From contig NZ_JADCDB010000016.1 of the NCBI RefSeq assembly GCF_020252395.1, positions 1 through 64,000 on the forward strand: DNA of 64,000 nucleotides, written 5' to 3'. The notes under the pieces are model-generated. The model had not been told where the DNA came from. It made no database searches and was given only the letters and a program-made list of their open reading frames with translations. Shown piece after piece: positions 1 to 64,000 of this stretch; position 1 is the first letter of the stretch; each line of letters starts with the position of its first letter. The DNA comes from Aestuariivirga sp. (GTDB lineage: Bacteria > Pseudomonadota > Alphaproteobacteria > Rhizobiales > Aestuariivirgaceae). A program made the position numbers and the translations under genes.

Positions 1-34
1 CTTAAATCCGCTCAGCCGCAACACCTGTGGAAAT

Positions 35-59
35 GTGGACAAGGCTCCGCCTTGCCCAC
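35..59. repeat. Short inverted repeat in the leading intergenic stretch
   Basis: An imperfect hairpin: GTGG plus CAAGGC (35-45) pairs with GCCTTG plus CCAC (49-59) around a 3-base loop, with one mismatch in the stem. It lies downstream of the stop codon of the minus-strand transporter gene that ends at 126, but no T-run follows on either strand, so an intrinsic terminator is not shown. The rest of bases 1-125 has no gene that I can support. Confidence 0.35.
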
Positions 60-125
60 AGTCCCACAGGAGAACAAAAGACAAGAAGCGGACATTTGAT
101 GTGCTACCAAAACCGGACAAGTTAA

Positions 126-1352
126 TTAGCTATCGACACCTGCAGCTTGCGCGGCCATAAGCTGCTTCTGGCTGGGCAGGAACATCGCCAGGAGTCCGAA
201 ACCCGGCAGAAAGGAGCAGACGTGGAAAACGAAGCCGATGGAGGTCCAGTCCGCCACGATGCCCAGGAGTGCGGCACCCGCTGCCCCAATGCCGAAGGCC
301 AATCCGAAGAACAGGCCTGAGATCATGCCCACCCGCCCCGGCATCAGCTCCTGCGCGAAGACCAGCATGGCCGAGAAGGCAGACGCGAGGATGAAGCCGA
401 TGGGCACGGAGAGCACCACCGCCCAGAAGTGGTTGGCATAGGGCAGGGCCACGGTGAAGGGGAGCGCGCCCAGCACGGAGAACCAGATGACGGCCTTGCG
501 CCCGATCTTGTCGCCGATGGGGCCACCCAGCAGCGTGCCCGAGGCGAAGGCCGCGAGATAGATGAACAGGTCGATCTGCGCCTCCTTGGGGCTGAGGCCG
601 AAAGTGTCGATCAGGTAGAAGGTGTAGAAGCTCGACATCGAGGAGGTGTAGACGAATTTCGAGAACATCAGGCAGAGCAGCACGGCGAGCGAGGTGACAA
701 CCATGCGCTTCGGCAGCGGACTCACGGGCACGGCGCTGCGCCTGGCCGCGTTCTTGGGCGAGAGGTGATGGGCATACCATTTCGCCGCATAGCTCAGCAC
801 CGCGACGGAGAGCAGCGCCAGCAGCGCCAGCCATGCGACACTGCCCTGGCCATGCGGCACGACGAAGAAGGCGGCGAGCAGCGGCCCGATGGAGGTGCCG
901 AAATTGCCGCCCACCTGGAACACCGACTGCGCGAAGCCGAAGCGCCCGCCTGATGAGAGGCGCGCCAGCCGCGAGGCCTCCGGATGGAAGATCGACGAGC
1001 CGATGCCGATGAGCGTGGCGCCGGCGAGGATCATCTCATAGCTGTGGGCAAGGCCAACGACCACGAGGCCCACCAGCGACAGGGCGGGCGCGATGGGCAG
1101 CGAATAGGGAAAGGGCTTCCGGTCGGTGTAATGCCCGATCAGCGGTTGCAGCACCGAAGCCGTGGCCTGGAAGGCCAGCGTGATGAAACCCACCTGGGCG
1201 AAGCTCAGGTTGTGCAGGTCCCGCAGCAGCGGATAGATCGAGAGAAGCAGCGCCTGCAGCGTGTCGTTGATCAGGTGCCCCGCGGTGACGGCGAAGAGCA
1301 CCGCATAGGTCGTGGTCTGGACGCGGGCGGGGGCGATGTGGGTGGTGGCCAT
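126..1352 (-). CDS. MFS transporter, fosmidomycin-resistance (Fsr) type
   Basis: A 408-residue inner-membrane exporter of the major facilitator superfamily with about twelve hydrophobic segments. The N-terminal part (HLINDTLQALLLSIYPLL, then a GHYTDRK loop after the second helix) and the GGPIGDKIGRK repeat after the eighth helix are typical of the Fsr branch, whose best known member exports fosmidomycin in E. coli. The ATG at 1352 opens directly before the conserved region; no strong ribosome binding site is seen. It is followed on the same strand by nothing within the window and is preceded by a LysR gene on the same strand, 111 bp away. The substrate cannot be read from the sequence, so drug resistance is only a family label. 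Confidence 0.85.
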   Translation of the reverse strand: MATTHIAPARVQTTTYAVLFAVTAGHLINDTLQALLLSIYPLLRDLHNLSFAQVGFITLAFQATASVLQPLIGHYTDRKPFPYSLPIAPALSLVGLVVVGLAHSYEMILAGATLIGIGSSIFHPEASRLARLSSGGRFGFAQSVFQVGGNFGTSIGPLLAAFFVVPHGQGSVAWLALLALLSVAVLSYAAKWYAHHLSPKNAARRSAVPVSPLPKRMVVTSLAVLLCLMFSKFVYTSSMSSFYTFYLIDTFGLSPKEAQIDLFIYLAAFASGTLLGGPIGDKIGRKAVIWFSVLGALPFTVALPYANHFWAVVLSVPIGFILASAFSAMLVFAQELMPGRVGMISGLFFGLAFGIGAAGAALLGIVADWTSIGFVFHVCSFLPGFGLLAMFLPSQKQLMAAQAAGVDS

Positions 1353-1463
1353 GGGGAGTGCCTAGCGGGATTTGGCGGGGATGGCCAATGCCGGATGGGC
1401 AGGTTGGGTATGTGCGCGGTGGCCTTTCCTCTCCCCCGGTGGGGGACAGGAATAGATCGGGCC

Positions 1464-2381
1464 TTACTTCCCCTTCGCCGTCGACAGCAGCCAGTCCTTG
1501 AAGGTGTCCAGCGCCTCCGTCCGCCGGGCGATGCCGGAGGCGGGTTCGATGATCGAGTAGGCGTAGTCGTGCTTGATGTCGATGTCGAAGAGCTGCACGA
1601 GGCGGCCCGAGGCGAGGTCGTCGGCGATCAGGCTCCGGGGGCAGAGGGCGATGCCCTGGCCAGCCAGTGCTGCGGCGCGCAGCAGGTTGAAGTCCTGGAA
1701 GATGGGGCCGGGCGAGGGGCCGGCGTGCTTCAGGCCCGCATGGCGCATCCAGTTCTGCCAGTCCAGCCGGTCGGTGTCATGCAGCAGCGGCTTGCCGAGG
1801 ATCGCCTGCGGCACGTCGAAGGGACCCTCCTTTTCGAGGTAGATGGGGTTGCAGATCGGCACCGTGCTGCCGGGCAGGAGCCTCGTCGAGCGGCAGCCCT
1901 CCCATTCGCCGGGGCCCCAGAGCACCGCGATATCCACTTCGTCGAAGTCGATCTTGTGACCGGCGAAGGCATAGACCACTTTGACCGAGATTTCCGGATG
2001 CTCCCGGAAGAACTGCGACAGCTTGGGGATCAGCCAGATGGTGGCGAAGGAAGGGAGTGCGGCGATGGTGAGCGCCGGGCCCTGTTCGCTCTGCTGGAGG
2101 CGGCGGCAGGCGGCGGACATGATGTCGAAGGCCTCCGCCAGCGACCGGGCCAGGTCCTGGCCCTTCTGGGTGGGCATGGTCTGGCGGCCCAGCCGGTCAA
2201 ACAGGGTAAGGCCGAACCACTGCTCAAGCTGGCGGACCTGGTGGCTGACGGCCGACTGGGTAACGTTCAGCTCCTCCGCTGCCCTGGAGAAGGAGCCCGA
2301 GCGGGCGGCGGCTTCGAAGCAGCGAAGCGCATTGAGGGAGGGCAGGCGGGACACCGGGATGGCTCCATGAGGAAAACTCAT
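1464..2381 (-). CDS. LysR-family transcriptional regulator, GcvA-like
   Basis: A 305-residue one-component regulator. Residues about 8-65 form the winged helix-turn-helix (LPSLNALRCFEAAARSGSFS, AAEELNVTQSAVSHQVRQLE), followed by a type-2 periplasmic-binding fold for an effector. The wording of the HTH is that of the GcvA/AmpR group. I chose the ATG at 2381; an upstream in-frame start at 2420 would add 13 residues that fall outside the family alignment and run into the shared promoter region. The gene is divergent from creatinase with 84 bp between starts, the classic LysR/target layout, so it probably controls creatine or sarcosine use. The effector is inferred, not shown. Confidence 0.88.
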   Translation of the reverse strand: MSFPHGAIPVSRLPSLNALRCFEAAARSGSFSRAAEELNVTQSAVSHQVRQLEQWFGLTLFDRLGRQTMPTQKGQDLARSLAEAFDIMSAACRRLQQSEQGPALTIAALPSFATIWLIPKLSQFFREHPEISVKVVYAFAGHKIDFDEVDIAVLWGPGEWEGCRSTRLLPGSTVPICNPIYLEKEGPFDVPQAILGKPLLHDTDRLDWQNWMRHAGLKHAGPSPGPIFQDFNLLRAAALAGQGIALCPRSLIADDLASGRLVQLFDIDIKHDYAYSIIEPASGIARRTEALDTFKDWLLSTAKGK

Positions 2382-2403
2382 GGAGTATGTGAGGGATCGT
2401 CTT

Positions 2404-2434
2404 TTGACACAAGGCCTCATTCGGGGAAGTTATT
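2404..2434 (+). promoter_or_regulatory. Candidate promoter of creatinase in the LysR/creatinase divergent region
   Basis: A consensus -35 hexamer TTGACA lies at 2404-2409. The best -10 candidates are GTTATT (2429-2434) or a neighbouring register, giving a longer than ideal spacer of 19 bp, as expected of a promoter that needs an activator. The 84-bp region between the two divergent starts should also hold the LysR binding site, but I could not pick a convincing T-N11-A box. Confidence 0.35.
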
Positions 2435-2465
2435 CCGTACATTTCAAACCCGGGAAAACGCCGTC

Positions 2466-3737
2466 ATGAACCTCGCACGTCCTGCGCTCGTCGACTATCG
2501 CAACAATGGCAAGAAGCCAAAGCCGACCTTCTCGGACGCCGAGATGCAGCGCCGCCAGGACGGCATCCGCGGCTGGATGAAGACCGCCAAGGTCGATGCC
2601 TGCCTGTTCACCAGCTACCACAACATCAACTATCTCTCGGACTTCCTCTACTGCTACTTCGGCCGCAAGTATGGCCTGGTCATCACGCCGAACAAAGCGA
2701 CCTCGGTGACCGCCGCCATCGACGGCGGCCAGCCGGCGCGCCGCACCTTCGGCGACAACGTTACCTATACCGACTGGTCGAAGGAAAACTACTTCGTCGC
2801 CATCCAGGGCCTGATGAAGGGCGCCAAGCGCATCGGCATCGAGTTTGACCATGTGAACCTCGACTTCAGGAAGCAGCTCGCGGACGCCTTCCCCGGAGTC
2901 GACTTCGTCGACGTCGCCGCTCCCTCGATGAAGCTGCGCATGATCAAGAGCGCGGAAGAGATCAAGCACATCACCAAGATGACGCGCATCGCCGACATCG
3001 GCGGTGCGGCCTGCGTGGAAGCCATTGCCGTGGGCGTGCCGGAGCACGAGGTGGCGCTGCATTCGACGCAGGCCATGGTGCGCGAAATCGCCAAGGTCTG
3101 GCCGCAGGGCGAGCTGCTCGACACCTGGACCTGGTTCCAGTCGGGTGTGAACACCGATGGTGCGCACAACCCCGTCACCTCGAAGAAGATCAGACGAGGC
3201 GACATCCTGAGCCTCAACTGCTTCCCGATGGTGGCGGGCTATTACGTCGCCCTCGAGCGCACGCTCTTCGCCGAGACGGCATCGAAGGAGCACATCCGCC
3301 TGTGGGAGATCAACTGCCACGTCCATGACGAGGGCAAGAAGCTGCTCGTCCCCGGCGCCAAGTGCTCGGACGTCGCCAAGGCGCTGAACGAGATCTATGC
3401 CAAGCACGATCTCCTCAAGTACCGCACCTTCGGCTATGGCCATTCCTTCGGCGTGCTGTGCCACTACTACGGCCGCGAGGGAGGCCTCGAGCTGCGCGAG
3501 GATTGCCACACGGTGCTCGAGCCCGGCATGGTCGTCTCGATGGAGCCGATGATCATGATCCCCGAAGGCCAGAAGGGTGCCGGCGGCTATCGCGAGCATG
3601 ACATCCTGGTCATCACCGAGAAGGGCAACCGCAACATCACCGGTTTCCCCTATGGCCCCGAGCACCTCATCGTGAAAGCCGGCGGCGGGTCGAAGAAGAA
3701 GGCGGCGCCGAAGAAGGCCGCCAAGAATAAGCGCTGA
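2466..3737 (+). CDS. Creatinase (creatine amidinohydrolase), M24 fold
   Basis: A 423-residue cytoplasmic homodimer-type enzyme (EC 3.5.3.3) that hydrolyses creatine to sarcosine and urea. The match to Pseudomonas creatinase, as I remember it, is close along the whole length: FTSYHNINYLSDFLYC near residue 45, WTWFQSGVNTDGAHNP with the catalytic His at residue 234 (His232 in the P. putida enzyme), GDILSLNCFPM, YRTFGYGHSFG and VLEPGMVVSMEPMIM. The Lys/Ala-rich tail after residue 405 (repeats of KKAAPKK) is an addition absent from the classic enzyme. An open frame extends far upstream to 984, but it crosses the LysR gene antisense; the ATG at 2466 begins the family alignment. Sarcosine made here can be used by the soxBDAG products encoded from 19906. 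Confidence 0.93.
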   Translation: MNLARPALVDYRNNGKKPKPTFSDAEMQRRQDGIRGWMKTAKVDACLFTSYHNINYLSDFLYCYFGRKYGLVITPNKATSVTAAIDGGQPARRTFGDNVTYTDWSKENYFVAIQGLMKGAKRIGIEFDHVNLDFRKQLADAFPGVDFVDVAAPSMKLRMIKSAEEIKHITKMTRIADIGGAACVEAIAVGVPEHEVALHSTQAMVREIAKVWPQGELLDTWTWFQSGVNTDGAHNPVTSKKIRRGDILSLNCFPMVAGYYVALERTLFAETASKEHIRLWEINCHVHDEGKKLLVPGAKCSDVAKALNEIYAKHDLLKYRTFGYGHSFGVLCHYYGREGGLELREDCHTVLEPGMVVSMEPMIMIPEGQKGAGGYREHDILVITEKGNRNITGFPYGPEHLIVKAGGGSKKKAAPKKAAKNKR

Positions 3738-3766
3738 TCTCGCGCCAGGCACGAACTGAATTCATG

Positions 3767-3821
3767 GGGCGCGGCGCAGGAGGGACTTGCATCCCTAAGC
3801 CCGCGCCCTATGATATTTTTT
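3767..3821 (+). terminator. Hairpin followed by T-run after creatinase
   Basis: GGGCGCGG (3767-3774) pairs with CCGCGCCC (3801-3808), with a shorter inner pairing of AGGG (3781-3784) and CCCT (3793-3796). A run of six T follows at 3816-3821 after a short AT-rich spacer. The geometry is looser than an ideal intrinsic terminator, but it sits 30 bp past the creatinase stop codon and separates it from the ABC ATPase gene. Confidence 0.5.
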
Positions 3822-3862
3822 CAAGGAGCTATAGAATACGTACAGGGTGAGGACACAGGGTA

Positions 3863-4978
3863 ATGGCCAAGGACGCCGTCAACGACGCGATGGTTCGCTT
3901 CGTCAATGTGCAGAAGAGCTATGACGGCGAAACCCTCGTCGTGAAGAACCTCAACCTGGACATTGCCAAGGGCGAGTTCCTGACCATGCTCGGTCCGTCG
4001 GGCTCCGGCAAGACGACGACGCTGATGATGCTCGCGGGCTTCGAGCCCGCCACCCATGGCGAGATCTACCTGAAGGACCAGCCGATCAACAACGTGCCGC
4101 CGCATAAGCGCGGCATCGGCATGGTGTTCCAGAACTATGCGCTGTTCCCGCATATGTCGATCAACGAGAACCTCGCCTTCCCGCTGCAGGTGAGGAACGT
4201 GCCCAAGCCTGAGATCGAGGAGCGCGTCGCAAAGGTCTTGAAGATGGTGGAGCTGCCGCAGATGGGCAACCGCCGCCCCGGACAGCTTTCGGGCGGCCAG
4301 CAGCAGCGCATCGCGGTCGCGCGCGCGCTGGTCTTCGAGCCCGACCTCGTGCTGATGGACGAGCCGCTGGGCGCGCTCGACAAGCAGCTGCGCGAGCAGA
4401 TGCAATACGAGATCAAGCACATCCATGAGCGGCTGGGCGTCACGATGGTCTATGTGACGCATGACCAGTCGGAAGCGCTGACCATGTCGAACCGCATCGC
4501 GGTGTTCAACGATGGCGTGGTGCAGCAGCTTTCGACTCCCGCCGAGCTCTATGAGCGTCCGGTCAATTCCTTCGTGGCGCAGTTCATCGGCGAGAACAAC
4601 AAGCTCAAGGGCACGGTGGCCGAGATCGGCGCCGACAATGTCGCGACCGTGAAGCTCGAGACGGGCGAGATGGTGAAGGCGCTGGCCATCGGCCCGCGCG
4701 AGAAGGGTGGGCGCACGTTGCTTTCCGTCCGCCCCGAGCGCGTCGAGATCAACCCCAATGTCCAGACAGCCGACGTTATCCTGCCGGGCCGCATCGCCGA
4801 GCTGATTTACCTCGGCGATCACGTCCGCGCCCGCCTAGAGGTTGCGGGCGACAGCAACTTCATCGTCAAGGTGCCGAACAAGGGCGCTTCCAACGACGTG
4901 GCCGAGGGCCGCGAGGTGCAGGTGGGCTGGAAGGCCGCCGATTGCCGCGCGCTCGACTTCGCCGAGTTCCGGCACTGA
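3863..4978 (+). CDS. ABC transporter ATP-binding protein, spermidine/putrescine (PotA) type
   Basis: A 371-residue ATPase of the polyamine/opine importer class. Walker A is GPSGSGKTTT (about residues 45-54), the Q-loop FQNYALFPHM, the signature LSGGQQQRIA, Walker B VLMDEPLGALD and the switch His in VTHDQSEA. A TOBE regulatory domain follows from about residue 285. It would energise uptake through two permeases and a periplasmic binding protein, but none of those genes is in the window: the next three genes are a DUF1194 protein, a dehydrogenase and a hydrolase. It starts with ATG after a GAGGAC purine stretch. Substrate is unknown; the neighbouring creatinase makes a guanidino or methylamine compound possible but unproven. 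Confidence 0.88.
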   Translation: MAKDAVNDAMVRFVNVQKSYDGETLVVKNLNLDIAKGEFLTMLGPSGSGKTTTLMMLAGFEPATHGEIYLKDQPINNVPPHKRGIGMVFQNYALFPHMSINENLAFPLQVRNVPKPEIEERVAKVLKMVELPQMGNRRPGQLSGGQQQRIAVARALVFEPDLVLMDEPLGALDKQLREQMQYEIKHIHERLGVTMVYVTHDQSEALTMSNRIAVFNDGVVQQLSTPAELYERPVNSFVAQFIGENNKLKGTVAEIGADNVATVKLETGEMVKALAIGPREKGGRTLLSVRPERVEINPNVQTADVILPGRIAELIYLGDHVRARLEVAGDSNFIVKVPNKGASNDVAEGREVQVGWKAADCRALDFAEFRH

Positions 4979-4987
4979 GGTGAGGTG

Positions 4988-5704
4988 ATGGCAGCCGGCC
5001 GCGGGTTTCGTCACGTCGCGTGCTGGCTCCTGGGCCTTGCGGTCTCCTTCTGCTTCCTGATGCCGCTGCCTGCGGGCCGCGCCGATGACTACCAGGTCGA
5101 CCTCGCACTGGTGCTGGCGATCGACTGTTCCTTCAGCGTCGACTCGCACGAATTCGCCGTGCAGATGCGCGGCCTCGGGCAAGCCTTCCAGAACGAGGCC
5201 GTGAAGAAGGCGATCGCGCAGGGCGTGCGCCAGCGCATTGCCGTCACCGCCGTGCAGTGGTCAGACGACCGCAACCAGCGCGTTGTGCTGCCCTGGACCA
5301 TCGTCTCCGGCGGGGCCGATGCCGATGAGCTGGGCCAGATCTTCATCCACACCCGGCGCCAGCTGACGGAAGGCGGCACGTCGCTCTCCACAGCACTCGT
5401 CTTCTCCGCCAGCCTGTTCGCGGCAGCGCCAGCCGCCGAGCGCATGGCGATCGACGTGTCGACCGACGGCCGCAACAACAGCGGCCCGCCCGTGGCCCCG
5501 GTGAGAGACCGCGTGGTGGCGCAGGGCATCACCATCAACGGTCTGACGATCCTCAACGAGTGGCCGACACTTAACACCTATTTCGAGGGCAATGTGGCGG
5601 GCGGACCCGGCCATTTCGTCATCCCCGCCAACGATTATGATGCCTACAGCGAAGCAATCTTGCGCAAGCTTGTGCGCGAGATCACCGGCCCGGGCATCAC
5701 GTGA
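4988..5704 (+). CDS. DUF1194 family secreted protein with von Willebrand A-like fold
   Basis: A 238-residue protein with an N-terminal signal peptide (hydrophobic core WLLGLAVSFCFLMPLP, cleavage probably after GRA near residue 33). The mature part begins with a strand and the motif LAIDCSFSVD, which matches the DxSxS metal-ion-dependent adhesion site of von Willebrand A domains, and later has the EGGTSLSTAL and DVSTDGRNN stretches that supply the other MIDAS-type residues. It belongs to DUF1194, a mostly alphaproteobacterial family of unknown function. Codons GTG (4985) and ATG (4988) are adjacent; the ATG is preferred. It follows the ABC ATPase by 9 bp and precedes the alcohol dehydrogenase by 19 bp, so it is probably in one operon. 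Confidence 0.82.
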   Translation: MAAGRGFRHVACWLLGLAVSFCFLMPLPAGRADDYQVDLALVLAIDCSFSVDSHEFAVQMRGLGQAFQNEAVKKAIAQGVRQRIAVTAVQWSDDRNQRVVLPWTIVSGGADADELGQIFIHTRRQLTEGGTSLSTALVFSASLFAAAPAAERMAIDVSTDGRNNSGPPVAPVRDRVVAQGITINGLTILNEWPTLNTYFEGNVAGGPGHFVIPANDYDAYSEAILRKLVREITGPGIT

Positions 5705-5723
5705 CGTTTGCAATGAGCGCCTC

Positions 5724-6857
5724 ATGTCCGGCTTCACGCTGAGCTTTATTCCCGAAATCCGCTTCGGCGCTGGCCGCCTCGCCGACCTCGTCCCCCTCGC
5801 GCAGGCCCGCGCCGGCCGGGAGGCCGTTGTGCTGCTGGTGGCCGACCCCGTCCTGAAGGGCCTCGGCCTTACCGGGCTGGCGCAGGATCTGCTGATGAAG
5901 GCCGGCCTCGAGTCGCATGTCTATGACGGCTTCGCCGGCGAGCCTTCGGTGGCCGATGCCGATGCGGCCACGGCACTGGCGCGGAAGCATGGGGCGAAGG
6001 CGGTAATCGGGCTCGGCGGCGGTTCGGCGCTCGACACCGCGAAGCTTGCCGCCTGCTGCGCGGTCTCGGGGCTTGGAGCCGCAGCCTATGCATTGTGCGC
6101 CACGCCGTTGCCCAGAAACCGCCTGCCCATCATCGCCGTGCCGACCACGGCGGGCACCGGCTCCGAGGTGACGCGCGTCTCGGTCTATGCCGATGCTGGC
6201 AAGGCGAAGGTCTGGGCCTGGGGCGAGGAGTTGAAGCCGGATGTGGCGATCCTCGATCCCGAACTCACCGTGGCGCTGCCGCCCGCGGTGACGGCAGGCT
6301 CCGGGCTCGATGCGCTGGTGCATGCGATCGAGGCCGCCACCAACAAGCAGGCCAATCCCGGCAACGATCTCTATTGCCTCGAGGCCATCCGGCTGATCAC
6401 CAGAAACCTTGAGCGCGCGGTCACGCACCCGCAAGACATCGCGGCGCGCGGCGCCATGCTGCTCGCCTCCTGTTATGGCGGGATCGGCATCGACAATTGC
6501 GGCACGGCGCTGGCGCATAACATCTCGCATGCCGTAGCCAATCTTGCGGCCATTCCGCATGGCCGCGCCACCGGGCTTGCGATGCTCGCCACGATCGGCT
6601 GGGTGGCGGAGGGTAATCCGGCGGCATTCTCCCGCGTAGCAAAGGCTATGGGAAGAGATGATCCGGTGCCGGCCTTTGATCGCATCGTGCGGGCGAGCGG
6701 CATAGCCGTGGCGCCAGGCTTGGCAGACGTCATGCCGGAGGCGCTGGCGGCGCAGATGGCGGCCCCCGCCAACGCACCAATGCGCAAGTCGACGCTGCGC
6801 TATCCTACGGACGGCGACCTCGTGATGCTGGCCGGACGCTTCCTGTCGCTGGCCTGA
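5724..6857 (+). CDS. Iron-containing alcohol dehydrogenase
   Basis: A 377-residue NAD(P)-dependent dehydrogenase of the group III (iron-activated) family. The nucleotide-binding GLGGGSALDTAK lies near residue 95 and TTAGTGSEVT near 140. The four metal ligands can be placed: Asp and His in SGLDALVHAIEA, His in ALAHNISHA and His in IPHGRATGLAM. An in-frame extension to 5592 would overlap DUF1194; the ATG at 5724 begins the fold (SGFTLSFIPEIRFGAG). The family acts on alcohols, lactaldehyde, maleylacetate or hydroxy acids, and the sequence alone does not decide between them. It is 2 bp upstream of the hydrolase gene, in the same likely operon. Confidence 0.9.
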   Translation: MSGFTLSFIPEIRFGAGRLADLVPLAQARAGREAVVLLVADPVLKGLGLTGLAQDLLMKAGLESHVYDGFAGEPSVADADAATALARKHGAKAVIGLGGGSALDTAKLAACCAVSGLGAAAYALCATPLPRNRLPIIAVPTTAGTGSEVTRVSVYADAGKAKVWAWGEELKPDVAILDPELTVALPPAVTAGSGLDALVHAIEAATNKQANPGNDLYCLEAIRLITRNLERAVTHPQDIAARGAMLLASCYGGIGIDNCGTALAHNISHAVANLAAIPHGRATGLAMLATIGWVAEGNPAAFSRVAKAMGRDDPVPAFDRIVRASGIAVAPGLADVMPEALAAQMAAPANAPMRKSTLRYPTDGDLVMLAGRFLSLA

Positions 6858-6859
6858 CA

Positions 6860-7660
6860 ATGCTGAAGTTCGTCATTCTGCTCTCGGTGCTGGCTTATGT
6901 GGCGATTGCCGGCTTCATGTATCTGCAGCAGCGCAGCTTCCAGTATCACCCCGCGCACAAGGGCACGCCGCCGCAAGCGCTGGGCCTTTCGGGTGTTACC
7001 GAGGAGCGGGTCAAGACGCCCGACGGCGAGACCATCGTGCTGTGGTACGCCCCCGCCCAGCCGGGCCAGCCCACCGTACTGTTCTTCCACGGGAATGGCG
7101 GCGAGATCGCCGACCGCAGCGAACGTTTCGCCTTCCTGCAGGCGCAGGGCTTCGGCGTGCTCTTCCTCTCCTATCGCGGCTATGGCGCGAGCACGGGTGC
7201 GATCTCGGAACAGGGGATCATCACCGATGCGCTGACGGCTTATGAGTTCCTCATCGCCAAGGGCGTTTCACCCCGGCAGATCATGCTGCTCGGCGAATCG
7301 CTCGGCACCGGCGTTGCGGTGCAGGTGGCCGCGCGGAAGCCGGTCGCAGCCGTGGCGCTGGAGGCGCCCTATACCGCAACCGTCGACATCGCGGCGGAGA
7401 CCTACTGGTGGCTGCCGGTGCGCCTGCTGATGAAGGACCAGTTCCGCTCGCGCGATTACATCGGAAAAGTGAAGGCGCCGCTGCTGATCCAGCATGGCGA
7501 CGCGGACACCATCGTCCCGGTGGCCCAGGGCCGTGCCCTCTTCGCCATGGCCAATGAGCCAAAGCAGCTGGTGATCGTTCCGGGCGGCACGCATGACGCG
7601 GTGTTCGACAGGGGCGTGTGGGAGCGGGAGGCAGCCTTCCTGCTGGGGACGATCCGGTAA
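6860..7660 (+). CDS. Membrane-anchored alpha/beta hydrolase (ABHD13/Bem46-like)
   Basis: A 266-residue serine hydrolase with one N-terminal membrane segment (residues about 3-22). The nucleophile elbow is GESLG (residues near 148), the acid is in QHGDADTIVP and the catalytic His in GGTHDAVF. The oxyanion strand VLFFHGNGGE and the SYRGYG loop are typical of the Bem46/ABHD17 group, some of which act as depalmitoylases in eukaryotes; bacterial members have no fixed substrate. It starts two bases after the dehydrogenase stop codon and ends the four-gene run that begins with the ABC ATPase. Confidence 0.85.
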   Translation: MLKFVILLSVLAYVAIAGFMYLQQRSFQYHPAHKGTPPQALGLSGVTEERVKTPDGETIVLWYAPAQPGQPTVLFFHGNGGEIADRSERFAFLQAQGFGVLFLSYRGYGASTGAISEQGIITDALTAYEFLIAKGVSPRQIMLLGESLGTGVAVQVAARKPVAAVALEAPYTATVDIAAETYWWLPVRLLMKDQFRSRDYIGKVKAPLLIQHGDADTIVPVAQGRALFAMANEPKQLVIVPGGTHDAVFDRGVWEREAAFLLGTIR

Positions 7661-7718
7661 CAGGCCCGCCATCTGGCACTACCCCCGGTTTCGACAAAAG
7701 CATTGCTATGAAACGTTC

Positions 7719-7747
7719 TTGTCATACATTTGTTAGGGTCCTATCGT
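7719..7747 (+). promoter_or_regulatory. Candidate sigma-70 promoter of the 1314-residue gene
   Basis: TTGTCA at 7719-7724 and TATCGT at 7742-7747 are separated by 17 bp, in an AT-richer pocket 29 bp before the ATG at 7776. A purine-rich GTGGGAG ribosome binding site lies just before the start. This suggests that the long gene is transcribed on its own rather than from the operon upstream. Confidence 0.5.
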
Positions 7748-7775
7748 TAGGTAAATAAGACGGTGGGAGCAAGCG

Positions 7776-10700
7776 ATGGACAGCTATCCGGTTCGCCAGC
7801 AATACGTATCCGACACGCCGGTTCAGCTTCTGGCCAGGCCGGTGGGAGCGCTACTCTCCGTTTCCGTCGGGGCGGTGGCGCTTCTGGATGGTCTTGGCGT
7901 CAAGAGCGTGTTTGATCTCGGCGCATCTATGCTGTTCGGCACGGCACGGGCGATCGTGGAGGCCGCATCGGGCGTCCAGTCGATGCGGGCGATGGCGGTC
8001 TCGCGCGACATGATCGATTCCACTGTCGCGGATCTCACCCTCGCCGAACTGGCCGACCAGCCGCTGACGGCGCTGCGCATCGTCGATGCGCAACTGGGCC
8101 AAGCCATGGCCACGGCCTTCGGCACGGTAACAGTGCGTGAGCTTGCCGCCTGGCCGCCGTACCGGGCTGCACGGCGCATTTTCAATGACGCCTATGGCTT
8201 CGCAAATCAGCTGACTGACGACCCGGAGCGCCCCGCCGAACTCGTGCCCACGGCGCGCCAATACGCGACCGAGCGCGTCCAGTACGACGTGCTGGTTCTC
8301 GACCATGTGCTCGAGCCCGTGGACGAGGATGAGCGGCCCCGGTTGGATCTGAACCTGGGGATGATGGTCCCGGACTGGAACGGCAACGGCGGAACGCCCC
8401 GCGTCGAACTTGATGACGTGTTTCTCTTCAAGAAGAGCTTCGACATCCGCAATGCGGGCGGCATCGACGTGGCCGACATCGTGGCCGCGACGCTGATCGC
8501 CCAGCCGGCGGTAGGTGCCATCCTGACCTACCGCCAGAGCTGGTTCCAGCATGGTCTGGCGTTGGGCCAGCTGCTGCACTCGCTGGCGCTGGCACCGGGG
8601 GAGAGCACGCGCATCGCACTTGTGGACTGGACGCGCCGCGTGCGTGCCTCGAGCGACGAGTTCACAGAACAGATGGAGGCTTTGAGCGCCAGCGTCGAGC
8701 GTAACCGCTCCATCAGCGAGGTCACCTCCGCCGTGGCGCGCGAGGCGCAACAGGGCTTTTCCGAGTCCTCCACCACCGCCACCGCGCGTCAGACGGCCGA
8801 AACCGCCGGTTCTGCGGGGGTCGCGGCCTCGACCCCGGGGCTGCTCGGCGTCCTGGAGGCGGCGGTGTTCGGCGGCGACACCGCCTCGGTGGGTGTGCGC
8901 TCGACGGGCACGTCCTCCGCCACCTCCACCAACACCGGCTGGGCCTCCTCGCGCGCCTCTTCATCGGGCGAACGCACGCTGACGGGCGAGATGATGCAAA
9001 ACGTCTCCGACCGCACCCAGCAGGCGGCCAACAGCACCCGCAACCGCCGTGCCACGGCGGTCACCGAAAGCTCCCAGTCCGAAAGCGAGAAGCTTTCGAC
9101 CCGTGTGGTCACCAACTACAATCACATGCATGCGCTGAGCGTGCTCTATTTCGAGGTGGTGCAGGTTTACCGCGTGGTGCTTGAGGTGGCGCGGGCCACG
9201 TCGGCGCTGTTCCTGCCGATGAAGCTCGTGACCTTCAGCGAAACTGTCATCCGCCGCTATCGCAGCGTGATCGCAGCAGTGGGGCTGACGCCGGAGGTGC
9301 GCTCGCTTGCCATGGCGCGCGCGGGCCAGCTCGCCATCGCCGCGCCGCGCCGCCTGTTGTGGAACCGCGCCTTCCTGACGGAGGTCAGCAAGACGCTTGG
9401 CCTTCAGGTTGGGAACCCGGCGGATGCCGTGATCAACCTGCCGCTCAGCGAGCTGAAATTCTTCCAGGTGGGATCGTCCGATCAGGCCTTCTTCGATAAT
9501 TTCTCAGGGGTCGCCGTGACCATGGCGAATGGCGCGCGCAGCGTCATCCCCATTGGGGACCGCAAGGAGGCGCATAGCGCCTGGACGGGGCGATTCGGCG
9601 CTGGCCTGCCGCAAGTGGATGCCCGCGAGATCGCGCGGATCGATCTCATCCAGAAGAAGGGTGAATTCGAGGGGGTCATCGAACTCCTCCTCTCCTTCGA
9701 CGGGCGCCAGCCGGACGGCAAGCCGTGGTCTTATGCTCTGGATGTGCCTGTGATGGCCCTGAGCGTCAGCATTGAATGCCGCAAGGAGAAGGTGACGCCC
9801 GCCTTCGTCATGACTCCCGCCATCGGCAACAGCGATCTGATCGCGCATCTGGAGGAAAATGCGCTGCATTATTCCTCCGCCATCTGGCGCTCGCTCGATT
9901 CGGCGGCGATCACCACGCTGCTGGGTACCTACAGGCTCGGCGGCCAGCGCTTGATCGAGGTGATCGACCCCGTGCCAGCGGCGGTCTCGGGTAACTACCT
10001 CGTGTTCCGCTTCTATGGCGACCTCGGCACGGAGGCGTGGGAGGCGCTGCAAGAAAAGCTCGGCGAGGATGCCACCCCGCGGGAGGACATGGTGCCCCTG
10101 CCCAGCGGCGGCGTTTTCGCGGAAGCCGTACTGGGCCGTTCCAACGCGGCCGAAAAGCTCGACATCACGCGGTTCTGGAACTGGCAGGACTCGCCCATTC
10201 CCATCCTGCCCTCCGAGATCAGCCCGCTCAGTGCGGGCGGCAAGGCGAATGACAAGACGCCCCAGACGGGCGCACTCGAGGGCTCGATCGTCAACATCGT
10301 CAACCCGCCGTCGCTGCCTGATCCCGCAGGGCTAGGGCCCCTCTATTCCGCGGTCGCCAATGGCGGCATCTTCCGCGACATGAGCGGGCTCGCCCAGACG
10401 AGCGCCCTCGTCGGCGCGGCACTGCAGGCCGCACAGGCGGGTGCCGCAAACGCCACGGGTGCAGCGGGCGAGGCGCAGAGGGTGGCAGCCCAGCAATTGA
10501 CAGAGGTCCTGAAGATCGCCGCACAGGTGGCACTCGCCGCCATGACGGGCGGCGGCAGCGCTGGCCTGAGCGCGCTTGGCGCCATTGGTGGTGCGGCGGC
10601 AGGTGGGGCTCCGGCCAAGCCCGGCGTCGCCAATACGCCGTCCAATGCCGGGGCGCTGATCAACCACGGCGCCGCGATGGATGCCCGGCCCCAGTCAGGT

Positions 10701-11720
10701 TCACCCGCTCCGGGAGGGGGAGGAGGCACGCCAACCCCCAGCAGCGGCATGGCACCACGCGGCGGCGCAGGCAGCGGAGGACAGACAACCAGCCGCGAAG
10801 CCCAGGCGGCTGACGTGGCGCTGACCGGTTCTGGTGGCGGGGGTGGGCCTTACAGCCTTCTCAACAAGGCGATTCAGGATACGATCCTGGCGGCGGCTCC
10901 ATCTCCTGTTTCGGCATCACCTCCGCCCGCGGATAGGTGGTGCTGCGCGCTGATGTTCAATGACGCCATCGAGCCCGCCAGCGTGACCGGCCACCGGTAC
11001 AATTCCTCGAGCACGAGCAATTGCGGCTATGTCTATACGGAGAAGGCCGGGCTGATCGATATCGGGCATATCCGCGATCATGTCGATCTCACCAAGCATG
11101 TCTATGACGAGATCGAGAAGGAAGTGCCGGTCATCCGTTGCCGGGAAGGCGTGGCGCGCCTGCTGTCTTCGCCGTCCGACAAGGTCCTGCTTGCCGAGGC
11201 CATTGCCTTTGTGGATTCCTGGGCTCATGAACTTCGGACCTATGAGGCAAAGGACGACTTTTCGTCCTTCTCGCCGGAGGACATGGTGTCGAATTTCCTT
11301 GGCACCTACATCGGCGGTATGGCGCTGAAGGGCGGAGGCGCGGCTTCCGTGCCGGCCTTCAACGCGATCGTCGATACGCTGCTGGCGGGCCTTCTCGCCG
11401 ATCTGGGCGCCCGGTCCGCGGCGGACACGGAGGCTGTCATCGCATCGAAGAAGGGAACTGGAAAATGGTTCGATAGCTTTCCGCCGCGGCTCCTTCGCCG
11501 CAACTTCGAGGTCGTGCCATGGCCTGCCGGCATGCCCTACGACAAGTCCCCAGCACCGGCCTACATCAGCCTTGCCAGGCTGACGCCGCAGTTCGCCGAG
11601 TTCGAGTTCGACCTCAAGGAACCGTTGTATGATCGTTCTCGCCCGGCGCTTGCCGACTTCCCGGCGGCGACAGCGAAGATACGCGCACCCTTTGCGGCGG
11701 CGGGAACGGACAAGCCTTGA
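7776..11720 (+). CDS. Large multi-domain protein of unknown function (possible C-terminal DUF4056)
   Basis: 1314 residues with no signal peptide. I do not recognise the bulk of it. Visible parts: residues about 20-150 hold two helical repeats resembling helix-hairpin-helix units (LLDGLGVKSVFDLG and a related second copy); 240-310 has a conserved-looking core (FQHGLALGQLLHSLALAPGE); 310-440 is a long Ser/Thr/Ala/Glu-rich, low-hydrophobicity helical stretch; near 450 is YNHMHALSVLYFEV; 880-1040 is an Ala/Gly/Pro-rich linker; 1050-1200 starts with RWCCALMFND and holds GYVYTEKAGLIDIGHIRDHV, which resembles DUF4056. The middle (residues 560-830) looks like beta-rich domains. It has its own promoter and is followed convergently by an amidase. 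No enzymatic function can be assigned. Confidence 0.8.
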   Translation: MDSYPVRQQYVSDTPVQLLARPVGALLSVSVGAVALLDGLGVKSVFDLGASMLFGTARAIVEAASGVQSMRAMAVSRDMIDSTVADLTLAELADQPLTALRIVDAQLGQAMATAFGTVTVRELAAWPPYRAARRIFNDAYGFANQLTDDPERPAELVPTARQYATERVQYDVLVLDHVLEPVDEDERPRLDLNLGMMVPDWNGNGGTPRVELDDVFLFKKSFDIRNAGGIDVADIVAATLIAQPAVGAILTYRQSWFQHGLALGQLLHSLALAPGESTRIALVDWTRRVRASSDEFTEQMEALSASVERNRSISEVTSAVAREAQQGFSESSTTATARQTAETAGSAGVAASTPGLLGVLEAAVFGGDTASVGVRSTGTSSATSTNTGWASSRASSSGERTLTGEMMQNVSDRTQQAANSTRNRRATAVTESSQSESEKLSTRVVTNYNHMHALSVLYFEVVQVYRVVLEVARATSALFLPMKLVTFSETVIRRYRSVIAAVGLTPEVRSLAMARAGQLAIAAPRRLLWNRAFLTEVSKTLGLQVGNPADAVINLPLSELKFFQVGSSDQAFFDNFSGVAVTMANGARSVIPIGDRKEAHSAWTGRFGAGLPQVDAREIARIDLIQKKGEFEGVIELLLSFDGRQPDGKPWSYALDVPVMALSVSIECRKEKVTPAFVMTPAIGNSDLIAHLEENALHYSSAIWRSLDSAAITTLLGTYRLGGQRLIEVIDPVPAAVSGNYLVFRFYGDLGTEAWEALQEKLGEDATPREDMVPLPSGGVFAEAVLGRSNAAEKLDITRFWNWQDSPIPILPSEISPLSAGGKANDKTPQTGALEGSIVNIVNPPSLPDPAGLGPLYSAVANGGIFRDMSGLAQTSALVGAALQAAQAGAANATGAAGEAQRVAAQQLTEVLKIAAQVALAAMTGGGSAGLSALGAIGGAAAGGAPAKPGVANTPSNAGALINHGAAMDARPQSGSPAPGGGGGTPTPSSGMAPRGGAGSGGQTTSREAQAADVALTGSGGGGGPYSLLNKAIQDTILAAAPSPVSASPPPADRWCCALMFNDAIEPASVTGHRYNSSSTSNCGYVYTEKAGLIDIGHIRDHVDLTKHVYDEIEKEVPVIRCREGVARLLSSPSDKVLLAEAIAFVDSWAHELRTYEAKDDFSSFSPEDMVSNFLGTYIGGMALKGGGAASVPAFNAIVDTLLAGLLADLGARSAADTEAVIASKKGTGKWFDSFPPRLLRRNFEVVPWPAGMPYDKSPAPAYISLARLTPQFAEFEFDLKEPLYDRSRPALADFPAATAKIRAPFAAAGTDKP

Positions 11721-11744
11721 GTGATCGAGGTCCTTGCTGGCCGC

Positions 11745-13202
11745 TCAATAACCCGGCGGCGGCACGAAGCCGCCGTATTCCTTCTCCAGCAGTTCGGCGA
11801 AGCGGATGGAGGTCATGTCGCCATATGCCCGCGTGATGATCTGGATGCCCGCTGGAAGCCCTTGCGGCGTGAGGCCCATCGGGGCGACCGTTGAGGGCAG
11901 GTAGAAGCAGCCGGAATAGCCTGCCCAGAACAGCTGGTCGGTGGTGGGCACGCGCTTGTTGTTCACCGGGATCGTGCGCTCGTGGCGCTCGCCCGCATGG
12001 TCGTGCGGGAAGGCGGCAGACGCCGCGGCGGGGCAGATCATTACGTCCCAGTCGTTGAAGAACTGGTCCCACAGGAGCCGCATCTGGTGGCGGCGCTCGT
12101 TGTATCTGAGCCAGTCGCGGTGCGGCAGCACATAGGCACGCAGCATCTTGATGAGGTAGCTGTCATTCCTCGGATCGGAGGCCGCGACCCTGGCGGAATT
12201 GGCCGCGAACTCCGCATCCGACTGGCGGCGGCTGGTGGCCGAGCGCAGCAGCGCGATGTAGACGTCCATCGCCTCTTTCGTGGTGAAGGCGGGGCGGGCG
12301 GTGGTGGAGAGCTTCTTCACCCGCTTGCCGAGGAACTGGGTGAGCTTGCCGATCAGGTCCTGAACGCTCAAGTCCACCTCCGACTGCTCGTCGGTAACCA
12401 TCACGGCTACGCGGAACTCCTTGAGCGTCTTCTGCGGCGCGGGCGGAAGGATGAGGGCATAGCCGCGGGCATCGGGGCCGACGGGTCCCGCGATGATCTT
12501 CATCATCGCCGCGAGGTCGCGCGCCGAGCGGGCCAGCGGTCCGGCAACGGTGATGTCGCCCGGCTGCACCACGCCCGGCAGCAGGTGGCCCTGATAGGGC
12601 ACGACACCCCAGGTGGGCTTGTGGCCATAGACGCCGCAGTAGTGCGCCGGATTGCGTATCGAGGCGCCGATGTCGGAGCCGATCTCGAGGGCCGACATGC
12701 CGGTGGCGAGCGCTGCCGCCGAGCCACCCGAGGAGCCGCCGGGTGCGCGGGTCAGGTCCCACGGGTTGTTGGTGGTGCCGTAGATGGCGTTGTAGCTCTG
12801 CCAGTCCGCCAGCATGAGGGGCACATTGGTCTTGCCATAGACTACCGCACCTGCCGCCTCCAGCCGCTGTATGGCCACCGCATCGGTGGAGGCGATATTG
12901 TCCTTGAAACGCGGGTCGCCCCAGGTGGAGGGAAGGCCCTTCATGTCGAAGCTTTCCTTGGCCGTCATCGGCACGCCGTCGAAGGGGCCGATGGGCTTTC
13001 CGGCCGTTAGCCGCCGGTCCGCCGCGCGGGCGGCCTTTTTGGCGCGCGGGATGTCGGTCACCACCACGGCGTTGAGCGCCTTGTTGTGGGCCTGGTACTG
13101 GCCGAGGCAATCCTCCAGCAGGGCGGAGGCGGTGGTCTTGCCTGAGCGCAGCAAGCGGGCGAGCTCGGTGGCGGAGCGGAAGTGGAGGGGAAGGGCGGGC
13201 AT
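11745..13202 (-). CDS. Amidase signature (AS) family hydrolase
   Basis: A 485-residue amidase. The Ser-cisSer-Lys triad is visible: Lys in PMTAKESFDMKG (near residue 80), the Gly/Ser-rich GGSSGGSAAALATG with the cis-Ser (near 155), and the nucleophile in GSDIGASIRNPAHYCG. It hydrolyses amide bonds of small molecules; AS members range from GatA to indoleacetamide and fatty-amide hydrolases, and nothing here identifies the substrate. It is not GatA, since no gatB/gatC are nearby. ATG 13202 is chosen because an AGGAGA ribosome binding site precedes it; the in-frame start at 13250 would add 16 residues. It is divergent from the EamA permease gene. Confidence 0.88.
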   Translation of the reverse strand: MPALPLHFRSATELARLLRSGKTTASALLEDCLGQYQAHNKALNAVVVTDIPRAKKAARAADRRLTAGKPIGPFDGVPMTAKESFDMKGLPSTWGDPRFKDNIASTDAVAIQRLEAAGAVVYGKTNVPLMLADWQSYNAIYGTTNNPWDLTRAPGGSSGGSAAALATGMSALEIGSDIGASIRNPAHYCGVYGHKPTWGVVPYQGHLLPGVVQPGDITVAGPLARSARDLAAMMKIIAGPVGPDARGYALILPPAPQKTLKEFRVAVMVTDEQSEVDLSVQDLIGKLTQFLGKRVKKLSTTARPAFTTKEAMDVYIALLRSATSRRQSDAEFAANSARVAASDPRNDSYLIKMLRAYVLPHRDWLRYNERRHQMRLLWDQFFNDWDVMICPAAASAAFPHDHAGERHERTIPVNNKRVPTTDQLFWAGYSGCFYLPSTVAPMGLTPQGLPAGIQIITRAYGDMTSIRFAELLEKEYGGFVPPPGY

Positions 13203-13294
13203 GGCTTTCTCCTGTCGGGGCCAGCCTATCGCCGCATGCCAGAACTGCAATCGCCTTGGCTGACGGGCAGGTCTGCACGGTATAGAGAGCGGGG

Positions 13295-14215
13295 ATGGAC
13301 CGCCGCGCCCTCATTATCGGTTATCTGCTCGTCGCCGCGGGCTCGGCGCTGTTCGCCTCCAAGGCCATCTTCATCAAGCTCGCCTACCAGGAGCGCTATG
13401 ATGCGCTCCTCATCCTGGCCTGGCGCATGGTCTTCGCGCTGCCCGTCTTCGTGGTGGTGGGCGCCTTCGAAGTGGCGCGGCGCAAGGCCGAGGGCAGGCC
13501 CATGCCGCGCCGCGGCGCGGTGCTGGGCGCGATCGGCATCGGCCTCATCGGTTATTATCTTGCCATGATCCTCGATTTCGGCGGGCTCCTCTACGTGACG
13601 GCCCAGCTGGAGCGGCTGGCGCTCTTCACCTATCCGATCTTCCTGATCTTCATCGGGGCGGCCTTCTTCGGCATGAAGCTGGCGCGGACGAGCCTGATCG
13701 CGGCGCTCATCTCCTATCTCGGTCTCGCCGTTGTCTTCGCCACGGATTTCTCGGAAGGCGGCTCCAACGTGCCGCTAGGCACCGCACTGGTGCTGGGCTC
13801 GGCCGTGGCCTTCGCGGTCTACCAGCTGATGGCCAAGCGCTACATTGGCGAGATGGGGGCGACGCTCTTCACCTCCGTGGCCCTCTCCGCCGCAGCGGTG
13901 ACGACGCTCGCCCATGTCTTCATCGTGCGCGGCCATCTCGATACCTCGATGTCACGGCACTATTTCCTATTGGCGGCGGGCACGGGGCTTCTCGCTACGG
14001 TGATCCCGTCCTTCTTCGTCAACGCCGGCATGGCGAAGATCGGCGCAACCTCCACCGCCGTGATCTCCAATGTCTCGCCGCTGCTCACGATCTATTTCGC
14101 CGTCGTGCTGCTGGGCGAGGCCTTCACCTGGTCCCACGCGCTGGGCACGGCGCTGGTGGTGGGTGGGGTGGGATATCACACGTGGAAGGAGTTGAAGAAA
14201 CCGGCGTCCGGATGA
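13295..14215 (+). CDS. EamA/DMT-family permease
   Basis: A 306-residue inner-membrane protein with ten predicted hydrophobic segments arranged as two EamA repeats (residues about 5-140 and 155-300). The drug/metabolite transporter superfamily moves amino acids, nucleosides or other metabolites, usually outward. The GC-rich loops and the ending GTALVVGGVGYHTWKELKK are typical. A TATAGA -10-like box at 13281-13286 lies only about 8 bp before the ATG, so the transcript could be leaderless or nearly so. It is divergent from the amidase (92 bp between starts), which raises the possibility that the amidase product or substrate is what it carries. Confidence 0.87.
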   Translation: MDRRALIIGYLLVAAGSALFASKAIFIKLAYQERYDALLILAWRMVFALPVFVVVGAFEVARRKAEGRPMPRRGAVLGAIGIGLIGYYLAMILDFGGLLYVTAQLERLALFTYPIFLIFIGAAFFGMKLARTSLIAALISYLGLAVVFATDFSEGGSNVPLGTALVLGSAVAFAVYQLMAKRYIGEMGATLFTSVALSAAAVTTLAHVFIVRGHLDTSMSRHYFLLAAGTGLLATVIPSFFVNAGMAKIGATSTAVISNVSPLLTIYFAVVLLGEAFTWSHALGTALVVGGVGYHTWKELKKPASG

Positions 14216-14220
14216 TGCTT

Positions 14221-14251
14221 GCATCATGTATCATGATATGATACATGATGC
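14221..14251. promoter_or_regulatory. Perfect palindromic operator of higBA
   Basis: A perfect inverted repeat with 14-bp arms (GCATCATGTATCAT at 14221-14234, and its reverse complement at 14238-14251) around a 3-bp centre. A -10-like TATGAT (14237-14242) is embedded in it, so a bound HigA dimer would cover the promoter. It starts 6 bp after the EamA stop codon and ends 2 bp before the preferred higB ATG. Confidence 0.75.
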
Positions 14252-14253
14252 CC

Positions 14254-14535
14254 ATGATCGTGAGCGCCAAAGGTAAGCTTGCGTCCGAGGCGTTGAAGGG
14301 GCGCTTTGGAAAGGGCTTTCCTCCGGACCTCGTGAAGCGGGCTCGCGCGATGCTGTCCGCCCTCGATGCCGCTGTTGTGCTGGAGGACCTGCGCTTTCCG
14401 CCCGGCAACCACCTTGAGGATCTCAAGGGTGATCGTGTCGGCCAGCACTCGGTGCGGATCAATGATCAGTGGCGCATTTGTTTCCGATGGACCGAACAGG
14501 GCCCTGAGAACGTTGAGATCGTGGACTATCACTGA
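14254..14535 (+). CDS. higB: HigB toxin, RelE/ParE-superfamily mRNA interferase
   Basis: A 93-residue toxin expected to cleave mRNA in the ribosome. The family landmarks are present: DLVKRARAMLSALDAA, LRFPPGNHLEDLKGDRVGQ, and the C-terminal INDQWRICFRW followed by NVEIVDYH. In-frame ATG codons at 14245 and 14248 lie inside the palindromic operator; the ATG at 14254 begins immediately after it and gives the usual HigB length, so I prefer it. The toxin-first order and the 12-bp gap to higA are canonical for higBA. Confidence 0.88.
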   Translation: MIVSAKGKLASEALKGRFGKGFPPDLVKRARAMLSALDAAVVLEDLRFPPGNHLEDLKGDRVGQHSVRINDQWRICFRWTEQGPENVEIVDYH

Positions 14536-14547
14536 GGGAATGAAGAC

Positions 14548-14838
14548 ATGTCCTTACTCGTCAATCCATCCCACCCGGGTGACGTTCTTCAGGAACTCTA
14601 TCTCACACCGCTCAATCTCAGTGTCATTTCCCTGGCCAAGCGCATCCATGTGCCGCGCACGCGCATTGAGCGGCTGGTGAAGGGGGAGACGGCCCTTTCG
14701 GCCGATACCGCGATGAGACTCGCGCGGTTCTTTGGCACGACACCCGAGTATTGGATGAATCTGCAGCGTGCCTGGGACCTCGCACGCGCACGAGAGACGA
14801 TCGACGTTTCCAATATAAAGCCGCTGGCAGCCGCCTGA
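14548..14838 (+). CDS. higA: HigA antitoxin, XRE-type helix-turn-helix
   Basis: A 96-residue antitoxin and autorepressor. It opens with the family motif NPSHPGDVLQELYLTPLNLS, followed by the helix-turn-helix (SLAKRIHVPRTRIERLVKGE, then LSADTAMRLARFFGTTPEYW) and a short C-terminal tail. It should neutralise HigB and bind the palindrome at 14221-14251. It ends convergently with the MttB-like gene, 62 bp away. Confidence 0.9.
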   Translation: MSLLVNPSHPGDVLQELYLTPLNLSVISLAKRIHVPRTRIERLVKGETALSADTAMRLARFFGTTPEYWMNLQRAWDLARARETIDVSNIKPLAAA

Positions 14839-14900
14839 AGAGAAGAGGCCAGGCGTTGCGGCCCGGCCATGGAAGTTTGGGAGGAAATTGTCGCGTCGGC

Positions 14901-16481
14901 TCAGCTGACGTTGTCCGGCAGCACTTCCTTGCGCTTGGCCATGAAAGCCTGCAGCGCCTCGTCGATGCCTTCGTCGAGCGGCGGGGCCTGATAGTCGCGC
15001 AGCATCTGCTTCCAGCGTTCGTTGGCGCGGACCACGATGTCCTTCTCCCCCTCGTCGCGCCACTGCTCGAAGGAGTTGTTGTCAGCAAGGCCCGAACGCC
15101 AGAAGGCGGTTTCGAAATTGGCCTGGGTATGCGCGCATCCCAGGTAATGCGAGCCGGGGCCCACTTCGCGGATGGCGTCCAGCGCCTGGCCGTTCTCGGA
15201 GAAGTCCACGCCCTCGGCGAACTTCTGGTACATGGTCAGCTGGTCGGCATCCATGATCAGCTTTTCATAGCCCGAGGCGAGGCCGCCTTCGAGCCAGCCC
15301 GCGGCATGGAGGCAGAAATTGACGCCCGAGAGCAGCGTCGACCACATGGTGTTCGCACTCTCGTAGGCCGCCTGCGCATCCGGAAGTTTCGAGCCGCAGA
15401 GGCTGCCGCCGGAGCGGAAGGGAACGCCCATGCGGCGCGCGAGCTGGGCCGCACCGAAGGTGACCATGGCGGGCTCGGGGCTGCCAAAGGTGGGTGCTCC
15501 CGACTGCATGGACATGGAGGCCGCGAAGGTGCCGAACACCACCGGCGCACCGGGACGGCAGAGTTGGGTGAAGGCGATTCCGACGGAGGCTTCCGCCAGG
15601 ATCTGAGTGAGCGTGCCCACCGTGGTCACGGGCGACATGGCCCCGGCCACGATGAAGGGCGAGATCACGGTCGCCTGGTTGGCGCGCGCCAGAACCTTCA
15701 GCGCGCCGAGCATGACGCCGTCCCACACCATAGGCGAATTGGCGTTGATCAGCGAGGTCATCACGCAGTTCCGGTCGACGAAGTCCTTGCCGAAGACCAT
15801 CTCCGCCATGGCCACCGAGTCGGCCGAGCGTTCGCCCGCCGTCACCGAGGCCATGAAGGGCTTATCGGAATACTTGATGTGGGTGTAGATCATGTCGAGG
15901 TGGCGCTTGGCCACGGGAATGTCCACGGGCTCGCACAACGTGCCGCCGGCGTGGTGAAGGCTGGGCAGCATATAGACGAGCTTGGCGAAGTTGCGGAAGT
16001 CCTCGATCGTGGCGTAGCGGCGGCCCTCGTCGAGGTTGCGGATGAAGGGCGGGCCATAGACGGGAGCGAAGACCGTGTTGTTGCCGCCGATCGTCACGTT
16101 GTTGGCCGGGTTGCGGGCATATTGCACATATTCGCGCGGGGCGGTCTTGATCAGCGAGCGGACGAGGCCCCTGGGGAAGCGCAGGCGGAAGCGCTTGGGA
16201 TCGCTGGCAGACGGCTTCACGTCGGCGCCGGCGGCCTTCCACATGCGGACGGCTTCCTCGTCCTCATAGATGTCGAGGCCCACTTCCTGCAGCACCGTCT
16301 CGGCGTTGGTCTCGATCAGCTCCAGCTGCTCGTCGGTAAAAGGCTCATAAGACCTGATGGCGCGGCGGATGAAGCCTGACTGCTTGACGGTGGTCGAGGT
16401 GCGGGCGGCGCGGCGGGCATCGGCGCCGCCACGGGCGCGGCGGCCGGAGGACGGAGCGGATGCGGGCTGGACGTCGGTCAT
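14901..16481 (-). CDS. Trimethylamine methyltransferase (MttB) family protein without pyrrolysine
   Basis: A 526-residue member of the MttB superfamily, TIM-barrel corrinoid methyltransferases. True trimethylamine MttB needs an in-frame UAG for pyrrolysine; this frame is continuous, so it belongs to the non-pyrrolysine group, whose characterised members demethylate quaternary amines such as glycine betaine, proline betaine or carnitine. Family stretches include YVQYARNPANNVTIGG, DKPFMASVTAGERS, VVFGTFAASMSMQSG and HYLGCAHTQANFETAFWRS. The N-terminal 45 residues are Ala/Arg-rich and disordered. The start at 16481 is chosen over 16508 because the latter adds only nine unmatched residues. No cognate corrinoid protein or reductive activator is in the window. 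Confidence 0.87.
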   Translation of the reverse strand: MTDVQPASAPSSGRRARGGADARRAARTSTTVKQSGFIRRAIRSYEPFTDEQLELIETNAETVLQEVGLDIYEDEEAVRMWKAAGADVKPSASDPKRFRLRFPRGLVRSLIKTAPREYVQYARNPANNVTIGGNNTVFAPVYGPPFIRNLDEGRRYATIEDFRNFAKLVYMLPSLHHAGGTLCEPVDIPVAKRHLDMIYTHIKYSDKPFMASVTAGERSADSVAMAEMVFGKDFVDRNCVMTSLINANSPMVWDGVMLGALKVLARANQATVISPFIVAGAMSPVTTVGTLTQILAEASVGIAFTQLCRPGAPVVFGTFAASMSMQSGAPTFGSPEPAMVTFGAAQLARRMGVPFRSGGSLCGSKLPDAQAAYESANTMWSTLLSGVNFCLHAAGWLEGGLASGYEKLIMDADQLTMYQKFAEGVDFSENGQALDAIREVGPGSHYLGCAHTQANFETAFWRSGLADNNSFEQWRDEGEKDIVVRANERWKQMLRDYQAPPLDEGIDEALQAFMAKRKEVLPDNVS

Positions 16482-16583
16482 GTCAAAGGCCTGTTGAACA
16501 GTTTTCACCTGAGGTGTGGTTTACGCGCTCCTCGCCCTGGCGGCGTGAAGGGAAACGTCAGGCGATGGTCGGGAAACGACGCC

Positions 16584-17789
16584 TCAGAAACTGACCTTCA
16601 GGGCCTCCAGCCCATGGAAATGATAGGCATTCCGGTATCTGGGCGGCTTTGCCAGCGTCAGCCGGGGCAGGCGGCGGAACAGGAGCGGCAGCGCGATCTG
16701 CAATTCCAGCCTTGCCAGCGGCGCGCCGATGCAAAAATGGATGCCGGCGCCGAAGGCCACCTGCGGGTTGGGCTCGCGGCTGGGAATGAAGCGGTCCGGC
16801 TGCGGGAAGCGGGCGGGGTCGCGGTTGGCGGCACCCAGCATGAGGCCCACGCTCTCGCCCTTCTTCAGGCGGGTCCCTGCATAGTCGAGGTCTTCCAGCG
16901 CATAGCGGGTGAAGAGGTGGAGCGGCGGATCGAATCGGAGCGTTTCCTCGATGCAGGCCTCGTCGATCCCGTCGCGGATGTTCTCCTCGATCAGGCACTT
17001 GATGCCGTTGCCCAGCGCATGGACGGTGGCTTCGTGGCCAGCGTTCAACAGCAAGATGGCGGTGGTGACGAGTTCGTCCACCGTCAGCTTGGCGCCTTGT
17101 TCCTCCACCCTTATGAGCTCTGATAGCAGGTCGTCCTTCGGCCGTTTCCGGCGCTCGGTGATGTAATCACGCATGAAGGCGGAGAATTCGACCGTGGCCT
17201 TCACAGCGCGCTCCTCGATTGCCCGGTCGCGGCGCGCCTGGTACATCGCCACCATGTCATGCGACCAGGCCAGCAACTGCTGCGCCATCTCTGCCGGAAC
17301 GCCCAGCAGATCGCAGATGACGATCACCGGGATGGGTGTCGCGAAGGCTGTGAGCAGTTCCGCCTCGCGCTGGCTCTCGAAGCGGTCGATCAAACCATTG
17401 GCGAGACTCGTGATCGCGGGTCTGAGCCGCTCCACCCGGCGTGACAGGAAGGAACGGTTGATGAGGCTCCGGAGCCTGGTGTGCATCGGCGGCTCGAGTT
17501 CCAGCAGCGAGTGCGATTCGAAGTCGTAGAAGGGCTTGAGATGGTCCGGCGTTTCGGCCCAGCCCAGCTCCTCGCGGCTGGCAACGTGCAGGATCTGCCT
17601 GCCGAAGCGGCGGTCGCGCAGCAGCGCGTTCACATCCTCGAAGCGGGCGAAGCACCAGATGCCATAGTGTTCCCACTTAAAGACAGGGATTTCCGCCCGG
17701 ATCGCGCGATAGGCGGGGTAGGGATCATTGTAAAAAGTGGGGTCGACCGGATCGAGGAAGACGGAACGGCGGGCTTTATCGATGCGCAT
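16584..17789 (-). CDS. Cytochrome P450
   Basis: A 401-residue soluble bacterial P450. The heme-binding loop FGAGIHFCIGAPLARLE places the thiolate Cys at about residue 353; the I-helix has LLLNAGHEAT with the acid-alcohol pair reduced to Glu-Ala-Thr; the K-helix ExxR is in IEETLRF. The region DFESHSLLELEPPMHTRLR is the usual substrate-side loop before the C helix. In-frame ATGs occur at 17789, 17798 and 17864; 17789 is favoured because a GGGAAG ribosome binding site lies at the right distance. No ferredoxin or ferredoxin reductase gene is adjacent, so electron donors must be elsewhere. Its start faces the dppA-like gene, 73 bp away. Confidence 0.9.
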   Translation of the reverse strand: MRIDKARRSVFLDPVDPTFYNDPYPAYRAIRAEIPVFKWEHYGIWCFARFEDVNALLRDRRFGRQILHVASREELGWAETPDHLKPFYDFESHSLLELEPPMHTRLRSLINRSFLSRRVERLRPAITSLANGLIDRFESQREAELLTAFATPIPVIVICDLLGVPAEMAQQLLAWSHDMVAMYQARRDRAIEERAVKATVEFSAFMRDYITERRKRPKDDLLSELIRVEEQGAKLTVDELVTTAILLLNAGHEATVHALGNGIKCLIEENIRDGIDEACIEETLRFDPPLHLFTRYALEDLDYAGTRLKKGESVGLMLGAANRDPARFPQPDRFIPSREPNPQVAFGAGIHFCIGAPLARLELQIALPLLFRRLPRLTLAKPPRYRNAYHFHGLEALKVSF

Positions 17790-17862
17790 GGCTGCCATCT
17801 TCCCGCGAAGTCGCCTATCGTGGCAAGTCCGGCTATGAAGGTCCGTGATTTGGGGGACGAAC

Positions 17863-18660
17863 ATGAAGGTCTATATCAGCGTCGACATCGAAGGCTGCGC
17901 CGGCATCACCCACTGGGACGAGGCCGAGAAGAACCATGCCGACTGGCAGGAATTCCGCGAGCAGATGACGCGTGAGGCGGTGGCCGCCATCGAAGGCGCC
18001 CAGATCGCGGGGGCGACTGAAATCCTCGTCAAGGACGCCCACTGCTCCGGCCGCAACATCATCGCTTCCATGCTGCCCGCCGATGTCCGGCTGATCCGCG
18101 CCTGGCAGGGGCACCCGCTCGGCATGGTGCAGGAGCTGGACGAGACATTCGATGCGGTGATGATGATTGGCTATCACGCCGCCGCGGGGTCCGAGGAGAA
18201 CAGCCTCGCCCATACCCTCTCGCTCGACGCCGCCGAGATCCGCATCAACGGCCGGCGCGCCTCGGAGTATCTGATCCATGCGCTGGCCTCCTCCATGCTG
18301 GGCGTGCCCACGGTCTTCGTCAGCGGCGACAAGGGGCTGATGGATGAAATCGAAGAGGTGAACCCGCATGTTGGGCGCTGCGCGGTGAAGCAGGGCCGCG
18401 GCCAGTCAACCATTTCGATGACGCCTGCCGCGGCAGTGAAGGCGATCCGGGACGGTGCGGCCACCTCGCTGCGCGGCGAGCTCAAGGCGTCGCTGCTCGC
18501 GATGCCGGAGCACGTGATTGCCGAGATCACTTATTCCAATCCTGTGCTGGCCGCGCGCCACCAGTGGTATCCCGGCATGGAACATGCCGGAAACCGCACG
18601 CTTCGCTTCGAGACCAATCACTATTTCGACGTTCTGCGCATGCTGAACTACGTGACGTGA
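17863..18660 (+). CDS. M55 family peptidase, D-aminopeptidase DppA-like
   Basis: A 265-residue zinc peptidase. The N-terminal SVDIEGCAG supplies the Asp and Glu zinc ligands of the DppA family; KDAHCSG and MIGYHAAAG supply the two His ligands; the Glu near EENSLAHTLS and the SGDKGLMDE loop are also typical. DppA of Bacillus releases D-amino acids from D-Ala-D-Ala and forms a decameric ring in the cytoplasm. ATG 17863 follows a GGGGGA ribosome binding site; an upstream ATG at 17845 is not favoured. The stop codon overlaps the start of the next MFS gene, so the two are co-translated. Confidence 0.87.
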   Translation: MKVYISVDIEGCAGITHWDEAEKNHADWQEFREQMTREAVAAIEGAQIAGATEILVKDAHCSGRNIIASMLPADVRLIRAWQGHPLGMVQELDETFDAVMMIGYHAAAGSEENSLAHTLSLDAAEIRINGRRASEYLIHALASSMLGVPTVFVSGDKGLMDEIEEVNPHVGRCAVKQGRGQSTISMTPAAAVKAIRDGAATSLRGELKASLLAMPEHVIAEITYSNPVLAARHQWYPGMEHAGNRTLRFETNHYFDVLRMLNYVT

Positions 18661-19856
18661 TGCCCGGGACCCGCAAGCTCCGTGTCGAATTCATCCTGCT
18701 CGTGGCGCTGCTCAACGCCATGGTGGCGATGTCGATCGACACAATGCTGCCCGCCATCGGCGCCATCGCGCATGAGCTGGGTGCTGAGGACCCCAACAGC
18801 CGGCAGTTCATCATCACCACCTTCTTCGGCGGCTTGACGCTGGGCACGCTGATCTATGGCCCGTGGTCCGACGCGCTGGGCCGGAAGCCCACCATCATCA
18901 TCGGCCTCGCCTTTTATGCGCTGGGCGCGCTGATCTGCCTGTTTGCGGTCAACTTCCCGATGATCCTGGTGGGCCGCGTCACCCAGGGTTTCGGCGCATC
19001 GGCGCCGCGCATCGTGTCGATCGCCATGGTGCGCGATGGGCAGGCGGGTGCGGCCATGGCGCGCGTCATGTCCTTCGTGATGATGGTGTTCATGCTGGTG
19101 CCGATGATTGCGCCCTCGCTCGGCACGCTGGTGCTGCTGTTCGCCGGCTGGCGCTTCATTTTCGTGGGCTTCCTGGTGGTGGGCATCATTGCCGGTTTGT
19201 GGCTGTGGTTCCGCCAGGATGAGACGCTGCCGCGGGAGAAACGCACGCCGCTGGCCGTGTCCTCTCTCGTTTCGGCGTCGGGCGAGGTGCTGCGGAGCCC
19301 CATCGCCATGGGCTATACGGTGGCGGCCGGCACCGTCTTCGGCGCCTTCATCGTCTATCTCGGCACCTCGCAGCAGGTGTTTGCGGAGCTTTATGGGCAG
19401 GGCGCCTATTTCGCGCTGTGGTTCGCTTTCTTTGCGGGCGGCATGGCGCTGGCGATGCTGGTCAATGCGCGGCTGGTCATGCGGCTGGGCATGCGCCGGC
19501 TGTCGAAATATGCGCTTCGGGCCTTCCTGGTGCTGGCGGCCATTGCCGTGGTGGTGAGCCTCCTGTCGGGAGGCCTGCCGCCCCTGTGGTTCATCGCGGG
19601 CTATCTGTTCCTCAGCTTCTTCTGCTCCGGGCTCCTGTTCGGCAATTTCAACGCCATCGCCATGGAGCCGATGGGGCGCATCGCCGGCATGGCGGCGGCC
19701 ATCATCGGGTCGCTGTCTTCCCTCATCGCCATCGTGACCGGGGGCTCCATCGGCCAGCTTTACAACGGTACTGTCATTCCGCTGGTGGGCGGTTTTGCCG
19801 GGCTGGGGCTGGTCACCTTCCTCGTCACGGAATGGGCAGAGCGCCACCGCAGGTGA
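18660..19856 (+). CDS. MFS transporter, Bcr/CflA drug-exporter type
   Basis: A 398-residue permease with about twelve membrane segments. The first helix and loop (MVAMSIDTMLPAIGAIAHEL), the GPWSDALGRKPTI loop and RVTQGFGASAPRIVSIAMVRD are hallmarks of the Bcr/CflA subfamily, which exports bicyclomycin, chloramphenicol, cysteine or dipeptides. The ATG at 18660 shares its A with the TGA of the dppA-like gene. That coupling suggests that it moves a peptide or D-amino acid rather than a drug, which is inference. The sox genes follow 49 bp downstream without an obvious terminator. Confidence 0.87.
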   Translation: MPGTRKLRVEFILLVALLNAMVAMSIDTMLPAIGAIAHELGAEDPNSRQFIITTFFGGLTLGTLIYGPWSDALGRKPTIIIGLAFYALGALICLFAVNFPMILVGRVTQGFGASAPRIVSIAMVRDGQAGAAMARVMSFVMMVFMLVPMIAPSLGTLVLLFAGWRFIFVGFLVVGIIAGLWLWFRQDETLPREKRTPLAVSSLVSASGEVLRSPIAMGYTVAAGTVFGAFIVYLGTSQQVFAELYGQGAYFALWFAFFAGGMALAMLVNARLVMRLGMRRLSKYALRAFLVLAAIAVVVSLLSGGLPPLWFIAGYLFLSFFCSGLLFGNFNAIAMEPMGRIAGMAAAIIGSLSSLIAIVTGGSIGQLYNGTVIPLVGGFAGLGLVTFLVTEWAERHRR

Positions 19857-19905
19857 GGTTTCTACACCTTGCCGAGGAGCGGCCAAGTCTGATACCAACG
19901 CCGCC

Positions 19906-21165
19906 GTGTCCAAGCATTATTCAGCCTTAGCCCTCGCGCGCCACGCCCTCGACCCGGGTATGCCCTGGCCGAAGGCCTGGGAGTCGCCCGAACCCAAATC
20001 CTCCTATGACGTGGTGATCGTCGGCGGCGGCGGCCATGGCCTTGCAACAGCTTATTATCTCGCCAAGAACCACGGCATCACCAATGTCGCGGTGATCGAG
20101 CGGAGCTATATCGGCTCGGGCAATGTCGGCCGCAATACCACGCTGATCCGCTCCAACTACATGATCGGCGGCAACACCGCCTTTTTCGAGCATTCGCTGA
20201 AGCTTTGGGAAGGCCTCTCCCACGACCTGAACTTCAACTGCATGGTCTCCCAGCGCGGCCAGATCGTGCTGGCGATCAGCCCGGTGCAGATGGACGTCTT
20301 CGCCCGGCGCGGCAACATCATGCGGCTCAACGGCATCGACGCCGAGCTGCTGGACGCGGGCGAGGTGCGGAAGCTCCTGCCCTATCTCGATTATTCCAAG
20401 GATGCGCGCTGGCCGATCCATGGCGCCATCATGCAGCCGCGCGCCGGAACCGTGCGCCATGATGCCGTGGCCTGGGGCTATGCCCGCGCCGCCTCGGCCC
20501 TGGGCGTGCACATCATCGAGAATTGCGAGGTGACGGGCTTCGTCATCAATGACGGCAAGGTGTCGGGCGTGGAAACCCCGCGCGGCCGGATAAATGCGGG
20601 CAAGGTGGGCATCGCGGTGGCTGGCCACACGAGCCATGTGGCCAGCATGGCAGGCCTCAAGCTCCCGGTGGAGAGCCACATTCTGCAGGCTTTCGTGACA
20701 GAGCCGATCAAACCGATCGTTGACCATGTCGTATCCTGGGGTGCGGAGCTGTTCTATCTCTCGCAGTCGGACAAGGGCGGCCTCGTCTTCGGCGGTCATA
20801 TCGACGGATTCAACACCTACACGCAGCGCGGCCAGTTCAACCGCATCCAGACGGTGGCGGAATGCGCGGTCTCGCTCATGCCCTTCATCTCGCGGCTGCG
20901 CCTGCTCCGGCACTGGGGCGGCATTCAGGACATGACGCCGGACGGCAGCCCCTTCATCTGCCGCACACCCGTCAAGAACCTCTATCTCAACGGCGGCTGG
21001 TGCTACCAGGGCTTCAAGGCCACGCCCGCCTCGGGCTGGACCTACGCCCACACCATCGCCCATGACCAGGAACATGAGCTCGTCCGCGACTTCGCCCTCG
21101 ACCGTTTCGAGAAGGGCCGGGAGCTCGACGAGTTCGGCCTCGGCAACTGGACCTACAAGCAATGA
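19906..21165 (+). CDS. soxB: Sarcosine oxidase subunit beta
   Basis: The 419-residue FAD/FMN-binding catalytic subunit of heterotetrameric sarcosine oxidase (EC 1.5.3.1/1.5.3.24), which demethylates sarcosine to glycine with formation of H2O2 and 5,10-methylene-THF. The dinucleotide-binding motif VVIVGGGGHGLATAYYLAK lies near residues 36-54; RHDAVAWGYAR holds His185, the position expected for covalent FMN attachment. GTG at 19906 starts the conserved YSALALARHALDPG; there is no nearer ATG, and the longer frame from 19795 overlaps the MFS gene. Its TGA overlaps the soxD start. It is the first gene of soxBDAG. Confidence 0.95.
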   Translation: MSKHYSALALARHALDPGMPWPKAWESPEPKSSYDVVIVGGGGHGLATAYYLAKNHGITNVAVIERSYIGSGNVGRNTTLIRSNYMIGGNTAFFEHSLKLWEGLSHDLNFNCMVSQRGQIVLAISPVQMDVFARRGNIMRLNGIDAELLDAGEVRKLLPYLDYSKDARWPIHGAIMQPRAGTVRHDAVAWGYARAASALGVHIIENCEVTGFVINDGKVSGVETPRGRINAGKVGIAVAGHTSHVASMAGLKLPVESHILQAFVTEPIKPIVDHVVSWGAELFYLSQSDKGGLVFGGHIDGFNTYTQRGQFNRIQTVAECAVSLMPFISRLRLLRHWGGIQDMTPDGSPFICRTPVKNLYLNGGWCYQGFKATPASGWTYAHTIAHDQEHELVRDFALDRFEKGRELDEFGLGNWTYKQ

Positions 21166-21407
21166 TGATCCCGTGCCCCCACTGCGGCGACCGCGACGTC
21201 TCCGAATTCCGCTATGGCGGCGATGCCTCCAAGCAGCGCCCCGCCCATGGAACGGGCGATCTCAAGGCGTGGCATGATTACGTGTTTCTGTTCGAGAACC
21301 CGAAAGGTCCGCACACGGAGTACTGGCAGCATGTGCTGGGCTGCCGCCGCTGGTTCAAGCTTGCCCGCAACACCGCCACCAACGAGATCGGCGGGGTGGT
21401 GTCATGA
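21162..21407 (+). CDS. soxD: Sarcosine oxidase subunit delta
   Basis: The 81-residue zinc-binding small subunit of heterotetrameric sarcosine oxidase. Zinc ligands are visible in IPCPHCGDRD at the N-terminus and in HVLGCRRWF near residue 60. The central FRYGGDAS and WHDYVFLFENPKGPHTEYW are characteristic. The ATG overlaps the soxB stop (ATGA), and the gene's own stop overlaps the soxA start, so all subunits are translationally coupled. Confidence 0.95.
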   Translation: MMIPCPHCGDRDVSEFRYGGDASKQRPAHGTGDLKAWHDYVFLFENPKGPHTEYWQHVLGCRRWFKLARNTATNEIGGVVS

Positions 21408-24358
21408 CGCGTTTCCGCCGGTTGCCGCAAGGAGGCCGCATCGACCGCGCCAAGCCCGTATCCGCCCGCTTCGATGGCAAGGCGCTCGGCGGCTTCGCGG
21501 GAGATACGCTGGCCTCGGCACTGCTCGCCAATGACCAGGTGCTGATCGGCCGCAGCTTCAAGTATCACCGTCCGCGTGGGCTTGTGGCCGCCGGCATCGA
21601 GGAGCCGAACGGCCTGTTCACGCTGGGCGAAGGCGCCACCACCGAGCCCAACGTCGCGGCCACCATGGTGGACCTCGTCGATGGCCTCGTGGCGAGAACC
21701 CAGAACGCCTGGCCGTCAGCCGGGTTCGACCTGATGGCGGTGAATTCGATTCTGTCGCCCCTGTTCCAGTCGGGCTTCTACTACAAGACCTTCATGGGGC
21801 CCACGAAGGGCTCCTGGATGTTCTATGAGCCCTTCATCCGCGAGGCTGCGGGGCTCGGCAAGGCGACCGGCCTTCCAGATCCTGACCGCTATGACATGCG
21901 CTACGCTTTCTGCGACGTGCTGGTCGTGGGGTCCGGACCCGCTGGCCTCGCGGCAGCACTGACCGCGGGCCGCAGCGGCGCGCGCGTGGTGCTGGCCGAT
22001 CAGGACTCCGACTTCGGCGGCTCGCTGCTCTCCGGAAATGATGCCGGGCATGAGGCCTGGCGCATTGCTTGCATCGGCGAATTGAAAAGCCTTCCAAACG
22101 CCGAGACCTGCGCCCGCACCACGGTACAGGGCCTCTATGACGGCAACCTCGCCGTGCTGGTGGAGAACCGCAGCCACCTTCGCCCCGATGCGAGGAAGGG
22201 CGAGGCGCGCATGCTGCTCACCCAGCTCCGCGCCAAGACCATCGTGATGGCGACGGGCGCCATCGAGCGGCCGCTGGTCTTCTCCAATAATGACCGGCCG
22301 GGCGTCATGCTCGCCTCTGCCCTTCGCAGCTACACCAACCGCTTCGCGGTGGCGCCTGACAAGCGCGCGGTGATCGTCACCAACAATGACACCGCCTATC
22401 AGGCCGCACTCGACCTCGCCACGGCTGGTGTCGCAGTCACCGTGGCGGACCACCGCGCATCGGTCTCGGCGGATATTCTGTCGCGCGCGGGAGCCAAGGG
22501 CATCGCCATCTTTCCGGGCAGCGGCATCTTCGATGTCGAGGGGGCCAAGGGTGTCACGCGTGTGAAGCTCGGCGGCGCCCATGCCGTCACCATCGAATGC
22601 GATGCGGTGGGTATGGCGGGCGGCTGGTCGCCGGTCGTCCATCTCTCGTCCCACGGCGGCATCAAGCCGAAATTCGACGAGGCGGCCGCGGGCTTCGTGC
22701 CGGGCGGTTTCCCGGCTTCGCATTATGGCGCGGGCGCGATGATGGGCACTTACGGTCTTTCGGCAGCGATCGCCGAGGGCAGCAATGCGGGCGCCTCCGC
22801 CGCGTCTTATGCCGGTTTCGGTAAGACGCGGCCCGTTTACGCGCCGGAACACGTGACGGACCGCAGCTATGCCATCCTGCCCACATGGGCCCCGGCCTAC
22901 AGCGCCAAGGGCAAGGCTTTCGTCGACTTCCAGAGCGACGTGACCATCAAGGACGTGAAGATCGCGCACCAGGAAGGCTACCGCTCGGTCGAGCACCTGA
23001 AGCGCTACACGACGCTTGGCATGGGCACCGACCAGGGCAAGACCTCCAACATAAATGCCCTTGCGCTGATGGCGGAGTATCGCGGCATCACCATTCCGGA
23101 GGCGGGCACGACGACCTTCCGCCCGCCTTACGCGCCGCTCACCATGGGCGCCATCGCGGGCCGCACGGTTGGCGCGCATTTCCGCCCGGTGCGCCTGTCG
23201 CCGCTCCATGACTGGCATGTGAAGAACGGCGCCACCTTCATCGATGCCGGCCTGTGGAAGCGCGCCTGGTTCTATTCATGGGCCGGTGCGACGCCGGAGA
23301 CAGCCTATGTGAAGGAGATGGAACTCGTTCGCCGCGGCGTGGGCCTTGCCGATGTCTCGACGCTGGGCAAGATCGATATCCAGGGGCCGGATGCGGCGGA
23401 GTTTCTCAATCGCGTCTATGTCAACGGCTTCGCCAAGCTGCCCGTTGGCAAGGTGCGCTATGGCGTGATGCTGAACGACGACGGCATCGTGCTGGACGAC
23501 GGTACGACCGCGCGCATCTCGGACAACCAGTTCTACATGACCACCACCACGGCGCAGGCGGGCGAGGTCATGAGTTGGCTCGAATACCTGCTCCAGTGCC
23601 ACTGGACGGATCTCAACGTGCAGGTCGCCTCGCTGACCGACGAGTGGGCAGGCATGGCCGTCTCTGGCCCCAAGGCGCGCGAGGCCTTGCAGCTGGCCTT
23701 CCCGGCCGAGGACCTCTCCAACGACGCGCTGCCCTATATGGGCTGCAAGGACTTCCCGTTCGAGGGCGTCACCGTGCGCCTGCTGCGCATGTCCTTCTCG
23801 GGCGAGCTCGCCTATGAGGTCCATGTTGCGGCGGACTATGCCATCAGTCTGTGGGCGCATATCCTCAAGGCGGCCGCACCCACCGGCATCAAGCCCTATG
23901 GCCTAGAGGCTCTGGCGAGCCTGCGAATCGAGAAAGGCCATGTGGCGGGCCTCGAGCTAGACCATCGCAACACGCTCGATGACCTTGGCCTCGGCAAGAT
24001 GGCCGGCAAAGAGAAGGACTATGTGGGCCGCGCGCTCCGCTTCCGCGAGGATTGCCAGAGCCCGGAGCGCTGGAGCCTCGTCGGCCTCGAGCTGATGGAG
24101 CCTGACAAGAAGCTGCGCGGCGGGTCGATCCTCTTTGCCGCGACCGACGAGATCAAGGGCCATGGGCGGGGCTACATCACCTCGGTCACGTGGTCGACGG
24201 AGCTCAACACGTTCATCGCGCTCGGCCTCTACAAGGGTGGCCTCGGCCACGAGGGAGAGGAGATCATCGCCGCCTTCCCGCTCAAGAACGAGCAGGCGCG
24301 GCTGAAGATCGTGTCGCCCCACTTCATCGACAAGGAAGGAGCCCGCCTCCATGCTTGA
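21404..24358 (+). CDS. soxA: Sarcosine oxidase subunit alpha
   Basis: The 984-residue large subunit, which binds NAD+ and tetrahydrofolate. The N-terminal 2Fe-2S-like domain fold with FKYHRPRGLVAAGIEEPN is followed by the dinucleotide-binding motif VVGSGPAGLAAALTAGRSGA near residue 175, a central region with ATGAIERPLVFSNNDRPGVM, and a C-terminal glycine-cleavage T-protein (aminomethyltransferase) fold from about residue 590 (GLADVSTLGKIDIQGPDAAE, then LRIEKGHVAGLELDHRNTLD) which takes the released one-carbon unit onto THF. Length matches the family. It overlaps soxD by 4 bp and soxG by 8 bp. Confidence 0.95.
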   Translation: MTRFRRLPQGGRIDRAKPVSARFDGKALGGFAGDTLASALLANDQVLIGRSFKYHRPRGLVAAGIEEPNGLFTLGEGATTEPNVAATMVDLVDGLVARTQNAWPSAGFDLMAVNSILSPLFQSGFYYKTFMGPTKGSWMFYEPFIREAAGLGKATGLPDPDRYDMRYAFCDVLVVGSGPAGLAAALTAGRSGARVVLADQDSDFGGSLLSGNDAGHEAWRIACIGELKSLPNAETCARTTVQGLYDGNLAVLVENRSHLRPDARKGEARMLLTQLRAKTIVMATGAIERPLVFSNNDRPGVMLASALRSYTNRFAVAPDKRAVIVTNNDTAYQAALDLATAGVAVTVADHRASVSADILSRAGAKGIAIFPGSGIFDVEGAKGVTRVKLGGAHAVTIECDAVGMAGGWSPVVHLSSHGGIKPKFDEAAAGFVPGGFPASHYGAGAMMGTYGLSAAIAEGSNAGASAASYAGFGKTRPVYAPEHVTDRSYAILPTWAPAYSAKGKAFVDFQSDVTIKDVKIAHQEGYRSVEHLKRYTTLGMGTDQGKTSNINALALMAEYRGITIPEAGTTTFRPPYAPLTMGAIAGRTVGAHFRPVRLSPLHDWHVKNGATFIDAGLWKRAWFYSWAGATPETAYVKEMELVRRGVGLADVSTLGKIDIQGPDAAEFLNRVYVNGFAKLPVGKVRYGVMLNDDGIVLDDGTTARISDNQFYMTTTTAQAGEVMSWLEYLLQCHWTDLNVQVASLTDEWAGMAVSGPKAREALQLAFPAEDLSNDALPYMGCKDFPFEGVTVRLLRMSFSGELAYEVHVAADYAISLWAHILKAAAPTGIKPYGLEALASLRIEKGHVAGLELDHRNTLDDLGLGKMAGKEKDYVGRALRFREDCQSPERWSLVGLELMEPDKKLRGGSILFAATDEIKGHGRGYITSVTWSTELNTFIALGLYKGGLGHEGEEIIAAFPLKNEQARLKIVSPHFIDKEGARLHA

Positions 24359-24890
24359 GCGCAGATCGGCTCTGGCAAGCGCCAAGCCCTATGTGGGCAG
24401 CACGCTGAAGATCGCGGAGCGCCCCGGCTTCACTCTGACGCAGGTCGCGGGCCTCTCGCCCGACTTCGAGACGAAGCTTTCCACCGTTGTGGGTCCGCTG
24501 CCTGAGACAGTGGCGCGGGCGCAGGTGAATGACGCGCGCACGCTGTTCCGCCTCGGCCCTGGCCAATTCTGGATTGTCGGCCCCGAGACGGATGACGCGG
24601 CCGCGAAGCTGCAAGGCCAGTGCGCTGTGACGCCGCTGAACAGCAGCCGCGTGCGCGTCTCGCTGGAGGGCGCGCCGGCGCGCGAGGCGCTGTCGCGGCT
24701 CATGCCGGTCGACCTGCATCCATCGGTCTTCACGCCCGGCGGCGTGGCCCTGACCGGGATCCACCACACGCCCGTCACGGTGCATTGCGCGGCTGAGAAC
24801 GCTTTCGACATCTACGTGATGCGCACCTTCGCGGTGACGGTGTGGGAGGCGATCACGGACGCGGCGCGCCTATTCGCGGATCGCAGCTAG
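24351..24890 (+). CDS. soxG: Sarcosine oxidase subunit gamma
   Basis: The 179-residue gamma subunit of heterotetrameric sarcosine oxidase, needed for assembly. It has the truncated aminomethyltransferase-like fold of the family: RLGPGQFWIVGPE in the middle, DLHPSVFTPGGVALTGIHHT, then the C-terminal FDIYVMRTFAVTVWEAI. The start overlaps the end of soxA by 8 bp. The next gene starts one base after its stop codon, which puts that gene in the same transcript. Confidence 0.94.
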   Translation: MLERRSALASAKPYVGSTLKIAERPGFTLTQVAGLSPDFETKLSTVVGPLPETVARAQVNDARTLFRLGPGQFWIVGPETDDAAAKLQGQCAVTPLNSSRVRVSLEGAPAREALSRLMPVDLHPSVFTPGGVALTGIHHTPVTVHCAAENAFDIYVMRTFAVTVWEAITDAARLFADRS

Positions 24891-24891
24891 C

Positions 24892-25686
24892 ATGGCAATG
24901 CGCGACATCCTCGATCTCGACCGCTATCCGCTCGACAGGCCGGGAACGCCCGAATGGCACGCGCTGGTGGCGCGCTGCCGCGCCGAGCTGGCCCAGAACG
25001 GCATGTTCAACCTCGAAGGCTTCGTGACGCCGGGCGCACTGCAGCAAGCGATCGCCGAGATCCGCCCGGTGATGGAGACGCTGTCCTTCACCCACCGCCG
25101 CAACCACAACATCTATTTCCGCAAGGACGTGCCCGGCCTCGCCCCCGACCATCCCGCACTTGCCCTGTGCGAGACGGTGAACCGCACGGTTTGCGCCGAC
25201 CAGATCATGCAGTCGGTCCCGGTGTGGATCTACGAGTGGTCGCAGTTTGTCACCTTCCTGGCAGCAACGATGCAGAAGGATGCGCTGTTCCCGGCGCGCG
25301 ACGATCTCGCGAGGGTGAACGTGATGTCCTACCGCGAGTGCGAGGCGCTGAACTGGCATTTCGACCGCAGCGAATTCACCACCACGCTGCTGCTGCAGGC
25401 GCCGGAACAGGGCGGCGAGTTCATCTACCGCACTGACCTGCGCAGCGACAGCGACCCCAACTACGACGGCGTCGCCCGCCTGCTGCGCGGCGAGGACCCG
25501 GAGGTCAGGTCGCTTACGCTGTCTGCCGGAACGCTCAACGTCTTCCGTGGCAGGAACACCGCCCACAAGGTGGGCGCCGTGAAGGGCGGGCGGGACCGGA
25601 TGATTGTGGTTTTTTCCTACTTCGACCGCCCCGGCGTGGTGTTCAGCCGCGAGGATCAGATGGGTTTCTATGGCCGGACGCGATGA
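24892..25686 (+). CDS. Fe(II)/2-oxoglutarate-dependent oxygenase, HalD/BesD-like with intact HxD
   Basis: A 264-residue protein resembling the BesD/HalD amino-acid halogenase family. In the halogenases the metal-binding carboxylate is replaced by Gly or Ala so that chloride can bind. Here the motif is NWHFDRSEFTTTLLLQ with His156 and Asp158, and the distal His is in RNTAHKVG (residue 225), so the facial triad is complete and the enzyme should hydroxylate or oxidatively demethylate instead. Arg residues for 2-oxoglutarate binding are likely in GGRDRMIVVFSYFDRPG. It starts one base after soxG, so it is co-expressed with sarcosine oxidase; an N-methylated amino acid as substrate is a reasonable guess. 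Its last 44 bp overlap the convergent kinase gene. Confidence 0.75.
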   Translation: MAMRDILDLDRYPLDRPGTPEWHALVARCRAELAQNGMFNLEGFVTPGALQQAIAEIRPVMETLSFTHRRNHNIYFRKDVPGLAPDHPALALCETVNRTVCADQIMQSVPVWIYEWSQFVTFLAATMQKDALFPARDDLARVNVMSYRECEALNWHFDRSEFTTTLLLQAPEQGGEFIYRTDLRSDSDPNYDGVARLLRGEDPEVRSLTLSAGTLNVFRGRNTAHKVGAVKGGRDRMIVVFSYFDRPGVVFSREDQMGFYGRTR

Positions 25687-26695
25687 GGGCTTCTTGCCAG
25701 GATCGCAGTCCCTTCGCCCTGGCATACTCCAGACACTCCGCCCACGGACGAATAGAGGCGCTAGTTGTTGGGGAATGGAGCGACGTCGCGGCGGCAGCGT
25801 TGCCGAGGCCGAGGCAGCGGTCCAGCGGCCAGTCCTCGTGGAGGCCGAAGAGAACGCCGGCATAGAAGGCATCGCCCGCGCCGGTGGAACCGGCGATCTC
25901 GGATTGGTCAACCTTCACCGAGGGGCGCTTGCAGACCTCGCCTGTGCGCGCCACGGCCACCGCGCCATCGGGGTGGTGGATACAGGCCAGTTCGGCAACG
26001 CCCATGGCGAGCAGCTGGCGGCAGGCCTCTTCGGCGACGGACCAAGAGAGCCGGCCACCGGGGGCCATGTCGAGGCCGGTGATGCTGGCGGCCTCGTAGT
26101 CGTTCACCACGAAGACATCCGTCAGGGCTAGGCAGGGCGGCACGAGCTTCGCCAGTGTCGCGGCAGGTGCGGGGCAGAGTTCGAGGCAGGTTTTCATACC
26201 GCGGGCCTTCGCCGCCTTCAGCAAGGCGCGCCAGCCATCGGTTTCGTCGAGGTGGCGGGCGGTTCCGGGGCTGCCGAGATAATAGAGCTTGGCGTTTGAG
26301 TTCTCGGGCGGCATCAGGTGCTCGACCGTCATCACATTGTTGCAACCCAGCTGCGCGAAGAAGGTGCGGCGGCCTGTATCCTTGCAGGACATGACATGGG
26401 TGTGGCTCGTCACCACGCCGGGGATCACCGTGACCTTCGACGTGTCGAGGCCATAGCCCCGCGCACTGGCCAGCATGATCTCGCCATAGGCATCATCGCC
26501 CGCGGCGGCGAGCAGCGTGACGGGGAACTCCGCGCCGAGCTTCAAAAGCCCGGCGCCCGCATTGTGCGGGGGGCCGCCCGCCGCCATCTCGGTGCGGTCG
26601 ATGAAGGACAGCGTTTCCTCCGCGGGCCAGCGGTCGATCAGGTGCACGATGTCGAGCACCACGATGCCGGCCAGCACGATGCCGCGCCTGGTCAC
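25643..26695 (-). CDS. PfkB-family carbohydrate kinase
   Basis: A 350-residue ribokinase-like kinase. The C-terminal PfkB signature is clear in AGSTGAGDAFYAGVLFGL, with the catalytic base Asp and the anion-hole glycines; the N-terminal part has GIVVLDIVHLIDRWP and GGPPHNAGAGLLKLGAE, which bind the sugar. It phosphorylates a sugar or sugar-like alcohol, with the exact substrate unknown. Its ATG overlaps the stop codon of the aldolase-like gene upstream, which suggests a kinase/aldolase pathway pair. Its 3' end runs 44 bp into the convergent BesD-like gene. Confidence 0.86.
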   Translation of the reverse strand: MTRRGIVLAGIVVLDIVHLIDRWPAEETLSFIDRTEMAAGGPPHNAGAGLLKLGAEFPVTLLAAAGDDAYGEIMLASARGYGLDTSKVTVIPGVVTSHTHVMSCKDTGRRTFFAQLGCNNVMTVEHLMPPENSNAKLYYLGSPGTARHLDETDGWRALLKAAKARGMKTCLELCPAPAATLAKLVPPCLALTDVFVVNDYEAASITGLDMAPGGRLSWSVAEEACRQLLAMGVAELACIHHPDGAVAVARTGEVCKRPSVKVDQSEIAGSTGAGDAFYAGVLFGLHEDWPLDRCLGLGNAAAATSLHSPTTSASIRPWAECLEYARAKGLRSWQEALIASGHRNPSDPRG

Positions 26696-27681
26696 TTCCG
26701 GCAGCCCTCGAGCGCGGGCTCGGTGATCTTCAGGTCGTCCTCCAGCGAACGCTTGGGCTTCAGGCCTTTCTTGGAGAGGATGGCGTGATAGTGCTTCACC
26801 GCCTGCTCTGCCGTCACTTCCGATTCGATCACCGGGCGGAACAGCGCCACGAGGTCGAGCGGGCTTTCGGCCAAGTTGATCTTGCGGCCGAAGAGGGCGA
26901 CCTTGGCGCCCGACTTCTCGCCTTGGCTCAGAAGTTCGAAACAGTCGCGCGTCGTTCCCGACGAGCCGCCGAGGATGCCGATGACGAGGCCCGGATCATG
27001 GCTTGCCAGCTCTTCCATCGCCATCCTTCCGTTGAACGGCATCTTGAGGAACAGCGGCCGCTCCACCTTGGCCATGCCGGCCAGCACGCGCATGATCATG
27101 TCGTTGACGAAGAGGGGCATCGCCTCGGCGCTCAGGTTCTGCGGCGCGTTGGGATTGAAGATCTCGAGGAAGTGGCGGAATTTGTGCTTCACCGCGTCCT
27201 GGCGGAAGTCGCGGTACTGCGCCACCGTGTCGAGGTCGCGCTCGAGGATGTTGTTGAAGGTCACCGAATAGAGGCCGAGGTCGCAGAACTTGCTCACATA
27301 GGAAAGATTCGCGGTGCGCCACGGGCGCGACGGCTCCTTGGCGAAATGGCCGCCGCGCGGGTGCCAGATGTCGGTGGTGTCATTGGCGCGGATGGCGGGC
27401 GTGACGCCCGACTTGTCGAACAGGCCTTCCCCGATCAGCGCCTCCATGTTGGAGACCGCGCCGAGCATCACGTCCATCTGCTTCTGGCGGACAATGTCGC
27501 GGATGGTCTGGCGGAACTCGGGGATGGAGCGGTGCTTGCCGGACTGGTCGAGATAATCGTGCGCCCCGGTGCCCTTGACACCGAAGGCATAGTCCGGGTC
27601 CTTGGCGTCGGCGAGGATGAAGTCCTTGCGTGTGTATTTGCCGGCGGCGATGGTCTTCAGCTTCTTGTCGAGGGATTTCAC
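26692..27681 (-). CDS. Aldolase-like beta/alpha-barrel protein (function tentative)
   Basis: A 329-residue protein that I read as a TIM barrel of the class I aldolase type: alternating strands such as RPLFLKMPFNG, LVIGILGGSSGTT and VALFGRKINLAE are placed as in DeoC/LacD/FbaB-like barrels, with a Lys in the LFLKMPF strand as a possible Schiff-base residue. I do not recognise a named family. GTG 27681 is chosen because it starts the conserved KSLDKKLKTIAAGKYTRKDF and is preceded by AGGACGAG; the frame runs further up to 27795. It overlaps the downstream PfkB kinase by 4 bp, so the kinase product may be its substrate. Confidence 0.6.
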   Translation of the reverse strand: MKSLDKKLKTIAAGKYTRKDFILADAKDPDYAFGVKGTGAHDYLDQSGKHRSIPEFRQTIRDIVRQKQMDVMLGAVSNMEALIGEGLFDKSGVTPAIRANDTTDIWHPRGGHFAKEPSRPWRTANLSYVSKFCDLGLYSVTFNNILERDLDTVAQYRDFRQDAVKHKFRHFLEIFNPNAPQNLSAEAMPLFVNDMIMRVLAGMAKVERPLFLKMPFNGRMAMEELASHDPGLVIGILGGSSGTTRDCFELLSQGEKSGAKVALFGRKINLAESPLDLVALFRPVIESEVTAEQAVKHYHAILSKKGLKPKRSLEDDLKITEPALEGCRK

Positions 27682-27793
27682 GGGGCTCGTCCTGCAGGTT
27701 GTTGTCAAGCCAGCCCTTGTACCAGCCCTCACGGTACGGACAACGGCAATGTGGGGCTTTTCAGGCGGACCCCGCCGTTGCAGGATGGCGGCC

Positions 27794-28498
27794 ATGACAA
27801 ATCTCGTGATGATCCCCGCCTTCGGCTGCGACGGGCGGCTTTATGGCGGCATCGCGCCACTGCTCCCCTCCAATGTGCTGAGCTCCACGGTGATCGCCGA
27901 TGGCGTTGACTTCGCAGCTTGCGTTGCCCAGGTGCTGACTCAGGCGCCGGAGCATTTCGTGGTGCTGGGCACCTCCTTCGGCGGGCGCGTGGCGCTGGAA
28001 ACCACACTCGCCGCACCCGGGCGCGTGCGCGGCCTCATCGTCATCGGCTCCAGCCCCGGACCGGTGGCGGACCCGCGGGCGGGACTTCGCCGTTCGGAAC
28101 GCCTGCGCGCCGGCGAGGCGCAGCAGGTGGCCGAGGAGATGGGCGACATGATCGCCCATATGGAAGGCCCCAATGGGCCTGCCGCCCGCCGGGCCTTCAT
28201 CGACATGTGCGCCACGCTGGGGCCGGACGCGATGACCCGCCAGTCGGACGCGCTGGCAAGGCGCGCTGACCTGTGGCCGCGCCTGGGCGAGATCGGATGC
28301 CCCGCGCTGATGCTGTGGGGCGTGCATGACAGGTTTTCACCCGCCGCCGATGGCCTGAAGATGTCGGCCGCCATTGCCCGTGGCTGCTACGTGGAACTCG
28401 CCGGCTGCGGCCACTTCCCCACCCTCGAATACCCGGACGAGACGGCGGCGGCGATCGACCATTGGATGGAGGACGTGGGGCTGTCGCCGAAACTCTGA
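27794..28498 (+). CDS. Alpha/beta hydrolase
   Basis: A 234-residue single-domain hydrolase without signal peptide. The nucleophile elbow is GTSFGG (near residue 58), the acid Asp lies in LWGVHDRFSP, and the catalytic His in GCGHFPTLEYPD. The N-terminus VMIPAFGCDGRLYGGIAPLL carries the usual oxyanion loop. ATGs at 27785 and 27794 are both in frame; 27794 starts the fold. The frame runs open to 27602 but overlaps the aldolase-like gene antisense. Substrate is unknown; it could be an esterase, a lactonase or an enol-lactonase of the PcaD kind. Confidence 0.83.
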   Translation: MTNLVMIPAFGCDGRLYGGIAPLLPSNVLSSTVIADGVDFAACVAQVLTQAPEHFVVLGTSFGGRVALETTLAAPGRVRGLIVIGSSPGPVADPRAGLRRSERLRAGEAQQVAEEMGDMIAHMEGPNGPAARRAFIDMCATLGPDAMTRQSDALARRADLWPRLGEIGCPALMLWGVHDRFSPAADGLKMSAAIARGCYVELAGCGHFPTLEYPDETAAAIDHWMEDVGLSPKL

Positions 28499-28510
28499 AG
28501 TACCAGCGTC

Positions 28511-28655
28511 CTCTCCTGCGAAGCGGGAGAGGAGGGGGCCCTAACGAAGTTGGGGGAGATGAGGGGACGCGGGAAATGATCGTGCCGGCGTCCCCTCATC
28601 TCCCCGTTGCGTGCCGCAACGGGTCCCTTCTTCTCCCGCTGAAGGAGCGGGAGAA
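28511..28655. repeat. Intergenic composite REP-like element with three hairpins
   Basis: The gap between the hydrolase and the WYL gene is filled by a composite repeat. A CTCTCC...GGAGAG hairpin lies at 28511-28531; an 18-bp perfect inverted repeat has arms at 28553-28570 (with GATGAGGGGACGC) and 28588-28605; a perfect 10-bp hairpin (TTCTCCCGCT / AGCGGGAGAA, loop GAAGG) lies at 28631-28655. The wording (CTCTCCTGCGAAGCGGGAGA, AACGAAGTTGGGGGAGATGA) is a type I associate with many Rhizobiales intergenic regions. Its copy number in this genome cannot be seen here. Confidence 0.75.
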
Positions 28656-28676
28656 GACGACTTGCGCAGGTGCTTT

Positions 28677-29396
28677 TCAGCTGCCCATCTCTCGTCGGAG
28701 CAAGCGTTGCGGCGGCCCCGGCTGGGCGCAGCCTTCTTTCGCGTTGAAGGCCTTGAGGCTCTTTGAGTCATCGGGTGCGAAGCGATCGGGCGTCATTGCG
28801 AGTCGGGCGATCCGGTCCAGGCGGAAGGTGCGGAAGTCCTGGCGCAGCTCGCACCAGGCGGTGAACATCCAGCCATCGGGCAGGTTCCACACGGCGATGG
28901 GGCGCAGGCGGCGCGTCGAAATCTGCCCTTTGCCATTGGCATAGAGCATTTCGACGAAGCGGCATTCCCGGATCGCCGTGCGGATGAGCTTCGCATGGGC
29001 CGGGCTGCCGGTAGTGTGCGGAAAGGAGAAGTAAGGCGCATCCGCCAGGCGCCGGGTTTCGGGTCTGGGCAGGCTGGCCTGCAGCTTGGACCGTACCTCG
29101 CGGGCGGCGGCGGCCAGGCCCTCGTCATCGAGGCTTTCGGCGAAGGAGAGGCCGATGGCCAGCGCGTCCACCTGTTCATGGGTGAAGGTGACATTGGGCA
29201 GGTCGAAGCCCGGCCGGAGCAGATAGCCCACCCCGGCCTCGCCCTCGATGGGCAGGCCCGAGGCCTGCAGATGGGCGATATCGCGATAGACGGTGCGGAG
29301 GCTCACCTCGAAATGCGTTGCAAGGTCCTCTGCGCGGGTGACGCTGCGGGTCCGCAGCTCATTCACCAGTCTGAACAGTCGTTCGGCGCGGCGCAT
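28677..29396 (-). CDS. HTH and WYL domain transcriptional regulator (YafY type)
   Basis: A 239-residue DNA-binding protein. Residues 1-60 form a DeoR-type winged helix (AEDLATHFEVSLRTVYRDIA, then SGLPIEGEAGVGYLLRPG), followed by a WYL sensor domain from about residue 130 (RFVEMLYANGKGQISTRRLR, then VWNLPDGWMFTAWCELRQDF). WYL regulators respond to nucleic-acid ligands or metabolites and often control defence or stress genes. ATG 29396 is preferred over 29405. The target is unknown; the nearest genes are an alpha/beta hydrolase and a Rid protein. Confidence 0.88.
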   Translation of the reverse strand: MRRAERLFRLVNELRTRSVTRAEDLATHFEVSLRTVYRDIAHLQASGLPIEGEAGVGYLLRPGFDLPNVTFTHEQVDALAIGLSFAESLDDEGLAAAAREVRSKLQASLPRPETRRLADAPYFSFPHTTGSPAHAKLIRTAIRECRFVEMLYANGKGQISTRRLRPIAVWNLPDGWMFTAWCELRQDFRTFRLDRIARLAMTPDRFAPDDSKSLKAFNAKEGCAQPGPPQRLLRREMGS

Positions 29397-29471
29397 CGGT
29401 TTCAACTGCCTTAGTGCCTCCGCCGGTCAGGCCCAGCGGAGGTAGCGGCAGAATAGCCGGCCGGGGCGGCG

Positions 29472-29867
29472 TCAGTCCACGGCGGAGGCATCGAGTTCCA
29501 CCAGCAGCATGGGCATCGCCAGCTGCGACACACCAAGCAGCGTCATCGGCGGAGCAACGCCGCAGGCTCCCAGCCTTGCGGCGATGACGTCCCAGTTCTG
29601 CAAGGTGGCATCGACATCCACCGTATAGATCGTGAGCTTCTTGAGATTGCCGAGCCCCATGTTCGCCGCACCCAGCACCGCCTCGAGGTTGGCCAGCGCA
29701 AGCGCAAGCTGGCCCCGCATGTTGCCGATGTGCTGGGGGTTGCCTTCGCCGTCGACCGCGGTCTGGCCCGAAAACACCAGCTCCCGCCGCGTCCCTTCGA
29801 GCATCAGCCCCTGCACATAGCCGTAGTTCAGCGACCAGGACCACGGGTTGACGTCAGTTCTCTGCAT
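29472..29867 (-). CDS. Rid (YjgF/YER057c/UK114) family protein lacking the catalytic Arg
   Basis: A 131-residue small trimer-forming protein. The family core ELVFSGQTAVDGEGNP, HIGNMRGQLALALANLEAVL and the ending LLGVSQLAMPMLLVELDASA are clear. RidA proper uses an Arg (E. coli Arg105, in VARLP) to hydrolyse 2-aminoacrylate; here the equivalent stretch is VSQLAMP, so that Arg is missing and imine deaminase activity is not expected. It therefore belongs to one of the Rid4-Rid7-like groups of unknown role. ATG 29867 has a GGAGG ribosome binding site. Confidence 0.85.
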   Translation of the reverse strand: MQRTDVNPWSWSLNYGYVQGLMLEGTRRELVFSGQTAVDGEGNPQHIGNMRGQLALALANLEAVLGAANMGLGNLKKLTIYTVDVDATLQNWDVIAARLGACGVAPPMTLLGVSQLAMPMLLVELDASAVD

Positions 29868-29947
29868 TTGTTGCCTCCATTGGTGAGTTGACAGAGGCAA
29901 GTCTGCGCCATGGCTCCTGACAGCGTTGTGGCAGGAATGATGACGGC

Positions 29948-30859
29948 CTATTTCAGGCTCGCAATATAATCCGCTATCGCCTGGATGTCGCTTTCGGGCA
30001 GCATCGCGATGTTGCGCTGGACCTGGCCCATGCCGCCCGATGAGAGTTTATCATAGCCCATGGCCCCGCCATATTGCAGGGCCGAGGCGAGGTCGGCGGC
30101 ATCGCTGTAGCGGCCGCGTTCGATGAGGCCCAGCAGGCTCGGTACGCGGCCCTTGCCTTCCGGGTGCGGGCCGCCGGCGAAGGCCTTCGACGTGTCGAGT
30201 GCCATGAAGATGTTGCGCGGCGTGTGGCATTCCTGGCAGTGGCCGGGGCCGTTGACGAGGTAGGATCCGCGGTTCCAGCTCTCGGACTGCGTGGGATCGG
30301 GCTTCCATGGCGTGGTGTCGAGCCCCACCCACTTCCACAAGCCCACGCCGCGGCGGATGAGCGGCAGTGCGGTGATGTCCGCCGCGCGCTCCGGCGATCT
30401 CACCGGCGGCAGGGACGCAAGATAGGCGCGGATGTCCAGCACGTCCTCCGGCTTCATGCGGGCATAGGAGGTGTAGGGCAGCGCCGGGATCAGGTGCTCG
30501 CCCTCGGGCGAGATGCCGCGCATCACGGCGTTGAGGAACTGGAGGTCCGTCCATGAGCCGATGCCAGTTTCGGCATCGGGCGTCAGGTTCAGCGGGTAGA
30601 GCGTGCCGATGGGCGTGTGCAGCGGCGCGCCGCCCGCCGGGACGGTGGCCTCCACGCCGGCCAATTCGGAGGAGGGCTGGTGGCAGGAGATGCAGCCTCC
30701 CGCATGGTAGAGGCGCTCGCCATTGGCGATGTCCGCGGTGTGCCGGGGAACATCCGCCGCGGTGAGCGGGCGCGGCATGCTGAGCAGCCACAAGGCGGCG
30801 AGCCCCGGCACTGCAAGCAGAGCCAGGGCGATCAAGCTGCTTCTGACGCCGCGCCGCAC
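29948..30859 (-). CDS. Di-heme c-type cytochrome
   Basis: A 303-residue periplasmic protein with an N-terminal membrane anchor or signal (SSLIALALLAVPGLAALWLL). Two CxxCH motifs are seen: CISCH near residue 56 and CQECH near residue 210, each starting a class I cytochrome c domain; later Met residues (ALQYGGAMGYDKL, GGMGQVQRN) may be the sixth ligands. It resembles the cytochrome subunits of membrane-bound alcohol or aldehyde dehydrogenases and of gluconate dehydrogenase, which usually carry three domains; this one has two. Its start lies 6 bp after the stop of the upstream cytochrome c'-like gene. Confidence 0.87.
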   Translation of the reverse strand: MRRGVRSSLIALALLAVPGLAALWLLSMPRPLTAADVPRHTADIANGERLYHAGGCISCHQPSSELAGVEATVPAGGAPLHTPIGTLYPLNLTPDAETGIGSWTDLQFLNAVMRGISPEGEHLIPALPYTSYARMKPEDVLDIRAYLASLPPVRSPERAADITALPLIRRGVGLWKWVGLDTTPWKPDPTQSESWNRGSYLVNGPGHCQECHTPRNIFMALDTSKAFAGGPHPEGKGRVPSLLGLIERGRYSDAADLASALQYGGAMGYDKLSSGGMGQVQRNIAMLPESDIQAIADYIASLK

Positions 30860-30865
30860 GGGTGA

Positions 30866-31333
30866 CTAGTCAGCCTGGCGGAACGTCTCGTGGCAACTCT
30901 GGCAGGACTTGCCGAGCGCGGGGAAGGCGGCCTTGAAAGAGGCTTCGTCGGTTGTTGCCTGCACCGCGGCTTCAGCCTTCACATAGGCCGCTCCGGCCGC
31001 TTCGAAGCCTGCCTTGTCCGTCCAGATCTCGGCCTTCGCCTCGGTCTTCGCGGCCTTGCCGGCGGGGGTGCCGGGCTTGGTGTCCTCGCCCCACCAGCCG
31101 GCCCAGCCGCCGCAGGCCTTCTGCGATTCGCCGATGGCGGCGTCGATCGCCGCCTTGTCATAGGCCTTCTGGCCCTTGATGATGGGGACCATCACCTTCA
31201 TCATGCCGGCATTGGCCTTCATGCAGGCCTGGCGGGCCTCGATTGCGGCCTTGGCATCGGCCATGGCGGCCGAGGAAAGGCCGATGGCCAAGGCGGCCGC
31301 CGTGAAAAGTCCCACCGAAATCTTCGACACCAT
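30866..31333 (-). CDS. Cytochrome c' family protein (class II)
   Basis: A 155-residue periplasmic protein with a signal peptide ending in AMA-DA (about residue 26). The C-terminal CQSCHETFRQAD is the heme-binding site placed near the C-terminus as in class II four-helix-bundle cytochromes; the four-helix body (AAIEARQACMKANAGMMKVM, then GFEAAGAAYVKAEAAVQATT) supports this. Cytochromes c' bind NO or shuttle electrons. ATG 31333 has a GGAGGA ribosome binding site. It forms an operon with the di-heme cytochrome c, so both may serve one periplasmic dehydrogenase. Confidence 0.87.
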   Translation of the reverse strand: MVSKISVGLFTAAALAIGLSSAAMADAKAAIEARQACMKANAGMMKVMVPIIKGQKAYDKAAIDAAIGESQKACGGWAGWWGEDTKPGTPAGKAAKTEAKAEIWTDKAGFEAAGAAYVKAEAAVQATTDEASFKAAFPALGKSCQSCHETFRQAD

Positions 31334-31568
31334 GAGAGCTGATCCTCCATTTGCTTGGTCCGCCCACATTACGCGCAAGACCGCTCCCTATTCCACCACA
31401 ATTCGGAGTGTCCCGGCTGCAAGCCCCAAGGCCTTGTTAACACTGCCCCAAAACCGCCCGGATCGGGCCTCGCAGGCGCCATTGAGGCGCATCAAGCTGA
31501 AGTGGACGTCATCTTTAGGGTGACGTTAAGACCCTGGACCGACTATGCGCGCAATCGAGGACGGCAAG

Positions 31569-31706
31569 ATGAGCAAGATGCAAGATGAAGAGAGCCAGCA
31601 ACCGGCGCAAACCTCGGGCCGCAAGCGCAAGAGCGTGCTGAGCCCGGAACTGCGCGAGGTGCTTCACATGCTGAAGTCGCTGGAGACAAAGCCCGCCCAG
31701 GGCTGA
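31569..31706 (+). CDS. Small conserved-looking basic protein, 45 residues
   Basis: A 45-residue reading frame: an acidic/polar start (MQDEESQQPAQTSG), a basic middle (RKRKSVL) and an amphipathic helix (PELREVLHMLKSLET). It has GAGGA 8-12 bases before the ATG and is followed 22 bp later by a strong intrinsic terminator (31729-31753), which supports its being expressed. No function can be assigned. The upstream 235-bp gap contains no other gene that I can support. Confidence 0.5.
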   Translation: MSKMQDEESQQPAQTSGRKRKSVLSPELREVLHMLKSLETKPAQG

Positions 31707-31728
31707 GATTTCTGGCGATTGTTCTGGA

Positions 31729-31753
31729 AAAGGGCGGGTTCATCCCGCCCTTT
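31729..31753. terminator. Bidirectional intrinsic terminator
   Basis: A perfect 10-bp stem, AAAGGGCGGG (31729-31738) and CCCGCCCTTT (31744-31753), around a 5-base loop TTCAT. It ends in A/T tracts on both strands, so it can serve the small plus-strand gene ending at 31706 and the minus-strand response regulator ending at 31760. Confidence 0.85.
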
Positions 31754-31759
31754 CGCGTG

Positions 31760-32215
31760 TCAGTCTCCGGCCCTTATGCGCGCAAGCGCCGCCTTCACCG
31801 CCTCGTGGAGCTCGTTGCGGTTGGCGGGCTTGGGCAGTGCGATGTCGAAGGTGTCGCGCCATTCGCCGGTGCGGACCGAGTCCGCAAGAAAGGCCGACAG
31901 CGCCATCAGCGGCGTGGCGGCAATGGGACCGCCCATCCGGCGGATCGAGCGCGCGGCGGTGATGCCGTCCATGATCGGCATCTCGATGTCGAGCACGATC
32001 ACGTCGAAGGCGTTCTCGGAAGCGCTCCTCACCGCCTCCTCGCCGTGGATCACGGCTTCCACATCGCAGCCCATGGCCTTCAGCATGGCGGCGGTGACAA
32101 TGCGCACGGGGTCGGAATCCTCGGCCAGCAGCAGGCGCGGCCGTCCGCCGTGCCGCGCCTCGAGCTTCAGCGACTTCTTCTCCGGGTCCGCCACGACAAC
32201 CGCCGGCTCTGACAT
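31760..32215 (-). CDS. Single-domain response regulator (CheY-like)
   Basis: A 151-residue receiver with no output domain. The acidic pocket is in RLLLAEDSD, the phospho-acceptor Asp in VIVLDIEMPIMDG, the conserved Thr/Ser position is in LMALSA and the Lys in ALPKP. About 30 residues precede the receiver. Such proteins act by phosphotransfer or by protein contact, for example with a hybrid kinase elsewhere. No kinase is in the window. ATG 32215 is preferred to 32242. Confidence 0.88.
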   Translation of the reverse strand: MSEPAVVVADPEKKSLKLEARHGGRPRLLLAEDSDPVRIVTAAMLKAMGCDVEAVIHGEEAVRSASENAFDVIVLDIEMPIMDGITAARSIRRMGGPIAATPLMALSAFLADSVRTGEWRDTFDIALPKPANRNELHEAVKAALARIRAGD

Positions 32216-32311
32216 AATTCCCACTAACCTCATCCCACGCAATCGACGCTACCCGGCCAATAGTTTGCAATTGGTGAGGCGGCGGCGCTGCCGGGGCCTA
32301 TGGTAAACGGA

Positions 32312-32959
32312 TTACTTGGTGCCAAACATGCGGTCGCCCGCGTCGCCCAGTCCCGGCACGATATAGCCGTGGTCATTGAGGTGGCTGTCGACGGCGGCGG
32401 TGTAGATCGGCACGTCGGGGTGCTCCCCGGTCACCCGCTTCACGCCCTCGGGCGCTGCCAGCAGGCAGACGAGGCGCACGTCCTTTGCACCCGCCTCCTT
32501 CAGCTTGGCGATGGCATAGGCGGTGGAATTGCCGGTGGCCAGCATCGGATCCACCACGATCGCCGGGCGCTCGCCAATGTCGGAGGGGACCTTGAAGTAG
32601 TATTCGACGGGCTTCAGCGTGACCGGGTCGCGGTAAAGCCCGATATGGCCGATGCGCGCCGAGGGCAGCAGGTCCAGCATGCCCTCCAGGAGGCCGTTGC
32701 CGGCGCGCAGGATGGAGACGATGACCAGCTTCTTGCCCTTGAGGAAGGGCGCGTCCATCTCGGTCAGGGGGGTCTCGATTTTCTGGGTGGTCATCGGCAA
32801 GTCGCGCGTCACCTCATAGGCCAGGAGAAGGCTGATCTCGCGCAACAGCTGGCGGAACACCGCGGAGGGCGTGTTCTTGTCGCGCATCAGCGAGAGCTTG
32901 TGGAGCACGAGCGGGTGATCGACCACAACGAGTGTCTTGGGGTGCTCGGTTTCGGCCAT
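32312..32959 (-). CDS. upp: Uracil phosphoribosyltransferase
   Basis: A 215-residue salvage enzyme (EC 2.4.2.9) converting uracil and PRPP to UMP. The PRPP-binding loop [14 protein letters not shown] is near residue 135, [13 protein letters not shown] near 85, and the C-terminal [17 protein letters not shown] matches the family end exactly. An AGGAG sequence precedes the ATG at 32959. It appears to be a stand-alone gene; the usual neighbours uraA or pyrimidine genes are absent. Confidence 0.95.
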
Positions 32960-33067
32960 GGCGCCTCTCCTGTCGAAATACCTTCCGGTTTTGGGCAAGT
33001 CAGGCCGGGTTTTCAAGCACGCCCGGAACTCATCCACGGTTTTGCGCTTTTGGACGAAGGTTGGGGG

Positions 33068-33114
33068 TTGCGCCGGAACCGGGGCTTGCCTATATCAGTA
33101 ACGTCTAGCGTTAC
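33068..33114 (+). promoter_or_regulatory. Promoter with palindromic operator before the VOC/old-yellow-enzyme genes
   Basis: TTGCGC (33068-33073) and TATATC (33091-33096) are spaced by 17 bp. Immediately downstream, covering the expected transcription start, is the inverted repeat GTAACG-TCTAG-CGTTAC (33098-33114). The layout fits a TetR-type repressor acting on the promoter of the following two genes. No regulator gene is adjacent. Confidence 0.55.
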
Positions 33115-33130
33115 AGAAAAGGAGACCTCC

Positions 33131-33646
33131 GTGTCCGTCCCACCTGCCACTGCCCCGATCCCGGCCGGCACGCGCATCGGCCATGTTCACCTCAAGGTGT
33201 CCGATCTTCAGCGCGCCCTCGATTTCTATTGCGGCGTGCTCGGTTTCGAGCTGCAACAGATGTACGGAAAACAGGCGGCCTTCGTTTCCGCCGGCGGCTA
33301 TCACCACCACATCGGCCTCAACACCTGGGAGAGTGCCGGCGGGCAGCCGCCGCCCCCGGGCGCCACGGGCCTCTATCACGTTGCCATCCTCTATCCCACC
33401 CGCGCCGACCTGGGCAACGCGCTGAAGCGTCTGGCCGCCAACAATGTGCAACTCGACGGCGCAGCAGACCATGGCGTGTCGGAAGCGCTATACCTTCATG
33501 ACCCTGACATGAACGGCGTGGAACTCTACTGGGACAAGCCGGAAGCCGAATGGCCGCGCAACGCCGACGGCAGCATCGCGATGACCACCCAGCGCCTCGA
33601 CCTCAACGGCCTCGTCAACACCAGGCATGAGATGGAAAGCGCATGA
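33131..33646 (+). CDS. VOC superfamily (glyoxalase/extradiol dioxygenase-like) protein
   Basis: A 171-residue two-module vicinal oxygen chelate protein. Metal ligands fit the pattern: His in GHVHLKVSDLQRALDFYCGV, His in YHVAILYPTRADL, and Glu in NGVELYWDKPE; YHHHIGLNTWES lies between the modules. It resembles the CatE-like group annotated as catechol 2,3-dioxygenases, though many are not ring-cleaving. GTG 33131 has a GGAG site 7 bases upstream; a longer open frame reaches back to 32300 only antisense to upp. It is followed by the ene-reductase gene, under the same likely promoter. Confidence 0.85.
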   Translation: MSVPPATAPIPAGTRIGHVHLKVSDLQRALDFYCGVLGFELQQMYGKQAAFVSAGGYHHHIGLNTWESAGGQPPPPGATGLYHVAILYPTRADLGNALKRLAANNVQLDGAADHGVSEALYLHDPDMNGVELYWDKPEAEWPRNADGSIAMTTQRLDLNGLVNTRHEMESA

Positions 33647-33777
33647 TCGCCCGCCCCCGGGCGGCAGTCTCCCGGCCTTCCGCAAGACCTGCTCGTCTCG
33701 CGCCACGAGCTGCCTGACAAGCGGCTTTCCAACCCATCCCAACCACGGCAACCACACTCGCTTCAGAAAGGCACTCA

Positions 33778-34851
33778 ATGTCCATCCTCTATTCGCCGGC
33801 CAGGCTCGGCCAGCTCACGCTGCAGAACCACCTTGTCATGGCGCCGATGACGCGCAACCGCGCCATGAACAATGTGCCCAACGAGTTGATGGCCGAATAT
33901 TACGGTCAGCGCGCCTCGGCGGGCCTCATCGTCACCGAGGGCACCTCGCCCTCGCCCAACGGGCTGGGCTATCCGCGCATCCCCGGCATCTTCAGCCCCG
34001 AGCAGGTCGAAGGCTGGCGCAAGGTCGCGACGGCCGCTCATGCCGGCGGCGCCAAGATTTTCGTACAGCTCATGCACACCGGCCGCATCGGGCATCCGCT
34101 TAACCTTCCCGCCGGCGCGCGCGTGCTCGGCCCCTCCGCCATTCAAGCCGCGGGCGAGATCTATACCGATGCCGAAGGCATGAAGCCCCACCCCACGCCC
34201 GAGCCGATGTCGGAGGCCGACATCAAGACTGCCATTGCCGAATTTGCCAATGCCGCGCGCAATGCCGTGGCCGCCGGCTGTGACGGTGTCGAGCTTCACG
34301 CCGCCAACGGCTACCTGCTCGAGCAGTTCATCCGCCCCACCTCGAACCAGCGCACCGACCGTTACGGCGGTTCGATCGAGAACCGGGCGCGCTTCGTGAT
34401 CGATGTCGCGCAAGCTGTGATCGCCGCCATTGGCGCGGACAAGGCCGGCATCCGCCTCTCGCCTTACGGCACCTTCAATGACATGCCCCACTATCCGGAG
34501 ATGGAGGCCGACTATGCCTATCTGGCGAAGAGGCTCAACGAGCTGGGCCTCGTCTATGTGCACCTGGTGGACCATTCGCCCATGGGCGCACCCCCGGTTC
34601 CGGCCACGATCAAGGAGACCGTCCGCAAGCTCTTCAAGCACACCCTGATCCTGTCGGGAGGCTATGACGCCGCGCGCGCCGAAAAGGACCTCGAAGAAAA
34701 GGCCTGCGACCTCGTCGCCGTGGGCCGCCCGTTCCTGGCCAATCCCGATCTCGTGGCAAGGTGGACGTCGGGAACGGCACTCAACGATATCGACTTCAGC
34801 ACCTTCTATACGCCTGGCCCCAAGGGCTACACGGATTATCCGCGGCTGTAA
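33778..34851 (+). CDS. Old yellow enzyme family ene-reductase (NemA-like)
   Basis: A 357-residue FMN-dependent NAD(P)H enzyme of the N-ethylmaleimide reductase type, reducing activated C=C bonds, quinones or nitro compounds. The FMN-binding start LVMAPMTRNRA, the substrate-binding ELHAANGYLLEQFIRP (His and Asn in place of the more common His-His pair), the TDRYGGSIENRARF loop and the C-terminal VAVGRPFLANPDL are classic. Together with the VOC gene 131 bp upstream and the palindromic operator at 33098 it looks like an electrophile-response unit. Confidence 0.93.
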   Translation: MSILYSPARLGQLTLQNHLVMAPMTRNRAMNNVPNELMAEYYGQRASAGLIVTEGTSPSPNGLGYPRIPGIFSPEQVEGWRKVATAAHAGGAKIFVQLMHTGRIGHPLNLPAGARVLGPSAIQAAGEIYTDAEGMKPHPTPEPMSEADIKTAIAEFANAARNAVAAGCDGVELHAANGYLLEQFIRPTSNQRTDRYGGSIENRARFVIDVAQAVIAAIGADKAGIRLSPYGTFNDMPHYPEMEADYAYLAKRLNELGLVYVHLVDHSPMGAPPVPATIKETVRKLFKHTLILSGGYDAARAEKDLEEKACDLVAVGRPFLANPDLVARWTSGTALNDIDFSTFYTPGPKGYTDYPRL

Positions 34852-34870
34852 TCGCCGTCACGCGGAAGTC

Positions 34871-34900
34871 GTCATCTTGGCCGGGCTTGTCCCGGCCATC
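34871..34900. repeat. Intergenic palindromic repeat
   Basis: TGGCCGGG (34878-34885) and CCCGGCCA (34891-34898) flank a CTTGT loop, in the setting GTCATC...ATCTTCG. This form (CGGGCTTGTCCCGG with flanking GTCAT) recurs in many alphaproteobacterial intergenic regions. It lies between the convergent ends of the ene-reductase and aminotransferase genes and may also act as a transcription end. Confidence 0.6.
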
Positions 34901-34963
34901 TTCGTTTGCGGCAACCAGAAAGAATGTGCCGGTCAAGCCAGCTCATGATGAGACGAGAGTCGA

Positions 34964-36067
34964 TCAGCCCGCCGCCGTCGCCAGCGCCCTCGGCAACTCA
35001 TCCGCGAGGATGCGCAAGTCTTCGTCCGTTCCCGCCGTCACGCGGATGCAGCGGTTCAGGGGCGCGACACCGGGCATGCGCACGAAGACTCCCGCTGCCA
35101 GCAGCGCATCGAGCACGCGCTTGGCGTAGCCGCCGTCGCGGCCGCAGTCGATGGCTACGAAATTGGTGGCCGACGGCAGCGGCGTGAGGCCGTGATTGCT
35201 GGCAATCTGGCCAATCTCATCGCGCGCCGCCGCAACCTTCGCCACCACACTCCGCAAGTGACTCTGATCGCCAAGCGCCGCGATCCCCGCCGCCTGGCCA
35301 AGTTTCGTCACGCCGAAATGGTTGCGGATCTTGTCGAAGGCGCGAATGAGGCCGGCATGGCCGATGCAATAGCCGAGCCGCAGGCCGGCGAGGCCATAGG
35401 CCTTGGAAAAGGTGCGGAAGCGAAGGAGCTTGCGGTTTGTCACATCGAGCGGCGGCAGTGTGCCATGCGGCGCGAATTCGCCATAGGCCTCGTCCAGCAT
35501 GAGCAGCGCGCCATCCGGGATGCGATCGATCATGCGCTGCACGGCGGCCGCGTCCCACCAGCTGCCCATCGGGTTGTCCGGGTTGGCGAAGTAGATGAGG
35601 CGGGCCTTTTCGCGCGCCGCGAGATCGAGCAGCGATGCCGGGTCCTCCCGGTCATTCACATAAGGCGTGGTGACGAGGCGTCCGCCGAAACCATGGACAT
35701 GGAAGTTGAAGGTGGGATAAGCGCCCTGCGATGTGGCAACCGTGACGCCGGGCTCGACGAAGAGCCGCACGGCATAGCCGAAGAGCCCGTCGATCCCTTC
35801 ACCCACCATCACGTTTTCGGGTGCGACGCCCAGATGCTGCGCAAGGGCCGCCTTGATGGCGTGGTTCTCCGGGTCGCAGTACTGCCAGCTCTCCCCTGCT
35901 GCGGCCGCGATGGCGGCTGCCACCTTCGGCGAGGGGCCGAAGACACTCTCGTTTGCGCCGATACGGGCGCGGAACCGCTTTCCGGAGCGGCGTTCGAGGG
36001 CTTCCGGCCCGACGAAGGGCACGGACGCGGGGAGCCCCTCGGCGAGGCTTGTGAAGGGGAATGGCAT
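34964..36067 (-). CDS. Class I/II aminotransferase, histidinol-phosphate aminotransferase-like
   Basis: A 367-residue PLP enzyme of the HisC family. The PLP Lys is in FRTFSKAYGLAGLRLGY; other fold markers are RIGANESVFGPSP near residue 35, FANPDNPMGSWW near 155 and LMLDEAYGEF near 195. C-terminal RVTAGTDEDLRIL carries the carboxylate-binding Arg. Many alphaproteobacteria have several HisC paralogues, some acting on phenylalanine, so histidine synthesis is not certain; no other his gene is nearby. Start ATG 36067 begins the alignment; the frame extends upstream to 36418 with low-complexity sequence antisense to the small secreted protein gene. Confidence 0.87.
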   Translation of the reverse strand: MPFPFTSLAEGLPASVPFVGPEALERRSGKRFRARIGANESVFGPSPKVAAAIAAAAGESWQYCDPENHAIKAALAQHLGVAPENVMVGEGIDGLFGYAVRLFVEPGVTVATSQGAYPTFNFHVHGFGGRLVTTPYVNDREDPASLLDLAAREKARLIYFANPDNPMGSWWDAAAVQRMIDRIPDGALLMLDEAYGEFAPHGTLPPLDVTNRKLLRFRTFSKAYGLAGLRLGYCIGHAGLIRAFDKIRNHFGVTKLGQAAGIAALGDQSHLRSVVAKVAAARDEIGQIASNHGLTPLPSATNFVAIDCGRDGGYAKRVLDALLAAGVFVRMPGVAPLNRCIRVTAGTDEDLRILADELPRALATAAG

Positions 36068-36170
36068 GGCCCCGTTGTTAGGAGGGCCGTGCTGAAGTGG
36101 CAAGCGCAACGACCGGCCCGCCAGCACCCAGGGCAGAACGCTGGCCCCTCTGCCGTGTCGTGGTCCTGCC

Positions 36171-36488
36171 TCAGCGCCGGGTGCTGCCGGGCTCGAAGCA
36201 GGAATAGGTGCCGGCATCGTAATCGATCCGCGGCGTCGCGCCGGAGGGGTATTTCGGGCCGCTGCAGTCCTTACGGGCCTGGTCGAACAGCTGCTGGCCG
36301 GATTGGTTCTGCGGGCGGCTATAGCTGACATTGCCGCGGCCGCCATCGGTGTGGCTGCCACCGCCGAAGCCGCCGCCGCCCCCGCCCCCAAGATTGCCGC
36401 CGCCACCCTCGCGCGCAAAGGCGGCTTCCATCGGCAGCGTTGCGAACAGGGCTGCGGCGAGGATTGCCGGAATCAGGTGTTTTTTCAT
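36171..36488 (-). CDS. Small secreted glycine-rich protein
   Basis: A 105-residue protein with a clean signal peptide (KKHLIPAILAAALFATLPME, cleaved near AFA-RE) and a glycine-rich stretch (GGGGNLGGGGGGGFGGGS) followed by a polar tail with a pair of cysteines (KDCSGPKYPSG, TYSCFEPG). The length and cysteines suggest a small periplasmic or surface protein with one disulfide. ATG 36488 has CAGGAG as ribosome binding site. I do not recognise a family. Confidence 0.7.
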   Translation of the reverse strand: MKKHLIPAILAAALFATLPMEAAFAREGGGGNLGGGGGGGFGGGSHTDGGRGNVSYSRPQNQSGQQLFDQARKDCSGPKYPSGATPRIDYDAGTYSCFEPGSTRR

Positions 36489-36696
36489 TGCGGGCTCCTG
36501 TCTTGAAATAAGCCCCATGCTAGCAGATTGTGGCCTACCGCATTCAGACTTAGCGTCGCAACCCCGATTTTCGAAGGTGTTGCAGGGATGTGTCACCCTG
36601 CCGCAAAGATGGCCCGGGGAGTGAGGATTGTCGCCAGACGCACTTTCTCTCCATGGCCGGTTGTGTATAGCTTCACGCTACTGGGGAGAATCTGGC

Positions 36697-37476
36697 ATGT
36701 TCCTGAAATCGCTGAAATCCATTGCCGCCGCCGCCCTGCTTGCCGTGGCGCTGTCAACCGGTGCCCGCGCGGCGGACCTGCCGCCGGGACCCGACACCGG
36801 CGACTGGAAATTCGTCGCCGCGCTTTATGGCTGGGGTGCGGGCCTCAATGGCGATGTGGGCGTTTTCGGCCTGCCGGCGCAGAACGTCGACCTTCCCTTC
36901 AGCGATGTGATCCAGAACCTCGACTTTGCGGCAATGGGCATGGCCGAGGCCCGCAAGGGCCGCTTCATGATGGGCATGGACGCGACCTACACCAATGTCA
37001 GCATGTCCGTGAACACGCCCAAAGGCATTTTGGCCAACAAGATCGACGTGACCAACACCAGCCTGATGCTCTCCGGTGTCGCGGGCTATGGCATCGTCGA
37101 CACCGGCATGGCCCGGCTCGATCTCATCGCCGGCGCGCGGCTGTGGTCGGTGAACAATGATTTCGACGCGAGGGGCGGCCAGCTCGGCGGCAGGTCGAAA
37201 AGCGATGGGGCCACCTGGGTCGACCCGCTGGTCGGCGCCAAACTGCGCGTCGATCTCTTGCCCAGGGTCTACATGACCAGCTGGGCGATGATCGGCGGCT
37301 TCGGCGTCGGCTCCGACCTGATGTGGGACTTGATGGGCGGCGCAGGCTATGACTTCACCGACAATTTCTCGCTGTTTGCCGGCTATCGCGCCGTGAGCGT
37401 CGACTACAGCAATGATGGCTTTGTGTATGATGTGGTTGAGCAGGGGCCTCTCGCGGCGCTGGTGGTCAAGTTCTGA
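36697..37476 (+). CDS. Outer-membrane beta-barrel-like protein
   Basis: A 259-residue protein with a signal peptide ending in ARA-AD (near residue 26). The mature part shows alternating hydrophobic/polar strands typical of an eight-stranded barrel (DWKFVAALYGWGAGLNGDV, RLDLIAGARLWSVNNDF, NFSLFAGYRAVSVDYSN) and ends in a C-terminal Phe (LAALVVKF), the usual BAM recognition residue. Similar alphaproteobacterial proteins are annotated as outer-membrane or hypothetical proteins; no function is known. GGGGAGAA precedes the ATG at 36697. The patatin gene starts within about 45 bp downstream. Confidence 0.78.
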   Translation: MFLKSLKSIAAAALLAVALSTGARAADLPPGPDTGDWKFVAALYGWGAGLNGDVGVFGLPAQNVDLPFSDVIQNLDFAAMGMAEARKGRFMMGMDATYTNVSMSVNTPKGILANKIDVTNTSLMLSGVAGYGIVDTGMARLDLIAGARLWSVNNDFDARGGQLGGRSKSDGATWVDPLVGAKLRVDLLPRVYMTSWAMIGGFGVGSDLMWDLMGGAGYDFTDNFSLFAGYRAVSVDYSNDGFVYDVVEQGPLAALVVKF

Positions 37477-37519
37477 GGCGGGAGCGCAATCGGGCAGCGG
37501 CGGATTTGATCGTGATGTC

Positions 37520-38683
37520 CTGAAACGGCTTCTCCTCGCCCTGATGGGCCTCGTGCTGGCGGCCTGCGCCGGCCCCACGGTCGAATCGCTGCGCAGCCCG
37601 GTGCCGGAGCCGCTGGCCGGGCGCTCCGCCGTTCCGGGCTACAGCCAGATCCGCTTCTGGGGCGACAATGGCGAGGGCCTGAGCCCTGCCATGGTGAATG
37701 AGGTTATCGCCCAGCAGAAAGCCGCCGGACTGCCGCCAAATGAGCGCAATTTCCTGGCGCTGTCGGGCGGCGGCAGCAATGGCGCCTTCGGGGCGGGGCT
37801 GCTTACCGGCTGGACCGAGGCCGGAACCCGGCCGGAGTTCACCATCGTCACCGGCATCTCGACGGGCTCGCTGACCGCACCTTTCGCCTATCTCGGGCCC
37901 CCCTATGACAAGCTGCTGACCGAGGCCTATACCCAGATCTCGGGGCGCGACGTGTTCCGCCGCAAGCCCGTGCTGAGCCTGCCCGGCGCCAGTGCGGCCG
38001 CCGACAACACGCCGCTCCGGCAATTGGTGGCGCGCTATGTAACCGACCGGATGGTGGCCGACATCGCGGTGCAGAACGGCCGCGGCCGCAAGTTGCTCAT
38101 CGGCACCACCAATCTCGATGCCGGGCGGCCCGTGGTGTGGGACATCGGCGCCATCGCGGCAAGTGGCGAGCCGGACCGCAAGCAGCTGATCCAGGACATT
38201 CTGGTCGCCTCCTCCTCTGTTCCCGGCCTGTTCCAGCCGGTCAAGATCAAGGTGGTGGCCGACGGCAAGACCTTCGACGAGATGCATGTCGATGGCGGCA
38301 CCACCAACCAGGCTTTCCTCTTCCCCTCCAGCTTCTCGGTGAAGGCCAAGGATGCGAAGCACGGCCGCAGCGGCATCGCGCGCACGCTCTATGTCGTCCG
38401 CAATGGCCGGGTGACGCCGGAGTATGCGATGGTGAAGCCGCGGCTCGCCTCGATCGTCGGCCGCGCCGTCAGCACGCTCATCACCTCGCAGGGCGTGGGC
38501 GATCTCTATCGTCTCTATGCCAACGCGATGCGCGACGGCATCGCCTTCCGCGCCATCTGGGTGCCTGACAGTTTCACCATGCAGGAGCCGGAACCCTTCG
38601 ACCCCGCCTTCATGCAGGCGCTCTACAAGACCGGTTTCGAAATGGGCCGCAGCGGCATTCCATGGGCTGCCCAACCGCCGTGA
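37520..38683 (+). CDS. Patatin-like phospholipase, probable lipoprotein
   Basis: A serine lipase of about 387 residues with the Ser-Asp dyad of patatins: GGGSNGAFGAG (oxyanion hole), GISTGS (nucleophile) and the DGG motif in HVDGGTTNQ. It begins with a lipoprotein signal (KRLLLALMGLVLAAC, lipobox LAAC), but no ATG, GTG or TTG is in frame where one is expected: the upstream starts (37412-37436) all lie inside the preceding gene, and the next ATG (37544) would cut the signal short. A CTG at 37520 would give an ideal signal peptide, so I place the start there with doubt. Role: lipid acyl hydrolysis in the envelope. Confidence 0.8.
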   Translation: MKRLLLALMGLVLAACAGPTVESLRSPVPEPLAGRSAVPGYSQIRFWGDNGEGLSPAMVNEVIAQQKAAGLPPNERNFLALSGGGSNGAFGAGLLTGWTEAGTRPEFTIVTGISTGSLTAPFAYLGPPYDKLLTEAYTQISGRDVFRRKPVLSLPGASAAADNTPLRQLVARYVTDRMVADIAVQNGRGRKLLIGTTNLDAGRPVVWDIGAIAASGEPDRKQLIQDILVASSSVPGLFQPVKIKVVADGKTFDEMHVDGGTTNQAFLFPSSFSVKAKDAKHGRSGIARTLYVVRNGRVTPEYAMVKPRLASIVGRAVSTLITSQGVGDLYRLYANAMRDGIAFRAIWVPDSFTMQEPEPFDPAFMQALYKTGFEMGRSGIPWAAQPP

Positions 38684-38928
38684 GGGTGGGTACCACCCGC
38701 TGTGGACGCTGCGCATCGCCGGCTGCACCGGCGCGATCGGCGATCCCGGCTATAACCAGAAACTACCGCTCGCTCGCGCCAAATCGTTGAAGGCGGCGCT
38801 GGTCAAGCCCGGCATTGCGCCCAGCGGAACCTGAAGCGGGCCGGCAGGCCCGCCGCCACGCGGCCGGCGGTACCCTCAGCGGCGTCCGCGTGCTATAGCG
38901 CGGCTGCACCGCAGAAGGATCGAGGGTG

Positions 38929-40071
38929 ATGCAAGAGCCGGACGATGCGCGGCCCGCGACGGCCGGCACCGCGTCGCTGATGGAAAAGTTCGCGCTTCTG
39001 CTGCTGTTCAGCTTGCTGCTGGCCGGCGTCTATCTGGTGCTCAAGCCCTTCATGCTGGGGCTCGCCTTTGGCGCCATCCTGGCCGTCGCGGCGTGGCCGC
39101 TGCGGACATGGCTGGTGGGCAAGGGGCTCCCGGGCGCTGTTGCCGCCGGGCTGATGCTCACCTTGCTGCTGGTCTTCGTGCTGGTGCCGGTGGCGCTGAT
39201 GGCGCCGGGCCTGGCGCTCGGCGTCAAGCAGCTTGCCGAGCAGGGCATGGACTGGATCAGCGCCGCGCCGCAGCTTCCTGGCTGGCTCACCGGCCTGCCG
39301 CTGGCCGGCGTCAAGATCGCCGAAACGTGGAATGGCCTGCTGGCCCAGACGCCGGAGACCAAGGCGATGCTGATGTCCTATATACAGCCTTTACGGCAAT
39401 TCCTCACCGAGGCGGCGCTCGGCCTTGCCGCGAGCATCCTGGACATTTCCGTGGCGCTGATCGTCGCCACCAGCTTCTGGGCGCGCGGCGACAGGATCGC
39501 CGCGGTGCTGCGCGACAGTCTGGCGCGGCTGGGCGGTCCGCAGCTCGCGGCACTGACCGGCGTTGCGGCGGGCGCCACCCGCGGCGTGTTCTACGGCATC
39601 GTGGGCACGGCGGCGGTCCAGGGCTTGCTGATGGCGGTGGGGCTGCTCATCGCCGGCGTTCCCGGCGCGGCGGCGCTTGGCTTCGTCACGCTGATCTTCG
39701 CCATCAGCCAGCTCGGCGCGGTGCTCATCAACGTGGTGTGGGCCGGAGCGGCGTGGTGGATTTATTCCACTTCCGGCATGGGCGCCGGCTTCTGGTTCGT
39801 GGTGGGCTGGGGATTGATGGTGACCGTCAGCGACAATCTGCTGAAGCCGCTGCTCATCGGCTCCAGCCTCAAGCTGCCCCTGATGCTGGTGATCCTCGGT
39901 GTGTTCGGGGGCTTTGTGTCCTTCGGCTTCCTCGGTCTGTTCATTGGTCCCACGCTGCTCGCCGTCGCCTTCGAACTGCTGGCCGCATGGCGGCAGAGCA
40001 AGGCCGCCCCGGTGGATCGGCAAGGCGGGACCGCCGGCCGGCCAGCACGGACCGGCGAACCGGCCGCGTGA
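38929..40071 (+). CDS. AI-2E family transporter (PerM/YdgG type)
   Basis: A 380-residue inner-membrane protein with about eight hydrophobic segments; the segment pattern, the central hydrophilic domain (residues about 90-155), and FVTLIFAISQLGAVLI and GFLGLFIGPTLLAVAFEL match the AI-2E exporter family. Members export autoinducer-2 or act as Na+/H+ antiporters, and which applies cannot be told. GTG (38926) and ATG (38929) are adjacent; a GGATCGAGG site favours the ATG. Its stop codon is part of a palindromic repeat at 40070. The 245-bp gap before it holds no gene that I can support. Confidence 0.87.
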   Translation: MQEPDDARPATAGTASLMEKFALLLLFSLLLAGVYLVLKPFMLGLAFGAILAVAAWPLRTWLVGKGLPGAVAAGLMLTLLLVFVLVPVALMAPGLALGVKQLAEQGMDWISAAPQLPGWLTGLPLAGVKIAETWNGLLAQTPETKAMLMSYIQPLRQFLTEAALGLAASILDISVALIVATSFWARGDRIAAVLRDSLARLGGPQLAALTGVAAGATRGVFYGIVGTAAVQGLLMAVGLLIAGVPGAAALGFVTLIFAISQLGAVLINVVWAGAAWWIYSTSGMGAGFWFVVGWGLMVTVSDNLLKPLLIGSSLKLPLMLVILGVFGGFVSFGFLGLFIGPTLLAVAFELLAAWRQSKAAPVDRQGGTAGRPARTGEPAA

Positions 40072-40118
40072 GCATGATCCGGAAAAGTGGAACCCACTTT
40101 TGCGGTAAGATCATGCTC
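40070..40118. repeat. Rhizobiales-type intergenic palindrome
   Basis: A nested inverted repeat: GAGCATGATC (40070-40079) with GATCATGCTC (40109-40118), and an inner AAAAGTGG (40083-40090) with CCACTTTT (40094-40101). The wording CATGATCCGGAAAAGTGG is one I associate with Hyphomicrobiales genomes, where it is found between genes many times. Here it begins within the stop codon of the AI-2E gene. Its AT-rich right flank leads into the UPF0149 gene 140 bp later. Confidence 0.75.
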
Positions 40119-40259
40119 AAGCTATTGATCTGGCGCATGTTCTTATCGATCAGGTGATTCCGCCCGAGCGGAATGCAGGCGGGCGGGGCATCTTGCGTAA
40201 GTCAATCTTAACCACGGTGCGCAATCCTTTCCCGACGACAGCCAAGACGGTTCAGCCCC

Positions 40260-40817
40260 ATGTCAGACCAACTTCTCGCGCAGCTTCTGTGGTTCGGGCG
40301 CTACATTGAATCGGGGAGGGCCCCGGCCTGGACCATGGGTCCGGCGGACCTCCACGGCTTCCTGACGGCGCTGGCCATGGCAGGTCCCTTGCCGGAGGGG
40401 CATTGGACGAGCTGGGTGTGGTCCGGCGACAGGCCAGAGTTCGACACCGAGGCGGAAGAACAGAACATCATGGATGAGCTCCTCGCCTTCGAGGAACAGG
40501 TGCGCCGCAGCCTCAACGGCTACCGTCCCCTCAGCGTCACGACCCTGCCGCATGCGGGCGGTGGATTTTATTTTGCCGCCGACTGGGCGGAAGGCTTCAT
40601 GCAGGCGATCGAGGTCAACCCGCAGCCGTGGCAAACGGCGCTCGATGAAGCGGAGAACTCCGTCGCGGTGGTGCTGGGCGCCTGCTACAGCAATCATGAC
40701 GAGGACACGACCGGCTATATCGGCCTCGAGGCGCTGGACGAGCTCAACTACCACATCCGCGTCCTCCATTCCGTCATGCGGCGCGCCGCTAGCCGCCAGG
40801 TCGTCCGCGCCGCCTGA
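40260..40817 (+). CDS. UPF0149 family protein (YecA/YgfB-like)
   Basis: A 185-residue cytoplasmic protein. It carries the family landmarks PADLHGFLTALAMAG and WAEGFMQAI, and an acidic helical body. Many YecA-type proteins end in a zinc-binding SEC-C motif; this one ends without it in an Arg-rich helix (VMRRAASRQVVRAA). The function of the family is not established; some members bind metal or ribosome/SecA partners. It stands 32 bp upstream of the BciA-like reductase gene on the same strand. Confidence 0.8.
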   Translation: MSDQLLAQLLWFGRYIESGRAPAWTMGPADLHGFLTALAMAGPLPEGHWTSWVWSGDRPEFDTEAEEQNIMDELLAFEEQVRRSLNGYRPLSVTTLPHAGGGFYFAADWAEGFMQAIEVNPQPWQTALDEAENSVAVVLGACYSNHDEDTTGYIGLEALDELNYHIRVLHSVMRRAASRQVVRAA

Positions 40818-40848
40818 GTGGGGCCTGAGCGGACCCCCTTATCGCGCC

Positions 40849-41829
40849 ATGACCAGCACCGGGGCCGCCTCGCACACTCCCCAGCGCGTGATGCTGCTTG
40901 GCGCCACCGGCGCCATCGGCCGTGCCACCGCCCGGGCCCTGCTGGAGGATGGCCACGAGGTCATCTGCTTCGTGCGCCCCGGTGCGGAAGGATTGCCGGA
41001 AGGCGCCGGGCTGCGAATAGGCCAGGTGACGGATGCCCGCTCCCTGCGCGGCCATGGCTTTCGCGGCGAGCGCTTCGACGTGCTGGTCTCTTGCCTCGCC
41101 TCGCGCAGCGGCGCGCCGGAGGATGCCTGGGCCATCGACCATGCGGCCCATGTGACGGCCCTTGCCGAAGCGCGGCGTGCTGGCGTGCGCCACGTGGTGC
41201 TGCTCTCGGCGATCTGCGTGCAGAAGCCGAAGCTCGCCTTCCAGCACGCCAAGCTCGCCTTCGAGACGGAACTGATCGAGTCAGGCCTCGCCCATTCGAT
41301 CGTCCGTCCCACCGCCTATTTCAAGTCGCTGTCGGGCCAGATTTCGCGAGTCAGGAAGGGCAAGCCCTTCCTCCTGTTCGGCGATGGCCGGTTGACGGCC
41401 ACGAAGCCCATCAGCGATGCCGATCTCGGCCGCTATCTGGCGCTCTGCCTGCGCGACCCGTCCTTGCGCGGCATCCTGCCCATCGGCGGTCCAGGCCCCG
41501 CCATCACACCGCGCGAGCAGGGTGAGTGGTTGTTCGCGCTGCTGGGGCAAGAGCCCCGCTTCCGCCAGGTGCCGGTGGCCATGCTCGATGCCATCATTGC
41601 AACGCTCTCGGCGCTGGGCCGCCTTTCGCCCAGGCTCCGCGCCAAGGCCGAGCTCGCCCGCATCGGCCGCTACTATGCGACCGAGTCGATGCTGGTGTGG
41701 GATGAGACAAGAGGCTGCTACGACGCCGATGCCACGCCATCCTTCGGCAGCGATACGCTGCGCGGCCATTATGCCGCGATAGCCGCGGGCGCGGCGGAGC
41801 AGGACCTGGGCGCGCACCGCGTGTTCTGA
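40849..41829 (+). CDS. BciA-like 3,8-divinyl chlorophyllide 8-vinyl reductase homologue (atypical SDR)
   Basis: A 326-residue NAD(P)-binding protein with the motif VMLLGATGAIGRATARALL at the N-terminus. Its C-terminal half carries the wording I know from BciA/DVR enzymes: SIVRPTAYFKSLSGQ, KGKPFLLFGDG, ATKPISDADL, ILPIGGPGPAITPREQGEW, ARIGRYYATESMLVWDE and TPSFGSDTL. Those enzymes reduce the 8-vinyl group of divinyl (bacterio)chlorophyllide. The window has no other pigment gene, so either the organism is phototrophic with scattered genes or the family also serves another substrate. ATG 40849 begins the fold; the longer frame from 40474 overlaps UPF0149. Confidence 0.75.
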   Translation: MTSTGAASHTPQRVMLLGATGAIGRATARALLEDGHEVICFVRPGAEGLPEGAGLRIGQVTDARSLRGHGFRGERFDVLVSCLASRSGAPEDAWAIDHAAHVTALAEARRAGVRHVVLLSAICVQKPKLAFQHAKLAFETELIESGLAHSIVRPTAYFKSLSGQISRVRKGKPFLLFGDGRLTATKPISDADLGRYLALCLRDPSLRGILPIGGPGPAITPREQGEWLFALLGQEPRFRQVPVAMLDAIIATLSALGRLSPRLRAKAELARIGRYYATESMLVWDETRGCYDADATPSFGSDTLRGHYAAIAAGAAEQDLGAHRVF

Positions 41830-41871
41830 TCGGGTCAGGCCAAGCCGGCGAGGATAATCTTCCCGCGACGC

Positions 41872-42528
41872 CTACATATGGGCCGGCGTGGCGAGCGCCA
41901 TGGCGCGCTCGAAGATCTCCACATAGTGTTTCACGTTCTGCCCGATGAGTTCCGTGTGCGAGAACTTATCGATGCGTTCGCGCGCCAGCTTCAGCTCCGA
42001 CTGCGGCACGATCTGGCTGATGATGCCGCAGGTCTCGGCCAGCGACATCAGGCAGCAGTCGCGCGGGCTGGGCACGCCGTCGCGCAGCAGCACCTCAAGC
42101 AGGCGCAGCTTCACCTCGCGCATTTCCCTGCCGTCGGCCGTGGGGTAGCGGCGGGTCTTGAGAAACCACAGCAGGCGGCCTTCGGTCTCGACCAGCACCT
42201 TCTTGTCGCATAGCCGCTTCAGCGATTGCTCGCGCACCGTGTCGCCAAGCTCGATCAGCTGGTCGATGAGGTTGTCGGGGTTGCTGTCGAAATCCGCCGC
42301 CGCCATGCGCGCCAGCACGGGATCGAGCGCCGCATTGCCGGTCGGCGTCTTGTCCACGATCCACACGCGTGTGGCGTCATTGGCGAGGCGGCGTTCGATC
42401 GCCAGCTCCATCACCGCGGCGCCGACGAAGCCGGCGCGCTGGTATTCGAGCGGAATATCGACGAAGCCGCCGTCTTCATCTTTGAGGGTGAGCAGGAGGA
42501 ATTCCTCCGGAACTGTCAGCATGGTCAT
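41872..42528 (-). CDS. GPP34 (Golgi phosphoprotein 3-like) family protein
   Basis: A 218-residue all-helical protein of the GPP34 family, related to eukaryotic GOLPH3, which binds phosphatidylinositol-4-phosphate. The conserved start is TVPEEFLLLTLKDEDGGF, followed by GFVGAAVMELAIERRL and LIDQLIELGDTVREQSLKRL. In bacteria the family is most common in actinobacteria, and its role there is unknown. ATGs at 42522 and 42528 are both in frame. It is divergent from the LssY_C gene; a good promoter for that gene lies between them. Confidence 0.82.
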   Translation of the reverse strand: MTMLTVPEEFLLLTLKDEDGGFVDIPLEYQRAGFVGAAVMELAIERRLANDATRVWIVDKTPTGNAALDPVLARMAAADFDSNPDNLIDQLIELGDTVREQSLKRLCDKKVLVETEGRLLWFLKTRRYPTADGREMREVKLRLLEVLLRDGVPSPRDCCLMSLAETCGIISQIVPQSELKLARERIDKFSHTELIGQNVKHYVEIFERAMALATPAHM

Positions 42529-42589
42529 TCCCGTCACAAGACGATCCGCTGACAGCATATCCAGTTTCGCAACCCAACGGAAACATCAA

Positions 42590-42618
42590 TTGTCACTGCC
42601 GGCGCAACCCGCTAATAT
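42590..42618 (+). promoter_or_regulatory. Strong-looking sigma-70 promoter
   Basis: TTGTCA (42590-42595) and TAATAT (42613-42618) with a 17-bp spacer, followed by an A-rich stretch. It points toward the LssY_C gene whose ATG is at 42736, which leaves a leader of about 110 bases with no recognisable riboswitch. Confidence 0.6.
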
Positions 42619-42735
42619 GCAAAAGAAATAATAACAATCCGCCGGTCCGGGGGTCTTGCATGTCCCTGGCGGATGACTTCGAGGAGGTGGCTGCGGTCCG
42701 ATGATGTCTCTCAGCTTCGCCATTAGTCCTGAACG

Positions 42736-43557
42736 ATGAGACTGCTGCAGCGGCTCTGGCGCCACAGTCTGGTTTTCCTGCTCGGCATCCTGACGGTCTG
42801 GGTCATCGTCGACGTGGTGTTCCGCATCACCGACAACCGGCTGCCGTGGATTCTCGCCATTGCGGTGACCTATGGGATCGCCGCCTACATCATCCTGCCG
42901 CGCGCCATCCGGCTGGGCGTCACGCTCCTTCACCGCCAGAACGTTCCGGCCTACACGGCGACAGGCGACGGGCTGCCCGGCGATCCCGTCAACTTGGCGC
43001 TCATCGGCACGCTGCCGCAGCTGCGCGCCGCCTTCGCGAAAATCGGCTGGACCGAGGCCGATGCGCTGGGACTTGTCAGCTCGTGGCGCATGGCCAGGGC
43101 CTTCGTATTCAACAAGGCCTATCCTTCCGCCCCCTTCAGCACGCTGTTCCTGTTCGGCCGCGGCCAGGATATCGGCTTCCAGAAGGTGATCGGCGGCAGC
43201 CCGCGCAAGCGCCACCACGTGCGTTTCTGGAGCATCAGCCGCGCCCTTGCCGACAAGACGCTGGGCACGACCGGCTTCTGGCTCAACACCGGCCGCGCAC
43301 CCGATGACGAGCAGGCCCTGTGGGTGGGCGCGGCCACGCGCGACACCGGCTTCTCGCTCGCCTGGCTTACCTTCCAGATCACCCACGCCACCGCCGCCGA
43401 CACCAATGCCGAGCGCGATCTCATCATCGCAGAGATGCAGAAGATGGGTCTCGTCAGCTCGGTGACCGCCTATAATGACCGTAACGAACTGCCGGCGAAG
43501 CGGGTCAACCACTATCTTTTCGATGGCGACGTGAGCGTGGCGGCGCTGAAGGGCTGA
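42736..43557 (+). CDS. LssY C-terminal domain protein
   Basis: A 273-residue protein with two N-terminal membrane helices (residues about 10-30 and 37-55) and a soluble domain that matches the C-terminal domain of LssY: LALIGTLPQLRAAFAKIGW, PFSTLFLFGRGQDIGFQK, RKRHHVRFW, and ALWVGAATRDTGFSLAWLT. LssY of Legionella is a type I secretion-linked membrane protein with a PAP2 domain; here only the LssY_C part is present. Role is unknown; the soluble domain may face the periplasm. It ends convergently with katG. Confidence 0.8.
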   Translation: MRLLQRLWRHSLVFLLGILTVWVIVDVVFRITDNRLPWILAIAVTYGIAAYIILPRAIRLGVTLLHRQNVPAYTATGDGLPGDPVNLALIGTLPQLRAAFAKIGWTEADALGLVSSWRMARAFVFNKAYPSAPFSTLFLFGRGQDIGFQKVIGGSPRKRHHVRFWSISRALADKTLGTTGFWLNTGRAPDDEQALWVGAATRDTGFSLAWLTFQITHATAADTNAERDLIIAEMQKMGLVSSVTAYNDRNELPAKRVNHYLFDGDVSVAALKG

Positions 43558-43574
43558 GCGATCTGGCAAACGAA

Positions 43575-43596
43575 AAGGGCGGCTTGCGCCGCCCTT
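43575..43596 (-). terminator. Intrinsic terminator of katG
   Basis: A perfect 9-bp stem, AAGGGCGGC (43575-43583) and GCCGCCCTT (43588-43596), with a 4-base loop. Read on the minus strand it is followed by a short T-run, so it mainly ends katG transcription; it may also stop the convergent LssY_C transcript. Confidence 0.75.
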
Positions 43597-43620
43597 CCGC
43601 CACTGCAGATGAGGTTTCGC

Positions 43621-45900
<2,280 letters not shown>

Positions 45901-45931
45901 TCAGTGCTGCACCTTCTCTACAACAGGCCCA

Positions 45932-45960
45932 CGATTAGGAATAGTTGAATTTCCTGATCG
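45932..45960. promoter_or_regulatory. Near-palindromic site in the katG/oxyR intergenic region
   Basis: CGATTAGGAA (45932-45941) and TTCCTGATCG (45951-45960) match as an inverted repeat in nine of ten positions, around a 9-bp AT-rich centre containing ATAG. A third half-site-like CGATTAG lies at 45964-45970. It is the most likely OxyR binding site, located between the two divergent genes and close to the oxyR start. Confidence 0.55.
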
Positions 45961-45978
45961 TTACGATTAGAAGAACTT

Positions 45979-46902
45979 ATGAACAATCTGACCCTCCGCC
46001 AGCTGCGCTATTTCGAAGCGCTGGCGCAGCATGGCCACTTCGGCCGTGCGGCGGAGGCCTGTGCCGTGTCGCAGCCCGCCCTCTCGCTGCAGATCCGCGA
46101 ATTGGAGCTGTCGCTCGGGACCGACCTGTTCGAGCGCAGCCCGCGCCAGGTGCGCCTCACCCGCTTCGGCGAGGACTTCGCGCCCCGCGTTCGCGGCATC
46201 CTGCGCGCCGTGGATGAGCTGGGCGATCTTGCCCGCGCGTCCAAGGGCTGGTTCGCGGGCCGCCTGCGGATCGGGGTCATCCCCACCGTCGCGCCCTATC
46301 TGCTGCCCGGGCTGGTCGGCAGTCTGAACCGGCTTCTCCCCGGGCTCGACATTCATGTCCGCGAAACCCTCACCGCGAGGCTGCTGCGCGAGCTTTCCGA
46401 GGGCCGCCTCGATGCCGCCATCGTGGCGCTGCCGGTCTCCGAACCGTCGCTTTCTGAAGCCCCTCTGTTTGTTGAGGAATTCTTGTTCGTTCGGCCGCCG
46501 GAGCAGGCCAGCGAGCCGCTGCCCAGCGCTGACATGCTGAAGGATATGCGGCTGCTGCTGCTGGAGGAGGGGCATTGTTTCCGCGAACAGGCGCTGGCCT
46601 TCTGCAACATTGCCCCGGCGCAGCCGCGCGAAATGCTGGAGGCAAGCTCGCTCTCGACCCTCGTCCAGATGGTGGCTGCGGGGATCGGCGTCACCTTCAT
46701 CCCGGAAATGGCCGCCCCGGTCGAGACCCGTTCGGCCGCCGTGGCGCTGTCGCGCTTCGCCGAGCCGCGGCCCCGCCGCACCATCGGCATGATCTGGCGG
46801 CGGTCGAGCCCGCTCGCCGGGCAGCTCCATCATATTGCCGGGATCGTCCGGCAAACGGCGGAGGCGCTGCGCGCGGCGCCCAGCCCGGCGCAACCCGCCT
46901 GA
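45979..46902 (+). CDS. oxyR: Hydrogen-peroxide-responsive regulator OxyR
   Basis: A 307-residue LysR-type regulator. The helix-turn-helix is in FGRAAEACAVSQPALSLQIR. The redox pair is intact: LLLEEGHCFREQALAFC holds two Cys separated by nine positions, matching E. coli Cys199 and Cys208. The effector domain otherwise follows the family (FIPEMAAPVETRS near residue 240). It would form a disulfide on H2O2 exposure and activate katG. The start at 45979 lies 18 bp past the near-palindromic site. Confidence 0.95.
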   Translation: MNNLTLRQLRYFEALAQHGHFGRAAEACAVSQPALSLQIRELELSLGTDLFERSPRQVRLTRFGEDFAPRVRGILRAVDELGDLARASKGWFAGRLRIGVIPTVAPYLLPGLVGSLNRLLPGLDIHVRETLTARLLRELSEGRLDAAIVALPVSEPSLSEAPLFVEEFLFVRPPEQASEPLPSADMLKDMRLLLLEEGHCFREQALAFCNIAPAQPREMLEASSLSTLVQMVAAGIGVTFIPEMAAPVETRSAAVALSRFAEPRPRRTIGMIWRRSSPLAGQLHHIAGIVRQTAEALRAAPSPAQPA

Positions 46903-46931
46903 TTGGGCTCCGGCGGCGCAGCCACCATTTG

Positions 46932-46960
46932 TTGTGCGGTTAAGCGTCCGCCTGTACAGT
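46932..46960 (+). promoter_or_regulatory. Candidate promoter of the type II secretion operon
   Basis: TTGTGC (46932-46937) and TACAGT (46955-46960) with a 17-bp spacer lie 8 bp before the GTG start of gspE. The match to consensus is modest, and the transcript would be almost leaderless, so this is tentative. Confidence 0.35.
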
Positions 46961-46968
46961 GTGTTGCC

Positions 46969-48621
46969 GTGAAACACCTTCTCAGCGATCTCTCGAAGCG
47001 GGCCCTCATCTCGGATGAGCAGGCGGCGCGGATTCTCGGCGAAGCGGCGGATGGCCGCGACACCGCAATCCGTCTGCTGCTGCGCCACGGTCTGGTTGAC
47101 CAGCAGGTGCTGGCGACCGAGCTGGGCCGGGTGTTCGATCTGCCCGTTGCCCGCACCTGGCCCAGCGAGCGCGTGCTGCCGGAGGCGATCTCGCTGCGCT
47201 TCATGCGCGAGCGCCACGTGCTGCCGGCGGCGGCCGGCGGCGGCCGGCTGTCGGTGATCGTCAGCGACCCGTCCGACGAGGCGACGCTCAACGCGCTGCG
47301 GCTTGCCTCAGGGCTCGATCTCTCGCTCTCGCTCGGCACCGACAACCAGATCCTCTCCGCCATCGAGCGCCTCGACGAGGGCCGCGGCGCAGCCGGGCAG
47401 ACAGGTCCCTCGGGCCGCGACGATGACGACACGCTGAAAGACCTCGCCCTCGACGCGCCGGTCATCGATCTCGTCAACCGCCTGTTCCGCGAAGCCTCGG
47501 CGGCGCGCGCCACCGACCTCCACATCGAACCTGCACGCGGCTATGTGATCGTCCGCCACCGCGTCGACGGGTTGCTGGAAGAACGCGAGCGTCTGGGCAA
47601 TGAGCTGGGCCGCGCCGCGGTCTCGCGCCTCAAGATTCTCACCAACCTCAACATCGCGGAAAAGCGCCTGCCGCAGGACGGCCGCGCCCGGCTGCGCATC
47701 GCCGAGCGCGAGCACGACATCCGTGTCGCCACCATGCCGACGATCCATGGCGAATCGATCGCCATCCGTTTCCTCAGCTCCAACACGCAGGCGCCTGACA
47801 TCAACCGCCTCGGCCTGTCGCCGCCCGATCTCGCCAAGCTCCGCCAGCAGATCCAGCACGCCCATGGCATGATCGTGGTGACGGGCCCCACTGGCAGCGG
47901 CAAGACGACGACGCTCGCCGCCGTGCTCGGCGTGCTCAACGATCCGCGCCGCAAGATCGTGACCATCGAGGACCCGGTCGAATACCAGGTCGAGGGCGTC
48001 AACCAGATTCAGATCCACAGCGAAATCGGGCTCAGCTTCGCCCGCACGCTGCGCTCGCTGCTGCGCTTCGACCCGGACATCATCATGGTCGGCGAAATGC
48101 GCGATTCGGAAACGGCGAGCATCGGCGTCAATGCCGCCTTGACCGGCCACCTCGTGCTGACGACGCTGCACACCAACTCCGCCGCGGGCGCGGTGGTGCG
48201 CCTGCTGGACTTGGGCGTTCAGGCCTATCTCATCGCCTCGACGCTGCGATGCGTCGTCGCCCAGCGCCTGGTGCGCAAGTTGTGCATCCACTGCCGCGAG
48301 CCCTATGAGGCGCCGCACGAGCTCCTCGCGCAATTGCCGGAAAGCGCCGGCGCCCCGGGCTATGGCAACGTCACGCTCTACAAAGCCTGTGGCTGCACCT
48401 ATTGCGGCAACACCGGCTTTGCCGGCCGCGCCGCCATTTTCGAAGCCCTAGTGATCGACGACCATGTGCGCCGCCTCATCAAGCCGGGCGTGTCGGCCGA
48501 CGTCATCGCCCATGCGGCGCGCAAGACCGGCACGCCGAGCATGATGGCTGACGGCTTCGCCAAGTGCCGCGAGGGCCTCACCACCATCGAGGAACTCGGC
48601 CGCGTGACGTCGGAGGATTGA
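46969..48621 (+). CDS. gspE: Type II secretion ATPase GspE
   Basis: A 550-residue cytoplasmic ATPase that drives pseudopilus assembly. Domains: an N1E-type helical domain (residues 1-130), N2E (130-270) and the RecA-like ATPase with Walker A GPTGSGKTTT, the Asp box TIEDPVEYQ, Walker B IIMVGEMRDSETA and the His box LTTLHTNSAAGAV. The tetracysteine zinc motif is present (LCIHCREP and GCTYCGNTG). GTG 46969 starts the alignment; a TTG at 46903 would add 22 unmatched residues. Its stop overlaps gspF. Confidence 0.94.
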   Translation: MKHLLSDLSKRALISDEQAARILGEAADGRDTAIRLLLRHGLVDQQVLATELGRVFDLPVARTWPSERVLPEAISLRFMRERHVLPAAAGGGRLSVIVSDPSDEATLNALRLASGLDLSLSLGTDNQILSAIERLDEGRGAAGQTGPSGRDDDDTLKDLALDAPVIDLVNRLFREASAARATDLHIEPARGYVIVRHRVDGLLEERERLGNELGRAAVSRLKILTNLNIAEKRLPQDGRARLRIAEREHDIRVATMPTIHGESIAIRFLSSNTQAPDINRLGLSPPDLAKLRQQIQHAHGMIVVTGPTGSGKTTTLAAVLGVLNDPRRKIVTIEDPVEYQVEGVNQIQIHSEIGLSFARTLRSLLRFDPDIIMVGEMRDSETASIGVNAALTGHLVLTTLHTNSAAGAVVRLLDLGVQAYLIASTLRCVVAQRLVRKLCIHCREPYEAPHELLAQLPESAGAPGYGNVTLYKACGCTYCGNTGFAGRAAIFEALVIDDHVRRLIKPGVSADVIAHAARKTGTPSMMADGFAKCREGLTTIEELGRVTSED

Positions 48622-49829
48622 TGGCCAGCTTCCGCTATTCGGCGATCAGGGACTCGGGCGAAAGGGTGGCCGGGATCATCGAGGGCGCCGACCGCTCTCT
48701 GGCCATCAGCCGCCTGTCGGAACAGGGCCTCCACCCCATCGACATCCGCGAGGATGACGGCAGCGGCGCCACCGCTTTCATGAGCTTCACGGGCAGCCGC
48801 ATTCCGCGCGCCGAGCTCACCGGCTTCACCCGGCAGCTCGCCTGGCTGCTGCAGGCTGGCACCTCGCTCAACCGCTCGCTCGAAATCCTCTCGGGCGAAA
48901 CCTTCTCTAAACCGCTCGCCGCGGCGCTTGGCGATGTGAGCGGCGCCATCCGCAAGGGCCGCAGTTTTCATGACGCGCTGGAGGAGACAGGCGCCTTCCC
49001 GCCCTTCTATCTCTCGATGGTCGAAGTGGGCGAAGCGACCGGCACGCTGGGCCCGGTGCTGGACCGCCTGGCCACCGCGCGCGAGCGCGAGCAGAAGGTG
49101 CGCGGCAAGGTCACCTCGGCGCTGGTCTATCCGGTCATGCTGGTGGTGCTGTCGATCGGAGTCGTCATTTTCCTCATGGTCTCGGTGGTGCCCGGCATCA
49201 AGGACATGATCTCGAGCAGCGGCGCCCCCATTCCCGATTCGGCGAAGATGGTGCTCAACGCCTCCGACTGGCTCATCGCCAACGGCCTCACGCTCGCCGC
49301 CGCCGCCGCCCTCGCCGTTCTGGCCATGGGCTATCTGTGGACCCGCAGCGCGCTTCCCCGCCTGATGCGCGACCTCGCCCTGCGCCTGCCGCTGCTCGGC
49401 AAGCTGCTGCTGAAGTCAGAGGTGGCGCAGTTCTGCCGGCTGCTCGGCACGCTCTCCGCCGCGGGCATGAACCTGCAGGCGAGCCTCAAGCTCATCGCCT
49501 CCACCAGTCCAGACCGGCGCATCCTCGGCGCGGCGGAGCAGATGGAAGTGGCGCTGCGCAGGGGCGAGGATTTCGTGGAGCCGCTCGAACGCTCGAAGAT
49601 CCTGCCGCCCTTGCTCGCCCGCATGATCAAGGTTGGCGCCGAGACAGGCAACCTCACGCCCAGCCTGCTGCGCGTCACCGACATTCTCGACGACGAGCTG
49701 GACCGCCTGACCGACCGCACCGTATCGCTGTTGGGCCCGGTCATCATCCTGGGGCTCAGCGTCTTCGTCGGCTTCATCATCACCTCGCTCATGAGCGCGG
49801 TCATCTCCATCAACGATCTGGCACTATAG
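48621..49829 (+). CDS. gspF: Type II secretion inner-membrane platform protein GspF
   Basis: A 402-residue polytopic protein. It has the two T2SF cytoplasmic repeats (about residues 65-190 and 265-390; FTRQLAWLLQAGTSLNRSLE and CRLLGTLSAAGMNLQASLKL) and three membrane segments, including VYPVMLVVLSIGVVIFLMVS and the C-terminal GPVIILGLSVFVGFIITSLM. It anchors GspE and guides pseudopilins. The ATG shares its A with the gspE stop codon. Confidence 0.94.
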   Translation: MASFRYSAIRDSGERVAGIIEGADRSLAISRLSEQGLHPIDIREDDGSGATAFMSFTGSRIPRAELTGFTRQLAWLLQAGTSLNRSLEILSGETFSKPLAAALGDVSGAIRKGRSFHDALEETGAFPPFYLSMVEVGEATGTLGPVLDRLATAREREQKVRGKVTSALVYPVMLVVLSIGVVIFLMVSVVPGIKDMISSSGAPIPDSAKMVLNASDWLIANGLTLAAAAALAVLAMGYLWTRSALPRLMRDLALRLPLLGKLLLKSEVAQFCRLLGTLSAAGMNLQASLKLIASTSPDRRILGAAEQMEVALRRGEDFVEPLERSKILPPLLARMIKVGAETGNLTPSLLRVTDILDDELDRLTDRTVSLLGPVIILGLSVFVGFIITSLMSAVISINDLAL

Positions 49830-49844
49830 CAACAGGGTTTCGTC

Positions 49845-50300
49845 ATGATCTCGATCGCCATCCAGAAGCGGCTCCGCAACCGGGCACGGCGCAGAAAGGA
49901 CGAGGGAGGCTTCACCCTCGTCGAATTGCTTGTGGTGCTGGTCATCCTCGTGCTGCTGGCCTCGATCATCGGTCCGCGCGTCATCGGCTATCTTGGCAGT
50001 TCGCGCGCCAAGACGGCGCAAGTCCAGATCGAAAGCATGGTGACGGCGCTTCAGCTTTTCCACATCGACGCCGGCCGCTATCCCACCTCCACCGAGGGGC
50101 TCGCCGCGCTGGTGAAATCGCCCGGCAATGTTGCGGGCTGGAACGGGCCCTATCTCTCCAAGGCCGACGTGCCGCAGGACCCGTGGGGCCGCCCCTACAT
50201 CTACCAGTCCGGGCAGAACGGCAGTTCCTTCGAAATCAAGACACTGGGCGCTGACGGCAAGGAAGGCGGCTCCGGCGAGAATGCCGACATCTCGAACTGA
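49845..50300 (+). CDS. gspG: Major pseudopilin GspG
   Basis: A 151-residue pseudopilin. The leader is basic (RLRNRARRRKDEGG) and is cut before FTLVELLVVLVILVLLAS, with Glu at +5. The C-terminal half has the calcium-binding GspG loop wording: STEGLAALVKSPGN, GPYLSKADVPQDPWGRPYIY, and GADGKEGGSGENADIS. The ATG is 15 bp after the gspF stop. It is the main subunit of the secretion pseudopilus. Confidence 0.95.
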   Translation: MISIAIQKRLRNRARRRKDEGGFTLVELLVVLVILVLLASIIGPRVIGYLGSSRAKTAQVQIESMVTALQLFHIDAGRYPTSTEGLAALVKSPGNVAGWNGPYLSKADVPQDPWGRPYIYQSGQNGSSFEIKTLGADGKEGGSGENADISN

Positions 50301-50730
50301 GACAGAGGCAGGTTTCACCCTGCTCGAATTGCTGGTGGTGCTGGTGATCCTGGCGCTGTCGGCGACGGCGGTCATGTCGATCGGCCAGTCGAGCCTCGAG
50401 TCGGCGCGGGCCCGTTCCTTTCTGGTCGAGGCCGAGGCGCTGTTCCGCGACGCGCGCACCCAGGCCATCGAAACCCGCAGCCCGACGGCGGTGACGATCG
50501 ACGTGAAGGCGCGCCGCCTCAGCCTGGCGGGTGGCCGCTCGCTGGTGATGCCGGGCGGCCTGTCGCTCGATGCGCGGATCGCCGTTCCCAAGGATGGCGG
50601 CCTCCCGGCCGTCCGCTTCTTTCCATCCGGCGCCTCGACCGGCGGCGAACTCGCCTTCGGCTTCCGCGGCCGCACCTATGACCTTCGCATCAACTGGCTG
50701 ACGGGCCGGGCCGATGTCCAGGCGCTATAA
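50281..50730 (+). CDS. gspH: Minor pseudopilin GspH
   Basis: A 149-residue pseudopilin with a short leader (PTSRTETEAG) cut before FTLLELLVVLVILALSA. The remainder has the beta-sheet GspH fold (AQAIETRSPTAVTIDVKARR and a C-terminal GFRGRTYDLRINWLTG). ATG 50281 overlaps the end of gspG by 20 bp. It belongs to the tip of the pseudopilus. Confidence 0.87.
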   Translation: MPTSRTETEAGFTLLELLVVLVILALSATAVMSIGQSSLESARARSFLVEAEALFRDARTQAIETRSPTAVTIDVKARRLSLAGGRSLVMPGGLSLDARIAVPKDGGLPAVRFFPSGASTGGELAFGFRGRTYDLRINWLTGRADVQAL

Positions 50731-51088
50731 AGGCGAGACGGGGTTTTCGCTGGTCGAGGTGCTGTGCGCCCTCGCGGTGGCGGCGAGCGCCATCGCGGTG
50801 CTCACCAGCGGCGTCGGCAGCTCGCTGAAGGGCGTGTCCACGCTCGATCAGCATCTGGGCGCCCGCATCATCCTGCAGTCCATCCTCGAGGACGAGCTGG
50901 CCGCCGCCCAGACCGAGCCCGCCCGGCGCACCGGCGATTCCGGACCCTACCGCTGGCAGCTGATGATCGAGCCCGTGGCGGCGCCGGCCAAGCTCGACGG
51001 TCCCTACCGCATGTACCGCCTCACCGCCTCGGTGGGCTGGGGCCGCGGCGGCCAGGTCACCGGCACAGCGCTGAAGCTCAGCCGATGA
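50714..51088 (+). CDS. gspI: Minor pseudopilin GspI
   Basis: A 124-residue pseudopilin: leader RRYKGETG, cleavage before FSLVEVLCALAVAASAIAV, Glu at +5. The short soluble domain (RWQLMIEPVAAPAKLDGPYR, LTASVGWGRGG) matches GspI. It overlaps gspH by 17 bp and gspJ by 4 bp. GspI nucleates the GspI-J-K tip. Confidence 0.88.
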   Translation: MSRRYKGETGFSLVEVLCALAVAASAIAVLTSGVGSSLKGVSTLDQHLGARIILQSILEDELAAAQTEPARRTGDSGPYRWQLMIEPVAAPAKLDGPYRMYRLTASVGWGRGGQVTGTALKLSR

Positions 51089-51777
51089 TGCGCCTGCCCT
51101 CAGGCCGCAGCGAGGCCGGCTTCACGCTCGTCGAGGTGCTGGCAGCGCTGGTTCTGGCCTCGCTCATCCTCGTATCCCTCAACATGGCGATGTCGGCCGT
51201 GGACAAGGGCGCCGCCCGGACGCGCCGCAGCCTCGGCGAACAATCGGAGATCGGGTCGGCTGTCAGCATTTTCGGGCGCGACGTGGCGCGCATTGCCAAG
51301 ATCCGGCGTCCGGCCCCGCCGGACCAGTTCGACGGCTATGTCTTCGACGGCGCCCGCAACGTCATGGTCTATCCCCTGCGGGAGGAGGCCGCCCTCGCCG
51401 ATGCCGGCCTTTACCTGGTGCGGCTCAGCATCGCCCGCAAGAATGGCCAGAGCGTGCTGCTGCGCGAGCGCGCGCCGTTTCCGCTGCGTGGCGATAATGC
51501 GCTGCCGAAGTGGCGCGACCCCGTGGTCCTGCTTTCCGGCCCCTTTGACATCGCTTTCGCCTACCGCGCCCAGCGCTCCGGCCAGCGCCAATGGAGCGAC
51601 CGCTGGGTGGCGGTGGAGGCGATGCCCGAACAGATCCGCCTGACGGTCACCGACACCGCCACCGGCCGGCTGCGCGTGCCGGGCTTCGTGCAATCGCTGG
51701 CCATCGATTCTGAGGTCGATTGCGCCGGCAGCCGCGACGCGCGCTGCGGCGGCGGCGAAGCTGAGGCCACGCAATGA
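51085..51777 (+). CDS. gspJ: Minor pseudopilin GspJ
   Basis: A 230-residue pseudopilin with leader MMRLPSGRSEAG and cleavage before FTLVEVLAALVLASLILVS. The soluble part has GspJ wording (GSAVSIFGRDVARIAKIRR, LYLVRLSIARKNGQSVLLRE) and ends with two Cys that may pair. ATG overlaps the gspI stop. It is part of the pseudopilus tip. Confidence 0.87.
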   Translation: MMRLPSGRSEAGFTLVEVLAALVLASLILVSLNMAMSAVDKGAARTRRSLGEQSEIGSAVSIFGRDVARIAKIRRPAPPDQFDGYVFDGARNVMVYPLREEAALADAGLYLVRLSIARKNGQSVLLRERAPFPLRGDNALPKWRDPVVLLSGPFDIAFAYRAQRSGQRQWSDRWVAVEAMPEQIRLTVTDTATGRLRVPGFVQSLAIDSEVDCAGSRDARCGGGEAEATQ

Positions 51778-52694
51778 GCCGCGCGCGGCAGGCCGGCGGC
51801 GAACGCGGCATCATCCTCATTGCGGTGCTGCTCGCCGTGGCCATGATGGCGGTGATGGTGGTGGCGGCTGCCGCGCTGACGCGCGCCGGAATCGGCAACG
51901 AGCAGCTGGAGCAGCGCCGCCTCGCCTCGCATCTCGCCCTGCGTTCCGGCATCGAGGCCGCCAAGGCGCTGATCCTCGCCGCCCCGGAAGCCGAGCGCCT
52001 GTCGTTCATGGGCGATAACGAGCCGGTCAATCTCGGCAACGGGATCTCGGCCATCGTCAGCCTGCGCGATGCCGGCGGTCTTGCTGACCTCAACCGGTCG
52101 GACCCCCAGCTGATCGAGGCCGTGGCCCGCATGGGCGGCCTCGGCAAGGCGGCGGATGGCCTGGCGGACAAGATTGCGGAACTCCGCAAGCAGGCCGCGC
52201 CCGATGCGGGCGTGGGCCCGCCTCCCGCCAACAGCAACCCTAACCCGGCCGCCCCCGGCAGCGAGGAGGCGAAGCCGCCGGCGGTGCCTATCGTCTTTCT
52301 GTCGCTGGACCAGATGCCCGCCCTGCTGGACATCGAGTCCGCCGACGCGAAGACGCTCGCGTCGCTTCTCACGGTCTATAATCCCACCGGGCAAATAAAT
52401 CCGCTTGCAGCGCCCGATGAGGTGCTGCAGTCCATACCGGGTCTGACGGACAGGGACATTTCGGACATCGCGATGGCGGGCAAGACGGGGGCAGGCAAGG
52501 ACGACAGCCGGCTGCAGCAGCTGATCCAGCGGCTGCCGGGCCTGTTGAGCCTGAGGCAGCCGCGCGTCTTCATGATCGAGGTCAAGCTCGATGGCGGCCC
52601 CGGTATCCTGCCGGGCAGCGCGGCGCGCGCCGTGGTGCGCCTGACGCCGCAGGCGCTGATGCCCTTCGGCACGCTGGCGCTCGAGGAAGAATGA
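51774..52694 (+). CDS. gspK: Minor pseudopilin GspK
   Basis: A 306-residue large minor pseudopilin. The leader ends in GGERG and the helix IILIAVLLAVAMMAVMVVAA lacks the +5 Glu, as is normal for GspK. The soluble region has the LADLNRSDPQLIEAVARMGG and PLAAPDEVLQSIPGLTDRDI stretches (the second matches the helix-hairpin-helix-like part of GspK) with a Pro/Asn-rich loop between them. It caps the pseudopilus. It overlaps gspJ and gspL by 4 bp each. Confidence 0.88.
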   Translation: MSRARQAGGERGIILIAVLLAVAMMAVMVVAAAALTRAGIGNEQLEQRRLASHLALRSGIEAAKALILAAPEAERLSFMGDNEPVNLGNGISAIVSLRDAGGLADLNRSDPQLIEAVARMGGLGKAADGLADKIAELRKQAAPDAGVGPPPANSNPNPAAPGSEEAKPPAVPIVFLSLDQMPALLDIESADAKTLASLLTVYNPTGQINPLAAPDEVLQSIPGLTDRDISDIAMAGKTGAGKDDSRLQQLIQRLPGLLSLRQPRVFMIEVKLDGGPGILPGSAARAVVRLTPQALMPFGTLALEEE

Positions 52695-53779
52695 CGATGG
52701 ACGACAGCAGCATCACGCTCTCCTTCGCCAGCATCTGGAACGGCCTGCGGTCTCCGGTGCTGGCGCTGGCCGAGGAACTGGCGCTGCGCCGGGCCTCGGG
52801 CGAGCAACCGGCGGTGGAGATCCGTGTCCATGCAGGCGGCCTCGAGGTGCTGCGCCACCGGGGTGGGGCTGCCGAGGTGCTCCTGTCCGCCGCGGGCCGC
52901 CCGCAGGCGGCCCTGCTGGACATCATTCGCCAGCTCGCCCGGGGGCTGGGGTCCCAGGCCGCGCTCAGTTTCGCGGCCGACCAGTCGGTCAGCCAGCAGA
53001 TCGTCCTGCCGCAGCAGCCCGACGCCGTGCTGCGCGCCATCGTCCGAAACAAGGTCGAAAGCCTTGCCCCGTGGCCGCTTGCGCAATGTCTCCACGGCAT
53101 GCGCGCCTCCGCCATCGCCGGCGATCCGCAGCATGTGCGCGTCGACGTCGCGGTGGTAAGCCGCTCGCTTCTGGAAGATCTCGCCGCCACGCTGCGCCGC
53201 GCGGGCGTGGAGGTGAAGGCCGTCTCGGTGCAGCTGCCGGACGGCCAGCCGGTGGCCATCGATCTGGGTGGTGACGATGTGCGCCGCGAGGCGCGCGCCC
53301 ACGCCGCGCGGCTGGCCCGGACCGCCGCCGCGGTTTTGGCGCTGCTCACCGGTCTCGGCCTGCTGTGGATCTACCGGACGTCTTCGGAGGCCACCCGCCT
53401 CGAGGCGGAAACCGCATCGCTTATGGGGTCGCTGAAGCCGGGCGGGACGCCCGCCGGCGAAACTCCGCAGGTGTCCGCCGCCAACCGCCTGTTCCAGGCG
53501 CGGCAGGACCGGCTGTCCGCCGTCGCCGTCCTTAACGAATTGTCCAAGCTGCTGCCTGACAACGTGCACCTTCTGTCGCTCGATCTCGAGGGCGACCAGA
53601 TCACCATCAAGGGGCAGGGCAGCGGCGTTCCAGATCTCATCCAGCTGCTTGAGGCCTCGCCCGAATTCGAGGGCGTCAATTTTGCCGCCGCCACCGAGCT
53701 CGACCAGAACAGCAATGCCGATGTGTTCTCCCTCGTCGCAACGCTCGCGAAGGCGCCGCCGCCCGGAGGCGTGCCGTGA
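52691..53779 (+). CDS. gspL: Type II secretion protein GspL
   Basis: A 362-residue bitopic protein. An N-terminal cytoplasmic part (about residues 1-200) contains the actin-like fold that contacts GspE (VRNKVESLAPWPLAQCL); one membrane segment AAAVLALLTGLGLLWIY follows near residue 218; the periplasmic part has the PilN/GspL ferredoxin-like fold (LNELSKLLPDNVHLLSLDLE). It bridges the ATPase and GspM. Its start overlaps gspK. Downstream, the operon is interrupted by a gene on the other strand before gspM. Confidence 0.88.
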   Translation: MTMDDSSITLSFASIWNGLRSPVLALAEELALRRASGEQPAVEIRVHAGGLEVLRHRGGAAEVLLSAAGRPQAALLDIIRQLARGLGSQAALSFAADQSVSQQIVLPQQPDAVLRAIVRNKVESLAPWPLAQCLHGMRASAIAGDPQHVRVDVAVVSRSLLEDLAATLRRAGVEVKAVSVQLPDGQPVAIDLGGDDVRREARAHAARLARTAAAVLALLTGLGLLWIYRTSSEATRLEAETASLMGSLKPGGTPAGETPQVSAANRLFQARQDRLSAVAVLNELSKLLPDNVHLLSLDLEGDQITIKGQGSGVPDLIQLLEASPEFEGVNFAAATELDQNSNADVFSLVATLAKAPPPGGVP

Positions 53780-53790
53780 GCGGGCCGCTG

Positions 53791-54210
53791 TCAGCGCGGA
53801 ATTTCGCAGCTGCCGAAATCGACCGCCGACATGCCGGCCGCCAGCAGCGAGGTGCTGAGCGCCCCGGTCACCCGGTTCATGAACACCGCGCGGGCGGAAA
53901 TCTCCGGGCCCTCCTTGCTGATGCCCACGATCGACGTGTCGCGGATGTCGAACTGCATTGGCGCTTCGCTGCAATCGCGGTCCGAGAAGCGGTTGGGGCA
54001 CAGCCGGAAGCTGCCCGCGGCGAGGTCCAGCACCATGCGCTGGGTCTTGCCGCTGTTGGTGCAGCCGGTGGAGAAGCACAGGTTGCCGCGGCTGATCAGG
54101 CAATCGAGCGTTTCCGCCCGCGCCGCTGGCGCGCCGGCCAACACCGCCAGAGTCATGAAGGCGACGGACATGGGTAATCGGACCGGTGCAGGCAGCATGG
54201 AGCCAGTCAT
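53791..54210 (-). CDS. Small secreted cysteine-containing protein, opposite-strand gene inside the gsp operon
   Basis: A 139-residue protein with a convincing signal peptide (AFMTLAVLAGAPAARA, cleaved before ETLDC). The mature part holds Cys at several positions (LDCLISRGNLCFSTGC, FRLCPNRFSDRDC and the final FGSCEIPR), which suggests disulfides, and has strand-like sequences AGSFRLCP and MQFDIRDTSI. In-frame ATGs at 54210, 54198 and 54171 are possible; the last would still leave a good signal. The family is not recognised. It lies in the 488-bp gap between gspL and gspM, antisense to them. It may be a substrate or accessory of the secretion system. Confidence 0.65.
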   Translation of the reverse strand: MTGSMLPAPVRLPMSVAFMTLAVLAGAPAARAETLDCLISRGNLCFSTGCTNSGKTQRMVLDLAAGSFRLCPNRFSDRDCSEAPMQFDIRDTSIVGISKEGPEISARAVFMNRVTGALSTSLLAAGMSAVDFGSCEIPR

Positions 54211-54267
54211 AGCGGTAGCGCCCCCGCTTGTCGACGCGGCAGAACCGGGCGTGGGGGCCGCTGCCCG

Positions 54268-54843
54268 ATGATCGTTTCCACCGTCAAGAACCTGTCGGGC
54301 GAGGCGCGCAAGGGCGTCGCCGTTCTCGCCGTCGCGGCGCTGGCGGCAGTGGTCCTCGCTTATCTGCTTTTGGTATGGAACGCCCAGGCGGCCGAGCGGC
54401 TGGCCGAGGCCCGGTCCGGGCATGATCTGGTTGCCGCCCGCACGGCGAAGGCCGTGCGCGAGGGCGCCACGCGCCTCACCGCCGCCGATGACGTGGCCCC
54501 GATGTTCCTCGAAGGGGCAACGCCGGGCCTCGCCTTCGCCGAGTTCCAGTCGGTGGCCGGCGACGCCGCCACGGCCGCCGGCCTTGCGGTCAAGCGCATG
54601 CAGCCCGTCGACCCGGGCGACAGCGAGGGCTCAGCGCCCTACCGCCTGAGCATGGATGCCGAAGGCAGCATCGGCCAGCTGCGGGATTTTCTCGCCGGCA
54701 TCGAATCCCGCCTGCCGGTGATGTTCGTGACCGGCCTCGAGATACAGCCCGCCGCCGGGGCGGGCGAGGGCGATCCCTACCCGTCCGAGTCGCTGCGCAT
54801 GACGGTGCGGATTGAGGCCTATGGATGGAGGGTGCAACCGTGA
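54268..54843 (+). CDS. gspM: Type II secretion protein GspM
   Basis: A 191-residue bitopic protein. A short cytoplasmic start precedes one membrane segment (VLAVAALAAVVLAYLLLVWN, about residues 20-40) and a periplasmic ferredoxin-like domain (SIGQLRDFLAGIESRLPVM). The GspM family is weakly conserved, so the call rests on size, topology and place. Its TGA overlaps the GTG of the next gene. Confidence 0.8.
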   Translation: MIVSTVKNLSGEARKGVAVLAVAALAAVVLAYLLLVWNAQAAERLAEARSGHDLVAARTAKAVREGATRLTAADDVAPMFLEGATPGLAFAEFQSVAGDAATAAGLAVKRMQPVDPGDSEGSAPYRLSMDAEGSIGQLRDFLAGIESRLPVMFVTGLEIQPAAGAGEGDPYPSESLRMTVRIEAYGWRVQP

Positions 54844-55514
54844 ACAGGCGGCTGGCAGGGCTGACGGCCGTTGCCGTCCTTCTTGGCGGTTACCTCGGCT
54901 ATGAGTATCTGGGCCATTTCCAAGCGGGCAGCGGCGGTGACTCCGCAGCCTTGAGCGCCGGGGGCCCGCGCGCCGCTGGCGTGAAGCTGAACCCGCTGCA
55001 GGGCCTCGATCCCAAGGTCTTCCTGGCTATCGTCGACCGGCCGCTCTTCAACCCCTCGCGCCAGCCGCGCCCGGCGGAGCAGCCGCCGATGCCGGTGGCG
55101 CCGGTGGCCGAGCCGCCGCCGCCTCCTCCGCCTCCTCCGCCGCCCCCGCCGGTGCAGGGTCCGGGGCCGGAGAATTACCAGCTGCTGGGCGTTGCCTCAG
55201 GGCCTGATGGCCGCATCGCGGCGTTGCGCATTGCCTCGAGCGGCGATGTCGTTTACCTGCGCAAGGGCGAAAGCGTCGACAGTTGGAGCGTCATCGACAT
55301 CGGAGAGCGCACGGTGGCGATCGGCACGCCGGAGAACGCCGTTACCTACAGCCTGTTCACCACCACCGCCCAGCCGGCCAGTGACCCGGCCATGACCGAT
55401 CAGGGCCAGGCGCAGCCCCTGCCGATGCCAATGCCGCTGCCGCTTCCCATGCCACAGCCGGGGCGGTCCCGCGGCATGCCAGACCCCCGCCTCCTGCCCG
55501 GCTCCGGAGGCTAG
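54840..55514 (+). CDS. GspC/GspN-like type II secretion component
   Basis: A 224-residue protein with an N-terminal membrane segment (LAGLTAVAVLLGGYLGYEYL) and a periplasmic HR-like domain that starts with VDRPLFNPSRQP and continues with YQLLGVASGPDGRIAALRIA and VVYLRKGESVDSWSVIDIG, as in the homology region of GspC that contacts GspD. Between them is a run of Pro residues, and the tail (LPMPMPLPLPMPQPG) is Pro/Met-rich. No PDZ domain is present. GTG 54840 overlaps the gspM stop. I read it as the GspC equivalent, though GspN naming is common in related genomes. Confidence 0.75.
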   Translation: MNRRLAGLTAVAVLLGGYLGYEYLGHFQAGSGGDSAALSAGGPRAAGVKLNPLQGLDPKVFLAIVDRPLFNPSRQPRPAEQPPMPVAPVAEPPPPPPPPPPPPPVQGPGPENYQLLGVASGPDGRIAALRIASSGDVVYLRKGESVDSWSVIDIGERTVAIGTPENAVTYSLFTTTAQPASDPAMTDQGQAQPLPMPMPLPLPMPQPGRSRGMPDPRLLPGSGG

Positions 55515-55526
55515 CGCGACGGGTCC

Positions 55527-57740
55527 TCAGTCGAAGTTGAGGTTCTTCATCTTGGCGCGCAGGTCCTGCGACATGCGCGAGGCCTCCTCGCCATTGCGCA
55601 CGATGGTGGGTGTGATGAACACGATCATTTCGTTGCGCGTGGCGATGCCGCCCGTGGTGCCGATCAGGCGGCCCAGCAGCGGCAGCTGGTTGGCGCCCGG
55701 CACGGTCACCCGGCTGCGGTCCTCCGTGCCGTTGATGAGGCCGCCCAGCAGCACCGTCTGCTGGTCGTTCACCGAAACCTTGCTGTTGATGGTCCGCTGG
55801 GTGAATTTCGGCTGCCCGCCGATGCCGGTTTCCTGCTGCACGGCGGACAGCTCCTGGCCGAGGTCGATCATCACCGCGCCGTTGGCGTTGACGCGCGGCT
55901 TCACTTTCAGCACCACGCCGGTGTCGCGGTATTCGTAGGAATTCACCGTCTGGCCGCCCTGCGTGGTTTCCGTCTGGGTCTGGATCGGAACCTGGTCGCC
56001 CACCTTGATGGTGGCGGTCTCGTTCTCCATCACGAGGAGCGACGGCGACGAGACGATGCGCACATTGGTGACCTTCGACAGCGCGTCCACCACCAGCTGC
56101 GGGTTGGAGATGCCGCCCATCACGAAGTTCATGCCCGGCAGCTTGGGGCTGATCACCGATCCCGTGGTGGAGGTCTTGTCGGTCAACATAAAGCTGAAGT
56201 TGCCGCTCTCGAAATAGGCCTGCACGCCATAGCGCAGGGTGTCGTTCAGCTGCACCTCGGCGATGGTCGTGCTGATCAGAACCTGAGTCGAAGGCTGGTC
56301 GATCTGTGCCAGGGTCGAAAGGATCTCCCGGTAGTCCTTCGGCGACGCGCGGATCAGCAGGGTGTTGTTGGCCGCAATCGGCGTGATGCGGATGCCGTTG
56401 CCGGAGAAGCCCGAACCGCCGCCGCTCGCGCTAGCGGAGCCCGAGGCCGGGGTTTCCGCGGTACTGGAGGTTGCGTTGGGGTCGCCTTCCGGCTGGCCCG
56501 GTTGCATGGGCGGCTGGGGCGGCACGCCGCCCATGCCGCCCATGTCGTTCGGCTGCTGATCCTGTCCCTGCTGGTCCTGGCCGCTGCTGTCGATCGAAAC
56601 ATTCATCTGCTGGCTGTCGGGGGCCACCTCCGCCGACGTGCCGCCCCCGCCCCCCGTGCCGTATGTGGCGTTGAGGATCTTCGCCAGCTCCGTGGCATTG
56701 CCGTTCTGCACGGCATAGACATAGGACTTCGGCGCATCGAGGTTTTCGCGGTCGAGCCGCTTCACCCAGGTGATGGCGCGGCGCACCTTGGCCTGGTCGT
56801 TGGCGATGATGATCAGGCTGTTGAGGCTCGGCACGGGAATGATTTTGAGGCCGTTCGGCCCCGCGCTTGCATTATCTTGGGCGAAGACCCTCATCACCTG
56901 GGCGGAAATGTCCTCGGCGCGGCCATTCTCGAGCGTGGCCATGGCGAAGGTCTGGTTCTTCATGGTGTCGACGTCGAAGTTGGTCACCACCTCCACCAGT
57001 GACCGGCGCTGCGAGGCGGGGCCGCGGATCAGGATCATGTTGCCCGCATTCCATGCCCGGGCGGATCCCAGCTGCTGCATGAATCCGTCGAGCAGGTTGA
57101 CCATCGCCGAAGGCGCCACATAGCGCAGCGGCACCGCGCTCACGCCATAGCCTGCGGAGACCTCCTTGCCCATGTCGAGGTTGTTGGCGTCATTCTCCAA
57201 GGCCTGCAGCATCACCACCTTGAAGTTGCCGTCGGATTGGACGAGCGCGCCATTCGCCATCTTGAGCGACGCCTCGAAGGTGTCGAGCAGCTGGCGCGCG
57301 CTGAGTGGCCTGTTGCTCACCATGGTGATGGACGCCTGCAGGCTGGGGTCGACGGTGTAGTTGTAGCCCAGCGTCTCGCCCAGGATCAGCTTGCTCGCTT
57401 CGGCCACCGTGGCGCCGTCTAGGTTGACGGTGAACTTGCCATCGTCCTGCTCGCCCACCCCTGCCGGCGGCTCGCTGCCGTCGTCACCCGATGCGGGGCT
57501 GACGCTAGGAAATACCTCGTAGCGCGCCGCCTGGGCGGCTGGCTTCATCACCGGGCCACCGCCACGGGTGGTGACTTTCTGCGGCGATCTTGCCGTGAGA
57601 TCGATCTGGTTCGTGCTTTCGAGCCGGGCCGTGGGCGCCTGGCAGGATGCAAGCAGAAGCCCGGCACATCCCAGCAGGGTGGCGCCTCGAAGGCCGGATG
57701 CGCATGATCTCAGTCCCTGAAGAAGGCCGGCCGGAGGCAA
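55527..57740 (-). CDS. gspD: Type II secretion secretin GspD, lipoprotein
   Basis: A 737-residue outer-membrane secretin. It has an N-terminal lipoprotein signal (GCAGLLLASC), an N0 domain (FTVNLDGATVAEASKLILGE), N1-N3 domains (one ending KSYVYAVQNGNATELAKILN), a long Gly/Gln/Pro/Ser-rich insert (about residues 365-445), and the secretin domain with VRIVSSPSLLVMENETATIK and QQTVLLGGLINGTEDRS and a C-terminal RMSQDLRAKMKNLNFD. The start is TTG 57740, supported by AAGGAG seven bases upstream. It is convergent with the rest of the gsp genes, which end 12 bp away. Confidence 0.93.
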   Translation of the reverse strand: MPPAGLLQGLRSCASGLRGATLLGCAGLLLASCQAPTARLESTNQIDLTARSPQKVTTRGGGPVMKPAAQAARYEVFPSVSPASGDDGSEPPAGVGEQDDGKFTVNLDGATVAEASKLILGETLGYNYTVDPSLQASITMVSNRPLSARQLLDTFEASLKMANGALVQSDGNFKVVMLQALENDANNLDMGKEVSAGYGVSAVPLRYVAPSAMVNLLDGFMQQLGSARAWNAGNMILIRGPASQRRSLVEVVTNFDVDTMKNQTFAMATLENGRAEDISAQVMRVFAQDNASAGPNGLKIIPVPSLNSLIIIANDQAKVRRAITWVKRLDRENLDAPKSYVYAVQNGNATELAKILNATYGTGGGGGTSAEVAPDSQQMNVSIDSSGQDQQGQDQQPNDMGGMGGVPPQPPMQPGQPEGDPNATSSTAETPASGSASASGGGSGFSGNGIRITPIAANNTLLIRASPKDYREILSTLAQIDQPSTQVLISTTIAEVQLNDTLRYGVQAYFESGNFSFMLTDKTSTTGSVISPKLPGMNFVMGGISNPQLVVDALSKVTNVRIVSSPSLLVMENETATIKVGDQVPIQTQTETTQGGQTVNSYEYRDTGVVLKVKPRVNANGAVMIDLGQELSAVQQETGIGGQPKFTQRTINSKVSVNDQQTVLLGGLINGTEDRSRVTVPGANQLPLLGRLIGTTGGIATRNEMIVFITPTIVRNGEEASRMSQDLRAKMKNLNFD

Positions 57741-57856
57741 AGCGTTACTCCTTGCGGCCCGCGCCCATTGGCCCTGACCGGTGTCGAAAAACCTAATAAT
57801 CGATGAAACTTATGCTTCGATTCGGTAAGCAAACCCTTAATGAAGGGTTTCGCGGT

Positions 57857-58540
57857 TCACCAGAATGGCACGTCCGGCGCGAGCCGCCCGATCCACAGGA
57901 GCAGGATCACCGGGGCAATGAAGCTGCCAAACGGGATCTCGTCGCTCATCCCGACCCGGCGTCCCATCAGTCTCATCACGATGGCGCCGCCCAGCCCCGC
58001 CAGAGAGGCGGCAAGGCAGGCCATGGGCAGCAAGCTAGGTCCGAGCCATGCCCCTGCGACGGCCGCCAGCTTCACGTCCCCCAGTCCCAATCCCTCAACG
58101 CCGCGCAAACGGAACCACAGGGCGCGCAGCAGGTAGAAGATGCTGCCCCCCACCACCGCGCCCAACAGGCTCTCGGTCAGCCCCGCCGTCCAGTCTCCGG
58201 GGTGGAACACCGCAACATTGGCAGCGATGCCCAGCGGCACGGCGGGGTAGGACAGCGCATTGGGAATGATGAAGTGCCGGAAGTCGATCAGCGTGATCAG
58301 TCCCATCAGCAGGGCCAGCACGGCAGTGGCCAGCGCAGCCGGCGGCGGCGCCACGAGTGTGACGGCGAGGCCCACCGCTGCCGCAAAGGCCGCCGCGCCA
58401 ATCCGCTCGGCGCGGTTTAGCAGGGGCGCGGAATCGTCTGGCGGCTGTTCGACCACGCCTGCAACCTTGACCGGGCCGCGCGCAAATGAAAGTGCCGGCG
58501 GATGCCGCGTCCGCAATGAAAAGCTTTGCAGGAGTTCCAT
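57857..58540 (-). CDS. Type IV prepilin peptidase (A24), short form
   Basis: A 227-residue aspartic peptidase that should cut the GspG-K leaders. The two catalytic Asp residues are in LITLIDFRHFIIPN and in GLGDVKLAAVAGAWLG. The N-terminal methyltransferase domain with CxxC pairs seen in full-length PilD/GspO is missing; only the membrane peptidase part is present, and it is preceded by about 50 polar residues. ATG 58540 is preferred. It lies on the same strand as gspD and upstream of it, so the two may be co-transcribed. Confidence 0.85.
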   Translation of the reverse strand: MELLQSFSLRTRHPPALSFARGPVKVAGVVEQPPDDSAPLLNRAERIGAAAFAAAVGLAVTLVAPPPAALATAVLALLMGLITLIDFRHFIIPNALSYPAVPLGIAANVAVFHPGDWTAGLTESLLGAVVGGSIFYLLRALWFRLRGVEGLGLGDVKLAAVAGAWLGPSLLPMACLAASLAGLGGAIVMRLMGRRVGMSDEIPFGSFIAPVILLLWIGRLAPDVPFW

Positions 58541-58604
58541 CCACAGAAATCTTCGTCTCTTGACCTCTGCTGCCGCCGTTGGCGGGACCCGCACCCTGGC
58601 GAGG

Positions 58605-59045
58605 GTCCCGCCTTGCGGCGATGAGGGCTGTGAGGCGGTGTTTTCGCTTTGCCCTGAGGCGGTTGTATAAGGCGTTTATGCCGGGGTTCCAGCTTGTGGC
58701 GGCGAAGGCTGCCATGAAGATGCGCTTGCGCAGCCTGGCGCGGCCGTTTTGCACCGGGCGCTTGCCGGAGGTCTTGCCGCTGTCCCTGCCGTGAGGGGCG
58801 ACGCCGGTAAGGGCCGCGACTTCCTCCCTGCTGAGGCTTCCGGGTTCCGGCAGCCTGACGACGGGGCCAGTGCCGTGCGCAGGCCGATCCCCTTGATCGG
58901 GCAGAGCCTGCTCAGGCGGCGGATCTCGGCTTCATGAAGGCCGCGAAGCCTTGGGCTGGTGGCCGTTGCAAGGCATGTCTGGACGGCCACCAGCCGGTCC
59001 TCGATCTGCCCGATGAATGTCAGATGTTCGGCCAGATCGAGGCTT
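58605..59045 (-). pseudogene. IS110-family transposase remnant
   Basis: The C-terminal half of an IS110/IS116-type DEDD transposase, read on the minus strand. One frame gives LAEHLTFIGQIEDRLVAVQT through RLSRLCPIKGIGLRTAL (about 59040-58870); a frameshift then leads into VVRLPEPGSLSREEVAALTG, GVAPHGRDSGKTSGKR and FMAAFAATSWNPGINALYNR, ending at about 58605. The N-terminal RuvC-like catalytic part is absent. It fills the gap between the prepilin peptidase and PP2C genes, with its fragment ending only about 11 bp before the PP2C stop codon. Confidence 0.8.
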
Positions 59046-59055
59046 GGAACATGCG

Positions 59056-59901
59056 CTATCGCGCCAGCATCACGGCCGTTGCGTCATCCGCGGACTTGAA
59101 GCGCGGATAGCGTGAGCAGTCCGGGTCGCCCGCCTCCGCCGCGCGCAATGCGGCCAGCACTTTGTCGACGCCGCGCAGGCTCGCCTCCAGCAGCCCTTCA
59201 TCGTCGTGAAGTCCATAATGATCGGCCGCCCGGTAATAGCCGTCCGTGCAGAGCAGGATCCGGTCGGGCCGCCCGAGATCGATGATCTCCGGCATCGCCA
59301 AGGCATCGGCACGCGCTTCGAGGATCGAATAACCCCCCGGCCGGTTGCGCTGCGCCCGGCCTTGCTTGATTCGCGGCGCGAATTCGGCGAGCAGCGCCTT
59401 CATGTCGAGCATCCCCGCGTCGCGGCGCTTTTTCGCCTCGCGCGTCAGCCAGCGGTCCAGCACATTGTTGGGCGAGGCGGCATGGACGCGGTGTTGGCCA
59501 GCGCCATCGCGCGCCAGCAGGCAGCTATCGCCGAGCCGCAGCGCCTGCCAATCATTGCCATAGCGCTTCACCAGCACGAGGCAGGCGGCGGGTGGGTCAT
59601 AGTCCGCCGGGATCGCCTTGCCGGCGGAAGCCTCCTCGAAATCTTGGATCAGCCCCGCCACCAGCTCTTCCAGCAGCGACGGGAGCGGCATGCCGCGCGC
59701 CGCAAGCTCCGCCAGCCGTGCATGGGCCTTCGCGACCAGCCAGCGCGCATCGGTGCCTTCGCCAAGGTAATTCTGCCTGTTGATGCCCGTGACGCCATCG
59801 AGGATCCACGCGGCCGAAACATCGTCAGGCGTTCCGAGCCAGCCGAAGCCGTCTTCGTTGGTGGCGCCGCTGCCCTCGCTCACCGCGCCGATGAGCTTCA
59901 C
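59056..59901 (-). CDS. PP2C-like serine/threonine phosphatase domain protein
   Basis: A 281-residue protein with the PPM/PP2C metal pattern: Glu and Asp in GATNEDGFGWLG, AWILDGVTG (motif II), ILLCTDGYYRA and the C-terminal SADDATAVMLAR. RLGDSCLLARDG is the middle strand. Some loops are shorter than in classical PP2C. It starts at the 4-bp overlap with the Gfo/Idh/MocA gene, which places it last in the amino-sugar operon. Its partner kinase or target is unknown. Confidence 0.82.
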   Translation of the reverse strand: MKLIGAVSEGSGATNEDGFGWLGTPDDVSAAWILDGVTGINRQNYLGEGTDARWLVAKAHARLAELAARGMPLPSLLEELVAGLIQDFEEASAGKAIPADYDPPAACLVLVKRYGNDWQALRLGDSCLLARDGAGQHRVHAASPNNVLDRWLTREAKKRRDAGMLDMKALLAEFAPRIKQGRAQRNRPGGYSILEARADALAMPEIIDLGRPDRILLCTDGYYRAADHYGLHDDEGLLEASLRGVDKVLAALRAAEAGDPDCSRYPRFKSADDATAVMLAR

Positions 59902-60962
59902 AGCCTTACCACCTCGCCCGTCCTGACGCTGTGGTCGGCGGCCAGCACGATCCGCAGCGAGCTGATGGCATCCTCGACATGCCGGTCCATATTGCGATCA
60001 TTGCGGATTGCATCGAGGAAGAGCATTTGCTCCCGGTTGCACAGTTCCTGGTGGCCGGGCTCGTCATCCATGGAGATGATCTCGTCGGGCGTCACGAACT
60101 GTCCTTCGGGGTTCAGCAGCCCATGGTGCAGGCGCAGGGCGGATGTCTTCGTGTGGCTGTCGACATCGGCCGATTGCGTCTTCGATTCCTCCATGGCGAT
60201 CGAGACGGAGCCGCTGGGGCCGATCATGTCCTTCACGAAGAAAGCCGTCTCGCTCATCATCGGTCCCCAGCCGGCTTCGTACCAGCCCACCGAGCCGTCA
60301 TCGAAGGTCACATGCAGGTGGCCGTAATTGTACATCTTCGCATCGATCTCGGAGGTGAGCCGTGCGCCCACCGCATGCACGCTCGTGGGCTTTGCCCCCG
60401 TCACCTGGCACATCACGTCGACGTAATGCACGCCGCAGTCGACGATGGGGCTGATCGAATTCATGAGGTGCCGGTGCACCTGCCACTGCGCGCCGGAGGA
60501 CTGCTGGTTGAGGTTCATCCGCATCACCAGCGGCTTGCCGAGCGAACGCCCCACCTCCACGAACTTCACCCAGGACGGGTGCACGCGCAGGATATAGCCG
60601 ATCACCAGCTTCAGGCGCTTGCGCTTGGCGAGTGCCGCGATCTCCTGTGCCTCCGCCACCGTGTCGGCCAGCGGCTTCTCGATAAAGACGTGCGCGCCTG
60701 CTTCCAGCGCCAGGCGGGCATAGGCCGCGTGCGTGTCGGGCCAGGTGTTGATCGACACCGCATCGGGCGTCAGCGTGGCCAAAGCTTCCGCATAATCGTT
60801 GAACTGCGGCACGCCGGGAAATTCCGCCTTGAGGTCGTCCCGCCCGGCGATGCCGCGGCTGCACAGCCCCGCGATCTCGAAGCCGTTGATCGCTTTGTAG
60901 GCCCGCGCATGGCTGAGCCCCATGTTGCCGAGCCCGGCGACGAGCACCCTGATGGTCTTCAT
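59898..60962 (-). CDS. Gfo/Idh/MocA family oxidoreductase
   Basis: A 354-residue NAD(P)-dependent dehydrogenase. The dinucleotide motif VLVAGLGNMGLSHARAY is at the N-terminus; the conserved EKP is in HVFIEKPLADTVAEA near residue 95; a catalytic Lys/His region follows with DCGVHYVDVMCQVTG. Such enzymes oxidise sugars, sugar acids or amino-sugar derivatives, and its location in an amino-sugar operon suggests the last. ATG 60962 is preceded by AGGACA. It overlaps nagA and PP2C by 4 bp each. Confidence 0.9.
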   Translation of the reverse strand: MKTIRVLVAGLGNMGLSHARAYKAINGFEIAGLCSRGIAGRDDLKAEFPGVPQFNDYAEALATLTPDAVSINTWPDTHAAYARLALEAGAHVFIEKPLADTVAEAQEIAALAKRKRLKLVIGYILRVHPSWVKFVEVGRSLGKPLVMRMNLNQQSSGAQWQVHRHLMNSISPIVDCGVHYVDVMCQVTGAKPTSVHAVGARLTSEIDAKMYNYGHLHVTFDDGSVGWYEAGWGPMMSETAFFVKDMIGPSGSVSIAMEESKTQSADVDSHTKTSALRLHHGLLNPEGQFVTPDEIISMDDEPGHQELCNREQMLFLDAIRNDRNMDRHVEDAISSLRIVLAADHSVRTGEVVRL

Positions 60963-62089
60963 TGTCCTTTGATCCACGTTTGCGTCACATGCAGTTTGTC
61001 GTCCAGCAGCACCAGGCTGGCAAGATGGCCCGGCGCAATGCGCCCCAGCTCATGCTCGCACCGCAGGAACGAGGCCGGGTTCAGCGAGGCCATGCGCAGG
61101 ACCGCCCCAAGTTCCATCCCCAGCCCCTCCACGCAATGGCGCACCGCGGCATCCATGGTCAGGCCGGAGCCAGCCAGCGTGCCATCGGCCAACGACAGCC
61201 GGCCGTTCTCGCGCCTCACGGTGCGGCCCTGAAGTTCGAAAAGGTCCGGCCCACCCGCCGCCGCCGGCATGGCATCGGTGATCAGCATCATGCGGGAGGA
61301 GGGCTTCGCCGCGAAGGCCAGCTTCAGCGCCGCATCATGCACATGGTGCCCGTCGGCAATGATGCCGGCATAACTCTCCGCATCCGTCAGCGCCGCGCCG
61401 ACGAGCCCGGGCTCCCGCCCCGTCATCTGGCTCATGGCGTTATAGAGATGCGTGACGGACCGTGCCCCCGCATCCAGTGCAGCCCGCGCCTCCGCATAGC
61501 TCGCGTCGGAATGGCCGAGGCTCACCAGCACGCCCGCCTGCGTGAGCCGCTGTATCAGCTCTGGCTTCACGCGGTTCGGCGCCAGCGTCAGCATCACCGG
61601 ACAATACATGGCAAAGCCGGCGATCGTATCCGCATCCGCTTCTTCCATTTCGCGGATGAAGCGTGCCGCGTGCGCGCCCTTGCGTGCCACGTCGAGGAAG
61701 GGCCCTTCGATGTGGATGCCCAGCACGCCGGGAACACCCTCGGCGATCGCACGCGCCACGCTCACCACCGCTTTGGCGATCACCTGCGGTGCATCGGTAA
61801 TGACCGTCGGAAGCATCCCCACCGTGCCGAAGCGCCGGTGTGACGTAGCGATCGTCTGCACCGTCTCGACGCTCGGATTGTCGTTCAGCAGTGCGCCGCC
61901 CCCGCCATTCACCTGAACGTCGATGAAGCCCGGCGCCAGCAGCCCGCCGCCGAGATCGCGGCGCTCGGCGGCGCCGATCTCCGCCGCGGGCACCACGCGC
62001 GCGATGCGCGGCCCCTCGATCACCACGGCCTGGCCGTCGAGAAACGTCTCGCCGGTGAAGATGCGTGCGCCGGTCAGGGCAAGGGCCAT
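60959..62089 (-). CDS. nagA: N-acetylglucosamine-6-phosphate deacetylase
   Basis: A 376-residue amidohydrolase (EC 3.5.1.25) giving glucosamine-6-phosphate and acetate. Motifs: IDVQVNGGGG near residue 57, HIEGPFLDVARKGAH near 125, SLGHSDASY, THLYNAMSQMTGREPGLVG, and the catalytic Asp in LITDAMPAAAGG. ATG 62089 forms a TGATG overlap with the SIS gene stop; GTG 62092 is an alternative. It works with the kinase and the SIS isomerase next to it. Confidence 0.95.
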   Translation of the reverse strand: MALALTGARIFTGETFLDGQAVVIEGPRIARVVPAAEIGAAERRDLGGGLLAPGFIDVQVNGGGGALLNDNPSVETVQTIATSHRRFGTVGMLPTVITDAPQVIAKAVVSVARAIAEGVPGVLGIHIEGPFLDVARKGAHAARFIREMEEADADTIAGFAMYCPVMLTLAPNRVKPELIQRLTQAGVLVSLGHSDASYAEARAALDAGARSVTHLYNAMSQMTGREPGLVGAALTDAESYAGIIADGHHVHDAALKLAFAAKPSSRMMLITDAMPAAAGGPDLFELQGRTVRRENGRLSLADGTLAGSGLTMDAAVRHCVEGLGMELGAVLRMASLNPASFLRCEHELGRIAPGHLASLVLLDDKLHVTQTWIKGQ

Positions 62090-63090
62090 CACAGCGTCTC
62101 CGTCACTTTCTTGAGCAGGCGCGGCCGGTCCGGGTCGCGGCCCAGCGTCACCGCCACCCGCTCGATCTGCAGATAGGCCGTGGCGATCATGCTGATGGGG
62201 TCCAAGAGCGGGTGACCCGTGGCGGCGAAGGGCAGGGCCTCGCCCACCACCTTCACGTCGGCCCCGGTGCCGCGCATCCTGGCCGCCGCCTCGCGCGTGT
62301 TGGCGCGTGCTGCATCATCGGGCGCATAGATCAGCACGGGGAAGTCCGCGCCCATTAGTTCCCACGGGCCGTGCATCACCTCAGCCACCGAATAGGCCTC
62401 GGCATGGATGGCGCAGGTCTCCTTCAGCTTCAGCGCCGTCTCCTGCGCGATGGGGTAGGCAGGCCCGCGCCCCAGCACGAACAGCGAGACGGCATCGCGC
62501 GCAAAGCTGGTGAAGCCAGGCCACGCGATGCGCACCGCTGCGTCGAGACTCCGCGGCAGTCTCTCCACTGCCGCCAAAAGCGCAGCATCGCCCGACCACT
62601 GCGCCACGATGGCTGCGGCTGCGGCACAAGACACGATGAAGCTCTTGGTCGCCGCCACGCTCTTCTCCTCGCCTGCGTGAAGCGCGAGGCAGATGTCGGC
62701 ATTGCGGGCGGCGGGCGAGTCTTCCACATTCACCAGCGCCACCGTCAAGGCGCCAGCCTGTTTCGCCGACCGCTGCAGCGCCACGATGTCCGGGCTCTGG
62801 CCCGACTGCGAGATGGTCAGGCACAGCGCGCCCTCGGCCTTCAACCTGCCGCCGTAGACCGACACGACCGAAGCTCCCACCGATGCGCAGGGAACACCCG
62901 TCATGATCTCGCAGAGATACTTGAAATAGGCCGCCGCATTGTCGGAGCTTCCGCGCGCGCACGTCAGCACCACCGGCGGCGATGCGCCCCGCAGCCTGTC
63001 GCCGAGCTCGGCGAGCGCCCGCCCATTGAAGTCGAGAAAGCGTGCCACCGATTGCGCCGCCTCCGCCGCCTCCGCCGCCATCAGGCTCAT
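62089..63090 (-). CDS. SIS-domain sugar isomerase/deaminase (GlmS-C/NagB-II type)
   Basis: A 333-residue protein with two SIS domains and no glutaminase domain. TCARGSSDNAAAYFKYLCE and ISQSGQSPDIVALQ bind the phosphosugar; VLGRGPAYPIAQETALKLKE and HAEAYSVAEVMHGP hold the isomerase active site. It should deaminate and isomerise glucosamine-6-phosphate to fructose-6-phosphate, replacing NagB. ATG 63090 overlaps the kinase stop codon; the longer frame to 63339 is antisense-like and unlikely. Confidence 0.88.
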   Translation of the reverse strand: MSLMAAEAAEAAQSVARFLDFNGRALAELGDRLRGASPPVVLTCARGSSDNAAAYFKYLCEIMTGVPCASVGASVVSVYGGRLKAEGALCLTISQSGQSPDIVALQRSAKQAGALTVALVNVEDSPAARNADICLALHAGEEKSVAATKSFIVSCAAAAAIVAQWSGDAALLAAVERLPRSLDAAVRIAWPGFTSFARDAVSLFVLGRGPAYPIAQETALKLKETCAIHAEAYSVAEVMHGPWELMGADFPVLIYAPDDAARANTREAAARMRGTGADVKVVGEALPFAATGHPLLDPISMIATAYLQIERVAVTLGRDPDRPRLLKKVTETL

Positions 63091-63977
63091 GACCAGCGCT
63101 CCGGCAAGCCCCGCGCACGCCTCGCCATCATGATGGCGCCGTCGATGGCATCGGCCTGCGGCGCCGCCAGCGCCAGCTTCACATCGGCATCGAGATAGGG
63201 CGGATAGACCTTCGACAAGCCGCCCAGCAGGCAGATGTGGCGCGCGCCGCGCGCCAGCAGGGCGCGGCCGAGGTTGGAGATCGCCGCCGCGCCCTCGATC
63301 ACGATCATCATGCCCTGCACGTCGCCCTGTGCCGCGCATTCGAAGACGAGCGGTGCAAACTGCGCATAATCCTTGGGCTTCGCCTGCTCCGGCCAGCGCG
63401 ACAGGTCGAGCCGGTTGGCCCCCGTGCGTGACAAGACCTCAGTCACCAAACGCGTCGGCTGCAGCAAGCCGTCCAGCGCCAGCGCCGCGCGCCGAACCGC
63501 GTGGTGCCCAACCCACGCGCCCGAGCCATGGTCGCCCAGCTGAAATCCCCAGCCGCCCACCATGTGCCGCTCGGCCCCCACCAGCGCGAAGCCGATCGAG
63601 CCGGTGCCGGCGATCACGATGCCGCCATCGCCGCCGCCGAAGGCGCCGACGCAGGCCGCATAGGCATCATTGTCGGCGGTGACGCTGGCAAAGGGCAGGG
63701 CGGCGTCGACGATCTTCCCGGCCCCCACCGAGGTCACGATTCCGGCTATTCCCATGCCGGCATGGATGCGCCCGGTCGTAAGTCCGGCCAGCTTTGCCGC
63801 CTCGCGCGAGGTGTCCATGATGGTGGCGAGCGCGCCCGTGAAGTCCTGGTAGATGTTAGAGGCCCCGCCCACCGCCTCGCCCAGCACCGTGCCGTCAGCG
63901 GACCTGATGCGCGCGCGGCAGCGGCTGCCGCCGCCGTCGATGCCGAGGAAGAAGAGGCCCGCGTTCATGGCGGTCAT
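63087..63977 (-). CDS. BadF/BadG/BcrA/BcrD-type N-acetylglucosamine kinase
   Basis: A 296-residue sugar kinase with the ASKHA fold. Phosphate 1 is LGIDGGGSRCRARIRS, the acid is in VTADNDAYAACVGA, phosphate 2 is VIAGTGSIGFALVG, and GGWGFQLGDHGSGAWVG matches the GlcNAc kinase branch of the BadF family. It makes GlcNAc-6-phosphate for NagA. In-frame ATGs are 63977 and 63968. It is the first gene of the operon in view; transporter or GntR genes may lie just outside the window, upstream of it. Confidence 0.88.
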   Translation of the reverse strand: MTAMNAGLFFLGIDGGGSRCRARIRSADGTVLGEAVGGASNIYQDFTGALATIMDTSREAAKLAGLTTGRIHAGMGIAGIVTSVGAGKIVDAALPFASVTADNDAYAACVGAFGGGDGGIVIAGTGSIGFALVGAERHMVGGWGFQLGDHGSGAWVGHHAVRRAALALDGLLQPTRLVTEVLSRTGANRLDLSRWPEQAKPKDYAQFAPLVFECAAQGDVQGMMIVIEGAAAISNLGRALLARGARHICLLGGLSKVYPPYLDADVKLALAAPQADAIDGAIMMARRARGLPERWS

Positions 63978-64000
63978 GCTAGCAAATCACACGGGCAGGG

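What the first reader, a model, noticed from the sequence alone, without database searches (positions are those of the whole stretch)
7776..11720. A 1314-residue protein with no recognisable enzyme domain and its own promoter
This is the longest gene in the window. The sequence shows two helical repeats at the N-terminus, a conserved-looking LALAPGE core, a long Ser/Thr/Ala/Glu-rich region around residues 310-440, beta-rich middle domains, a Gly/Pro/Ala linker and a Cys-containing C-terminal domain that resembles DUF4056. No signal peptide or membrane segment is seen. The layout is that of a large structural or toxin-like effector, but no delivery genes are adjacent. That it is a new kind of multi-domain effector or scaffold is inference.
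Basis: partly seen in the sequence, partly recalled or inferred. Interest (0 to 1): 0.8.

Follow-up and report, generated by a model that had tools for sequence, protein, structure and literature searches.

The report
Toxin-like carrier with swappable enzyme tails
The long protein is one member of a widespread, largely undescribed family in bacteria and salt-loving archaea that keeps one carrier part and swaps its tail end for different domains; here the tail looks like an enzyme that cuts membrane lipids, so it is probably a weapon against other microbes.

Summary
The 1314-aa gene is real, but "no recognisable enzyme domain" is wrong. Residues ~1054-1280 match DUF4056 (E 2.8e-16), the CapCone-DUF4056 branch of the Lipocone (Wnt/TelC) superfamily. 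The published His, Glu and Asp active-site positions are intact.

Residues 1-~970 are a carrier without Pfam, NCBIfam or PADLOC match in the window protein. It recurs in many bacterial phyla and haloarchaea (265 of 401 candidate stretches; plasmids). Seventy-one tails over 230 aa form 40 BLAST clusters, among them DUF4056, Hedgehog N-domain, DUF2272, M15 and OmpA.

Tail exchange is directly visible. In L070 two tandem genes share 2971 identical bases, then diverge. Between the window and a same-genus genome, fourfold-site divergence is 0.025 in the tail and 0.32-0.45 in the flanking genes. The gene sits between two genes that abut in 9 of 16 gene-lacking relatives.

No signal-like stretch, family-specific neighbour or, in this clade, sheath gene was found. 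The model shows HhH-like repeats, a C2/PLAT-like domain, and long strands resembling aerolysin-type pore formers only weakly.

Best reading: a polymorphic-toxin-like effector whose delivery is unproven; self-delivery through a pore is the bold version.

The parts
7776..11720 (+). Whole gene, 1314 aa: carrier (residues 1-~970), linker, C-terminal lipocone tail
   Evidence: single copy in own genome
7776..8195 (+). Residues 1-140: two tandem helix-hairpin-helix-like repeats
   Evidence: AlphaFold2 model, pLDDT mostly above 90; weak HhH hits of relatives, below the curated cut-offs, and of the profile to DNA polymerase IV, E 0.38
8508..9221 (+). Residues 245-482: core 1, long beta strands (245-288, 435-482) around a helix-tip-helix insertion; invariant G247 W256 G264 L272 P274 E276 R422 R443 N447 N449 H450 H452
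8754..8969 (+). Residues 327-398: hypervariable Ser/Thr/Gly/Ala tip, modelled at low confidence (pLDDT mostly under 50) as two ~19-residue strands and a short helix
9324..9824 (+). Residues 517-683: variable beta-sandwich resembling C2/PLAT lipid-binding domains
9828..10415 (+). Residues 685-880: core 2 (FAEAVLGRSNAAEKLDITRFWNWQDSPI...FRDMSGL)
   Evidence: invariant G779 E783 G787 E793 R799 F800 W803 S806 P807 in 69 of 69
10641..10688 (+). Residues 956-971: junction motif SxxGAxxNxxxxMDxR at the end of the carrier
   Evidence: strict form [SNT]xxGAxxN in 48 of 87 members; tail-less actinobacterial members end near a similar stretch
10935..11720 (+). Residues 1054-1314: DUF4056 tail (CapCone-DUF4056 lipocone), predicted active site H1098, E1152, D1169 with G1092, S1163, S1166, N1173
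   Evidence: Pfam; alignment to 13 standalone DUF4056 proteins; published signature
10800..12000 (.). Recombination tract: tail plus 3' end of the amidase gene, 94.5-99.5% identical to G006 in 200-base bins, against 75.5-97.5% over 7800-10799 and 73.5-86.5% over 12000-13199; the left edge is gradual
6860..7660 (+). Upstream flank: alpha/beta hydrolase, not part of the system; one side of the insertion site
11745..13250 (-). Downstream flank: amidase, convergent; other side of the insertion site

Best explanation
The protein is a modular antagonism effector built like a polymorphic toxin. A conserved ~970-residue carrier ends at a junction motif, after which one of many unrelated cargo domains is attached by recombination. 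In this genome the cargo is a CapCone-DUF4056 lipocone enzyme that probably cleaves or swaps phosphate-linked head groups of membrane or polyisoprenoid lipids (phospholipids or lipid II-like carriers) in a rival microbe. The carrier probably binds the target surface through its C2/PLAT-like domain. It may insert the Ser/Thr-rich hairpin of its long-stranded core into the membrane to let the tail through. Shown here: the modular swapping, the intact lipocone signature, the horizontal spread of gene and tail. Inferred: the enzyme's substrate, use against rivals, membrane binding and insertion, delivery.
For: Tails: 71 tails over 230 aa fall into 40 BLAST clusters, or 31 by looser phmmer linkage; 18 of 89 rows have no tail above that length. 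Among 56 of 69 aligned members with such tails, 44 of 54 pairs at 60-70% core identity and 13 of 53 pairs at 70% or more have tails without detectable similarity. L070: two tandem genes share 2971 identical bases, then unrelated tails. Window against same-genus G006: 4 of 161 fourfold sites differ in the tail, against 81 of 250 in the amidase and 52 of 116 in the hydrolase; the highest-identity tract covers the tail. Empty site in 9 of 16 gene-lacking relatives. Core tree puts the window and G006 beside a Saprospiraceae and an Accumulibacter sequence (100/96 and 100/100 support; both are binned genomes). Named tails lean to envelope targets or anchors: DUF4056, M15, Hedgehog/DD-peptidase, DUF2272, OmpA, and a CHAP match below cut-off. 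Two haloarchaeal carriers (recalled: archaea lack murein) have DUF2272 and M15_4 tails, which fits an outward target. Lipocone signature intact.
Confidence: 0.62

Rival explanations
1. Same kind of effector, but the carrier is not a pore: it is cargo of an export or lysis route encoded elsewhere (contractile injection, prophage lysis, vesicles), and the carrier is a packaging or docking part. (Overlaps the best explanation except for delivery.)
For: 23 of 51 carrier genomes tested have a phage-sheath gene over the cut-off, against 3 of 14 control genomes (most binned genomes among the loci were not given to that call); no signal-like stretch seen in 84 members. A paper reports that archaeal peptidoglycan hydrolases without signal peptide are somewhat enriched in genomes with a sheath gene, P 0.059 (PMC12352652, passage).
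Against: None of the 5 genomes of the window's own clade has a sheath match, and 28 of 51 overall are below the cut-off. No sheath or tail gene family recurs beside the gene.
Confidence: 0.3
2. An intracellular defence or suicide effector: cytoplasmic, and unleashed on the cell's own membrane on phage attack.
For: No signal-like stretch, patchy distribution and horizontal transfer fit defence genes; lipocones also occur in antiviral immunity (PMC12419801, section heading and abstract). One plasmid carrier (L014) lies near restriction, TIR-domain and toxin-antitoxin genes.
Against: No PADLOC match in 7 family proteins; the window's neighbours are metabolic or transport genes. Hydrolase-type tails aimed at peptidoglycan in haloarchaea do not fit intracellular suicide.
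Confidence: 0.1
3. A surface or matrix protein or lipid-housekeeping enzyme, not a weapon.
For: OmpA, SH3 and Ig-like tails could be anchors; tail-less members exist; no immunity gene.
Against: In its own genus 2 of 37 genomes have it as a core-wide match (a third has a weak linker match); it is inserted between two conserved genes; tail exchange far exceeds background.
Confidence: 0.2

Closest known systems
CapCone-DUF4056 lipocones (Burroughs, Nicastro, Aravind 2025, PMC12419801)
   Same: The window tail carries the signature: Gly six before the H2 His, H3 Glu, S/GxxSxx before the H4 Asp, Asn four after it.
   Different: The 13 standalone DUF4056 proteins aligned are 353-455 aa. The paper's list of lipocones used as toxin tips names CapCone-1 and CapCone-2 but not CapCone-DUF4056 (passage); the carrier is not described in the sections and passages I read; figures and supplements were not seen.
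DUF4056 protein proposed as a T6SS effector candidate in Salmonella Kentucky (PMC11669294)
   Same: A DUF4056 domain suggested as an effector (one passage).
   Different: It is an ORF in a T6SS cluster, in a two-gene unit; the window gene has no such neighbours and a large carrier.
[quoted passage not shown] 2012, PMC3482391; passages seen)
   Same: Conserved N-terminal part with highly variable C-terminal domains exchanged by recombination.
   Different: No secretion leader of the listed kinds recognised, no coupled immunity gene in the window, and a carrier without a Pfam, NCBIfam or PADLOC model in the window protein.
'Broken-hairpin' toxins (PMC12419801, section 31)
   Same: Many unrelated toxin domains on one conserved module, tending to lack signal peptide, secretion system and immunity gene; the module itself proposed as trafficking device.
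   Different: There the module is a short C-terminal beta-hairpin; here it is a ~970-aa N-terminal carrier.
Bacterial Hedgehog (bacHh) proteins (Roelink 2018, PMC6027127, section 6)
   Same: [quoted passage not shown] probably this carrier. L041 and L038 carry such a tail (profile to PDB Sonic hedgehog, E 3.7e-54).
   Different: The text treats the Hedgehog domain, not the carrier; its figure could not be seen, so identity of its N-terminal domain with this carrier is inferred.
Aerolysin-type beta pore formers (parasporin-2, C. perfringens enterotoxin, lysenin; grouping recalled)
   Same: Long strands with a Ser/Thr-rich insertion; 5 of the 7 listed rows whose model range covers the core strands or tip are from these three proteins.

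Membership tests
Lipocone superfamily, CapCone-DUF4056 | Pfam DUF4056 match over curated cut-off | tested here: met
   60.1 bits, cut-off 23.6
Lipocone superfamily, CapCone-DUF4056 | H2 His with Gly six upstream; H3 Glu; SxxSxx before H4 Asp; Asn four after it | tested here: met
   G1092/H1098, E1152, S1163/S1166/D1169/N1173 aligned with 13 standalone proteins (10 of them)
Lipocone superfamily, CapCone-DUF4056 | Four-helix cone with beta-hairpin clasp and cap | tested here: inconclusive
   Tail model from 2 sequences has mean pLDDT 35.8
Lipocone superfamily, CapCone-DUF4056 | Lipid head-group enzyme activity | not testable with these tools
   Needs biochemistry
Polymorphic toxin | Conserved N-terminal part with C-terminal domains exchanged by recombination | tested here: met
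Polymorphic toxin | Adjacent immunity gene | tested here: not met
   Convergent amidase 25 bp downstream; in relatives at least 11 of 62 tailed genes have a close same-strand ORF, function unknown. So filed as polymorphic-toxin-like, not as a classical member
Polymorphic toxin | Recognisable secretion leader or secretion genes nearby | tested here: not met
   no dedicated signal-peptide predictor was available
Contractile-injection (eCIS) cargo | Injection system in the genome | tested here: not met
   PF04984 in 0 of 5 genomes of the window's clade, its own included (two of the five are drafts with 6% contamination); 23 of 51 carriers over the cut-off in all
Aerolysin-type beta-pore-forming toxin | Long twisted beta domain with insertion hairpin | tested here: inconclusive
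   [not shown]
Aerolysin-type beta-pore-forming toxin | Oligomeric pore in membranes | not testable with these tools
   Needs liposome or conductance assay

The most novel reading that the evidence does not exclude
A self-delivering toxin chassis used by both bacteria and archaea: an aerolysin-like beta-pore core with a C2/PLAT membrane-binding domain docks on a target cell, threads its Ser/Thr-rich hairpin into the membrane and passes an exchangeable C-terminal enzyme through, without any secretion machine. Its cargo set includes distant relatives of both Wnt (lipocone) and Hedgehog.
Probability: 0.22. Interest if true: 0.93.

Novelty: new variant of a known kind. Interest (0 to 1): 0.74.

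Why it matters
It places DUF4056, a lipocone family not on the published toxin-tip list I read, on a swap-in carrier, and gives a natural home to the bacterial Hedgehog domain, whose function was left open in 2018. A single carrier bearing relatives of two animal signalling proteins, in bacteria and archaea, bears on where such domains come from. It is testable: one gene, one junction motif, defined catalytic residues, and a clear pore prediction.

Tried and rejected
Phage or prophage origin: no PHROG match; no relative in viral contigs for the family (0 of 9 pattern stretches), for the window's tail (0 of 9) or for DUF4056 (0 of 17). The phage collection gave 3 partial hits, one to core 2 and two to the DUF4056 tail. 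Rejected as main reading.

Contractile-injection cargo: not supported for this clade (0 of 5 genomes with sheath), open elsewhere (23 of 51).

Defence system: no PADLOC match for 7 full-length proteins.

Neighbours: among 85 loci the families recurring in 4 or more were response regulators (11), ABC ATPases (9), integrases (6), kinases (5), four families shared by four Paenibacillus genomes, and one mixed group of 4. The integrases may reflect mobility; not followed up.

Known solved structure by sequence: none convincing for the carrier. The A5 tail profile gave only chance hits. My readings of A4 tails as caspase-like, A5 as papain-like and A6 as HExxH metallopeptidases are by eye; A4 and A6 were not searched further and none was confirmed.

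Prevalence: the alignment found 8 of 299 Pseudomonadota genomes, but only 3 (G000, G328, G443) match over the core; 5 match only the N-terminal region (model positions up to 168) and are probably unrelated HhH proteins. P0001 matched 6 of 100 relatives and 5 of 69 family genomes, one of them (G007) a weak linker match.

Literature: searches (open PMC papers only) showed no description of the carrier beyond the sentence in Roelink 2018; one search used a useless term. PMC12419801: abstract, outline, sections 7, 12, 31 and passages. PMC6027127: passages and section 6. PMC3482391, PMC12352652, PMC10318531, PMC11669294, PMC13324453: passages only. PMC12893001: outline and abstract. Other papers: listing only.

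Limits: no Prodigal or SignalP, so ORF starts and signal peptides are approximate. 'Tails similar' means phmmer E below 0.01, so remote homology is missed and cluster counts are upper bounds. The 89 rows include one genome twice (L018 = L060) and the near-copy L022; one search dropped L022 and L060. In one search small ORFs could be missed, as in L070.
Full report
What was checked. The frame 7776-11720 is open for 1314 codons and is the longest listed in the window. A 94% identical gene in a second genome of the genus (G006) shows that it is coding. The genome has one copy.

The tail is an enzyme domain. Pfam finds only DUF4056. A 2025 analysis (PMC12419801) places DUF4056 in the Lipocone superfamily with Wnt, SAA, TelC and VanZ, and predicts attack on phosphate-linked lipid head groups. 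The published signature of the CapCone group was tested on an alignment with 13 standalone DUF4056 proteins: Gly six before the H2 His (G1092, H1098), H3 Glu (E1152), S-x-x-S-x-x-D (S1163, S1166, D1169), and Asn four after the Asp (N1173). All are kept, as is a Cys pair (1056-1057). Among 398 sampled Pseudomonadota genomes 15 have a match and 13 are over the cut-off; 12 of these 13 have 353-455-aa proteins and the window's is the only one on a long carrier. The paper's list of lipocones recruited as toxin tips does not name CapCone-DUF4056 (passage); another paper suggests a DUF4056 ORF as a T6SS effector candidate in Salmonella (passage).

The carrier is a large family. Patterns from a 10-sequence alignment gave 401 stretches in species genomes, 265 of them relatives; 77 distinct loci were kept. 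Hosts include Pseudomonadota, Actinomycetota, Bacillota, Bacteroidota, Myxococcota, Nitrospirota, Acidobacteriota, Chloroflexota, Verrucomicrobiota and a haloarchaeon; plasmid records add Nostoc and Haladaptatus. In 69 aligned sequences (6 Legionella loci and several incomplete, duplicate or non-scan loci left out) 25 columns are invariant, concentrated in core 1 (residues 247-458) and core 2 (779-807). The regions between and inside them vary. In three actinobacterial members the middle matches Tectonin (E 4.5e-7, 0.0071 and 2.6e-4; only the first reaches the cut-off; 3 of 8 proteins scanned).

Tails are swapped. Of 89 rows, 71 have tails over 230 aa, in 40 BLAST clusters (31 by looser linkage). 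Pfam names a tail domain for a minority: of 70 scanned tails, OmpA 4, HH_signal 2, DUF2272 2, and one each of DUF4056, M15_4, SH3_3, CHAP, M15_3, Big_1, DUF3238, CarboxypepD_reg and SH3_4 (E up to 0.01; CHAP and M15_3 below their cut-offs). The Hedgehog tails match Sonic hedgehog structures at E 3.7e-54. Among 56 members with long tails, pairs with 60-70% core identity lack detectable tail similarity in 44 of 54 cases; at 70% or more in 13 of 53. In L070 two neighbouring genes are identical for 2971 bases and then end in unrelated tails. A strict junction motif, [SNT]xxGAxxN, lies at the end of the carrier in 48 of 87 members, and tail-less actinobacterial members stop near a similar stretch.

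The window gene has moved recently. It lies between an alpha/beta hydrolase and a convergent amidase. Of 17 further same-genus loci with the hydrolase, one (G006) has the gene. Of the other 16, 13 show the amidase: 9 with the two ends within 30 bp, one at 104 bp, and three at 366-1187 bp; in three loci no amidase lay within reach. Against G006, fourfold-site divergence is 0.025 in the tail (4 of 161), 0.10-0.50 across the carrier (highest in the hairpin tip), 0.32 in the amidase and 0.45 in the hydrolase. Identity peaks from about 10,800 to 12,000; its left edge is gradual, as 10,000-10,799 is already 94.5-97.5%. G006 is a binned genome (89% complete, 6% contamination), but its contig carries the diverged neighbours, so a stray contig of the window species is unlikely. 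On the core tree the nearest sequences after G006 are Saprospiraceae and Accumulibacter bins, which suggests transfer between phyla.

Direction of action. Haloarchaea lack murein (recalled), yet two of their carriers end in DUF2272 (Haladaptatus, E 1.1e-15) or M15_4 D-Ala-D-Ala carboxypeptidase (Salinigranum, E 1.1e-11) tails. DUF2272 is a papain-like family with Ser in place of Cys, discussed as possible peptidoglycan amidase (PMC10318531, passages). A recent paper reports archaeal peptidoglycan hydrolases that kill bacteria (PMC12352652, passages). This favours action on other cells. Against a classical polymorphic toxin: no immunity gene here, and a close same-strand downstream ORF in at least 11 of 62 tailed relatives.

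Verdict. The best reading is a polymorphic-toxin-like carrier with a lipocone tail; delivery is the open question.

Noticed in passing
L041:11473-12444 and L038:6221-7255: Tails with a Hedgehog N-terminal signalling domain (Pfam E 6.6e-54 and 1e-37) on the same carrier, in Micromonospora and Paenibacillus.
   Followed up: partly
L070:8764-16943: Two tandem family genes with 2971 identical bases and unrelated tails; a small ORF overlapping the first stop codon lies between them and could be a tail-linked partner (seen by eye).
   Followed up: partly
L011:12001-16074 and L058:7840-11652: Haloarchaeal carriers with peptidoglycan-hydrolase-type tails (DUF2272, M15_4).
   Followed up: partly
L019:7455-12987: A relative in G051 is split into two overlapping frames (frameshift or assembly error), second piece with an OmpA domain; left unmended.
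   Followed up: no
window 14904-16508 (-): Trimethylamine methyltransferase family (MTTB) protein, Pfam E 7.9e-223.
   Followed up: no
window 984-3737 (+): 917-aa ORF whose Creatinase_N and M24 peptidase domains occupy only residues 524-879; the ORF start may be too far upstream or the N-terminal half is an extra domain.
   Followed up: no
L017:4688-6915: On an E. coli plasmid a standalone DUF4056 gene follows a BamA/TamA-family outer membrane protein gene directly.
   Followed up: no
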